Of a stretch of 49,130 nt of DNA, positions 1 to 49,130 are shown piece after piece; positions within the stretch are counted from its first letter, which is position 1, and every line of letters starts with the position of its first letter. This stretch comes from Candidatus Fusicatenibacter merdavium (lineage in GTDB: Bacteria; Bacillota; Clostridia; Lachnospirales; Lachnospiraceae): NCBI GenBank assembly GCA_019115005.1, contig DXEK01000015.1, positions 1-49,130 of the forward strand, written 5' to 3'. The notes under the pieces were generated by a model. That model saw only the letters and a list, made by a program, of their open reading frames with translations, did no database searches and had not been told where the DNA came from. The position numbers and the translations under genes were made by a program.

Positions 1-667
1 AAGCGATTCCCTTAAGCGGCAGATAGTAGTTCATCATAGAGAACATACCTTTCTTCATCTCTCCGCCATACCATGTATTAACGATAACCTGCTCGCGGCT
101 TGTGATATTGAACATAACTGCTGTCTCGGAGTTCAGACCCAGTTCTTTATAATTCTCAACTTTTGCCTTGGAAGCGTTGTATACAACAAAGTCTGGCTCG
201 AAGTTTTCCAGCTCTTCTGCTGTCGGTTTGATAAACATGTTTGTTACAAAATGTGCCTGCCAAGCCACTTCAACGATGAAACGGATTGCCATACGGGTAT
301 CTTTGTTAGCGCCGCAGAAAGCATCTACAACGAACAGTCTCTTGTTGGAAAGTTCTTTCAGGGCGATGTCTTTTACAGCATTCCATGCTTCCTGAGTAGC
401 CGGATGGTTATCATTCTTGTACTCATCAGAGGTCCACCATACGGTGTCTTTGGAGTTCTCGTCCACTACGATGAATTTGTCTTTCGGGGAACGTCCTGTG
501 TACTCACCGGTCATAACGTTTACTGCACCCAGTTCGCTGACCTGACCTTTTTCATAACCTTCCAGTTCCGGTTTTGTTTCTTCTTCAAATAAGAGTTCAT
601 AGGAAGGATTGTACACAATCTCTGTGGTTCCTGTGATGCCATACTTGCTTAAATTAATTTCTGCCAT
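1..667 (-). CDS. pckA: Phosphoenolpyruvate carboxykinase (ATP), N-terminal part, truncated by window start
   Basis: Minus-strand translation [30 protein letters not shown]...[24 protein letters not shown]...; typical ATP-PEPCK N-terminus with [11 protein letters not shown]. Confidence 0.9.
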
Positions 668-883
668 CTCGCATTTAACCTCTTTTCTTTAAAATTAGTA
701 TATAATAAACCCCTGCCTGCGCAAGTTTTATTATACTCGCTGGAAAACGAAGGATTCCGTTAGTCCTACTACTAATTATACATATTAAATGAATTAAATC
801 AATAAAAATCGGCTATTTTTTTGAAAAAATGTTAAATATCTAACTAGGTCGTCCCTTTGCGAACTACTCTCACCGCTTGGCCT

Positions 884-2605
884 TTAAAGCTCTTTCCACA
901 CTCCTGTTGTCTCAAACTGTTCAGCCGAAGCGCGAGCTGCCTGAACAATTTTCCTGTCGTACCCGATCATCTCCAACAATGCAATCGCATTGCGGCTGAT
1001 TGCTCTTCCCTCTTTCAAGAGGTAATTGAACCTGACATCATGTTCTGTGATCTGTTCCTCAAAATGATAGTTGGTATACACACGATCCAGAATATAAGAC
1101 AGCTCGATGTCGTGGGTCGCAGCAAAGCAGATCACGTTGGGTCTCCTCAAATGTGCCAGAAGTTGCGACGACGCGGCGATCCTCTCAATCGTATTGGTTC
1201 CTCTCAGTACCTCATCCACAATGCACAAAACCGGCTCGCCTTTTTCCGCTTCTTCGAGGATCCGCTTCAGAGATTTGATCTCCACAATATAGTAGCTTTC
1301 CCCTCTCTGAAGATCATCATGAAGCGCCATAGAAGTCATCACCTTGCACATACTTGCCCGATAACTGCTGGACAGGCTGGTATGTATCGTCTGAGCAAGG
1401 ATCATATTGATTGCGACATTTTTCAGAAATGTGGATTTTCCGGAAGCATTGGAACCGGTCACCAGGATCCCGCCGTCGGCATAAATACTGTTCGCCACAG
1501 GATTTTCAATCAACGGATGGTACAGATCCTTCACATCCATAAACGCAGCATGTTTTCCGTCAGAGAATTGCGGAACGGTATAGTACGGAAGGTATTCCCG
1601 ATAAGACGCTATCGCAATCATCGCATCCAGGATCCCTAATGTTTCGGTCAGCGTTTCCAGTTCCTTTTGTCTGTTCTGAAGATCTTTCAGGATCGAATAG
1701 AACTGTATGAAATCCAGCACAAAGAATGCATTAATATAGGTATAGATCACGCTCATGATATCTCCCTCTGTTCCCTTGGCATTTACCAAGGTAATGCATT
1801 TCTTCCGGATGCTGTGGAGCTTTTTTTCGTTTTCCCGCAGGCGCATTAAATAATCTTCCAGTTCAGGGATTTTTTCTTTTCCCAGCTTCTCCGACGCGTG
1901 AAGCACACGGATCAGGCACATCAGGCATTTCAAATATGCTTCGATTTTATTCCCTTCCATCGTGTGTATGGAAATATTGATCACAACTGCTGCCACAAGA
2001 AGCGCCACACCCACAGCCGGCTTTACGATCAGGCAGACGATACTCGCCACCGCCAGCAGAAAACATGCAAAATATCGCGCTCTGCTCCGCGCCGGGATCT
2101 CGGAAAGAGCCCCGATATAATCTGAAATGGAAAGTCCGTTGATCTTTCCCACACGGAGAAGTCCATGCTGAACAGTTTCTCTCTCTGCCTGATGATGCCG
2201 GAAAAATTCGATCAGACGCTCTCTTTCGTCCAGATTTTTCGTTTGGAACTCAGGAAGACGAAGGAGCGCATAAAGATATTCTTCTCCGCAGGAAGAACAG
2301 GTATTGTTCAGCAGCATAAATACCCGTTCCATATCGAGGTCATTCCATGTAATATCATCAATCATAAAACGGCCGTTCTGATGAATTTCCGCATAATGAG
2401 AAATACTTTTCAGTTCCTCCGATGTATATTCCTGCTGCGGAACCCTGCCCCATCTTTGACGCAGTTTCACCGTCTGCCGCTTTTTGCTTTGCATACTCTC
2501 GCGCACTGCCAGGGCCACAAAGATCAATACCAGAAGCCCGCAGATCCACGCCCAAATATACTGTTCTTCCATCCTCGCCTCCTCCTGACGCATTTCCTGC
2601 GTCAA
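884..2605 (-). CDS. MutS-family (domain V) DNA mismatch repair-like ATPase with N-terminal membrane segments
   Basis: Walker A GSNASGKSTFLKN, Walker B LCIVDEVLRGTNTIER and FAATHD motif; N-terminal hydrophobic helices. Confidence 0.85.
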   Translation of the reverse strand: MTQEMRQEEARMEEQYIWAWICGLLVLIFVALAVRESMQSKKRQTVKLRQRWGRVPQQEYTSEELKSISHYAEIHQNGRFMIDDITWNDLDMERVFMLLNNTCSSCGEEYLYALLRLPEFQTKNLDERERLIEFFRHHQAERETVQHGLLRVGKINGLSISDYIGALSEIPARSRARYFACFLLAVASIVCLIVKPAVGVALLVAAVVINISIHTMEGNKIEAYLKCLMCLIRVLHASEKLGKEKIPELEDYLMRLRENEKKLHSIRKKCITLVNAKGTEGDIMSVIYTYINAFFVLDFIQFYSILKDLQNRQKELETLTETLGILDAMIAIASYREYLPYYTVPQFSDGKHAAFMDVKDLYHPLIENPVANSIYADGGILVTGSNASGKSTFLKNVAINMILAQTIHTSLSSSYRASMCKVMTSMALHDDLQRGESYYIVEIKSLKRILEEAEKGEPVLCIVDEVLRGTNTIERIAASSQLLAHLRRPNVICFAATHDIELSYILDRVYTNYHFEEQITEHDVRFNYLLKEGRAISRNAIALLEMIGYDRKIVQAARASAEQFETTGVWKEL

Positions 2606-2725
2606 TAATGGTAAGTCTCATTCCCTGAATCTCAGGGGAACTACAGCCATTCTACCATGCATGTTCTGTCAAGGCAATTTGTTTTTTTCTTCTTCTGTCA
2701 GGCAACAGTTCAGCCAGATGCACAA

Positions 2726-3544
2726 TTACTCTGTCAGCACTGCACAGTGGACCACCAGGCGATCCTGCTCCATACCGGAATCCGTACAGGTAGAGAGGGT
2801 AAAAATCTGCTGCCGACTGTTCGGCAGATAACCGCAGTCGTAAATGGACGTCTGTACCGTATCCTCCTGCCAGTTTTCATACTGTTCTGTTCCAAACTGA
2901 TAACCGATCGTAAATGCACTTCCCGCAGCATCCGTCTGGAAAACACTATATACAATACATCTGCTGGAGGTTTCCGGGGTATAGACATAGACATAAGGAT
3001 ACTCTTTCCGAAACGATTCTTCGTAATAAGACGAAAGATCTCCAAACATTTTCCCGGATTTCATATTATGGCCATAGAAAAGCACGTGGGCATCGCTCAG
3101 CTTTTCATCCGTTGCGGACGGTACAAAGATAGCGCCCAGCGCATTCTCCCTGTTTTCTGCAGTATGCGTCAGGTAATAGCTGTCATCCGTTCCCCGGCAG
3201 ACCGGATAATCGATCTGCGTGCCGGGTACATAGATCCACCCGACGATCTCAGGATTCACTTCCTGCAGCCCTTCAAAATCGAACTGGCGCAGCAGAGGAT
3301 CCGGACTCCGGCTCTGTTTCGGATCCATTTCAGAATCAGTACTCTCATTTCTTTCTGTCCCGTCGGGTTCTCCGGTCTTTTCCGGATCTTCCTGCTCCAG
3401 ATAATCCTTGAGTAAATGCTCTTTCTCGTCATCCGCCAGCCGGTTCTGAACCCATACCGGAAAACACACGGCTGCTGCCGCAAGGAAACTGACTGTCAGC
3501 GCTGCTGCCCAAACAGCTTTTTTCTCTCCTCTTCGCCGTTTCAT
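2726..3544 (-). CDS. srtB: Class B sortase
   Basis: N-terminal TM; IVGWIYVPGTQIDYPVCRGTDDSYYLTH, LFYGHNM and FTLSTC catalytic motifs; start chosen at MKRRRGEKK behind GGAGG. Confidence 0.9.
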   Translation of the reverse strand: MKRRRGEKKAVWAAALTVSFLAAAAVCFPVWVQNRLADDEKEHLLKDYLEQEDPEKTGEPDGTERNESTDSEMDPKQSRSPDPLLRQFDFEGLQEVNPEIVGWIYVPGTQIDYPVCRGTDDSYYLTHTAENRENALGAIFVPSATDEKLSDAHVLFYGHNMKSGKMFGDLSSYYEESFRKEYPYVYVYTPETSSRCIVYSVFQTDAAGSAFTIGYQFGTEQYENWQEDTVQTSIYDCGYLPNSRQQIFTLSTCTDSGMEQDRLVVHCAVLTE

Positions 3545-3568
3545 ATTCCGCTCCGCCTCCTTCCTTAC

Positions 3569-3606
3569 ATGGAGCAACCGTTCCGTCGGCGGAACGGTTG
3601 CTCCAT
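3569..3606. repeat. Perfect 17-bp inverted repeat between Cna-B gene and sortase gene (member of dispersed palindrome family)
   Basis: ATGGAGCAACCGTTCCG-TCGG-CGGAACGGTTGCTCCAT; no T-run on either side. Confidence 0.8.
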
Positions 3607-3630
3607 TCAGCTATTAAAATCACTTGGCAG

Positions 3631-6270
3631 TCACGTTACCGGTATCAGATTGACCACCGCATTGTTATGTGAATAATCATCCCACCGGTATTTCATATTT
3701 TCAAAAGTCACTGTAGTTCCGGAAGGCTGCTGCTCCAGATCTGCCGTAACCTGAAAGATTTCCGAAGGCTTCTTCCCCTCTTCCGGTTCCGACAATTTTT
3801 CCACTGTGACATTCTCCGTCCCGGTCACCTGTACCAGTCCATAGCGAAGCACCTCCTGTTCAATGATCTGATAAGCATTGCCCATCGGTATCCGGGATAA
3901 CGTAACAGAAAGTTCCACCATGCCCTCGTCGTCTCTGTGTGCCGTCACATAGTCCTCCGTAAATTCCACCATTCTCTGATACCGATGGTTCACCCCGAAA
4001 AGATCCTCACCTTCCACTGTAAAAAAGAATACAGGCGTTCCATGTGCCCATGTGATTTCGTCTGCGCAGATCTTCTTCACAATCTTCAGATCTGTATATC
4101 TGAGATCTTTCATGACCACCGTCTGTACCCCGGCCTTCTCTTCCAGGGTAAAGACGACCGGCTCTGCCAGCTGATATCCGTTCGGAGCCTGTTCTTCCAC
4201 AAGACGGTAAACCCCCGGGTTCAGCTTTGTGATCAGGTGAGGTTCTCTGCCGGAGATCCAGCTTTCTATTTTGTCATCCGAAGAATTGTACAGTGCCAGT
4301 TTCGCGCCGCTGACCGGTTCTCCTGTAGAGGCGTCTGTCTTTGCAAGACTCAGGCGCAGATAGTCGTTTTCAACCGTCAGCGTCACGGCTGCCTTTCCGT
4401 CCACCGTCCCGTCATTTTGAATTGTAAATTCCCGAATAGTGTCGTCTGTCAGATAACCGTCCAAAGATTTGACTTCCCGGCAGCAATACGTGCCGGGAGC
4501 CATTCCTCTGAGTATGATCTTCCCCTCCTGGTCGGTGATATACTCCTGCGCATCGTCCCCGGATTCTTCCTTGTTCCATACACGAAAGACCACACCCGGA
4601 AGTGCTGTTCCATCGTCCTTACTGACTTTCTGAATAGTGATACTGTTCCGTGTATTTTTAAACGTCACAGACACCTGCCGGTTTCCATCACTGACCACAG
4701 CTTCCTGCTTTTCCCCGTTCAGAACGTATCCCGGCGCCGGAGTGATTTCCTGGATCACATAGGTCCCAAGCTCCAACTCGCCGGAAACTGCACTTCCGTC
4801 TTTGACAGTGAGTGTGTCCACCACAGTTCCGCCTTTGACAATCGTCGTTCCGCCCGCTGTCTGGATATCTTCTTTCGCCGTGATCCGGAAAACGACGCCA
4901 TTGACCGCGTTTCCGGTCTCACTGTCCGTCTTTTTAATGGTAATCTGTCCCTTGACACGGGTGTTTTCTGCCTGATACTTCAAAGTTACCGTTCCCGACT
5001 CGGTAAGTACAAATTCTTTCTCCCATGTTCCAGTATATCCCGACGGACTATATCTCTCTTTTATTTTGAACCTTCCCTGATTATCCGATGAATATACCAG
5101 ACCGAACAATCGATAGTCTTTTTCCGCACTGTCCCACTGAAGATCCCCGACACTGTTCCACCCGCTTCCGGTCCACTCATAACAGGTAAAAGCCGCGCCT
5201 TCCAGCGCTTCCTTTGTCTGACTGTCCAGTTTTTCAACAATGACATTCCCTTTTTTGCTGAAGGTCACCACCGCCTCGGAGGTGTACCCAAATTCGGATG
5301 TCACCCAGGCAGTAAAGGTTTCTTCCGACACATGTGTGCCGGAAGCGCCCTTGTAAAACCGGTGGAGATATCCTTTTACCTCATCAGGAAGTCCAGCCCA
5401 CCGGGAGACGTCCCACTTTCTGTAAGGATAATCCGGCGACACAGGATTCGTCACATCCACAAAAAACTGCAGACTGGTCTCACTGCCTTCAAACGTATAA
5501 GTCACCCATCCATCCGGCTGATTCGGCTCTGTACCCGAGCTGTCCGCCCAGATTGTCTCCGTAGAAGCATCATATCCCATCCTGGCAGCCGCTTCTTTGG
5601 TATAGTAGACATCACCGCCGGGACTGAGGATCTTAAATCCCTGATAATAATCCAGATCATTCAATGTATAATGGCCTTTCAGCGAAACAGGCTGTCCCGC
5701 ATCATTATAATAAGAAAATTTCACGGAAAGATTCTGAACACAGATCATATTGATCTGGGGAAGTCTTGTATCTCCGCCCATAGTGATATATGCATTCGCG
5801 TAATCTTCTGACGGAAGATTTGTAAAATTCGTCCAGTCGGTCAGTGTTACACGCATATTGATCGTCTCCCCGGCATATGCACCGACATTTTTCAGATCCA
5901 CATACAGTTTTCCTTTTTTGTCATTTGTGAGCACTGCGCTCTTTGTATTGGTCCATCCTTCCGTGTCTGCGTAAGGATAGTATCTGCTGATATAGTTCAC
6001 ATCTGCCTCTGCATTCCTGCAGTAAATGTTATCCCATTCCCCGGAAAAAATGATTTCCGTCTCATCCGTCACCATAGGAACAAATTTATAATCGCCGTCA
6101 ATCTCATAGCCCATAGCGACCTCATGTCCGTTTTTCATTGCTGATAAGTCCGCATATCCTGCCGCCGCTTCCGCCTGTTTCATGTGGAAAAGCTCCATAA
6201 AAAGAAGAATTCCCACAAAAACCGACAGCCTCAGACTTTTCTTTCTTTTTCGGTTCTTTTGATCCTTCAT
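3631..6270 (-). CDS. Secreted Cna-B/SpaA-type isopeptide-domain surface protein, no C-terminal membrane anchor
   Basis: Signal peptide; several repeats starting with IxKxDxxTGxxxxGxxF and ending in V(T)FxN; C-terminus ...SHNNAVVNLIPVT*. Confidence 0.85.
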   Translation of the reverse strand: MKDQKNRKRKKSLRLSVFVGILLFMELFHMKQAEAAAGYADLSAMKNGHEVAMGYEIDGDYKFVPMVTDETEIIFSGEWDNIYCRNAEADVNYISRYYPYADTEGWTNTKSAVLTNDKKGKLYVDLKNVGAYAGETINMRVTLTDWTNFTNLPSEDYANAYITMGGDTRLPQINMICVQNLSVKFSYYNDAGQPVSLKGHYTLNDLDYYQGFKILSPGGDVYYTKEAAARMGYDASTETIWADSSGTEPNQPDGWVTYTFEGSETSLQFFVDVTNPVSPDYPYRKWDVSRWAGLPDEVKGYLHRFYKGASGTHVSEETFTAWVTSEFGYTSEAVVTFSKKGNVIVEKLDSQTKEALEGAAFTCYEWTGSGWNSVGDLQWDSAEKDYRLFGLVYSSDNQGRFKIKERYSPSGYTGTWEKEFVLTESGTVTLKYQAENTRVKGQITIKKTDSETGNAVNGVVFRITAKEDIQTAGGTTIVKGGTVVDTLTVKDGSAVSGELELGTYVIQEITPAPGYVLNGEKQEAVVSDGNRQVSVTFKNTRNSITIQKVSKDDGTALPGVVFRVWNKEESGDDAQEYITDQEGKIILRGMAPGTYCCREVKSLDGYLTDDTIREFTIQNDGTVDGKAAVTLTVENDYLRLSLAKTDASTGEPVSGAKLALYNSSDDKIESWISGREPHLITKLNPGVYRLVEEQAPNGYQLAEPVVFTLEEKAGVQTVVMKDLRYTDLKIVKKICADEITWAHGTPVFFFTVEGEDLFGVNHRYQRMVEFTEDYVTAHRDDEGMVELSVTLSRIPMGNAYQIIEQEVLRYGLVQVTGTENVTVEKLSEPEEGKKPSEIFQVTADLEQQPSGTTVTFENMKYRWDDYSHNNAVVNLIPVT

Positions 6271-7448
6271 GTCGATATCCGCCGCTCCTTTCTCTCAATC
6301 ATCCACGTACTGACTGCAGCCACAGCCGCCAGAAAAAGAGGGACTGCCACATATGGTTCCGTAAGCCCCGTTTTCGGTGCAGACAGTTGGGTGATCGCCG
6401 GGCCGGCATTCTGTTCCGGAGTCATTTCTTCCTGTCCCTGTACGGAAAAGATCCAGTTTACAAAGGTCTCTCGCCGGGCATAAACATTTTTCAGTTCCGC
6501 GGGCAGTTTCAGCGTAAAATGTAAGCTTCCTTCCTCGCCCGGCTGATAAACGCCGAGACTGACAGGCGTTTCGCTCAAAGCTTCGGCTCCCAGGCTTCCG
6601 GAATACAGCAGACTGCCTTCCCGGACGATCTCCAGTTCAAACTGTTCCATCAGGTCTCTCTCCTCATCGGTCAGACCTTCCGGAATTTCTGTGCGGAAGA
6701 AAAATTCCGCCTCTGTCGCTGTCGTATTGCGGACGACCACTGTATCGCTCAAAGAATCTCCGGGCATCGCTGTCCCGAGATTGATAAAAAAATCACCGGG
6801 AACTGTCACGAGATTCCGGGCTGCTCCCTCATAGGAAACCGTCATTCTCTGATACGTTTTTTCCACTTCCGTGACCGATCCATCCTGTTCATGGACACAA
6901 AGTTCGATCTCCTGCTCTCCCCAGGGCTGCTCCGACTGAAAATCCGGCGTAAAATGATCCTCCTGGACTGCTTCCGCCGTGATCGTAAGGCCGAGGGTTT
7001 TGTCGGAGGTCTCCTCCGTCCAATTTGAAGGAATCGTCACACCCTGAAAGATATCTACAGATTCCCCTGTCTCCAGCGGTTCCGGCCAATAATAATACCC
7101 CTCTGCCTGTATCCATTCTTCGGACATTCCGAAGATTTCCTGCGTTTCACAATCCGGCATCTCAGAATGAGAGCTGATCTTTACCCGCAGATAACAGGGT
7201 TCCGCATAATTTGTGACCCTGGGGATTTTGGATATCCTCTGAGAGGGCAATACCTTTCTGCACTCCGAGCCGGTATAAAGGAACTCTTTCCCTTCCTTTT
7301 CTTCATACTCCTGAATCCCGATATTGATGTCCCCAGTCTGGATATGGTTCTGAACAGAAACGGTACTCTGATACAGGGCATACGTACCTCTCACGCCAAA
7401 GGCAAGAACACTGGCGATTCCCAATACAAGCCATTTCCTTCTTTTCAT
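6267..7448 (-). CDS. SipW-dependent TasA-like surface protein with PKTG-type cell-wall sorting signal
   Basis: N-term FGVRGTYALYQSTVSVQNHIQTGDINIGI; VTNYAEPCYLRVKI; C-term APKTGLTEPYVAVPLFLAAVAAVSTWMIERKERR. Confidence 0.8.
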   Translation of the reverse strand: MKRRKWLVLGIASVLAFGVRGTYALYQSTVSVQNHIQTGDINIGIQEYEEKEGKEFLYTGSECRKVLPSQRISKIPRVTNYAEPCYLRVKISSHSEMPDCETQEIFGMSEEWIQAEGYYYWPEPLETGESVDIFQGVTIPSNWTEETSDKTLGLTITAEAVQEDHFTPDFQSEQPWGEQEIELCVHEQDGSVTEVEKTYQRMTVSYEGAARNLVTVPGDFFINLGTAMPGDSLSDTVVVRNTTATEAEFFFRTEIPEGLTDEERDLMEQFELEIVREGSLLYSGSLGAEALSETPVSLGVYQPGEEGSLHFTLKLPAELKNVYARRETFVNWIFSVQGQEEMTPEQNAGPAITQLSAPKTGLTEPYVAVPLFLAAVAAVSTWMIERKERRIST

Positions 7449-7984
7449 TTGCCATCACCTCCCAGATAATAATTCCAGGCTTCTTTGTAATCTTTATATG
7501 GCACCGATCCATGCATCGCCTGTATCGATTCTTCATACACAGTAACGGTTACGGTATCTTCTTCTGTCTGCCGGTCCACTTTTACTCCGGTAAAAAATTC
7601 CCCGGTACTGTCACCCGGCTGCACCACATCTCTGTAATAATAATATCCATCCTGTCCGTCCACCCACAGCTCTGTGTTCAGACCTTCCAGCGTAACCGTC
7701 CCTTCGCTCACGATCAGCGCGGCACGAATGTAACAGGGAACCTCTCCTTTGTTTTGAATCCGTACTTTCTTGACCACCGTTTCTCCCGGAGCAACCGGCG
7801 TCGGGGATGGGAACTCTTCCACTGTTTCCGTCTCATTCCATCCGGCAGAAATCTCATTTGTGATCACCGTATGGTCTGTAAGGTAAGCAGTTGTGCCGGC
7901 GATCACGCCTGCAGCAGCCAGAGCACAGAACCCGAGAACTGCTGCCTCTGTTCCGGCCCGCTTTCTTCTGCCAATCCGTTTCAT
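7445..7984 (-). CDS. SipW-dependent TasA/camelysin-like protein
   Basis: Signal region GVIAGTTAYLTDHTVITNEISAG; IQNKGEVPCYIRAALIVSEG. Confidence 0.8.
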   Translation of the reverse strand: MKRIGRRKRAGTEAAVLGFCALAAAGVIAGTTAYLTDHTVITNEISAGWNETETVEEFPSPTPVAPGETVVKKVRIQNKGEVPCYIRAALIVSEGTVTLEGLNTELWVDGQDGYYYYRDVVQPGDSTGEFFTGVKVDRQTEEDTVTVTVYEESIQAMHGSVPYKDYKEAWNYYLGGDGK

Positions 7985-8055
7985 TTACATCCCGCCTTTC
8001 CGGCAGACCTGCGCACGATCCGCAGGCCTGCATATTTCTATGGATTTCTCAAAGT

Positions 8056-8832
8056 CTATTCTGTCTCGGACGTCACACTTTCTCTGTCAGAATCGTTCTC
8101 AACAGCCGCATTTTCCAGTTCCTCCGCCTGGCTTTCTTCTGTCTCATCCTGCTCGTCTGACAGCGACAGCGGAGCCGCCGCTTCACCAGCCTGCCCGTCA
8201 TTCTGATTTACATATTTCAGCCATGCGTCCGCCGCCTGTTCGACCACGCTCGATCCCTCCCCGGTATTGAGCGACTGAATCGCATAAAAGTTGACCGGGA
8301 TATCCAGCTGACTCTCCTCCAATTGCCCTTCCACAACATTTGCAAAAGTCACACTCTGAAACAGCGGAGCAGTGGTCTCCTGAGGTGCGAGAATATCATT
8401 GTAACTGTAAATATAAACCATGTTGTCTCCGACCCGTTTCTGATACATCAGGGTCCACTGCTCCGACAGTTCATTCATTGTAAACAACTCTGTTTCTTTT
8501 GCTGCTCCGTCGTTCTGGCGCTTTCCCTGCTCATCCACAGTGATGACTTTCGCCACAGGGATCGATACGTCCATGTAAACGTACGCATCGTTTTTGCCGA
8601 TGTTGGTAATCTGCGGATCTTTCGGAATCACTTCGGTGGGAACGATATCCTCAGTCTTCCCACTGGGATCCGGAGTATACCCGGGCTCTTTCCCTTCGAT
8701 CTCCACCCGGCCCACAGTAAACTGGTTGGTCACCTCATCTTTATCCGTAAGGTACGCAACGGTACCTCCCACTGCCAGGGCCGTACACAGGAGAACTGCT
8801 CCGATCATCACTGTTGTTTTCTTTTTATTCAT
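8056..8832 (-). CDS. SipW-dependent TasA/camelysin-like protein with acidic C-terminal tail
   Basis: Signal region LAVGGTVAYLTDKDEVTNQFTVGRVEIEG; PQITNIGKNDAYVYMDVSIP. Confidence 0.85.
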   Translation of the reverse strand: MNKKKTTVMIGAVLLCTALAVGGTVAYLTDKDEVTNQFTVGRVEIEGKEPGYTPDPSGKTEDIVPTEVIPKDPQITNIGKNDAYVYMDVSIPVAKVITVDEQGKRQNDGAAKETELFTMNELSEQWTLMYQKRVGDNMVYIYSYNDILAPQETTAPLFQSVTFANVVEGQLEESQLDIPVNFYAIQSLNTGEGSSVVEQAADAWLKYVNQNDGQAGEAAAPLSLSDEQDETEESQAEELENAAVENDSDRESVTSETE

Positions 8833-9320
8833 AAGTTTTGCTCCTTTCCATCTTTCATTTTTTTCTTTTTTCCCTTCTGCTTCTCCGGCATGAAAAACAC
8901 TATGAGCAGGATCACAAGGACGCCGCCAGACAGCTGAAACATGTACTTCTGTGTCCAGACAACACCAAAACCCAGATACGGAACATAAAAAGCTGCCGTT
9001 CCGATCACTTCATCGGCCGCAACGAAACCCGGATCCGCCTCCTCGTTGGCGTCCCCTCTGGTAAGATATCCGCCGTCCGTCTTTCCTGCAACTCTGTGTG
9101 TTACGATCCGTCCGTCTTTTTGGAATGTGATGATCTCGCCGACAGATGCATCCTTCTTTTTCAGATCTGTCCAAACGATACCTCCCACTTTCAGCGCCGG
9201 TTCCATGGAACCGGACAAAACAACATAGGGACGGAACCGGACCATACAGAAAGCCGCTGCAAAGATCAGCAGCGCTGTCAACAGCCGGAAAAAAATCTTC
9301 CGTTTTCTTTTTTTCTTCAT
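8829..9320 (-). CDS. sipW: Signal peptidase I, SipW/ER type
   Basis: LSGSMEPALKVGGIVW (Ser), IVTHRVAGK (His in place of Lys), LTRGDANEEADPG box; terminal TM segments; 4-bp overlap with the next gene. Confidence 0.9.
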   Translation of the reverse strand: MKKKRKRKIFFRLLTALLIFAAAFCMVRFRPYVVLSGSMEPALKVGGIVWTDLKKKDASVGEIITFQKDGRIVTHRVAGKTDGGYLTRGDANEEADPGFVAADEVIGTAAFYVPYLGFGVVWTQKYMFQLSGGVLVILLIVFFMPEKQKGKKKKMKDGKEQNL

Positions 9321-9457
9321 AATTTTTCTGTTCTTTTCTGATAAAGTAATGTCGAGATAAAAGTATTAGACCGCTTTTCAGCGCAAGACCGGCATTTCGC
9401 CGCATTTTCTTTCCGAATCCACCCGCTGGCCGTCCGGATTCGGCAGCAAATAAGATG

Positions 9458-9483
9458 TAACAGTTCAGTCAGTGGAACTGCAC
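9458..9483. repeat. Dispersed palindrome copy
   Basis: GTAACAGTTCAGTCAGTGGAACTGCAC. Confidence 0.6.
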
Positions 9484-9642
9484 ATCCGCAATCCTGTCGA
9501 TGAAAATTTTATACAATGGTAAACCGCCGGGAACTCCGGCAAAGAAAATGCCTATACAGCATCAAGATCATAAAATGTAATTTAACCATATCACACTTGC
9601 CCGAAAAAAACAAGAACAAATAAAAATATATTTTTTATGCTG

Positions 9643-9669
9643 GTCGTCTCCGAACTTGGCGGAGACGAC
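9643..9669. repeat. Perfect 10-bp inverted repeat
   Basis: GTCGTCTCCG-AACTTGG-CGGAGACGAC. Confidence 0.6.
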
Positions 9670-9779
9670 TCGAGGATCATGACAGATATGACGGATATGA
9701 CAGGCGATATTCGTGGTTTCCGTCCTCCTGAAAACGGCAGCATATCTTGTGTACCGTCATAAGTGGGGAAATCGGACGG

Positions 9780-10664
9780 TTACAGTTTTTCGGACCTGTT
9801 CCGCTGAAACCTCCGCCGGATCTCATCCTCGCCGCGCCGGAGTGCCTGACGTATCTCCTGTGTGTCGCCGAGGGTGTCCAGAAATACCTGATATTCCTGC
9901 CAGATACCACGGCCGTGAAGAACACAGTATGCTCCGGCGTCGCTTCCTGCGGCCATAAGAACGCCAAGCTTCCAGGCTTTCCGGATGTTCTCTGTCTGGC
10001 GGCGATAGATTTTTTCAAGAACCGCATCCTCATATCTCCCATTGCCGATGAGATTTTTGACTGTGACAGTGGTCGGCACCCACACGGCACGGTGCTCCGC
10101 GACACACTGGAGACTTTCCTCGGTCTGATCATTCCCGTGTTCCACCGAATCTACGCCTGCCTCTACCGCGTCGATCACCGCCTGCGCGCCGTTGGTATGC
10201 GCCATCACCGAATACCCGGCGTCATGCGCCATGGCAACCAGCCAGAACACCTCTTCCCGCGGCAGCGGCTCCCCGGTCACCTTCCCGTCAGTGGAAAAAT
10301 CCATAATCCCGGTGGTCATGATCTTCACAAAGTCTCCCCGGTTGCCGCGCAGCTTTCTCAGCAGTTCCCCATATTCTTTTCTGTCCGTGTAGGAACGGCC
10401 GACGATCTTTCCATACCGACCCTCTCTGTGAATGGCGAATCCCGGCGTCCGGTAAGTAATCCCGTATTCCGGCGCCAGCTCCCTGGCCAGCAGTCCCGCC
10501 CCGTAGGGATCTCCTCCGTCTCTGACATAGGTCACGCCTTCCCTTTCATACGCCTTCAGGTGTTCCCTGATCAGAATCTCGTCGGGCGCGGCGCTGTGTG
10601 CGGCGGCTGCCGCCTTATAATTTTTCCCGTCCATAAAAATATGTGCATGGCATTCTCCGGGCAT
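9780..10664 (-). CDS. Amidohydrolase family protein
   Basis: YVRDGGDPYG, GDFVKIMTTGIMDFS, SVMAHTNGAQAVIDAVEAGVDSVEHG, MAAGSDAG metal-site motifs; ends 15 nt from the cobC-like gene. Confidence 0.75.
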   Translation of the reverse strand: MPGECHAHIFMDGKNYKAAAAAHSAAPDEILIREHLKAYEREGVTYVRDGGDPYGAGLLARELAPEYGITYRTPGFAIHREGRYGKIVGRSYTDRKEYGELLRKLRGNRGDFVKIMTTGIMDFSTDGKVTGEPLPREEVFWLVAMAHDAGYSVMAHTNGAQAVIDAVEAGVDSVEHGNDQTEESLQCVAEHRAVWVPTTVTVKNLIGNGRYEDAVLEKIYRRQTENIRKAWKLGVLMAAGSDAGAYCVLHGRGIWQEYQVFLDTLGDTQEIRQALRRGEDEIRRRFQRNRSEKL

Positions 10665-10678
10665 TTTTTTCCTCCCTG

Positions 10679-11287
10679 TCAGTCCTCAGTTTCCAGTGAA
10701 ATTTCTGATTCCATGAACGCTTCCCGCCGTCCCAACTTCCAGTTTCTCTCCGAAATACAGATATGATATCCACAGCCATTGGCAACCTGCCATCCGTAGT
10801 AATCTCTGGCCGGGATCCCATATTTCTCCATAACGCTCATGATCGTACCTCCGTGCACGATACAGGCGACATTCTTGTAATGCCTGCGGATACAGGTGTC
10901 CACCATCTTGTCAAATCCATCCACGCATCTCCGCTTGAACTCCTCCGGACTCTCACCGTTCGGAAACGCCAGAGTTGCCATGGAATCCACCCACTGCTGG
11001 TATTCCGGATTTGACTGCAGTTCCTGATAATTTTTATTTTCAAAATCGCCGAAATTACATTCTCTGAACTCCGGGATCTGAATCCTCCTCGCATAAGGGT
11101 AGAGAAGCTCTGCCGACTGGATACAGCGTGTCATCGGACTGACGAAGACCAGTTCCACCGTATCCATTGTCCGGTTGGACAGCTGCTGAATCCCTTCCTC
11201 ACAGAGCGGCTCATCTGTCACCCCGATATATCTTCCAAAAGTATTTCCATAGGTTTTTCCATGACGGATCAATGCTATCTTTATCAC
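10679..11287 (-). CDS. Histidine phosphatase family protein, alpha-ribazole phosphatase-like
   Basis: IALIRHGKTYGNTFGRYIGVTDEPLCEEG; located in the cobalamin operon. Confidence 0.75.
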   Translation of the reverse strand: MIKIALIRHGKTYGNTFGRYIGVTDEPLCEEGIQQLSNRTMDTVELVFVSPMTRCIQSAELLYPYARRIQIPEFRECNFGDFENKNYQELQSNPEYQQWVDSMATLAFPNGESPEEFKRRCVDGFDKMVDTCIRRHYKNVACIVHGGTIMSVMEKYGIPARDYYGWQVANGCGYHICISERNWKLGRREAFMESEISLETED

Positions 11288-11664
11288 TTCTTAATCACCA
11301 TCCCGATTCCACAGAATACGCGGTGTACTTCCCCGGCTTTTTCCGCCAGTTCCGTGCAGATCCTGCCGGTCTTCTCCCTCCAAAGGCGATCAAAGGCTTC
11401 TACAGGAACCACCCCGCATCCCAGTTCATTTGTCACAATACAGAGTTCCGGATTTTCCTCCGGCAGCTTGCGGATCAGAGCGTCTGTGTCTCTCTCCTTC
11501 TCCAGCATTCTCCGGATCAGAAGATGAAAATTCCATACGCCCCGGCAGTTCAGAATTTCTTCCGGTTCACAGGACGCACCGTCTACCCATCCGTCCGGGA
11601 TCTGAAACGTCTTTTTCGCATACTCCAGTTTTCCCTGATATGCGCCTCCTATCACCATTTTCAT
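11284..11664 (-). CDS. Short CobU-like protein with degenerate P-loop
   Basis: MKMVIGGAYQGKLEYAKKTF resembles CobU GGxxSGKSxYAE; IVTNELGCGVVP resembles CobU VSNEvGxGiVP; 4-bp overlaps with both neighbours. Confidence 0.65.
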   Translation of the reverse strand: MKMVIGGAYQGKLEYAKKTFQIPDGWVDGASCEPEEILNCRGVWNFHLLIRRMLEKERDTDALIRKLPEENPELCIVTNELGCGVVPVEAFDRLWREKTGRICTELAEKAGEVHRVFCGIGMVIKK

Positions 11665-12434
11665 ATCAATCTCTCCATTCCCAGGCTGCAAAGCGCCAGC
11701 CAGACCATTCCGGTCACTTCGCAGACCGACACAAACCATCCTGCAAGATCACCGGTGATCCCCCCGAAATATTTTTCACTCATCCTGCGGTAATACATCC
11801 AAACCAGCGCCTCCACAAGGACAGTTGCCAGAAAGACCGGATGAAACCATCCGAGAAACAGACAGGCCAGCGCCAGATATACGACGAGTACCGCCGTCAC
11901 CGCTCTTTTCTGTGCCTGTTTGCCGAAAGCCGCAGCCGTACCTTTCGGATTGGCATTGGGAAACCACAAAACAGACAAGGCGCTGAAACAGCGGGAGATC
12001 CAGAATATACTGCAGAACGCCGGCAGAACATTCTCGCGGATCTCTCCGGCAGCTCCCAACGCCGCCACGAACCAGACGCATCCCATGATGACCGCAAAGG
12101 CGCCTGCATGGGAATCCTTCAGAATCTCCAGGCGGCGCTCCTTTTCCCTCCAGGAACTGAGCGCATCCATCGTGTCCAGATATCCGTCGAGATGGATCCC
12201 CCCGGTCACCAGAACAGGAATCAGCACCAGCACCGCCGCCCGAAACAGACTGCCGGCTCCCAGAAATTCCAGGATCTTCCAGAAAAGAAACTCCAGGATC
12301 CCGACTGCAAGCCCGACCCAGGGGAAAAAGCACATCGCATACTGCATACTCTCTTTGTCCCAATCGGCTGCCGGCATGGGGATCTTTGAGTACATTGCAA
12401 AGGCAACCTTAAAATTATTCCACAATATTTTCAT
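11661..12434 (-). CDS. cobS: Adenosylcobinamide-GDP ribazoletransferase
   Basis: FKVAFAMYSKIPMP, FFPWVGLAVG, GGIHLDGYLDTMDALSSWREKERRLEILKDSHAGAFAV. Confidence 0.92.
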   Translation of the reverse strand: MKILWNNFKVAFAMYSKIPMPAADWDKESMQYAMCFFPWVGLAVGILEFLFWKILEFLGAGSLFRAAVLVLIPVLVTGGIHLDGYLDTMDALSSWREKERRLEILKDSHAGAFAVIMGCVWFVAALGAAGEIRENVLPAFCSIFWISRCFSALSVLWFPNANPKGTAAAFGKQAQKRAVTAVLVVYLALACLFLGWFHPVFLATVLVEALVWMYYRRMSEKYFGGITGDLAGWFVSVCEVTGMVWLALCSLGMERLI

Positions 12435-12949
12435 GTTCTCTTTACCTCCAGCGGAATGCCGTATACCACTTCCGTCACGCCGTCTGCCAGCTCCGCCAGA
12501 CGGCAGTTGATCTTTCCCAGCGTTCTCTGATATTCCACGGTCCCGCTGTCATATTCGATGCCGTCGGAAAAGATTTCGTTGGAGACAATGATCAGATTGC
12601 GCGCAGTCCTGCGCAGATGTTCCACTCCGCGAAGAATTCGCACATCCGTATCCTTCCCCGCCCCGTCCGGCCAGAACATCTCGTTGGCCGTCAGGTTGGA
12701 CATACATTCCAGCAGAACATCCGCCCCCTCCGGCACCTCCGCCTTCTCAAGATCCCGATAACATTCCACCGTTGTAAATTCCTTTTTGGCCCGCATTTCC
12801 CGGTGGCGCGCGATCCGCCGGTGGCTCTCCTCATCGTAGGGATACATAGTCGCAATGTAGATCCGCCGTTCGCCGTTCAGCGCAAGGATCTGCGCTTCCG
12901 CGTAGGCCGATTTCCCGCTTCCGCTGCCTCCCGTAATCAAATGCATCAT
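12431..12949 (-). CDS. cobU: Adenosylcobinamide kinase / adenosylcobinamide-phosphate guanylyltransferase
   Basis: MMHLITGGSGSGKSAYAEAQ, RIARHREMRAKKEFTTVE, LIIVSNEI. Confidence 0.92.
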   Translation of the reverse strand: MMHLITGGSGSGKSAYAEAQILALNGERRIYIATMYPYDEESHRRIARHREMRAKKEFTTVECYRDLEKAEVPEGADVLLECMSNLTANEMFWPDGAGKDTDVRILRGVEHLRRTARNLIIVSNEIFSDGIEYDSGTVEYQRTLGKINCRLAELADGVTEVVYGIPLEVKRT

Positions 12950-12962
12950 TCCAGTACTCTCC

Positions 12963-14012
12963 TCAATTCAGCGGTACATAGGCTTCAATATGCGTACTCT
13001 CAAAGGTAGCCATGCCATGATACACTGCCAGCGCCATATCCAGGATCGGGAACAACATCACGGCTCCTGTTCCTTCACCGAGACACATCTCTCCGTGCAA
13101 AACCGCCTCTTTTCCAAGTTCCTTCAGCAGCATTTTCGCCGCCGGCTCCTTGGAAACATGGGAGGCCAGTATATATCCGGACGCATCCGGCGCAAGACGG
13201 ACTGCGATCAACGCCGCGACCGCCGAAATAAACCCGTCGATCACTACAGGCACATGGTGGGCAGCTCCTGCCAGGAAAGTACCGGCGATCCCGGCAATGT
13301 CAAAGCCTCCGACCTTCGCCAGCACATCGATCGGATCCTTGGGATCCGGATGGTGGAGTTCGATGGCATGGCGGATTACCTGGATTTTCTTCTGCAGTCC
13401 CTCGCTGGACAGACCTGCGCCCCTGCCGGTAACTGTCTCCGGCTCCATTCCGAGAAGCACCGACGCGACCGCACTGCTGCTTGTTGTATTTCCAATCCCC
13501 ATCTCGCCGGTCGCCAAAATCTGATATCCCTCTTCGATCTTCTCTTCCGCTGCCCGGATTCCTGCTTCCAGCGCACGGATCGCTTCCTCTCTGGTCATCG
13601 CAGGCTCTTTTGCCATATTTTTTGTCCCATAAGCAATCTTGCAGTTCGGAATACAGGTATCCTCCGCAACGCCGATATCATAAGGAAAAATATCCGCTCC
13701 CGTATGGCGGCAGAGGATCCCCGCCGTCGCTTTTTCCTGAAGAAAATTTTCCGCGACGGCTTTCGTCACCTCCTGACCGCACTGTGTCACGCCTTCTTCC
13801 ACCACGCCATTGTCCGCACAGAAGATCATCAGCGCTTTTCTGTCCAGATGCACATTCGGACTGCCGGTCATCCCCGCAATCTGCACGATCATATCTTCCA
13901 GTCTTCCAAGACTGTGCAGGGGCTTGGCAATACTGTCCCAATGCTGCCGCGCTCCTTCCATAGCTGTCTCATTCAGCGGCCGGATCGCCGCTATCGTCTG
14001 CTCCAATACCAT
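12963..14012 (-). CDS. cobT: Nicotinate-nucleotide--dimethylbenzimidazole phosphoribosyltransferase
   Basis: DNGVVEEGVTQCGQEVT, GEMGIGNTTSSSAVASVLLG, GFDIAGIAG, SHVSKEPAA; start at MVLEQTIAAI behind GGAGG. Confidence 0.93.
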   Translation of the reverse strand: MVLEQTIAAIRPLNETAMEGARQHWDSIAKPLHSLGRLEDMIVQIAGMTGSPNVHLDRKALMIFCADNGVVEEGVTQCGQEVTKAVAENFLQEKATAGILCRHTGADIFPYDIGVAEDTCIPNCKIAYGTKNMAKEPAMTREEAIRALEAGIRAAEEKIEEGYQILATGEMGIGNTTSSSAVASVLLGMEPETVTGRGAGLSSEGLQKKIQVIRHAIELHHPDPKDPIDVLAKVGGFDIAGIAGTFLAGAAHHVPVVIDGFISAVAALIAVRLAPDASGYILASHVSKEPAAKMLLKELGKEAVLHGEMCLGEGTGAVMLFPILDMALAVYHGMATFESTHIEAYVPLN

Positions 14013-14027
14013 TTCTTGTCCTCCTGC

Positions 14028-14065
14028 AAAAAACGAGGGTGTCTCAAAAAAATCGAGACACCCTC
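14028..14065 (-). terminator. Intrinsic terminator downstream of the cell-wall hydrolase gene, directly abutting cobT
   Basis: GAGGGTGTCTC/GAGACACCCTC 11-bp stem followed on the minus strand by GTTTTTT. Confidence 0.8.
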
Positions 14066-14071
14066 TGTGGT

Positions 14072-16180
14072 TTATGATTTTCTGACCCAGTCTACAAAGA
14101 ATATATGCGAACTGGTATACGTTTCCCCGGTGGAAGTCGTTCCTGTGTACGTGTAAGTATAGGTCTGACATTTCTCCGGATCCAGATTCAGCCGTTCAAA
14201 AGCCGCCGGTGTCATAAAATACATGTAATCAAAATCTTCCCTCGTGTCCCCAAAATCCGGAACCACGCGGTTTGTACCGTTGGTCTTATAATTATTCATG
14301 ATCGTCTCGGACACATCCGCCGCAATATAGGCGCCCGCATTGGTAAGTTCCTGCATAGTACTTGCGGTTCCGCTGCTGATGCCCTGCAGATATCTGGTCA
14401 GGGAACCGTTCCGCGCCGGCTCAAACTGCTGCTGCTGATAGATCGCTGTCTTCATGGAATATCCATACGCATCCATACGGTTGCGTATAACCATCGCCAC
14501 CGCTGTCATTCCCGTTGTCCGCTGGATTCCGGCCTCCGCCGCGCAGATCGCCGCCATCAGATCTCTCTCACTGACCTGCGGGTCCGTATAGTACTGATGT
14601 TCCACCACATAATACAGGCCATTGACAGAATCTCTGACCCGTACGTACTGGGGATCCGCATAGTTGCATGCGCCGGTCCCGGAAAAGCTATAGTAGTAAT
14701 CCGCACCGTCTTTCTGTGTTTTGAGATATGTATCCTTCAGCATGACGCCGTCGCTTCCCACATAATAGAAGCCGACTGCCGGCTCGCTGCCGGTCGGTTT
14801 TTCCGAACTGTCAAACCACTGATTCCGGTAAGCTCTTCCCTGACTGTCAAAACAATACCAGTCGCTGCCGATCTGTACCCACTGATCGGTGACTACCGAA
14901 CCGTCCGACGATCCATAGTAAATGTTTCCGTCCGCAGGATCCGTAAATTTCTCATTACGGAACGCCGCTCCCCAGCCGCGGAAATAGTACCGTTTGTTCC
15001 CCCTGGTAACCCAGGTATTCGTCGCCATCGAGCCATCTGACAGACCATAATAAATATTTCCGTCCGCAGGGTCGGTAAAGATCTCGTCGCAGAACGCTGC
15101 TCCCCAGCCGCGGAAGTAATACCACTTCCCGCCGATCTGCACCCAGGTGTTCGTCGCCATCGAACCGTCCGACAGACTGTAATAGATATTTCCGTCCGCA
15201 GGATCCGTAAATTTCTCGTTGCGGAACGCCGCCCCCCAGCCGCGGAAGTAATACCACTTTCCACTGATCTGAATCCAGCTATTCTTAGCGATCGAACCAT
15301 CGGACAGACCATAGTAAATATTTCCATCCGCAGGATCGGTGAATTTTTCATTGCGGAACGCTGCTCCCCAGCTCCGGAAATAATAATCTTTTTCGTCCAC
15401 CTTAATCCAGGTATTGGCAGCCATGGACCCATCGGACAGGGCATAATAAACATTTCCGTCATCCGGGTCCGTAAAAAGCTCATTGCGGAACGTCGCTCCC
15501 CAGCTCCGGAAATAGTACCATTTTCCATCAATCTGCTGCCAGCCGGTCGCCATCGAGCCGTCCGGATTCAGGTAATACAAATTTCCTCCCTCTTCCAGCC
15601 AGCCCGTCGCCCGCTGTCCGTCAGCATTGTAATAGTACCAGACGCCGTCTTCCTGCTGCCACTGCTGAAACAACGACATGACCTGTGGAATCTGTGCCGG
15701 ATCGATTTCCCCGTCTTCCTGTTCCGTTTCCATCGTTTCCGCCATATCATTCAACGCCGCATCTTCTTCTCCCGCTCCTGGCGTTACTTCTGCTTCCGGC
15801 GTTTCTTCCGGCTGCTGCTCCGGCTCCGCCGGCGTCACGGAAGGCTGCTGTGATTCTGTGTCTTCGTTTTCATCTGCCGGCTCTCCGTCCTCAGAATCCC
15901 CGGTGGAACCGGCCGGCTCGGAAGTTCCCGTCTGAGAACTTCCGGATGTATCAGATGGCCGGCTTTCTTCTCCGCTCTGTGCGTCCGGCAGGACCGTTTC
16001 TGCGGACGGATCTGTACTTTCTGCTGTTTCATCCATCTTACTGTCTCCGGAAACAGTCTGCTTCACAGCAGTTCCCGCACTGTTGCCTGCTCCGCCGGCC
16101 GCCGCCACGGGAACGCCGGAAACACTCAGCGAAACCGAAACTGCCGTAGCAAGCAGAGCGCATACAATTTTCCTTTTCAT
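14072..16180 (-). CDS. Secreted cell wall hydrolase (SleB/CwlJ-like C-terminal domain) with choline-binding-type repeats
   Basis: Signal peptide; acidic Pro/Glu-rich linker; WYYFRxWGAAFRNEKFTDPADGNIYYGLSDGS repeats; C-terminal SERDLMAAICAAEAGIQRTTGMTAVAMVIRNRM. Confidence 0.85.
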   Translation of the reverse strand: MKRKIVCALLATAVSVSLSVSGVPVAAAGGAGNSAGTAVKQTVSGDSKMDETAESTDPSAETVLPDAQSGEESRPSDTSGSSQTGTSEPAGSTGDSEDGEPADENEDTESQQPSVTPAEPEQQPEETPEAEVTPGAGEEDAALNDMAETMETEQEDGEIDPAQIPQVMSLFQQWQQEDGVWYYYNADGQRATGWLEEGGNLYYLNPDGSMATGWQQIDGKWYYFRSWGATFRNELFTDPDDGNVYYALSDGSMAANTWIKVDEKDYYFRSWGAAFRNEKFTDPADGNIYYGLSDGSIAKNSWIQISGKWYYFRGWGAAFRNEKFTDPADGNIYYSLSDGSMATNTWVQIGGKWYYFRGWGAAFCDEIFTDPADGNIYYGLSDGSMATNTWVTRGNKRYYFRGWGAAFRNEKFTDPADGNIYYGSSDGSVVTDQWVQIGSDWYCFDSQGRAYRNQWFDSSEKPTGSEPAVGFYYVGSDGVMLKDTYLKTQKDGADYYYSFSGTGACNYADPQYVRVRDSVNGLYYVVEHQYYTDPQVSERDLMAAICAAEAGIQRTTGMTAVAMVIRNRMDAYGYSMKTAIYQQQQFEPARNGSLTRYLQGISSGTASTMQELTNAGAYIAADVSETIMNNYKTNGTNRVVPDFGDTREDFDYMYFMTPAAFERLNLDPEKCQTYTYTYTGTTSTGETYTSSHIFFVDWVRKS
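14858..15517 (-). repeat. Five tandem 132-bp (44-aa) coding repeats
   Basis: Repeat boundaries at each YYFR(S/G)WGA(A/T)F; 5 x 132 bp = 660 bp exactly. Confidence 0.9.
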
Positions 16181-16323
16181 TCTGTGTCTCTTCTCCCTTA
16201 CTCTGTTATCCTAACAGTTACTCTGTAAAGGATATCACACCCTGCTAAAGGATGTCAAACCACCAAAATTTTCCGGATTTTTCATGTATTTTAATACAAA
16301 ATCATTCACTTTTCATTGAAAAA

Positions 16324-17814
16324 TCAGATTCCAAGAATCTTTTTTACTGTCTGTCCCATCTGATCCGCATCGCAAACCGTGTTGTGGCGGACCGGTGCCG
16401 TGCGGATCTCCTCAATGGCACGGGGTATTTTCGTGTTAGAGATTTCAGAGAGTACGTCCATCTGCTCAAAATCTCCCAATCCGTCATAGGCATCCGCGTC
16501 AATGGCATGAAGTACACTTCTTGTGAACTTGTACGGACTCGCAGTGGATGCAAGGATCACCGGAGTTGTGTCGCCGCTTTCTTTCCGGTATTTCTCATAG
16601 ACAGAAACCGCAACTGCCGTATGTGTATCCAGCACATAGCCGGTATCCTTATACATGGATGCGATTTCCGCTGCCGTCTCTTCTTCGCTGGCATAATCCC
16701 CGTAGAAATCATTCAGCTGTTCCCGCATCTCATCATCAATCTCATATCTGCCGTTTTTCTGAAGTCCGTCCATACACTCCTTCGTTCTGGCGGCAGACTG
16801 TCCGGAGATCCGGTAGATCAGCCGTTCCAGATTACTGGAGATCAGGATATCCATCGACGGAGAGGACGTCAGGATGAACGGACGGTTTCTATCGTAAACA
16901 CCTGTACGGAAGAAATCCACCAGAACCTTGTTTTCATTGGAAGCACAGATCAGCTTTCCGATCGGCAGTCCCATCTGCTTCGCATAAAACGCGGCAAGGA
17001 TATTTCCGAAGTTTCCGGTCGGTACTGTGACATTGACCACATCCCCGTTTTTTATCTCGCTGTTCCGCACCAGTGAGGCATATGCATAAACGTAATAGAC
17101 CACCTGGGGGATCAGCCTTCCGATATTGATGGAGTTAGCGGAGCTGAACTGGAAACCAGCCCGAGCCATCTCTTCCGCGAACGTTTTGTCATTGAAAATA
17201 TTTTTCACGCCGGTTTGGGCATCGTCAAAATTTCCCCGGATTGCAACGACGTATGTATTCCCGCCTTTCTGGGTCACCATCTGCTTCTCCTGTACCGGGC
17301 TGACACCGTCCTTGGGATAAAAAACGATGATCTTCGTGCCCGGAACGTCGGCAAAGCCGGCCATCGCGGCTTTTCCGGTATCTCCGGAAGTAGCGGTCAG
17401 GATCACGATCTCATTTTTGACATGATTCTTTCCGGCAGCGGTCGTCAGAAGATGAGGCAGGATGGAGAGCGCCATATCCTTGAACGCGATCGTCGCGCCA
17501 TGGAACAGTTCGAGAAAATAGATACCTTCTGCTTTCGTCAGAGGCGCAATTTCTTCCGTGTCAAACTTCTCGTCATACGCTTTGGCGATACAGTTTTTCA
17601 GTTCTTCTTCCGTAAAATCGGTAAAGAACCGGCTCATCACCTCGTAAGCCACTTCCTGGTAAGTCATCCGGGCAAGCGTTTCCATCGGCACATCCAACGC
17701 CGGGATGTGGTCCGGGACAAACAGTCCCCCGTCCTTTGCAAGTCCCTTCAGGATCGCCTGGGACGCAGTCACACCTTCTTCGCCGCCGCGTGTGCTTTTG
17801 TATAAGATTTCCAT
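16324..17814 (-). CDS. thrC: Threonine synthase
   Basis: MEILYKSTRGGEEGVTASQAILKGLAKDGGLFVP, LELFHGATIAFKDMALS, ILTATSGDTGKAA, VPTGNFGNILAA. Confidence 0.95.
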   Translation of the reverse strand: MEILYKSTRGGEEGVTASQAILKGLAKDGGLFVPDHIPALDVPMETLARMTYQEVAYEVMSRFFTDFTEEELKNCIAKAYDEKFDTEEIAPLTKAEGIYFLELFHGATIAFKDMALSILPHLLTTAAGKNHVKNEIVILTATSGDTGKAAMAGFADVPGTKIIVFYPKDGVSPVQEKQMVTQKGGNTYVVAIRGNFDDAQTGVKNIFNDKTFAEEMARAGFQFSSANSINIGRLIPQVVYYVYAYASLVRNSEIKNGDVVNVTVPTGNFGNILAAFYAKQMGLPIGKLICASNENKVLVDFFRTGVYDRNRPFILTSSPSMDILISSNLERLIYRISGQSAARTKECMDGLQKNGRYEIDDEMREQLNDFYGDYASEEETAAEIASMYKDTGYVLDTHTAVAVSVYEKYRKESGDTTPVILASTASPYKFTRSVLHAIDADAYDGLGDFEQMDVLSEISNTKIPRAIEEIRTAPVRHNTVCDADQMGQTVKKILGI

Positions 17815-17911
17815 ACTATCTCGTCTCCTTCTTTCCTTTTTCGCCGCCGCAGACTTCCGACCCCGGCAACATTATCCTCATTATACTGAATCACAGGCAA
17901 AAAAACAACTG

Positions 17912-18367
17912 TTAAATCCGCGAGGCCATTTCAAAAATCGTCCACCCGAGTCCCTGGGTAAAATTTCTCCTCCAGGGATCCAGTTCTCTTCGCGCTTCTC
18001 CCGGCGGCAGGAGCCAGTCCACGATATAGGGAACCGCCGGCGGCATATCCAGAATTTTTCCTGACTCCCGTTTTCCCACGCCCATGCGGTGCAGGGTTTT
18101 CCACACATCCAGCCGGCAGTTTTCCTCCCACACGCCCATGGAGACAGCCAGAAGAAGCGGCTCCTCTCCTCGGACATCGCTAAGATCCACCCGATACTTT
18201 CCGGGCTGTATTTCCAGACGGAAACCGGTTCCATACTGCATCTCGCACATTCCCTCCAGCGCCTTCGGCATCATCGCACGGAACTGAAGCATCGCAATAT
18301 CGCTGATCTCCGTCGGCAGAATTCTCTCCTTCCGCCCGTTATTGATTTCAAGATAATTCACAATCAT
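17912..18367 (-). CDS. Hypothetical protein, about 150 aa
   Basis: ORF with AGGAG-like RBS upstream of MIVNYLEINNGRKERILP; no family recognised. Confidence 0.55.
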   Translation of the reverse strand: MIVNYLEINNGRKERILPTEISDIAMLQFRAMMPKALEGMCEMQYGTGFRLEIQPGKYRVDLSDVRGEEPLLLAVSMGVWEENCRLDVWKTLHRMGVGKRESGKILDMPPAVPYIVDWLLPPGEARRELDPWRRNFTQGLGWTIFEMASRI

Positions 18368-18663
18368 TGTCTGTTTCTCCTGTTCTCTGTCTCTCCGACA
18401 GATCAAAAACAAAACATGTCTGGAGTCCTGCGCTTTTACACAGATCTCCAGACATGTAACCGTCTGTTATTACATGAACTGCCCGGAAAATAGGAGCATG
18501 AAATTCATGACCTTTTGACCCTGGCATCATCACATGAGTTGCCCGACAGATGAGCATGAGACACGGATTGCTCCGCACTTCGTGCTCCCGCAATCCTGAA
18601 AACACCTCAAATCCGCTCATTTTTCTTCGAAAAATGGCTGCTTTTCGGTGTTTTACGCTCCAC

Positions 18664-18706
18664 AAAGTCATAAATTTTCATGCGAACATGAAATTTATGA
18701 CTTTTT
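18664..18706 (-). terminator. Terminator-like hairpin downstream of leuA (repeat family GTCATAAATTTCATG)
   Basis: AAAGTCATAAATTTTCATG / CATGAAATTTATGACTTTTT inverted repeat. Confidence 0.65.
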
Positions 18707-18719
18707 GTCGCTTGTCTCA

Positions 18720-20381
18720 TTACATGTTGTTGATCGCCGTTACCAGCGCGTCGATCGACGCGCGAATAATGTCAGGATCAACCCCGGCGCCCCAGGAGAG
18801 GGTTCCGTCCGGTTTCTTGACACCTACGTAAGCAATCGCTCTGGATCTGGAACTCTGCTCCAGTGCATGCTCCGTATAGGTGACAAGATCGTATTTCAGC
18901 CCGTAAGCTTTTTTCAGTGCGTTGCTGACCGCGTTCAGACGGCCATTGCCTTCCGCCTCAGTTGTGATATACTCGCCGCCCTCATAATTTGAGGTCACCT
19001 GGGTGAAAATCATGCCTTCCGGAAGCTGTTTAAAGTGTACGCCGTTGATATTGTAAGGCGTCGTCACATTTTCGAACGTATCCTTGAACAGCTGGAAGAT
19101 CTCCTCCGGAAGCAGCTCCTTGTGGAGATGGTCGGACACAGATTTGGCCGTATAACTCATAGCCTCACGCATCTTCGCCGGAAGATTCAGACCGTATTTT
19201 GTCTCCAGGATATATCCGACGCCGCCCTTTCCGGACTGGCTGTTGATGCGGATCACGTCCGCGTCGTAATTTCTTCCGATATCCGTCGGATCGATCGGCA
19301 GATACGGAACCGTCCAGGTGTCCGGATGTTTCTCGTCGATCCAGTGCATACCTTTCGCGATCGCATCCTGATGAGATCCGGAGAATGCCGCAAATACCAG
19401 AGAACCGCTGTATGGACTTCTCTCGTTGATCTTCATGCCGGTCAGGCGTTCATAGGTCTCGCTGATCTTCGGCATATCGGAGAAATCAAGCTCCGGATCC
19501 ACACCCTGCATATACATGTTCATACCAAGGGTGACAATGTCAACATTTCCGGTTCTCTCCCCATTTCCGAACAGCGTGCCCTCGATACGGTCAGCGCCTG
19601 CCAGGATTCCCATCTCCGCGTCTGCCACACCAGTTCCACGGTCGTTGTGCGGATGCAGCGAAAGCACCACATTCTCACGGTATTTCAGGTTCTTGCTCAT
19701 ATATTCGATCTGGCTTGCATATACGTGCGGCATGGAAAGCTGTACCGTACTCGGAAGGTTGATGATCGCTTTCCGGTCCGCCGTCGGCTGCCATACGTCC
19801 AGAACCGCGTTGCAGACCTCCAGAGCATATTCCGGCTCGGTTCCGGTAAAGCTCTCCGGGCTGTACTCGAAACGGTAATTCTCTCCCGTTTCCTCTGTCA
19901 GCTGTTTCAAAAGCTTAGCCCCATCCACTGCGATCTTCAGAATATCCTCTTTGGATTTCTTAAATACCTGCTGACGCTGCGCGTAGGAAGTGGAATTATA
20001 GACATGAACGATCGCGTTCTTGCATCCGCGCAGTGCGTCAAAAGTTTTCCGAATGATGTGCTCTCTTGCCTGTGTCAGAACCTGTACTGTCACATCGTCT
20101 GGGATAAGGTCCTGCTCGATCAGCGTGCGCAGGAACTCATATTCCGTCTCGGAGGCTGCCGGGAATCCTACCTCGATCTCTTTAAATCCGACTTTCACCA
20201 GCATTTTGAAGAACTCGATTTTCTGTTCCAGATCCATCGGGATCACCAGCGCCTGGTTACCGTCGCGAAGATCGACGCTGCACCAGATCGGCGCTTTCTC
20301 CACATACTCTTTTTCCGCCCAGTCCATGCATCTCACCGGCGGCATGTAATACTGTCTCTGATACTTCTTTGGATTCATCAT
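18720..20381 (-). CDS. leuA: 2-isopropylmalate synthase
   Basis: WCSVDLRDGNQALVIPMD, LHPHNDRGTGVADAEMGILAGADRIEGTLFGNGERTGN; start at MMNPKKYQRQYYMPP. Confidence 0.93.
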   Translation of the reverse strand: MMNPKKYQRQYYMPPVRCMDWAEKEYVEKAPIWCSVDLRDGNQALVIPMDLEQKIEFFKMLVKVGFKEIEVGFPAASETEYEFLRTLIEQDLIPDDVTVQVLTQAREHIIRKTFDALRGCKNAIVHVYNSTSYAQRQQVFKKSKEDILKIAVDGAKLLKQLTEETGENYRFEYSPESFTGTEPEYALEVCNAVLDVWQPTADRKAIINLPSTVQLSMPHVYASQIEYMSKNLKYRENVVLSLHPHNDRGTGVADAEMGILAGADRIEGTLFGNGERTGNVDIVTLGMNMYMQGVDPELDFSDMPKISETYERLTGMKINERSPYSGSLVFAAFSGSHQDAIAKGMHWIDEKHPDTWTVPYLPIDPTDIGRNYDADVIRINSQSGKGGVGYILETKYGLNLPAKMREAMSYTAKSVSDHLHKELLPEEIFQLFKDTFENVTTPYNINGVHFKQLPEGMIFTQVTSNYEGGEYITTEAEGNGRLNAVSNALKKAYGLKYDLVTYTEHALEQSSRSRAIAYVGVKKPDGTLSWGAGVDPDIIRASIDALVTAINNM

Positions 20382-20654
20382 TTTTCTTTCCTCCTGCTCT
20401 TTTCTTTGTCCGTTATTGTCCGACGCTGCGTCTCGAATCGCACCGAACCCGGCCGCCAAAGCGACAATTTCCCGATCCGCGTTTTCATACTGTTTCACAC
20501 AGGCTTCATCTGCCGAAAGGTTTCCGAAAACAGAAACCTTTTTGCACACCGCCGCAATACCGTAAGGCGATAAAACACCTTATCGCGGTGCTGTACATCC
20601 TTCCCGGAGGTTTTTTTATTCCATAGAACATTCCAATGGCCTTTCTTACAGAAT

Positions 20655-20970
20655 AAAAAAAGCCTTCCGCTCTCCTACATTCATCGAAATGTAACTAAGA
20701 GACGAAAGACTACGATTCTCACGCGGTACCACTCTTTTTTGCAGTTGTTCTGCACACTCATCAGATACGGATTTACTGGAAATCTTATATCCTTCCCCTG
20801 TAACGGTGGGACTCCGTCTGCGTCTACTCTCCCGATCTGTCATCAGGATTTCAGGCAGCCGCTCCAAGGTCAGTTCCATCGGATCCTTCTGCTGTTTCGC
20901 ATCAACCAACAGCTTTCTGAAAACCGGTTTCCGGTGTAATACTCCTCTTCTTCGCTTTGTGTTATGACCT
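20655..20970 (-). promoter_or_regulatory. T-box leader upstream of leuA
   Basis: Minus strand contains AGAGTGGTACCGCG (T-box), terminator stem ending GGAAGGCTTTTTTTATT, and a stem I-like GATGGAACTGACCTTGGAGCGG with candidate CUG (Leu) specifier. Confidence 0.85.
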
Positions 20971-21148
20971 GATAGCATATTAACATTTTATGAGACGGCT
21001 GTCAATAAATTTTTTGTAAATGATCAAATATCAGGTAACCGTTCCGTCATCTGTACTGTCATCTTTTTGCCTATGGCAGTCTGGAGGATTTTCTCTATAA
21101 CACACAAAAAAACACCGCAAAATCTTTGCGATGTCATATGGTAAAAAA

Positions 21149-21222
21149 TCGGGGCAACAGGATTTGAACCTGCGACCTCACGGCCCCCAGCCGTGCGCGC
21201 TACCAAGCTACGCCATACCCCG
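21149..21222 (-). tRNA. tRNA-Pro(GGG)
   Basis: CGGGGTATGGCGTAGCTTGGTAGCGCGCACGGCTGGGGGCCGTGAGGTCGCAGGTTCAAATCCTGTTGCCCCGA folds as a cloverleaf; anticodon loop CTGGGGG; CCA not encoded. Confidence 0.93.
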
Positions 21223-21294
21223 TAACGACTTGATCATTATACCAAATCGTTGAAGAAAAATCAATAGAATTTATAGAATTCTTTCCGGCATCCG

Positions 21295-21365
21295 GTAACA
21301 GTTCCGTCAGCTGAACTGTTACGGCATCCAGCCATTGAAAATCGCTTCACGATGGTCGGATGCTC
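21295..21365. repeat. Bipartite dispersed palindrome copy
   Basis: GTAACAGTTCCGTCAGCTGAACTGTTAC followed by GGCATCCAGCCATTGAAAATCGCTTCACGATGGTCGGATGCTC. Confidence 0.7.
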
Positions 21366-21873
21366 AGATTTTTCGAACGACCGCCCCCAGGCGTCTCATC
21401 GTCTCATCGCTCACCAGACCGATCAGAAGGCCGGTGACAAGACCGGAGAGCAGCAGCACCGGCAGATAATAGACGATCTTTACATTTTCCACAAGAAACG
21501 CCGCGACGAAGATCTGGCCGATGTTGTGAGACACACCTCCTGCCACGCTGACACCATATACGGTAAATCCTCCGTATCTCTTTGCCAGACACATGACCGC
21601 CAGACTGAAAAAACCTCCCGCCAGGGAAAAAGCGATACTGAACAGATTCCCAAAAAGGAATCCCACAACGACGATTCGGACCAGCTGAACCACAGCTGCG
21701 CTTCCCAAACCGAAAAAATACAGCGTCAGAACGATCGCCAGATTGGCAAGTCCCAGTTTCATCCCCGGCACAAAAAAGAGCACCGGAATCAGCGATTCCA
21801 CATACCCCAGAAGAATTGCTCCCGCCGAACAGAGGCCCAGCACGGCAACTTTTCTCCCAATCTTACTCTGCAT
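21364..21873 (-). CDS. Gx transporter family protein (heptaprenyl diphosphate synthase component I-like)
   Basis: Hydrophobic; FFVPGMKLGLANLAIVLTLYFFG, GFLFGNLFSIAFSLAGGFFSLAVMCL, GGVSHNIGQIFVA. Confidence 0.8.
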   Translation of the reverse strand: MQSKIGRKVAVLGLCSAGAILLGYVESLIPVLFFVPGMKLGLANLAIVLTLYFFGLGSAAVVQLVRIVVVGFLFGNLFSIAFSLAGGFFSLAVMCLAKRYGGFTVYGVSVAGGVSHNIGQIFVAAFLVENVKIVYYLPVLLLSGLVTGLLIGLVSDETMRRLGAVVRKI

Positions 21874-21961
21874 GCTTGTCTTCCTTTCGACTTTTTGTCT
21901 CTATGATCGATCACTCTGTCCGATCAGAACGGCTTGCATGGAAACTTTCCCGTACATCCGA

Positions 21962-22423
21962 TCAGGCAGCTGCAGAAATTGCTGCGTCCCGGATGAACTG
22001 CTGCACGTGCAGTTCCGACACGATCGTATCAATCTCACCGTCCTCTTCCCCGCCGATCACCGTCAGCGTCACACGATTCGGAAGGCATACAACCGTCTCA
22101 TTGACCCGGCTGATATGCGCATGGTGTACGCAGAGCTGATCCGGGCAGTCCGCCCATTCCATCCATGCAGTCCCGTCCTCAATCCGGCAGACATTCCCAT
22201 CGCCGATCTCGATCGTCTGGTTCATATTCAGGTCATAAACCCCCAACACCTCGCCGTTCACCGAGATCTGAAGCTGTGCTCCCCGACCCGTCCGGGTAAA
22301 CTCCAGGATGAACCCGGCCAGCGCGGCGATCAGCACAAGGATGATCAGAGCAATATCTCTTCGGTTCAATCGTTTTACGTACGTTCTCCCAATTTTCCGC
22401 CCCGGAACATGTCTGCCATTCAT
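21962..22423 (-). CDS. NusG domain II-containing protein
   Basis: TM then VNGEVLGVYDLNMNQTIEIGDGNVCRIEDGTAWMEWADCPDQLCVHHAHISR...CLPNRVTLTV. Confidence 0.85.
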   Translation of the reverse strand: MNGRHVPGRKIGRTYVKRLNRRDIALIILVLIAALAGFILEFTRTGRGAQLQISVNGEVLGVYDLNMNQTIEIGDGNVCRIEDGTAWMEWADCPDQLCVHHAHISRVNETVVCLPNRVTLTVIGGEEDGEIDTIVSELHVQQFIRDAAISAAA

Positions 22424-22441
22424 CGGTTTCTTTCCTTATTT

Positions 22442-23377
22442 TTACTCCTCATATTGGATCTCCACATTGTCAAACTCTGAGGCAAGTTCTGTCCCGGCCT
22501 CCTCCCCGATCAACAGACAGGAAGTGCTCAGCGCGTCTCCAAGAAGCGAACTGTCACTGATAATTGTCACCTGGGCTGCCTCCACCTCTTTCGGATATCC
22601 GGTAGCCGGATCCAGCAAATGATGGTACAGAACGCCGTCTTTCTCGAAACTTCTCTCGTAAGTTCCCGAAGAGACCACGGAACGGTCCGTCACCTCGATC
22701 ACCTGGGCCACCTCGCCGCGTTCTTTATGTGGATCCTGGATCCCAATCTTCCATGGGGTTCCGTCCGGTTTGGAACCGACAGCCATCACATTGCCTCCGA
22801 GATTGATCAGCGCACTGTCAACTCCGTTCTCTTCAAAGTATTCTTTCAGCTTATCCGCGGCAAATCCTTTCGCAAGCGCACCGAGATCGATCTGCGTATC
22901 CTCCCGCTCAAAGCGTAGAACGTTTCCTTCCAGCGACAAAGAACCTGCGTCCACCTTTTTTACCGCTTCCGCCAGTTCATCGGCATCCGGCACCTGAGGA
23001 TCATCGCTTTTAAAATCCCACAGTTCCAGCACCGGCGCGATGGTGATATCCAATGCTCCATCGGTCAGCCGGTAAAATTGAAGCCCCGTCTCAATAACTG
23101 TCCGCATATCGTCGGAGAGCGTCACTTCCGGGCCCGTCCGGTGATTGATCTGATACAGTTCGCTGCCCTCCAAGGTTCTGCTGAAGGTTTCCTCCAGTTC
23201 TTCGCAGATCGCAAACGCTCCGTCGAGAAGTTCCTCATGATCCTCCGGCACGGAAAGCTGTATCACCGTATCAAAATAGAAGCCTTCCTTTGAGGCTGTT
23301 TCCCGGGTTTTCCCCGCACATCCTGTCAACACTGACAGGATGCACAGAAAAACCACTGTGAGATAAATTTTTCTCAT
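22442..23377 (-). CDS. apbE: FAD:protein FMN transferase
   Basis: Lipobox LTGCAG; DGALDITIAPVLELWDF, IDLGALAKGFAADKL, SALINLGGNVMAVG; 4-bp overlap with rnfB. Confidence 0.92.
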   Translation of the reverse strand: MRKIYLTVVFLCILSVLTGCAGKTRETASKEGFYFDTVIQLSVPEDHEELLDGAFAICEELEETFSRTLEGSELYQINHRTGPEVTLSDDMRTVIETGLQFYRLTDGALDITIAPVLELWDFKSDDPQVPDADELAEAVKKVDAGSLSLEGNVLRFEREDTQIDLGALAKGFAADKLKEYFEENGVDSALINLGGNVMAVGSKPDGTPWKIGIQDPHKERGEVAQVIEVTDRSVVSSGTYERSFEKDGVLYHHLLDPATGYPKEVEAAQVTIISDSSLLGDALSTSCLLIGEEAGTELASEFDNVEIQYEE

Positions 23378-24171
23378 CTCTGAATCGTTCCCCTCGGGCA
23401 GACTTCCATACATGTTCCGCAGTTGGTACATTTTTCATAATCAATATGAGCCACGCCGTTCTCTACCTTGATCGCCTCGGACGGGCAGTTCTTTTCACAT
23501 TTCTTACAGCCGATACAGCCGATTTCACAGGCATCCATCACTAGTTTTCCTTTATCGCCGGAATTACATACCACATGATAATCCGCTCCGGCATAAGGAA
23601 CCAGTTCGATCAGATGTTTCGGACATGTCCTGACACAGACACCGCAGGCTTTACATGCCTCTTTGTCCACCACCGCAACACCGTTTACGATGCGGATCGC
23701 GTCAAAGGCACACGCCTTCACGCAGGAACCATACCCCAGACAGCCATAACTGCATTTCTTCGCGCCGCCGCCCGGGACAAACGGTACCATCGCACAGTCT
23801 TCCACGCCTGTATAATCGTAATTCGTCTTTGCCTTTTCGCAGTCGCCGCCGCATTTTATAAAAGCAGTCATACGGACCGTCTCGCCGACTTCCTGCCCCA
23901 TGATCTCACCGATCGCTTTGGCGCAGGCAGCACCGCCTACCGGACAGACAGTCACCGGAGCCTCTCCCTTCACGACCGCAGCAGCCGCGCCGTCACAGCC
24001 CGGATATCCGCAGCCGCCGCAGTTATTTCCGGGGAGCGCTTCTCGTACGAGCGTCTCCCGTTCATCCACCTCTACTGCAAATTTCTTTCCGGCCAGTCCA
24101 AGCAGAAGTCCGATGATCAGACCTGCTCCGCCCACGACCAGAACAGAAACCAGTACAACCTGTATACTCAT
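23374..24171 (-). CDS. rnfB: Rnf complex subunit B
   Basis: REALPGNNCGGCGYPGCDG and several CxxCxxC ferredoxin motifs. Confidence 0.95.
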   Translation of the reverse strand: MSIQVVLVSVLVVGGAGLIIGLLLGLAGKKFAVEVDERETLVREALPGNNCGGCGYPGCDGAAAAVVKGEAPVTVCPVGGAACAKAIGEIMGQEVGETVRMTAFIKCGGDCEKAKTNYDYTGVEDCAMVPFVPGGGAKKCSYGCLGYGSCVKACAFDAIRIVNGVAVVDKEACKACGVCVRTCPKHLIELVPYAGADYHVVCNSGDKGKLVMDACEIGCIGCKKCEKNCPSEAIKVENGVAHIDYEKCTNCGTCMEVCPRGTIQR

Positions 24172-24186
24172 TTCGCCGCTCCTTTC

Positions 24187-24762
24187 CTAGATGATTCCGG
24201 CAAACCCTGTGAATGCAATGGACATCAACATGGCCGTCAGCAGCACGATCGGCATTCCCTGAAATGCTTTCGGGACATTGTTGTACTCCATTTTTTCACG
24301 AAGACCCGCCATCAGGACGATCGCGATCGTAAATCCGACCGCAGTCGCAAATCCGTTGACCACGCCCTCCACAACATTGTATCCGTCCTGTACATTGCTG
24401 ATCGCAACACCCAGCACTGCACAGTTTGTGGTGATCAGAGGAAGGTAAACGCCCAGCGCCTGATACAGCGGCGGGAGCACTTTCTTCATAAACATCTCAA
24501 CCAGCTGCACCAGAGCAGCGATAACCAGGATAAACACGATCGTCTGCAGAAATTCCATTCCGGTCGGCACCAGGATCAACTGATAGATCAGGCTGGTCAT
24601 CAGTGAGGAAATCGTAAGCACGAAGATGACCGCGCCGCCCATTCCCGCTGCCGTATTGATTTTCTTGGATACACCGAGGAACGGACAAAGCCCCAGGAAC
24701 TGGCTCAGTACGACATTGTTTACGATCGCGGAACCGATCGCTATGATCAATAATTCTCTCAT
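24187..24762 (-). CDS. rnfA: Rnf complex subunit A
   Basis: NNVVLSQFLGLCPFLGVSKK, ITTNCAVLGVAI. Confidence 0.95.
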   Translation of the reverse strand: MRELLIIAIGSAIVNNVVLSQFLGLCPFLGVSKKINTAAGMGGAVIFVLTISSLMTSLIYQLILVPTGMEFLQTIVFILVIAALVQLVEMFMKKVLPPLYQALGVYLPLITTNCAVLGVAISNVQDGYNVVEGVVNGFATAVGFTIAIVLMAGLREKMEYNNVPKAFQGMPIVLLTAMLMSIAFTGFAGII

Positions 24763-24774
24763 TCCGTTCCCTCC

Positions 24775-25461
24775 TTATAATTTTTTTCCGCTGCAGGCAG
24801 TATTACCGCAAGCCGCACAGCCCTGACCGCAGGAAGACTCCGGTACCGGCTGTCCCTTTGCCGCTTTTCTGCCCTTTACGTAGTTCTGAACCGCAACCAG
24901 CATCGCCAGAACAAGGAAAGCACCCGGCGCCATGATAAAGATCGTCACCGGTTCGTAAGATTCCGGAAGGATCTGGAATCCGAACAGCTGGCCCGCGCCG
25001 ATCAGTTCACGGACTGCGCCGATACTCGTCAGACCGATCGTAAACCCAAGTCCCATGCCGATTCCATCGAACAGCGACGGGATCACCGGATTCTTTCCGG
25101 CATATGCTTCCGCGCGTCCCAGAATAATACAGTTTACAACGATCAACGGAATATAGATGCCCAGAGAATCATAGAGACTCGGAAGATAACCCTGCAGCAA
25201 CAGCTGCACAATCGTTACAAAGGAGGCAACTACGCCGATATACGCCGGCATACGCACTCCGTCCGGGATCATTTTCCGGAGCATGGAAATCATCATGTTC
25301 GAAAGTGCCAGTATCACCAACGTCGTCAGCCCCATACCGATTCCGTTGGTCGCGGAGGTGGTAACCGCCAGTGTCGGACACATACCGATCATCATAACAA
25401 AGGTAGGATTTTCTTTTATGATACCATTATATAACCGTTCTACCGGTGAATTTGCTTTCAT
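24775..25461 (-). CDS. rnfE: Rnf complex subunit E
   Basis: IKENPTFVMMIGMCPTLAVTTSATNGIGMG, IPLIVVNCIILGRAEA. Confidence 0.95.
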   Translation of the reverse strand: MKANSPVERLYNGIIKENPTFVMMIGMCPTLAVTTSATNGIGMGLTTLVILALSNMMISMLRKMIPDGVRMPAYIGVVASFVTIVQLLLQGYLPSLYDSLGIYIPLIVVNCIILGRAEAYAGKNPVIPSLFDGIGMGLGFTIGLTSIGAVRELIGAGQLFGFQILPESYEPVTIFIMAPGAFLVLAMLVAVQNYVKGRKAAKGQPVPESSCGQGCAACGNTACSGKKL

Positions 25462-26075
25462 CCGCCAATCCCTCCTTCACTTAATACATGGAACGCGCAC
25501 AGGCCGGCATTGACGCCGTTCGTCACCGCATTGGTCGTGATCGTAGCGCCGCTGAGCGCATCGATCTCACCCTCTGCAGCCGCTCCGGTTTTAGAATAAG
25601 AAAACTCGGAAACGTTCTGATCTTCGAACTGCGACTTGAACGCATCCGTATTGGCATTCATTCCAAGTCCCGCCGTTTCATCGATGCTCAGGAAGGAGAT
25701 CCCGTAGGTCGTTCCGTCCATCCCGACTCCCATCGAAAACTGAATATCGCCGCCGTATCCCTCAGAAGACGTAACCGTGATCACATATCCCGCCAGTTCA
25801 CCGGAAGCATCCAACGCCTGATACACTTCATCGATACTGTCCTGTGTATATCCTGCCTCATCCAGCGCGCTGCGGAAAGTTTCCGCGTCACCGGAGATAT
25901 CAACGCTCTCAAAAGACTCCGCATCCGGAAATACTTCCTCACAGGCCTCCTGTTTTGCCTTAAGTTCCTGCTGAGCGATCGGATCCTTCGTCACTTCATA
26001 GACAACTCCAAGGAGCAGACCGATCACAACAGTGATAGCGGTAAGAGCCAATGCATCTTTCAGAATTTTACTCAT
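25458..26075 (-). CDS. rnfG: Rnf complex subunit G
   Basis: LSIDETAGLGMNANTDAFKSQF and DALSGATITTNAV flavinylation motif. Confidence 0.93.
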   Translation of the reverse strand: MSKILKDALALTAITVVIGLLLGVVYEVTKDPIAQQELKAKQEACEEVFPDAESFESVDISGDAETFRSALDEAGYTQDSIDEVYQALDASGELAGYVITVTSSEGYGGDIQFSMGVGMDGTTYGISFLSIDETAGLGMNANTDAFKSQFEDQNVSEFSYSKTGAAAEGEIDALSGATITTNAVTNGVNAGLCAFHVLSEGGIGG

Positions 26076-27046
26076 GACTTCTTACCTCCTTTCTGCTTCA
26101 CGATTCCAAAACCTCCCGGGAGCGTCAGGCGCTCGATGATCGGAACCAGAAGGTTGGAAAAGATGATAGCATAGGAGACACCCTCCGCGGAACTTCCGAA
26201 GATCCGGAACAGTCCGGTCAGAATACCGAGGATCACTCCGTAAATATACTGTCCCTTTCCGGTAACCGGGCGGGTCACATAATCGGTTGCCATAAACCAT
26301 GCGCCGAGCATCAGACCGCCGCCGCAGAGTTCCGCCGCCAGATATCCCAGATCAAATCCATGTCCGCCGAACAGCAGTGCGAATACCGCAAAACTTCCCA
26401 GATAGGTCAGCGGGATCCGGAGATCGATGACCTTCATCACAACCAGGAAAATACCTCCGATCAGAAGCAGCAGCGCGGAAGTCTCACCAATTGTTCCGCG
26501 GGTCGTTCCCAGAAACATACTCAGAAGATCGAAAGACCCTCCGGCTTTGATCTCTGCCAAAGGCGTCGCTCCGGAAACCGTGTCCACCAGCTTCGCAGTC
26601 ACTGCATTGCTGGTGCTGAAATCCGTCATTCGCGCCGCAAAAGAAATCATCAGAAAACATCTCGCTGCCAGCGCCGGGTTCATAATATTCTGTCCCAGAC
26701 CGCCGAACAGCTGTTTTACTATCAGAATCGCAAATACTCCTCCCAGCACAGCCATCCACCATGCCGCTCCCGACGGCAGGTTCAGCGCAAGCAGAAGCCC
26801 TGTCACCATCGCACTTCCATCTTTGATCGTGATTGGCTTGTGCATCAGGCGTTCATAGAGATATTCCGTCACCACACAGGTGATCACGGAACAGAGGATC
26901 AGGACAAGTGCCGGAACGCCAAACAGCCAGACGCCCATACAGGTGGCCGGCAGAAGCGCGATCAGCACCATATACATGATCCAGTCTGTCTTTATCTTTG
27001 AACGGATGTGCGGGGAAGAAGAAACATGTAACATATTGCTCATCAT
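26072..27046 (-). CDS. rnfD: Rnf complex subunit D
   Basis: VSSSPHIRSKIKTDWIMYMVLIALLPA, DTVSGATPLAEIK, AWFMATDYVTRPVTGKGQ. Confidence 0.94.
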   Translation of the reverse strand: MMSNMLHVSSSPHIRSKIKTDWIMYMVLIALLPATCMGVWLFGVPALVLILCSVITCVVTEYLYERLMHKPITIKDGSAMVTGLLLALNLPSGAAWWMAVLGGVFAILIVKQLFGGLGQNIMNPALAARCFLMISFAARMTDFSTSNAVTAKLVDTVSGATPLAEIKAGGSFDLLSMFLGTTRGTIGETSALLLLIGGIFLVVMKVIDLRIPLTYLGSFAVFALLFGGHGFDLGYLAAELCGGGLMLGAWFMATDYVTRPVTGKGQYIYGVILGILTGLFRIFGSSAEGVSYAIIFSNLLVPIIERLTLPGGFGIVKQKGGKKS

Positions 27047-27055
27047 TCACCCTCC

Positions 27056-28372
27056 TTAACCTTTCTTTTTCTTCGCAAGCATGATCTTTCTCATGGAACT
27101 GATCGACTGAGTCAGCTGGCGCTTTGCCGGACAGACATAGCTGCAGCATCCGCACTCACAGCATTCCATTCCATGATAAGCCAGAAACTTTTCCTCATCG
27201 CCATGCTCTGCGAACTCCGCAAGGCGAACCGGAAGGATCTGACCCGGACATACTTTTACGCATCTTCCGCAGTTAATGCAGGCGGTCGGAGGATTTTTTG
27301 CAACCTCGTCCTCTGTCATCGCCAGGATCGCAGACGACGTCTTGATCACCGGGACATCCAGAGAGAACATTGCTTTTCCCATCATCGGTCCGCCGGAAAT
27401 AATTTTTTCCGGCTCCTGTTTCCATCCGCCGGCGGCATTCACCACCTCCTGGTGAAGCATTCCCAGCGGAACCAAGAAGTTTTTCGGTTCCTTCACCGCG
27501 TCCCCGGTCACTGTCATAATCCGCTCCATCAGCGGTTTCCCTTTCAGGGCCGCCTGTGCGACTGCCACTACAGTGTCCACGTTGTCCACAATACAGCCGA
27601 CATCCGCCGGCAGCATGGAAGAATTGATCTTTCTTCCGGTCACAGCGTAGATCAGCATACGCTCTGCGCCCTGAGGATACTTCGTCTTCAACGTCTTCAC
27701 TTCAATCCGGCTGTCTCCCTTCGCGCACGCTTCCATTGTGCGGACACAGTCCGGCTTGTTGTCCTCGATACAGATACATCCCTTTGCTTTCGGAAAGACT
27801 TTCAGGATCACCTGAAGTCCCGCCACGATCTTCTCCGGTTCCTCCAGCATACGCCGATAGTCGCTGGTCAGGTACGGTTCGCACTCCGCACCGTTTACCA
27901 GTATGTAATCGATGTCTTCCGGATTCTTCGGCGCCAGCTTCACATGGGTAGGAAATCCTGCTCCTCCCATTCCGACAATCCCCGCCTCGGAAATTCTTTT
28001 CAGGATATCCTCCTTCGACAGGCTGTCCAGCGAAGCCTCCTGATACGCCACCTCTTCCATCTGCCCGTCATTTTCCACGACGATACAGTCCGCCAGGTTT
28101 CCGCCCGGCATCATCATCTTCTCGATTCCCTTAACGGTGCCCGACACTGTCGCATGCACCGGCGCAGATACAAATCCTCCTGCCTCCGCTATCTTCTGAC
28201 CACGGCAGACATGATCTCCTTTGGAAACCACCGGCTTTGCCGGCGCGCCAATGTGCTGTGACATGGAATAATACAGCTTCGGTCCCGCCTGGATGGCCGT
28301 GATCGGTTTTTCCTTGGACAGTGCCTTGCCGTCATCGGGATGAATTCCGCCCCGGAATGTCAAAAGTCCCAT
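27056..28372 (-). CDS. rnfC: Rnf complex subunit C
   Basis: GLLTFRGGIHPDDGK, GIVGMGGAGFPTHVKL, CINCGRCVKVCPGQILP; start at MGLLTF behind GGAGG. Confidence 0.94.
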   Translation of the reverse strand: MGLLTFRGGIHPDDGKALSKEKPITAIQAGPKLYYSMSQHIGAPAKPVVSKGDHVCRGQKIAEAGGFVSAPVHATVSGTVKGIEKMMMPGGNLADCIVVENDGQMEEVAYQEASLDSLSKEDILKRISEAGIVGMGGAGFPTHVKLAPKNPEDIDYILVNGAECEPYLTSDYRRMLEEPEKIVAGLQVILKVFPKAKGCICIEDNKPDCVRTMEACAKGDSRIEVKTLKTKYPQGAERMLIYAVTGRKINSSMLPADVGCIVDNVDTVVAVAQAALKGKPLMERIMTVTGDAVKEPKNFLVPLGMLHQEVVNAAGGWKQEPEKIISGGPMMGKAMFSLDVPVIKTSSAILAMTEDEVAKNPPTACINCGRCVKVCPGQILPVRLAEFAEHGDEEKFLAYHGMECCECGCCSYVCPAKRQLTQSISSMRKIMLAKKKKG

Positions 28373-28448
28373 ACTCCAAAGCCCTCCTTCTTCTTTTTCA
28401 TCGGACCGGACCATAAGATCCGGCCGTTTTTTCTTCCACGGAATATAC

Positions 28449-28487
28449 GGTCAGAAAACACCCGTATATCGGACATTTTCTGACCGT
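28449..28487 (-). repeat. Inverted repeat in rnfC leader
   Basis: CGGTCAGAAAA...TTTTCTGACCG perfect 11-bp stem. Confidence 0.7.
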
Positions 28488-28503
28488 TCGATGATCCCAG
28501 GAA

Positions 28504-28593
28504 GATTTCAGCGGCTGTCGCTGCTGCCGGCCGGCATTTCGCCGCCCCGCACAGGATCTGCAAAACCATTTCCCGGCTTGCACCGCTGAAATC
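28504..28593 (-). repeat. Branched inverted-repeat element in rnfC leader
   Basis: Perfect 11-bp outer stem GATTTCAGCGG/CCGCTGAAATC enclosing two smaller hairpins. Confidence 0.65.
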
Positions 28594-28757
28594 GCATGAT
28601 TTTGCACTTTCCGCCTTATAACATAAAAATATTATAACATGCATTTCCCGATTTTCGCCACTATTATTTATTAAATAACGAATTCTTCCTGAAAATCTTC
28701 CTAAAATGCATAAAAAGAATACAACAAAAGAAAATCTCTTTACAAGCTTTCAAGCAA

Positions 28758-28824
28758 AACAGCCCGAAACAGGAAAACCTCCGCGGCGATCTTTCACCGA
28801 TACCTTTCCCTGCTCCGGGCTGTT
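28758..28824 (-). terminator. Terminator-like hairpin downstream of leuD
   Basis: AACAGCCCG...CGGGCTGTT inverted repeat with adjacent T tract. Confidence 0.6.
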
Positions 28825-28851
28825 CTTTTTATTCTTCCGTATTTTTCCGAT

Positions 28852-29340
28852 TTACTGCTGGCTGTTGATGTAATTGATCAGGCCTTCCGCGCGGATGATC
28901 TTCTGCATAAACTCGGGGAATGCCTGCCCCTGATATTGGGTTCCTTTGGTGTGATCATAAATGATCCCTGTATCAAAATCCACTTCTACCTCATCGCCGG
29001 CTTCGATATCTTTCGCCGCCTCCGGACACTCGATGATCGGCAGTCCGATGTTGATCGCATTGCGGTAAAAGATACGGGCAAAGGTCTCTGCAATGACACA
29101 GGACACGCCGCATGCCTTAATCGCGATCGGCGCATGTTCTCTGGAGGAACCGCAGCCGAAGTTCTTGTTTGCGACGATCAGGTCGCCCTTCTGTACTTTG
29201 TTGACAAACTCTTTGTCGATATCTTCCATGCAATGGGTCGCCAGTTCCGCAGGATCTGAGGAATTCAGATAACGCGCGGGAATGATGACATCCGTGTCTA
29301 CATTATCTCCATATTTAAATACATTTCCCTGAACTTTCAT
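28852..29340 (-). CDS. leuD: 3-isopropylmalate dehydratase small subunit
   Basis: [44 protein letters not shown]. Confidence 0.95.
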
Positions 29341-29353
29341 CTTCTCTTCCTCC

Positions 29354-30622
29354 TTATAATCCCAGTTCTTCCGGCGCGGAAATCTTTCCGGTCACAGCGC
29401 TGGCCGCAGCAACTGCCGGGCTCGCCAGATACACTTCCGATTTCACATGGCCCATACGCCCTACAAAGTTACGGTTCGTTGTGGAGATACATCTCTCACC
29501 CTCCGCAAGGATTCCCATATATCCGCCAAGACACGGACCGCAGGTCGGTGTGGAGACAACCGCACCCGCCTCGATAAAGATTTTCAGCAGGCCCTCCTCC
29601 AATGCCTGGAGATAGACCGCCTGTGTCGCAGGAATCACGATACAGCGAAGTCCTTTTTTCACCTTACGTCCTTTCAGGATCTCGGCCGCCTCTCTCAGAT
29701 CCTGGATCCTTCCGTTGGTACAGGAGCCGATCACCGCCTGATCTACCTTAACCTCCTTGGTGATCTCATCGATCGTCTTCGTATTCTCCGGAAGATGCGG
29801 GAATGCGATCGTCGGCCGCAGTTGTCCGAGATCCACAGTGATTTCGCGCTCATATACGGCATCCGGATCCGCCTCGAAGATCTTATACGGGCGTTTGGAA
29901 TGTTCTTCCATATACTCGATCGTCTTGTCATCCACCGGGAAGATCCCGTTCTTTCCGCCTGCCTCAATCGCCATATTGGCGATCGTGAAACGGTCATCCA
30001 TGGTCAGGTTCGCAACACCCTCACCGGTAAACTCCAGCGACTGATACAGAGCACCGTCCACACCGATCCTTCCGATGATATGCAGGATCACATCTTTTCC
30101 GCTGACCCATTTGGACGGTTTTCCGATCAGATTTACCTTGATCGCAGACGGAACCTTAAACCATGCTTTTCCTGTGACCATACCAGCCGCCATGTCTGTG
30201 CTTCCGACACCTGTGGAGAAAGCGCCCAGCGCTCCGTAAGTACAGGTGTGGGAGTCTGCACCGATGATCACATCGCCGGCAACCGTCAGACCCTTCTCCG
30301 GGAGCAGCGCATGTTCGATTCCCATCTCTCCTACGTCAAAATAATTGGTAATCTCATGACGACAGGCAAATTCACGGACACATTTGCAGTGTTCCGCAGA
30401 CTTGATATCCTTGTTCGGGATGAAATGATCCATAACCAACGCGATTTTATCCTTATCAAAAACCTCCTGCTGTTTGAATTTATCCATCTCATGGATCGCT
30501 ACAGGAGAGGTGATATCGTTGCCCAGCACCAGATCCAGCTTCGCTTCGATCAGCTGTCCTGCCTCCACCTTCTCCAGTCCGGCTGCCGCCGCAAGAATTT
30601 TCTGTGTCATAGTCATGCCCAT
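29354..30622 (-). CDS. leuC: 3-isopropylmalate dehydratase large subunit
   Basis: [52 protein letters not shown]; start at MGMTMTQ behind AAGGAGG rather than the longer ORF. Confidence 0.95.
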
Positions 30623-30753
30623 AACCCAATGACCTCCTTCATTTATTTCTGTAACTGTTCCTGTCTCCGCCGTTACCGTTCCTCCTGCGAGCAGCTGTTC
30701 AACTGTCTGAACCGCTATCTGCATGGGAACCTGCGGAATCTTTGACTATTGCC

Positions 30754-30778
30754 ATTATAACACAGATTCTGCTATAAT
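30754..30778. promoter_or_regulatory. 25-bp imperfect dyad overlapping a putative leuC -10 element
   Basis: ATTATAACACAGATTCTGCTATAAT; minus strand reads TTATGA-N18-TATAAT. Confidence 0.45.
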
Positions 30779-30947
30779 CATAATATATATATAGAATATT
30801 TACAATAATTTACAGTTATATTTACAGGACTGATCACCATCAAGAGAACGTATCCCCGGCAGCTTTCCGCGCCTGTACATGATCTTATACCCAAACAGCA
30901 CAGTGACACACCGCAAAATACAGTCCGGTAAACGAAAGGAAAACCAT

Positions 30948-31850
30948 ATGAATCAGAATCTGTCACTTTATCAGATCTTTTATGTCACCGCCCGCCACGG
31001 AAACATCTCCCGGGCGGCAAAAGAACTCTTCATCAGTCAGCCTGCCATCAGCAAATCCATCCGTCGTCTGGAAGACGCCCTCCAGGTAACTCTGTTTACC
31101 CGCAGCACCCGCGGCGTCACACTGACCGAAGACGGAAAGATCCTCTTTGAGCAGGTACAGGAAGCCTTCCGCGCCCTTGACCTCGCGGAGCAGACCCTAC
31201 AACGCCGACACTCCCTGGGGATCGCCCAGCTGCGCATCGGCGTCAGCACCACCCTGTGCCGGTACATCCTGCTCCCCTATCTGCAGCAATTCGTCAAGGA
31301 GTACCCGCACGTAAAAGTGACCATCCACTGTCAGTCTTCCTATCAGACCATGGCCCTGTTGGAAAACCGCCAGATCGACCTCGGCCTGATCGGGCGCCCC
31401 TCCGGAAAACTCAACTGTCACTACCAGCCTCTCCAGAGCATCCAGGACACCTTCGTCTGCACCCATGCCTACCTGGAAAACCTTCAGATCCGCGAAGGCA
31501 GCGGCAGTCTGACAGAAACCCTAAAGGCCAACGCCATCTTCATGCTGCCCGACGACGCGAACATCACCCGCCAGCACATCGACGCCGCCCTGAAAGAACA
31601 CGGGATCGAACTGAACACGTTCCTGGAAGTCAGTACCATGGACATGCTCATCGAATTCTCCAAGATCGGCCTCGGGATCGCCTGTGTCATCCGAGAATTC
31701 GTTCAGAAGGAACTGGAGACCGGTCTCCTGACCGAGATCACCCTGGGCCCGCAGATCCCCGCCCGGGAAATTGGCTTTATCTGCCGCAAACCCGAGCAGG
31801 ACCTCCCGCCCATCCACACCTTCCTCCGGATGTTTCCAAAACGCCCCTGA
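30948..31850 (+). CDS. LysR-family transcriptional regulator, divergent from leuCD
   Basis: LYQIFYVTARHGNISRAAKELFISQPAISKSIRRLEDALQVTLFTRSTRGVTLTEDG HTH. Confidence 0.92.
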   Translation: MNQNLSLYQIFYVTARHGNISRAAKELFISQPAISKSIRRLEDALQVTLFTRSTRGVTLTEDGKILFEQVQEAFRALDLAEQTLQRRHSLGIAQLRIGVSTTLCRYILLPYLQQFVKEYPHVKVTIHCQSSYQTMALLENRQIDLGLIGRPSGKLNCHYQPLQSIQDTFVCTHAYLENLQIREGSGSLTETLKANAIFMLPDDANITRQHIDAALKEHGIELNTFLEVSTMDMLIEFSKIGLGIACVIREFVQKELETGLLTEITLGPQIPAREIGFICRKPEQDLPPIHTFLRMFPKRP

Positions 31851-31981
31851 TCACGCCCTGCTCCCTTCAGTATTCTTCCGTTCCTACCAACAAACGGCAC
31901 ACGTGCCAGCAGCGCGCGTCCGGCGCTGACCGCAGCGAAGACCTGCCCATGTGAGCACGGCAGCCGCTTGCCGGGTATATC

Positions 31982-32024
31982 AAAAAGGCCTCTGTACACC
32001 GCCGGCAGCGGCACACAGAGACCT
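31982..32024 (-). terminator. Intrinsic terminator of ilvC
   Basis: AGGTCTCTGTGTGCCGCTGCCGGCGGTGTACAGAGGCCTTTTT on minus strand. Confidence 0.75.
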
Positions 32025-32045
32025 TCCAATCAAATAATTTTTCTA

Positions 32046-33080
<1,035 letters not shown>

Positions 33081-33307
33081 TTAGATAAAATTATATTGTC
33101 AGGGGCACCGGAACATGTCCTCAGACAACCTCGTCAAGATCGTTCTGAAACCACGCTCCTTTATGTAATAATGCCTCCAGCAAACGATGTAAAACAATGA
33201 TGCCGTCCACCCTCCGGCAGCCACCCGGATTTCCGGACAGCCGCACAATATCTGCGGTCGATTACTGTCTGACGGTAAAGCATCCGAAACAATCCGCAAA
33301 CCGGCTT

Positions 33308-33808
33308 TTACAGATACCGTACATCGTGGGTTCCACGGGAAAGTCCGGTAATTCCTGTGCGGGCCAGTTCCAGGATCTCATAATCCTCCAGCAGTTCCAT
33401 AAAGCCTGACAGCTTTGATTTGGAACCGGTCAGTTCAATGATCAGGCTCTCTGTGCCGACGTCCACGATCTTTGCGCGGAATACATCGGAGATCATGATC
33501 AGATCGCGGCGTTTTTCTTTGTCCGCGCGGACCTTGATCAGCAAAAGCTCTCTGTGAACGCTTTCATTGGGTTTCAGAACCTTAATATCAATGACATCCA
33601 CAAGCTTCTCCAACTGTTTCGTGATCTGTTCAAGAATCAGATCGTCGCCGTGACAGACAACGGTCATACGCGAATAGGCCGGATCTGCCGTCGTTCCCAC
33701 CGTAAGGCTGTCAATATTATAGCCTCTCCGGCTGAACATACCGGCTACACGGCTCAGCACGCCGGCTGTATTATCAACCAATAAAGATAAAATTCTCTGC
33801 TGTTCCAT
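33308..33808 (-). CDS. ilvN: Acetolactate synthase small subunit
   Basis: LSLLVDNTAGVLSRVAGMFSRRGYNIDSLTVG; ELTGSKSKLSGFMELL. Confidence 0.93.
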   Translation of the reverse strand: MEQQRILSLLVDNTAGVLSRVAGMFSRRGYNIDSLTVGTTADPAYSRMTVVCHGDDLILEQITKQLEKLVDVIDIKVLKPNESVHRELLLIKVRADKEKRRDLIMISDVFRAKIVDVGTESLIIELTGSKSKLSGFMELLEDYEILELARTGITGLSRGTHDVRYL

Positions 33809-33843
33809 CTGTCGAACCTACTTTCCTAAGTAATGTAAAACAT

Positions 33844-33871
33844 ATAGCAGTTCAGCCAGCTGAACTGTTAT
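33844..33871. repeat. Dispersed palindrome copy
   Basis: ATAGCAGTTCAGCCAGCTGAACTGTTAT. Confidence 0.7.
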
Positions 33872-34045
33872 GAAAACATCTTATGCATTATATTAGCAAC
33901 TTCACTCTTCTTTGTCAATGAAAAATGCAAAGGAAATACAATCTCCGACAGAAAATATTCGGCTCCGTCAGGGATTTTATCCTAATTTATACTGATTTTT
34001 CCACCTTTTTTCCTTTGCACGGAGCCATTGGCACCGTCATTTTCT

Positions 34046-35797
34046 TTAACTTTCTCCGCAGATCCCGTCTTCTCCGGGCATTTTCCACCCATGGTGATCC
34101 GTATGGAGAAGATGATGCGCCTTTTCAGAAAGCGGTTTTCCCAAGTAGTTCCGGTAACATTCCCGGATGGAAGGATTTTCATGGGAAAATCTCAGCGGAT
34201 TTTTCTGATCCAGCTGATAGAGCACCTGTCCTCTCACATCCGCCAGTTCCACTCCGTCATGGATCGGCTGTCCGCCGCCTCCGGCACATCCGCCCGGACA
34301 GGCCATAACTTCCACAAAATCATAGGAAACCTCGCCTTTTCGAACCGCCTCAACCAGCTTTCTCGCGTTGCCAAGTCCATGTGCCACAGCCACATGCAGC
34401 GTTCTCCCTGCCAGCTCGAAAGACGCCTCTTTCCAGCCCTCCATGCCGCGAACCGCAGCAAAAGCATCCGGATCAGGATTTTTTCCTGTGGCAAGCCAGC
34501 TGGCCGTGCGCAGCGCAGCTTCCATAACTCCGCCGGTTGCTCCGAAGATCACCCCTGCACCGGACGCCGTTCCCAGAGGCTGGTCAAATTCTTCTTCCGG
34601 AAGCAGTTCCGGCAAAATCTGCTCTGCCCGGAACAACCGGTCCACCTCTCTGGTAGTCAGCACCACGTCCACATCCTGACCGGCGCCCGCGTCATTCATC
34701 GTCGGATATGCACACTCCTGTTTTTTCGCCAGACACGGCATGATCGAAACGCTGAAGATCAACGAGGGATCCACACTCATCAGCTCTGCATAATAACTCT
34801 TTGCGATCGCACCGAACATCTGCTGCGGCGATTTCGCGCTGGAAAGCTGGTCTGTCATATCAGGATACTGCGATTTCAGGAAACGCACCCAGCCGGGACA
34901 GCAGGATGTGAACATCGGCAATTTCTGATTCTTTTCATCCGAAAGTCTCTCCAGAAATTCGCTGCCCTCCTCCATGATCGTAAGATCCGCGGAGAAATCC
35001 GTGTCGAAAATATAGTCAAACCCGATCCTGCGCAGTCCGGCCACTAACCGTTTTACCGTGGCTTTTTCCCTGGACATACCGAGCCCTTCGCCCCAGGCCG
35101 CACGCACAGACGGAGCGATCTGTACGACCGTGATCTTTCTTTCATCCGCCAGTGCATCCAGCACTTTATCGACATCGTCCCGTTCATGTAGCGCTCCCAC
35201 CGGACAGTGGGTCACACACTGACCGCAGAGAGAGCAATCCGCCTCGGAAATTTTCCTGTTTCCGGAAACATCCACCGTCGTACGGGAACCGGTGTTGGCC
35301 ACATCCCAGACATGGAGATCCTGGATCTTATCACAGACCTGTACGCAGCGCATACATTTGATACATTTGGCTGCGTTTCTCTGAAGCGGGAAGCCTTTTT
35401 CCCAGTTGTTTTCCGGGAGTTCCTTTTCAAAGGGGAGTTCCAGGATTCCCAGATCATTCGCCAGACGCTGCAGGGAGCAGTTCCCGCTGCGGATACAGAC
35501 GGCGCAGTTGCTGTCATGCTGAGACAAAAGCAATTCCACATTGGTTCTTCTTGCCGTCATCGCCTTGGGGCTGTTCGTGTAAATCACCATTCCATCCTGC
35601 ACCCGATTGTTGCAGGCCGTGACCAGCTTCGCGTATCCTTCTACCTCCACCGCGCAGACACGGCAGGCGCCGATTTCATTGAGGTCTTTCAGATAACATA
35701 ACGTCGGGATCCGGATCCCTGCGGATGCAGCAGCCTGAAGAATCGTATTGTTTTCTTGTGTCTCGATCTTTTGTCCGTTGATCGTAATCTTTACCAT
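34046..35797 (-). CDS. [FeFe]-hydrogenase catalytic subunit (group A, HndD-like)
   Basis: N-terminal 2Fe-2S domain, ferredoxin clusters, H-cluster motifs FTSCCPGWVRF, MPCLAKKQEC, EVMACPGGCAGGGGQP. Confidence 0.93.
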   Translation of the reverse strand: MVKITINGQKIETQENNTILQAAASAGIRIPTLCYLKDLNEIGACRVCAVEVEGYAKLVTACNNRVQDGMVIYTNSPKAMTARRTNVELLLSQHDSNCAVCIRSGNCSLQRLANDLGILELPFEKELPENNWEKGFPLQRNAAKCIKCMRCVQVCDKIQDLHVWDVANTGSRTTVDVSGNRKISEADCSLCGQCVTHCPVGALHERDDVDKVLDALADERKITVVQIAPSVRAAWGEGLGMSREKATVKRLVAGLRRIGFDYIFDTDFSADLTIMEEGSEFLERLSDEKNQKLPMFTSCCPGWVRFLKSQYPDMTDQLSSAKSPQQMFGAIAKSYYAELMSVDPSLIFSVSIMPCLAKKQECAYPTMNDAGAGQDVDVVLTTREVDRLFRAEQILPELLPEEEFDQPLGTASGAGVIFGATGGVMEAALRTASWLATGKNPDPDAFAAVRGMEGWKEASFELAGRTLHVAVAHGLGNARKLVEAVRKGEVSYDFVEVMACPGGCAGGGGQPIHDGVELADVRGQVLYQLDQKNPLRFSHENPSIRECYRNYLGKPLSEKAHHLLHTDHHGWKMPGEDGICGES

Positions 35798-37626
35798 CGT
35801 TCCACTCTGCCTCCTTTAAAAATTCCGAATCCGAAATGATCACAGCGCAGGCAGCGCCCTGCCTCCTGCTGCGCCTCCTCCAGCGTCATCGGACACTCCA
35901 TAAGATCAAAGTCTTTGACTCGCTCTGCGGCGCTCCGCTCTTTCATATTGATTCTTCCACATCCCGGCCGGTCGTCCAGACGTACCTTTGGGATCTCTAC
36001 ATCCACAGAGATCACATGGTGACCGCCCAGATATTCGTCGATGTTTGCCGCTGCCACCTTGCCGGCTGCAATCGCACGGATCACAGTCGCCGGACCGGTG
36101 ACACAGTCTCCGCCGGCAAAAACACCTTCGCTGTCGCGGACTCCGCTCCAGTCCATTGCCTCGATCGCACCGCCGCGCCGGATGGGAATCCCATACTTTT
36201 CAAACTCACGGCTCTCAATTCCCTGGCCGATCGCAACCAGTACCAGATCACAGGGCAGACGGACCGGATCCACCGAAGCACTGTACGGCGCCGGACGGCC
36301 CCGGGAAATCCGTCCGATCACCTGGGGCTGCGCCCAGAGAGCGCTGACTTTTCCCTGTTTATCTTTTTCGATTTTCAGAGGAGCATGGAGTTCCAGGAGT
36401 TCACAGCCTTCCTCCAGCGCTCCGTCCACCTCTTCCGGAAGCGCGGTCATGTCAGACTTCCTGCGGCGGTATACGATCTGTACACGTTCCGCACCCAGAC
36501 GGATCGCCGAGCGCGCCACGTCCATCGCCACGTTTCCGCCGCCGATCACCGTGATCCGTTTTCCTGTGTAATCAGGCATCTCTCCATCTCCGATCCCGCG
36601 CAGCATCTCCACCGCCGAGACAACGCCCTCAGCTTCCTCTCCTTCGATTCCGATTTTTCTGTCGATATGCGCGCCGATCGCAAGATAAACCGCATCATAC
36701 TTTTCACGGATCTCGGCGATCGAAGGATTTTCGCCGACACAGGTCTCCGTATGTACTTCGATGTTCAGACTGAGGATCTGACGGATCTCGCGGTCCAGGG
36801 CTTCCCTCGGAAGACGGTAGTTGGGAATTCCATACCGCAGCATACCGCCCAGCCGTTTCCTCTGCTCAAAAATCGTCACATGGTGTCCCATCAGCGCCAG
36901 ATAATACGCCGCGCTGAGACCGCCAGGGCCTCCGCCGATCACAGCCACACGTTTTCCTGTCGCAGGCGCCGGTTCCGGAACAGGAACCTCCCCTGCATGC
37001 TCCACGGCAAATCTCTTCAGACCGCGGATATTGATCGGATCGTCCATCAGTGTTCTGCGACACCTGGTCTCACAGGGATGTTCGCAGATCAATCCACAGA
37101 CACAGGGAAGAGGATTGTCTTTTCGGATCAGGCGGACCGCATCCGCGTATCTTCCCGCTTTGACAAGCGCCACATATCCCGGAATATCCACACCTGCCGG
37201 ACACTGGGATACACAGGGAACCGGCTGATCCAGAGACATGGAGCAGCGGCCGGTTTTGACATGCTGTTCAAAATCTCCCCGGAAACCGCGGACCGCTTTC
37301 AGGACCATGCGGGCCGCCTCATAACCGATCGCACAGTCGGCGGAATCAAAAATAGTCTGGGCGGTCTTCTCGATCACCTGAATCGTATCCATATCCGCTT
37401 TATGATCCAGCACAGAATCTATCAATTTTTCCAGCTGACCAAGTCCCACCCTGCACGGGACACATTTTCCGCAGGACTGCGCATGGCACATCTTCAGAAA
37501 AGAACTGGCCAGATCCACCGGGCAGAGTCCCGGAGGGCTGGCAGTGATTCTTCGCTCCAGGTCTTTGTACAGACCTTCTATCGTTGTCTGAGCCTGATTT
37601 TCCGTAATGATACTTAATCTGCTCAT
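35791..37626 (-). CDS. NuoF C-terminal Fe-S domain / GltD-like FAD-NAD(P) oxidoreductase fusion (hydrogenase partner)
   Basis: CHAQSCGKCVPCRVGLGQLEKL (NuoF-like), CVSQCPAGVDIPGYV...CEHPCETRCRR, GGGPGGLSAAYYLALMGHHVTIFEQ, GGGNVAMDVARSAIRLGA. Confidence 0.88.
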   Translation of the reverse strand: MSRLSIITENQAQTTIEGLYKDLERRITASPPGLCPVDLASSFLKMCHAQSCGKCVPCRVGLGQLEKLIDSVLDHKADMDTIQVIEKTAQTIFDSADCAIGYEAARMVLKAVRGFRGDFEQHVKTGRCSMSLDQPVPCVSQCPAGVDIPGYVALVKAGRYADAVRLIRKDNPLPCVCGLICEHPCETRCRRTLMDDPINIRGLKRFAVEHAGEVPVPEPAPATGKRVAVIGGGPGGLSAAYYLALMGHHVTIFEQRKRLGGMLRYGIPNYRLPREALDREIRQILSLNIEVHTETCVGENPSIAEIREKYDAVYLAIGAHIDRKIGIEGEEAEGVVSAVEMLRGIGDGEMPDYTGKRITVIGGGNVAMDVARSAIRLGAERVQIVYRRRKSDMTALPEEVDGALEEGCELLELHAPLKIEKDKQGKVSALWAQPQVIGRISRGRPAPYSASVDPVRLPCDLVLVAIGQGIESREFEKYGIPIRRGGAIEAMDWSGVRDSEGVFAGGDCVTGPATVIRAIAAGKVAAANIDEYLGGHHVISVDVEIPKVRLDDRPGCGRINMKERSAAERVKDFDLMECPMTLEEAQQEAGRCLRCDHFGFGIFKGGRVERW

Positions 37627-37729
37627 AGTTACGCTGCGCCTCCTTTTTCCAATTATTTTTTCTGTTTCTCCATTATATCAGTTCTTTCTGACAAATTGCA
37701 AGAAAAGACAGTCGATCTCACATTTTACC

Positions 37730-37757
37730 GATAACAGTTCAGCCAGCGGAACTGTTA
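37730..37757. repeat. Dispersed palindrome copy
   Basis: GATAACAGTTCAGCCAGCGGAACTGTTAC. Confidence 0.65.
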
Positions 37758-37807
37758 CTTTTACTGTCTATATCGCAGAATACAGGAAGGGTCTTGCCAA
37801 ACAAAAT

Positions 37808-38365
37808 TCATCTCTCAATTTCACGGATCATTGAATATTCATTGAGTAACGTTCCGTCTTTCAATCGAATAGCATTCGGCTTCACCCCTGTTATCCTAAA
37901 ACCCATTTTTTCATATAATGCCCGAGCACGGCTATTCCCTTCCGTGAATTCCAGTTCCAGTTGCATTATATTTGGATTTTCTTCTGCGATACGAATTAAC
38001 TCCTCAAAAAATCTTGTTCCGATTCCCTGGTTCCAGAATTCACGCAGCAATGCAACACCAACCGTCGCACGATGTCTGATTTTTATTTTGTCACTCCATG
38101 TGATCTGGCAATTTCCCGCAACCTTTCCATCGACCAGACACACGAGCATTGCCTCATTATCTGCCTAATTCATCCTGTCAAATAAAGCTTTTTCTCTTTC
38201 AACAGTATGTTTCCTGCACTCCTCAGGATAAGGCAGAATAAAATCAGTGTCGCCAGCTGCAATATACAGATAATCTAACATACCTTGAACATCCTCATCT
38301 TTTGGACTACGGATCAAAGCATTCCTTCCATCTTTCAATTTATATTTAATATCTTGAATTATCAT
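37808..38365 (-). pseudogene. GNAT acetyltransferase interrupted by a single in-frame TAG
   Basis: ...EKALFDRMN-TAG-ADNEAMLVCLVDGKVAGNCQI... same reading frame on both sides; stop at 38165-38167. Confidence 0.8.
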
Positions 38366-38497
38366 AATTTTCTCCTAAAATTTCAATTATCCCACATTCC
38401 GTCGAAAAAATGATGCCAGGGACAAAATACCTTTTAACTACAACATCATAGGACAGCTGTATTGCCACGACAGACGGCGATAAAAATCAGAGTAACA

Positions 38498-38542
38498 GAA
38501 AAAGGACTTCCACACAGCTGGCTGTATGGAAATCCCTTTTTC
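38498..38542 (-). terminator. Intrinsic terminator downstream of oadG-like gene
   Basis: GAAAAAGGGATTTCCATACAGCCAGCTGTGTGGAAGTCCTTTTTC hairpin. Confidence 0.75.
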
Positions 38543-38577
38543 ACTTCTTATCATCATGCCAAACACAAAAGACAAGC

Positions 38578-38700
38578 TTATTTTTTACCAATCTTACCCA
38601 TGATAAAAACACAGAGCATAATGATCAGGATGGTCACAAAAATTCCGACCATGCCCATCCACATAATATTCAGCGACGACAGCACAGTTGCCATATCCAT
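38578..38700 (-). CDS. OadG-like small transporter subunit, 40 aa
   Basis: MDMATVLSSLNIMWMGMVGIFVTILIIMLCVFIMGKIGKK with GGAGG RBS; adjacent to the decarboxylase beta subunit; not in the supplied ORF track. Confidence 0.75.
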   Translation of the reverse strand: MDMATVLSSLNIMWMGMVGIFVTILIIMLCVFIMGKIGKK

Positions 38701-38721
38701 GATTCGTACCTCCTTACAGCC

Positions 38722-39858
38722 TCACAGCATATTAGTTACCAGGTTAATAACCATACCGCCCGCGATAACAGATGCGATCTGACCGGACACGTTAGCACCT
38801 GCAGCATGCATCAGAATAACGTTAGTCGGATCTTCCTGCATTGCGATTTTCTGTACTACACGGGAAGACATCGGGAAGGCAGAGATTCCTGCACCGCCGA
38901 TCATCGGATTCACTTTTTTCTTCAGGAACAGGTTGACGATCTTCGCAAATACGACACCGCCGATGGTATCCATAACGAAAGCGAACAGACCGATGACCAT
39001 GATCATAATAGTCTGTACTGTAACGAAGTTCTCCGCCTGCATACTGAAGGAGATCGTGATGCCCAGAAGCAGTGTGATCAGGTTTGCCAGATTATTCTGT
39101 GCCGTGTCGGACATCGTTCCGAGTACGCCGCACTCACGGATCAGGTTACCGAACATCAGGAAGCCGACCAGCGCAACAGATGTCGGAGCAACCAGACCTA
39201 CGATGATCGTAACAACGATCGGGAACGCGATACGCATCTGACGGCTGACGCTCTTCGGATTGTACTCCATATGGATCCGACGTTCTTTCTTTGTGGTGAC
39301 CAGCTTGATTGCTGCCGGCTGAATGATCGGAACCAGCGCCATATAGGAATAGGCGGCTACCGCGATCGGACCAATGTAATTGGAATTCAGGACCTGAGAT
39401 ACCAGAATGGAAGTCGGGCCGTCGGCCGCACCGATGATACCGATGGAAGCCGCATCCTTCAGGTCAAAGCCAAGCAGCGCTGCCAGCAGAATCGCCGCAA
39501 AGATACCGAACTGCGCACCTGCGCCGAACAGAAACATTACCGGGTTGGAAAGCAGAGGACCGAAATCGATCATCGCTCCGATTCCGATAAACAGCAGGAC
39601 CGGCATCGCCTCCGATGCATTGATTCCAACATCGAACAGCCATGTGACGATACCGTGGGATTCGATTCCTCCCTCAAGCACCTGATCCAGAACGCCGGAC
39701 ATCGGCAGATTCACCAGGATTGCACCGAAACCCATAGGCAACAGCAGAGACGGCTCATACTCTTTCTTGATTGCGAGCCAGATCAGCACAACTCCGACCA
39801 CATACATGACAACCTGCTGCCACGTCAGAGCCATTATGCCTTCAATCAAAAACTCCAT
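38722..39858 (-). CDS. Sodium ion-translocating decarboxylase subunit beta
   Basis: FIGIGAMIDFGPLLSNP, LGFDLKDAASIGIIGAADGPTSILVS, NPMIGGAGISAFPMSSRVVQKIA. Confidence 0.93.
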   Translation of the reverse strand: MEFLIEGIMALTWQQVVMYVVGVVLIWLAIKKEYEPSLLLPMGFGAILVNLPMSGVLDQVLEGGIESHGIVTWLFDVGINASEAMPVLLFIGIGAMIDFGPLLSNPVMFLFGAGAQFGIFAAILLAALLGFDLKDAASIGIIGAADGPTSILVSQVLNSNYIGPIAVAAYSYMALVPIIQPAAIKLVTTKKERRIHMEYNPKSVSRQMRIAFPIVVTIIVGLVAPTSVALVGFLMFGNLIRECGVLGTMSDTAQNNLANLITLLLGITISFSMQAENFVTVQTIMIMVIGLFAFVMDTIGGVVFAKIVNLFLKKKVNPMIGGAGISAFPMSSRVVQKIAMQEDPTNVILMHAAGANVSGQIASVIAGGMVINLVTNML

Positions 39859-39941
39859 ATACTTTACTCCTTCTCTCTGAGATTTTAAAAGAATCGCAGC
39901 TGCCAGCGTTCTCTTTCAATCCCTTTCACACCGACTTACGT

Positions 39942-40070
39942 TCCGCAGAAAATATCTCTGTCAGAGACGGCCCGTCCACAATAACATCCTGTTACTGAAA
40001 AACGAGACTTTTATGCAGCGGCTTTTTATCGAACTGCAGTAAAAGTCTCGCTGTTTCAATTTTCTGCGGA
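39942..40070 (-). repeat. Branched inverted-repeat leader upstream of the decarboxylase beta gene
   Basis: Perfect 12-bp outer stem TCCGCAGAAAAT/ATTTTCTGCGGA enclosing several hairpins including CGAGACTTTTA/TAAAAGTCTCG. Confidence 0.65.
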
Positions 40071-40441
40071 TCGCAGTCCAGAACGTGTTTGAAATTCCAT
40101 TCCTGCAATTTTCAAATACTCTTTCTCACTTAAATCGGAATGACGCAGGAAAATCCATCTAAAATGGCAGCTACTCCCTTTTAACTGTACTAATTATAAA
40201 CATTTTATAAATTCTTGTCAATTATTTTCCTGATTTTTTCAGTTTTCTTAATTTTTTCAGCAAACCTCACAAAAAATCGTTATCATTCTGTAGGATTCGT
40301 CAGTTGACCCAAGGATTCTTCTCCTTTTCCCGTCCTGAAAATCTGAATTTCCGCAAAGACTCAGACAGGTCTGCGCATTTGCCGCGCAGACCGTATGAGA
40401 ACATAGGACTTATGGGCCTCCGGCCGTCACAACGGTTCCCC

Positions 40442-41464
40442 TCAGATTTTCTTCCCTGCCAGGATCTCCTTGTAATCTTTATAATTTTCCTCCAGCAGCT
40501 TCGGCGTATTCAGTCCATACGGACATTTCTTCATACAGGCTCCGCAGTGCAGGCACCCTTCGATCTTCTTCATCATTTCCTGTGCCTGAGGCGTGAGCTG
40601 CGCGGCGGAAGGAGCGCGCCGGATCAACAGACTCATACGCGCGCAAGTATTGATCTCGATCCCGGCCGGACACGGCATACAGTAGCCACAGCCGCGGCAG
40701 AAGTTTCCGGAAAGTTCTTTCCGATCCTTCTCGATCAGAGCTTCCAGCTCCGGAGTCATCTTTGGCGGACAGACTACATACTCCAGAAATTCATCCAGTT
40801 CCCTCTCTCTCTGCACTCCCCAGATTGGAAGTACGTGGTCAAACTGATCCAGATAAACGTAAGCGGCAGCAGAGTTTGTGATCAGTCCGCCGGACAGCGC
40901 CTTCATCGCCAGAAATCCCATCTGCTTTTCTTTACATTTTTCAACGATCTTCAAATCCTGCTCCGTCGCAAGATAACAGAACGGGAACTGCAGAGTCTCA
41001 TACAGTCCGGACTCCAGGATCTCGTCCGCAACTTTCAGCCGATGATTGGTGATCCCGATATGGCGGATCTTTCCCTGGGCCTTGGCTTCCAGCATCGCCT
41101 CGTACAGACCTGTGCCGTCTCCCGGCTTCGGGCAGAACGCAGGATTGTGGAACTGATACAGATCGATATAATCTGTATTCAGCTTTTCCAGGCTGGTCTC
41201 CAGATCCTTCCAGAACTGATCCGCATTCTGAGCCGCCGTCTTGGTGGAAATGTAGACCTTGTCCCTGATATGGGAGAAAGCTGCCCCCAATTTTTCCTCG
41301 CTGTCTGTGTAGGCTCTCGCGGTATCAAAGAAATGAATCCCTCCTTCATAGGCTCTGCGCAGAAGCTTTACGGCGTCATCCTTGCTGATCCTCTGGATCG
41401 GAAGCGCGCCAAAACCATTTTTGTTGACCGTGATCCCGGTTTTTCCCAGTGTTACCTCTGTCAT
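40442..41464 (-). CDS. Aldo/keto reductase with C-terminal 4Fe-4S motifs
   Basis: MTEVTLGKTGITVNKNGFGALPIQRI, FFDTARAYTDSEEKLGAAF, CRGCGYCMPCPAGI...CLHCGACMKKCPYGL. Confidence 0.9.
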   Translation of the reverse strand: MTEVTLGKTGITVNKNGFGALPIQRISKDDAVKLLRRAYEGGIHFFDTARAYTDSEEKLGAAFSHIRDKVYISTKTAAQNADQFWKDLETSLEKLNTDYIDLYQFHNPAFCPKPGDGTGLYEAMLEAKAQGKIRHIGITNHRLKVADEILESGLYETLQFPFCYLATEQDLKIVEKCKEKQMGFLAMKALSGGLITNSAAAYVYLDQFDHVLPIWGVQRERELDEFLEYVVCPPKMTPELEALIEKDRKELSGNFCRGCGYCMPCPAGIEINTCARMSLLIRRAPSAAQLTPQAQEMMKKIEGCLHCGACMKKCPYGLNTPKLLEENYKDYKEILAGKKI

Positions 41465-41831
41465 ATCTGTCTCCTTTCTTTCTCTGAAAATATGTATCTT
41501 CCGAATCGGAACCGCCTGATAAGCTTTCAAACAGGCTTTGTATCATTGTATCATACGGAGTATTGCCATGTCAAAAGATCGGAAAGCGGGATCCGCCTTT
41601 CCAACGCTTCAGATCCGGTTTTTGTATATTTTGGAAATTTAAGGACATATTAAAAGCAGCGGATGTCTGTCTGTGGGAGGCGACCGTTCGGCCGGCTGAA
41701 CCTGTTAGATGAAAGGATCGGAGTCTGTCCGGAACCCGGCAGAACTGCTGGATCTTTTTCCGGCCGGAACAGTGTCGGGCCCTCCGTCAGAAGACATTGC
41801 AGCGGCATTTTTTTCAGAAAGGATTGTGAAT

Positions 41832-42440
41832 ATGGCAACAGATTTCAGTACCAGCAAAACCAGAGAAAACCTGATGCGTGCGTTTGCAGGAGAAAGTCAG
41901 GCGCGAAACCGTTATACGATCGCCGCTTCCTGCGCAAAGAAAAACGGACTGGCTGTCGTGGAGGCAGTGTTCCGATTCACGGCAGATCAGGAAAAAGAAC
42001 ATGCGGAAATTTTTTACAACCATCTTGCTCCCCTGGCAGGGACAACAATCGAAATCGACGGAACGTATCCGGTAGATCTGTCCAAGGATGTGGCTCAGCT
42101 TCTTCGGGCCGCACAGCACAATGAATTTGAAGAACATGACGATGTCTACAAAGCTTTCGAGGAGACCGCGCGGCAGGAAGGCTTTCAGGCCATCGCCTCC
42201 TCTTTCCACATGATCGGCGCGGTAGAAAAGCTTCACGGAGAACGCTTCGGAATGTTCGCGGATCTTCTGGAACAGGAGAAACTGTTTGTCTCCGATGTGG
42301 AAACTTCCTGGATGTGTCTGGCCTGCGGCCATATTTACCGCGGGACGAAAGTGCCGGAAGTCTGCCCGAACTGTCATCATGACCGGGGATATTTCGTGCG
42401 CCTGGAGCTGGCTCCCTATACTTCCCTGAAAATGGCGTAA
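41832..42440 (+). CDS. rbr: Rubrerythrin
   Basis: RENLMRAFAGESQARNRYTIAA, EKEHAEIFYNHL, C-terminal rubredoxin-like CLACGHIYRGTKVPEVCPNCHHDRGYF. Confidence 0.93.
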   Translation: MATDFSTSKTRENLMRAFAGESQARNRYTIAASCAKKNGLAVVEAVFRFTADQEKEHAEIFYNHLAPLAGTTIEIDGTYPVDLSKDVAQLLRAAQHNEFEEHDDVYKAFEETARQEGFQAIASSFHMIGAVEKLHGERFGMFADLLEQEKLFVSDVETSWMCLACGHIYRGTKVPEVCPNCHHDRGYFVRLELAPYTSLKMA

Positions 42441-42585
42441 ATACTTCTCCGTCTCTGACTGCACCCGCAACTTCACCGCACCATTTCCGGTTTTCGAAGA
42501 AACGGCGAAGTCAAAACCATCAAAAGCTGCCGCAGCGACAAATTGATTTCTGTCGCTGCGGCAGCTTTCTCTTCCTGAAAAAATA

Positions 42586-42648
42586 GTTACAGTTCAGCCA
42601 GCTGAACTGTAACCGGCATCCAGCCATTGAGAATCGTTTCACTCTGCC
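42586..42648. repeat. Bipartite dispersed palindrome copy
   Basis: GTTACAGTTCAGCCAGCTGAACTGTAAC then CGGCATCCAGCCATTGAGAATCGTTTCACTCTGCC. Confidence 0.7.
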
Positions 42649-42660
42649 TTGATCTGTCAC

Positions 42661-43242
42661 TCACTCATCTCGAAAAACGATCTCGCCGGTCTCGGCATTC
42701 ATGGACTCAATGATTGCAAGAGATTCTACGCGGATTCCCCGGCGGCGGAGTTCATCTCCTCCCGGCTGAAAACCTTTTTCGATCACAATACCGGCTCCTA
42801 CCAGCTCGGCCCCGGACATTTTAACCAGATCCGAAAGCCCCTCCAGCGCTTTTCCGTTCGCCATAAAGTCATCGATGATCAGCACCTTGTCGCCCTTTCC
42901 CAGGAATTCCTTAGATACGATGATGTCATAAATTCTCCCGTGGGTAAAAGATTCCACTTTCGTCGTCCAGGTATCCCCCGCAATATTCTTGGTCTGTGTC
43001 TTTTTGGCAAACACAACCGGCACGTCAAAAGACTCAGCGACAATACAGGCAATCCCGATTCCGGATGCCTCAATGGTAAGGATCTTATTGATCTCTTCTC
43101 TCTGAAAACGTCTCTGGAATTCTTTTCCGATCTCCTGAAACAGATGGATATCCATCTGGTGATTCAGAAAACTGTCCACCTTCAATACATTTCCTTCCTT
43201 GACCTTTCCGTCTTTTCGAATCCTCTCTTTCAACAGTTCCAT
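42661..43242 (-). CDS. xpt: Xanthine phosphoribosyltransferase
   Basis: [67 protein letters not shown]. Confidence 0.94.
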
Positions 43243-43339
43243 GAATAGAAACCCTCCGTGCTTTCTTTATAATTTCCTACTATTGTATCTTTTTTTCTAT
43301 TTGTTTGCAAGCATTTTGTAATTTCGACAGGAAAAATCA

Positions 43340-43475
43340 GTAACAGTTCAGCCAACTGAACGGTTACTGCATCCAGCCATTAAGAACCGCTTCGCGATGG
43401 GCCGGATGCCCACAGGCACTATGTTATCACACGGTCTGCGCAGTAAATGCGCAGACTTGGCCGAACTGTAACATA
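43340..43475. repeat. Composite dispersed repeat (palindrome + second hairpin + GTCTGCGC hairpin)
   Basis: GTAACAGTTCAGCCAACTGAACGGTTAC, GCATCCAGCCATTAAGAACCGCTTCGCGATGGGCCGGATGC, GTCTGCGCAGTAAATGCGCAGAC. Confidence 0.7.
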
Positions 43476-43599
43476 AATCACTGCAAAAACACTTCTGAAC
43501 AGACTCCTGTGAATTTTGAAAACTTTCAGAATCTCTTTAGAAAGTCTTTAAGATCTGTACATAGTTTGCACACATTTCTTCCGTATACTATGTATTGTA

Positions 43600-43673
43600 A
43601 ACAAGAGGACGGCAATGATTCATCTTCGGATGTGTGGTTGTCTGTCCTCGCCTAACAAACACCTAACTTTTTT
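43600..43673 (+). ncRNA. Candidate small RNA (promoter, hairpin, T-run)
   Basis: TTGCAC-N17-TATGTA then GAGGACGGCAATGATTCATC-TTCG-GATGTGTGGTTGTCTGTCCTC and ACCTAACTTTTTT; no ORF. Confidence 0.35.
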
Positions 43674-43864
43674 ATAAATCTTCTTTTTCACAGGGTCGAT
43701 GTAACGCATCGGCCCTTCCTCCATTTGAAATCCAGATTGTCTTAAGACAAAATTGTCGCGGCAGCCTATTGCCTTTTTCCCATGTGTGTGCTATCTTTTT
43801 GCTGGTTGTGGTGAATAACCGTTCACCGATCTTAAAAGCACGCAGAAAACGGCAGGAGGTTCTA

Positions 43865-44278
43865 ATGGAATATAAAATTTCAGGTTTGGGAGAGGACGCG
43901 GCGAAGATCCGCACAGAAGTTTTTGTGGAGGAACAGGGTTTTTCCAATGAATTTGACGATACGGACCATATAGCGGAACATATTGTTTTTTACGAGGACG
44001 GAATCCCCGCCGCCGTATGCCGTTTTTATCCGGATCACATGGAAGGCACATTCATCGCCGGAAGGATCGCCGTGCGCAGAGAATTCCGCGGACGCCATCT
44101 GGGCAATTTTATCATGAGCACACTGGAACAGGAGATCCGTAAGAGAGGCGGACGCAGGATTCTGCTTTCCGCGCAGAAACAGGCTGTTCCATTTTATGAG
44201 AAAAACGGGTATCACTGTATCGGCGAACCCTACCTGGATGAATTCTGCCCGCATATTCAGATGGTCAGAGAGCTCTGA
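43865..44278 (+). CDS. GNAT family N-acetyltransferase
   Basis: RTEVFVEEQGFSNEFDDTDHIAEH, GRIAVRREFRGRHLGNFIM, AVPFYEKNGYHCIGEPYLDE. Confidence 0.88.
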   Translation: MEYKISGLGEDAAKIRTEVFVEEQGFSNEFDDTDHIAEHIVFYEDGIPAAVCRFYPDHMEGTFIAGRIAVRREFRGRHLGNFIMSTLEQEIRKRGGRRILLSAQKQAVPFYEKNGYHCIGEPYLDEFCPHIQMVREL

Positions 44279-44336
44279 TTTTTCATCTCCGGAAAAAACA
44301 CAGTGTTGTCGTATCTACTATTATACGACAGGCGGC

Positions 44337-44387
44337 AAAAGGTCATAAATTTCATGTTTACATTGTCCATGAAAATTTATGACCTTT
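44337..44387. terminator. Terminator-like inverted repeat between convergent GNAT and glyA genes
   Basis: AAAAGGTCATAAATTTCATG...CATGAAAATTTATGACCTTT. Confidence 0.6.
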
Positions 44388-44437
44388 GAACGTTTTCAGG
44401 AGCCTTCCGTATATCGTGCTCTGCAGTCCTGCCGATC

Positions 44438-45679
44438 TCACGCATCCAACGGATACTTATCCGTCAGGCTCTTCACCAGTCCCAGGGCCTCTTCTCTGTT
44501 TTTCTCCGCGTCTTTCAGCATCAGAGAAATCGCCTCTGCGATCACATCCATATCTTCCGCATTCATCCCTCTCGCCGTCACTGCAGGAGTTCCCAGGCGC
44601 AGGCCGCTGGTTACAAAGGGAGACTGCGGGTCATTGGGGATCGCGTTTTTGTTAGCCGTGATGTTGACACTGTCCAGCAGAAGTTCCACTTCCTTTCCGG
44701 TTTTTCCCATCGCCGCCAGATCCACCAACATCAGGTGATTGTCCGTTCCTCCGGAGACGATCTGAATTCCGCGTTTCATCAGTCCAGCGCAGAGTGCCTG
44801 TGCATTCTCCACCACATTTTTTCCGTATTCCCTGAATTCGTCGCTGAGCACTTCCTTAAAGCAGACCGCTTTTGCCGCGATCACATGCATCAGAGGGCCT
44901 CCCTGGATCCCGGGGAATACCGCCTTGTTCAGCTTATGCTCTTTGGCAAACTCTTCGCTGGAAAGGATCAATCCTCCCCGGGGTCCGCGAAGGGTTTTAT
45001 GCGTCGTGGTCGTCGTCACATGAGCATAGGGAATCGGACTCGGATGCTGGCCTGACGCTACCAGTCCGGCGATATGCGCCATATCTACCATCAGATAAGC
45101 GCCTACCTCATCGGCAATCTCCCGGAACCGTTTAAAATCAATGATCCTCGCATACGCGCTTGCACCGGCGACGATCAGCTTCGGCCGGCTCTCCTTCGCC
45201 AGGCGTTCTACCTCATCGTAGTCGATCACACCATTCTCATTCACCCCATAAGGAACAATTTTAAAATATGCACCGGACATGTTCGCCGGACTTCCGTGGG
45301 TCAGATGGCCGCCGTGCGCCAGATTCATTCCCATCACAGTGTCGCCCGGCTGCAGCAGTGCAAAGAAAACCGCCATGTTCGCCTGGGCGCCGGAATGCGG
45401 CTGAACGTTTGCATAAGTGCATCCGAAAATCTTTTTCGCGCGCTTGATGGCCAATGTCTCGACTTCGTCGACCCACTGGCATCCGCCGTAATAACGTTTT
45501 CCCGGATATCCCTCTGCGTACTTATTGGTCAGTACACTTCCCATCGCAGCCATCACGGCTTTGGACACCCAGTTCTCGGAAGCGATCAGTTCAATATGAC
45601 TGTTCTGACGTTCCTGCTCCTTGACAATCAGGTCAGCGATCTCCGGGTCGACCGCCCTTACTTCCTCTAATGAATACAT
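44438..45679 (-). CDS. glyA: Serine hydroxymethyltransferase
   Basis: [64 protein letters not shown]. Confidence 0.96.
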
Positions 45680-45810
45680 ATTTTGTCCCTCCTGGAAATA
45701 CTTTTGTTTTTATGGTGCGCACATTATGAGTACATATTAGTGGATAGGGAGACCTTTGTCAAGAAGAAGTTTGCGGGAATTACTGTTTAAAAAAACAGTT
45801 CAGGACAATC

Positions 45811-46824
45811 TCACGGGGTCTTGCACCCGCCACTGTGCCTTAACTGATACAGCACATTGGTCCAGGAACCACAGACTTTCTGAAGCCGTTTCCACAGTTC
45901 CTTTGGGACCTCTTTCTTTTCAGGATCTCTCCCCAGCGTTTCGCGGATCTCCTGCAGCTTCTGCAGGTCACTGACTGTTGTCTCGTCAGGATTCACCAGC
46001 CGATAACAGCAGTCGTAGAGCGCCTGACTATGATGTCTGGAGCCTGGATTTTTCCGGTGATCGATATGAGTAGAAGAAAACGGCCGGATCCGCACCACGG
46101 GTTCCAGTCCCACCTGGTACAGGGCATTTCTCCAGCTTTTGCAGCTTGCGATCAGCGTTTCCTGCACTTCCCGTGGAACCTCGCTTTTTCTCGGAGGCCT
46201 CCCGGTCTCTTCCGCTTTCTTCCGGATCTCCCTCAAATATCTTCCGGAAATCTCGTCCAGATCTTCCACCGGATAAACTGCGTTTTTCTCAAAAAATTCC
46301 GCGTTCAGACCGGCCGCCCGTACGATAGCGCCCCAGTCTTTTTCATACTTTTTCAGTTTCGTACACAGCTCCGGCACATCTGAAGGGTGGGGGATCCTGC
46401 AAAGTTCCTTCGCCTCCTGCCTGAGCTGTCCGAGCAGCGACCGGTATCTCTTTTTATCCTCCTCCATCTCGCTCCAGGACTTGCCCCCGGATCCGGAAGA
46501 ACGCTTCAGTCCGGCCGTCTCCAGCGCATAAGGCCATTTTCGGAATCTTTTCCGAATATACTCCCGCAGCACCCAGAATACCTCCTTCTGAGACGGCGAA
46601 TGATCCAGCTCCCTGGCTCTTTTCCGCAGCAGCTCCAGAAGAAGTTCATCCTCCAGTCCTGCATAGAAACTCCGCCCTTTCCGTGTTTCAAGAGAAAACT
46701 CCTGATACAGGAAACCGGAAGTCTCCTGACGGCCCTGATCCATATCTCCGGCAGAAGCTGCCGACCGCAGCAGTGTCTGCAGCTTCTCCTTCTGTCCGGA
46801 ACTTATACTTTTCTCAGTGTTCAT
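45811..46824 (-). CDS. Protein of four HNH/homing-endonuclease-associated-type repeats, function unknown
   Basis: Repeats such as AEETGRPPRKSEVPREVQETLIASCKSWRNALYQVGL and RETLGRDPEKKEVPKELWKRLQKVCGSWTNVLYQL; no HNH catalytic motif seen. Confidence 0.7.
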   Translation of the reverse strand: MNTEKSISSGQKEKLQTLLRSAASAGDMDQGRQETSGFLYQEFSLETRKGRSFYAGLEDELLLELLRKRARELDHSPSQKEVFWVLREYIRKRFRKWPYALETAGLKRSSGSGGKSWSEMEEDKKRYRSLLGQLRQEAKELCRIPHPSDVPELCTKLKKYEKDWGAIVRAAGLNAEFFEKNAVYPVEDLDEISGRYLREIRKKAEETGRPPRKSEVPREVQETLIASCKSWRNALYQVGLEPVVRIRPFSSTHIDHRKNPGSRHHSQALYDCCYRLVNPDETTVSDLQKLQEIRETLGRDPEKKEVPKELWKRLQKVCGSWTNVLYQLRHSGGCKTP

Positions 46825-46904
46825 CTCACAACTCCCTTTTCTGCATTTTTCCCTGTATCTTTTGAAGGAATTCCCTGCACATGCCGTTTACAGGAAAGAA
46901 ACGG

Positions 46905-47110
46905 CAGCAAATACGCTCTGAGGCGGCAGGCTATGTCTTCTGCTCCCATCAAAAAAAGCCTGCTCCACCTGGAACGGGCCTTTTTCCTGCAAAAAAGACA
47001 GACTGCCGCTGGGGAAGTTTCCGCAAACCTGCGACCGCTTCGCCGACTTATACTCCCACTCACGGCGCCTGTGCCGGACTTTCACCGGACTTCCGATTAA
47101 GAGTTCCTGT
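46905..47110 (-). promoter_or_regulatory. Cobalamin-riboswitch-like leader
   Basis: Minus strand: CGGAAGTCCGGTGAAAGTCCGGCACAGGCGCCGTGAGTGGGAG (core-like), variable hairpin AAAAAGGCCCGTTCC.GGAGCAGGCTTTTT, and B12-box-like GCAGAAGACATAGCCTGCC. Confidence 0.7.
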
Positions 47111-47267
47111 ACTGCTTTTACATTCCTCATCGCATCTGTTTTTCAATTACGTCTGTCATTATACTTCCGGTCCTCTGTCTTGTCAATGTCTCTTTTCCTT
47201 GTGTTTCCCGCCGTAATAGGCTATAATGGTTCCAAAACTTTACCGAAAATATTACAGGAGGATTTTC

Positions 47268-48548
47268 ATGAAACCTAATAAACTGGAACTCCGTGTCATC
47301 CAGATACTTGTTCTCGCAGCGCTCCTTATCCTTGGAATCCGTTATTTCGATGTACTGATCTCCGCCCTGGGAAAGCTCTGGAGCGTGGTTCTCCCTCTGC
47401 TCGTTGGCGCCGCGATTGCTTTTACCCTGAATATTCCGATGAAAAAGCTGGAAAAGCACTATTTCCCCAACAGCGATAATAAATACATCCGGAAAAGCCG
47501 CCGGCCGGTCTGCCTGCTTCTGTCTGTGATCTTAATCCTTCTGGCCGCCGCTTTCATAATCCGACTGGTCATCCCGGAGCTGATCAATGCTTTCTCTCTT
47601 ATTATAAGAGAAGTGATCGCCTACCTGCAGATGGGTCAGGAATGGCTGACGGAAAACTCCGAAGCGTTTCCATCGTTTATCAATCAGTTCATCGGACAGG
47701 AGGTGGATATCCGGGAGACCGTTCAGCGGCTGATGAATATCGTTCTTCAAGGCGTCAGCGGAATCCTCGGCTCTGCCGTCAGTGTCTTCGGTTCTCTGGC
47801 CGGTATCGCGATGGATACGGTATTTGCAGTGATCTTCGCGCTGTACCTTCTGTTTGGAAAGGAAAAGCTGCTCAGCCAGCTGAAAAGACTCTGCCGCCGG
47901 TATCTCGGACCGGTCGTGACGCTCAGGATCGGATACGTTCTGCGAATCTTTAACGTAAAATTCCAGAACTTCATCATCGGACAGTGTGTGGAGGCGCTGA
48001 TTCTCGGCGTTCTCTGTACGATCGGCATGCTGGTTTTCCGTTTTCCCTATGCCCTAATGGTTGGCGCTACGATATCGGCCACCGCGCTGATTCCGATCCT
48101 CGGCGCATATCTCGGCGCGGCGATCGGCGCATTTATGATTTTCACGGAAAGCCCTCTCCGGGCGCTGGGATTTCTTGTATTCATCGTCGTGCTGCAGCAG
48201 CTGGAAGGGAACCTGATCTACCCGAAAACAGTCGGTTCATCCATTGGTCTTCCGGGGATCTGGGTGATCGCTGCAGTCACCATAGGCGGCGGACTGGCAG
48301 GCATTCCGGGCATGCTGGTAGGGGTTCCTCTTGCGGCAGCGATCTATCAGATGATCTCAGATGATGTACACCGCAGTGAGTGGAAAGCGGCTGCTGCGCA
48401 TACAAAAAGCGATAAAATTCCTGCCGATGCCGGGACTTTCAGCACCGGAAAAAACGCTGCTCCGGCAAAAACTGCCGAACCCATAAATCCCGCAGAAGCT
48501 TCCGGCACCGCTGCGGATTCCAATCCCGGCAACGGTTCGGCCGGTTGA
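47268..48548 (+). CDS. AI-2E family transporter (PerM-like membrane protein)
   Basis: Multiple TM; GTISATALIPILGAYLGAAIGAFM-type motif, LQQLEGNLIYPKTVGSSIGLPGIWVI; RBS AGGAGG. Confidence 0.9.
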   Translation: MKPNKLELRVIQILVLAALLILGIRYFDVLISALGKLWSVVLPLLVGAAIAFTLNIPMKKLEKHYFPNSDNKYIRKSRRPVCLLLSVILILLAAAFIIRLVIPELINAFSLIIREVIAYLQMGQEWLTENSEAFPSFINQFIGQEVDIRETVQRLMNIVLQGVSGILGSAVSVFGSLAGIAMDTVFAVIFALYLLFGKEKLLSQLKRLCRRYLGPVVTLRIGYVLRIFNVKFQNFIIGQCVEALILGVLCTIGMLVFRFPYALMVGATISATALIPILGAYLGAAIGAFMIFTESPLRALGFLVFIVVLQQLEGNLIYPKTVGSSIGLPGIWVIAAVTIGGGLAGIPGMLVGVPLAAAIYQMISDDVHRSEWKAAAAHTKSDKIPADAGTFSTGKNAAPAKTAEPINPAEASGTAADSNPGNGSAG

Positions 48549-48670
48549 ACTGCTTCCGATCCTGTGGATCCGGATTTCTGACTTATAGCATTCGCTGGCT
48601 GACGCTGGATTTCAGATTCTGATGTACTGAATTTGATGCGATATTTTCTTGGAACGCTATAGTTCAGCAG

Positions 48671-48714
48671 AAAGGAAAAGGCGCCGCATCGTTTCATGCA
48701 GCGCCTTTTCCTTT
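48671..48714. terminator. Intrinsic terminator between convergent genes
   Basis: AAAGGAAAAGGCGC...GCGCCTTTTCCTTT. Confidence 0.75.
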
Positions 48715-48774
48715 TGCTTCCATCATCTGTCCTCTGTCATCCGGCAGACGGTTTTCCCCATAATCACCGGATGG

Positions 48775-49130
48775 CTACCGGATGACTCTCGGATAATCAT
48801 ACCCGCGATCCGGACGAAACTTCACAGGAGAAACTTCAAAATAAACGACTCCGTGTTCCTTCACACAAATCTCCAGACGCAAGATCCCGTCCTCCGGTTT
48901 CCGCAGTCCGGCATTTACCGCCGGAACCGCCGCTTCCCGAAGAGTTTTTTTCTGGCTGCCGCTCAGGCTGGCGGGTTCTCCCATTCCATGCCACAGAGAA
49001 AGGGGATTGCAGGTTTCCTCATCCACGGTCCTTGTCAGCACACTGTAGCTCTCTCTGTCCGCAGGCAGTTCAAAGCAAAGTTCCAGCTCTTTCCCGCTTC
49101 GCTCCAGACTCTCCAGCCAGGCGATTCCCC
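48775..49130 (-). CDS. C-terminal part of a probable GH39 beta-xylosidase-like protein, truncated by window end
   Basis: CNPLSLWHGMGEPASLSGSQKKTLREAAVPAV...DGILRLEICVKEHGVVYFEV resembles the C-terminal sandwich region of GH39 enzymes. Confidence 0.45.
   Translation of the reverse strand, partial: GIAWLESLERSGKELELCFELPADRESYSVLTRTVDEETCNPLSLWHGMGEPASLSGSQKKTLREAAVPAVNAGLRKPEDGILRLEICVKEHGVVYFEVSPVKFRPDRGYDYPRVIR

Follow-up and report, generated by a model that had tools for sequence, protein, structure and literature searches.

A compact relative of cobalamin aptamers in the leader of an HNH_repeat gene of Candidatus Fusicatenibacter merdavium

The HNH_repeat gene and its leader

The window analysed here is the whole 49,130-nt stretch of Candidatus Fusicatenibacter merdavium contig DXEK01000015.1 (assembly GCA_019115005.1, positions 1 to 49,130 of the forward strand). 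Its minus strand carries a 337-aa open reading frame, described in a first-pass annotation as a repeat protein, and this frame matches PF18780 (HNH_repeat; 1.2e-32) over four stretches. Past the end of the gene lie an inverted repeat and a T run, and then glyA (44438-45679), so that the HNH_repeat gene probably forms a transcription unit of its own upstream of glyA. The features of the locus are as follows.

45782..45800, minus strand: inverted repeat AACTGTTTTTTTAAACAGT and T run, read in the sequence; likely gene end before glyA
45811..46824, minus strand: HNH_repeat protein gene, 337 aa, four repeats (PF18780, 112.5 bits versus a cut-off of 26)
46951..46985, minus strand: intrinsic terminator AAAAAGGCCCGUUCCAGGUGGAGCAGGCUUUUUUU, its hairpin kept in congeners G003 and G004 with a compensatory change
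46993..47007, minus strand: candidate switching strand GGCAGUCUGUCUUUU, from RNAalifold of three congeners
47026..47138, minus strand: compact cobalamin-type aptamer element, 113 nt, from covariance models R1 and R2 and covariation
47027..47035, minus strand: 3' strand of P1, GUCGCAGGU, from the hand-written fold and the covariation test
47041..47067, minus strand: CGCCG-UGA-[mini P7]-AAGU-CGGCG, helices 5 and 6, with six pairs changed on both sides
47073..47090, minus strand: P4-L5, GUCCGG-UGAAAGU-CCGGC, helix 4, aligned to RF01482; the best-kept cobalamin signature
47101..47128, minus strand: first hairpin, GAG-gaa-UGU...ACA-ggaa-CUC, helices 2 and 3, all cells paired
47129..47137, minus strand: 5' strand of P1, AGAUGCGAU, partner of 47027-47035, from helix 1 of the hand-written fold and RNAalifold
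47158..47186, minus strand: promoter TTGACA-17-TATAAT, 12 of 12 consensus letters

No HNH nuclease domain was found in the protein with Pfam or NCBIfam. Full-length members of the family are basic (pI 8.5 to 9.7), AlphaFold on the single sequence gave a mean pLDDT of 44.5, and no solved structural relative was found by sequence. The four repeats are in keeping with PF18780, the homing endonuclease associated repeat, but the protein departs from that label in lacking a nuclease domain and in its setting, which is a B12 regulon rather than a phage or an intron. HNH_repeat is mentioned as a repeat family modelled without a known structure (PMC8078820); nothing further naming this almost unstudied family, and no paper tying it to cobalamin riboswitches, was found in the library searched. 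A basic, repeat-built protein of this kind could plausibly bind nucleic acid and regulate the B12 regulon; the B12-responsive DNA-binding role suggested for it in the first-pass annotation is a guess.

The element sits between the perfect promoter, whose hexamers are identical and whose spacing class is alike in the G003 and G004 leaders, and the intrinsic terminator. The first-pass annotation had noted a cobalamin-riboswitch-like core, GGAAGTCCGGTGAAAGTCCGGCACAGGCGCCGTGAGTGG, and that core is present at 47056-47094 of the minus strand; the conserved element is larger and begins further 5' than was then seen. The proposed B12 box, GCAGAAGACATAGCCTGCC (46925-46943), proved to be outside the element, on the 3' side of the terminator, and the two congeners with a retained leader do not conserve it. 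The counterpart of the B12-box region is instead AAGUCGGC inside the element (AAGUCAGC in most relatives). A promoter and terminator separating the element from the gene had been named as an objection to any control of the gene by the leader. A terminator does intervene, but no promoter-like site was found 3' of it and before the gene; since a terminator is expected for attenuation, the objection does not apply.

Searches with Rfam 15 at curated cut-offs returned zero matches in the minus-strand leader, and the assignment to a cobalamin family fails by score. The best permissive match was RF01482 (AdoCbl) at 20.1 bits versus a cut-off of 50, with an E-value of 0.36 when 701 bases were searched with all families, a score that is unimpressive taken alone. 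RF00174 reached at best 10.3 bits on the element versus a cut-off of 31.5, with no match at gathering. When the whole 2.7-Mb genome was searched with RF01482 up to E=10, the four matches were this leader and the genome's three RF00174 riboswitches, so in context the resemblance of the leader to a cobalamin riboswitch goes beyond chance. Matches to Thr_leader, toxic-sRNA and P34 (E 0.4 to 4) are accounted for by the terminator hairpin. An FMN riboswitch was also considered, as the core letters partly resemble the RFN element, and was rejected when cmscan up to E=10 gave no FMN match.

Conserved fold and kinship to cobalamin aptamers

Genomes were sampled from the genus (7), relatives (98), the family (396), the order (392) and the class (388). 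The HNH_repeat gene is rare in these samples, occurring in four of the seven genus genomes and in seven others. The 113-nt element recurs before it in eight of these 11 known carriers (the window's own genome, G003, G004, G697, G244, G432, G699 and G873), and searches with model R1 found it absent from the loci of G027, G787 and congener G001, the last of which keeps the gene at 86% identity.

The eight copies, three of them from one genus, were aligned over 125 columns, and a hand-written fold agreed almost pair for pair with the RNAalifold prediction. In this alignment 95.6% of cells pair and seven pairs have changes on both sides, a result reached by one of 500 shuffles; shifting the fold by one to three columns as a control left only 31-51% pairing. 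Model R1 scored the window element at 99.2 bits. Model R2 was built from the five element sequences outside the genus; the test is not circular because the model contains no sequence of the genus. With R2 the window element was the sole match in 49 kb, at 68.7 bits and an E-value of 4.5e-14 whose calibration is rough.

A functionless, decaying cobalamin riboswitch, or a chance likeness, would be in keeping with scores under all Rfam cut-offs and with loss of the element in G001. This reading is contradicted by the covariation with its compensatory changes, by conservation of the promoter and terminator, and by copies in seven other genomes that reach another family of the class and stand beside intact RF00174 riboswitches; we consider it exceedingly improbable.

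The element consists, in order, of P1 (AGAUGCGAU/GUCGUAUCU), a hairpin, UUAAUC..AA, P4-L5 (GUCCGG-UGAAAGU-CCGGC), ACA, UGCUG-UGA-[mini P7]-AAGU-CAGCA and the closing strand of P1. The RF00174 consensus runs as an outer helix, a hairpin, UAAaaGGGAA, P4-L5 (GGUGcaAauCC), the P6 mini-hairpin, ACUG-UAA-[P7 to P11]-AGC-CAG-GAGACC and the outer helix again. The helix order of RF00174 (outer helix, hairpin, P4-L5 and a CUG/CAG helix with P7) is thus reproduced in the element, in which the window's CGCCG-UGA-[mini P7]-AAGU-CGGCG is the counterpart of ACUGUAA-[P7]-AGCCAG of the consensus. The retained cobalamin signatures are the hairpin, the L5 motif GGUGAAA.UCC of P4-L5 (with GGUG and UCC unchanged across the eight copies), and GCUGUGA-[P7]-AAGUCAGC. 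RF00174, including its compact members (for example G105, G225, G292 and G763), shares with the element the outer helix, the hairpin, a UAA-type joint, P4-L5 with GGUGAAA.UCC, and CUGUGA-[P7]-AAGUCAG followed by the outer helix. With RF01482 the element shares P4-L5 (GGAAGUC.GGUGAAA.UCC.GCAC) nearly letter for letter, but it departs from that family in the outer helix and at the end of the aptamer. In seven of the eight genomes, RF01482 gives a weak signal at the element.

In contrast to RF00174, the element has no GGGAA joint, no UUAC before CUGUGA and no GACC of the B12 box, all of them constant features of known cobalamin aptamers. Accordingly, the pairing of GGG in the joint with ACC in the B12 box does not exist here, and neither strand is conserved in the eight copies. 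The P7-P11 periphery and the P6 mini-hairpin are also absent, and the GCUG/CAGC helix is extended to five pairs. G003 has AUAA in place of GGAA. By eye, no conserved complement of L5 was identified in the terminator loops that might form an L5-L13 kissing loop.

Outside the subfamily, family and class scans with R1 up to an E-value of 0.01 gave hits in G105, G225, G763 and G245. The first three are RF00174 riboswitches over the cut-off, and the fourth falls below it at 19.9 bits. In 200 kb of gene loci, three of the four next-best R1 matches likewise overlap RF00174 riboswitches. In other genomes, R1 hits scoring between 18 and 31 bits were rejected as subfamily members, the best being compact RF00174 riboswitches, and hits in G030 and G300 look spurious. 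G245 holds four compact cobalamin-like cores (L078, L098, L101 and L102; R1 20 to 27 bits, RF00174 17 to 20 bits). Two of these share a contig, with about 840 bases between them, and the four perhaps represent a further compact subfamily.

Gene context and tandem arrangement with RF00174

Outside the genus, an RF00174 riboswitch over the cut-off stands above every one of the seven HNH_repeat genes (G027, 113.4 bits; G699, 90.7; G244, 76.2; G432, 75.5; G787, 69; G873, 65.7; G697, 64.8). G873 is from a different family within the class, and the G787 protein is a distant one-repeat relative. The description of the window leader as cobalamin-riboswitch-like is therefore upheld by its homologues, if not by Rfam membership. 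At six of these loci HNH_repeat directly follows the riboswitch as the first gene; the G244 riboswitch instead stands at the head of an operon that HNH_repeat appears to close.

Partner genes of B12- or cobalt-uptake type were found at six of the seven loci. They comprise EcfT/CbiQ, ECF ATPases, an S component and DUF4430 proteins in G244 (Pfam), frames of the same kinds (EcfT/CbiQ, ECF, DUF4430) in G027 by eye, DUF4430 in G787, a FecCD permease, Peripla_BP_2 and an ABC ATPase in G697 and G873, with CbiZ also in G873, and a NikA-like transporter in G432. G699 has no uptake partner; a leucine-rich-repeat frame comes next, and then a second RF00174 match. Among element-bearing genomes, the leader belongs to B12 or cobalt genes in G244, G432, G697 and G873, and in the genus the gene stands alone. 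RF00174, like the element, is found before B12-uptake genes with an intrinsic terminator after it.

The second RF00174 of G699 (L071:6033-6257, minus strand; 41.9 bits) is downstream of the HNH_repeat gene, and a cobalamin-like core below the cut-off (L071:6402-6513, minus strand) lies about 145 nt upstream of it, possibly another tandem. In the window's own genome, an RF00174 riboswitch at L046 (G000:C76) precedes ABC permease genes resembling those after the G432 HNH_repeat gene; the L046 locus is without an HNH_repeat gene, as if the gene had moved away. Another RF00174 riboswitch of this genome (L047:1410-1608; G000:C156:37409-37607, plus strand; 96.5 bits) has no same-strand frame of at least 150 aa for about 960 bases downstream.

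The association of leader and gene proposed in the first-pass annotation extends to the element itself, which is also contained in five of the seven RF00174-bearing leaders outside the genus. Side-by-side comparison of these leaders identified it as a separate unit co-existing with RF00174, not as an eroded version of the neighbours' riboswitch. The element is upstream of RF00174 in G697, G244 and G432, and downstream of it, before the gene, in G699 and G873. By eye, the two abut in G697 and G244 with no clear terminator between them, and each aptamer apparently has a separate terminator in G432, G699 and G873. In the passages searched of a review of tandem riboswitches, two aptamers likewise share a leader, with a shared terminator or two separate ones (PMC9481103). 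A pair made of a classical RF00174 aptamer and a diverged relative, as seen here, was not found in those passages.

The protein itself might control its own leader: HNH_repeat would bind the leader RNA (or DNA) and govern termination, the likeness to an aptamer being only ancestry. All element copies above 80 bits do occur with an HNH_repeat gene, and the protein is basic. Against this stand the genes without an element in G027, G787 and G001, and the operon of G244, headed by the element with HNH_repeat last, in which the uptake genes would be controlled first. We regard such autoregulation as very unlikely.

Proposed attenuation and the nature of the ligand

We consider it probable that the leader is a compact, diverged relative of cobalamin riboswitches without Rfam coverage, which attenuates an HNH_repeat gene of the B12 regulon, and that its ligand is most likely a corrinoid, given the kinship and the gene context. 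Transcription from the strong sigma-A-type promoter would yield an aptamer of about 110 nt, made up of the outer helix P1, the first hairpin, a joint, P4-L5 and the GCUG/CAGC helix with its mini P7, followed by the intrinsic terminator and then the gene. P1 is predicted to compete with a helix in which the 5' strand of P1 pairs with a strand further downstream. In RNAalifold of the three congeners, GGCAGUCUGUCUUUU is able to pair with AAAACAGAUGC (47132-47142), excluding P1; the putative switch in the genus would be this pairing of AAAACAGAUGC with GGCAGUCUGUUUU, and comparable strands can be seen in G699 and G873. Stabilization of P1 by the ligand may then change the pairing of the downstream strand, and with it the choice between termination and read-through. 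When whole leaders were folded freely, the congeners gave competing structures, and G699 alone gave the full aptamer fold; we therefore do not commit to an ON or OFF switch. The HNH_repeat protein would belong to the regulon for B12 and cobalt uptake, perhaps as a regulator that binds nucleic acid.

The element may instead descend from a cobalamin aptamer whose pocket has been remodelled for another ligand, the tandem with RF00174 acting as a two-input gate. This is a serious rival because the changed letters are those that are constant in known cobalamin aptamers: J3/4, the start of J6/3 and the B12 box are altered together in all eight copies, with the scaffold kept. Furthermore, the two aptamers in one leader of five genomes would be redundant if they sensed the same ligand, although tandem aptamers for one ligand are known. 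The cobalamin and cobalt uptake context is found throughout, and there is no candidate ligand; we thus judge a changed ligand unlikely. The fuller proposal, that a riboswitch class with a different ligand grew from the cobalamin aptamer and, as a two-input gate in relatives, controls an unnoticed nucleic-acid-binding regulator of corrinoid and cobalt uptake, seems to us similarly unlikely.

The RNA is a natural variant of the cobalamin aptamer in which pocket letters are changed and the scaffold is kept, and because it stands in tandem with the classical form, ligand specificity can be tested directly. Compact relatives of cobalamin riboswitches are missed by current Rfam models. A comparative study describes cobalamin regulons as made up of isozymes and of genes for B12 synthesis and for the transport of B12 and cobalt (PMC3766115). 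A conserved HNH_repeat gene in such regulons, often first after the riboswitch, is a repeated exception to these categories and suggests that B12 uptake has a regulator or accessory factor that has been overlooked.

Elsewhere in the window, the cobTUSC-type operon was said to have no cobalamin leader. This looks right, as Rfam detects no cobalamin riboswitch there; PF02283 (CobU) matches at 12431-12949, and the flanking minus-strand frames are CobT-, CobS- and histidine phosphatase-like by eye. The window also holds, on the minus strand, a T-box leader (RF00230, 102.7 bits; 20695-20961) before a leuA-type gene (18720-20549), with a tRNA gene (21149-21222) just upstream of the T-box. Just 3' of the leuA-type gene, on the same strand, lies a Clostridiales-1 RNA (RF01699, 113 bits; 18557-18719), an RNA of unknown function.
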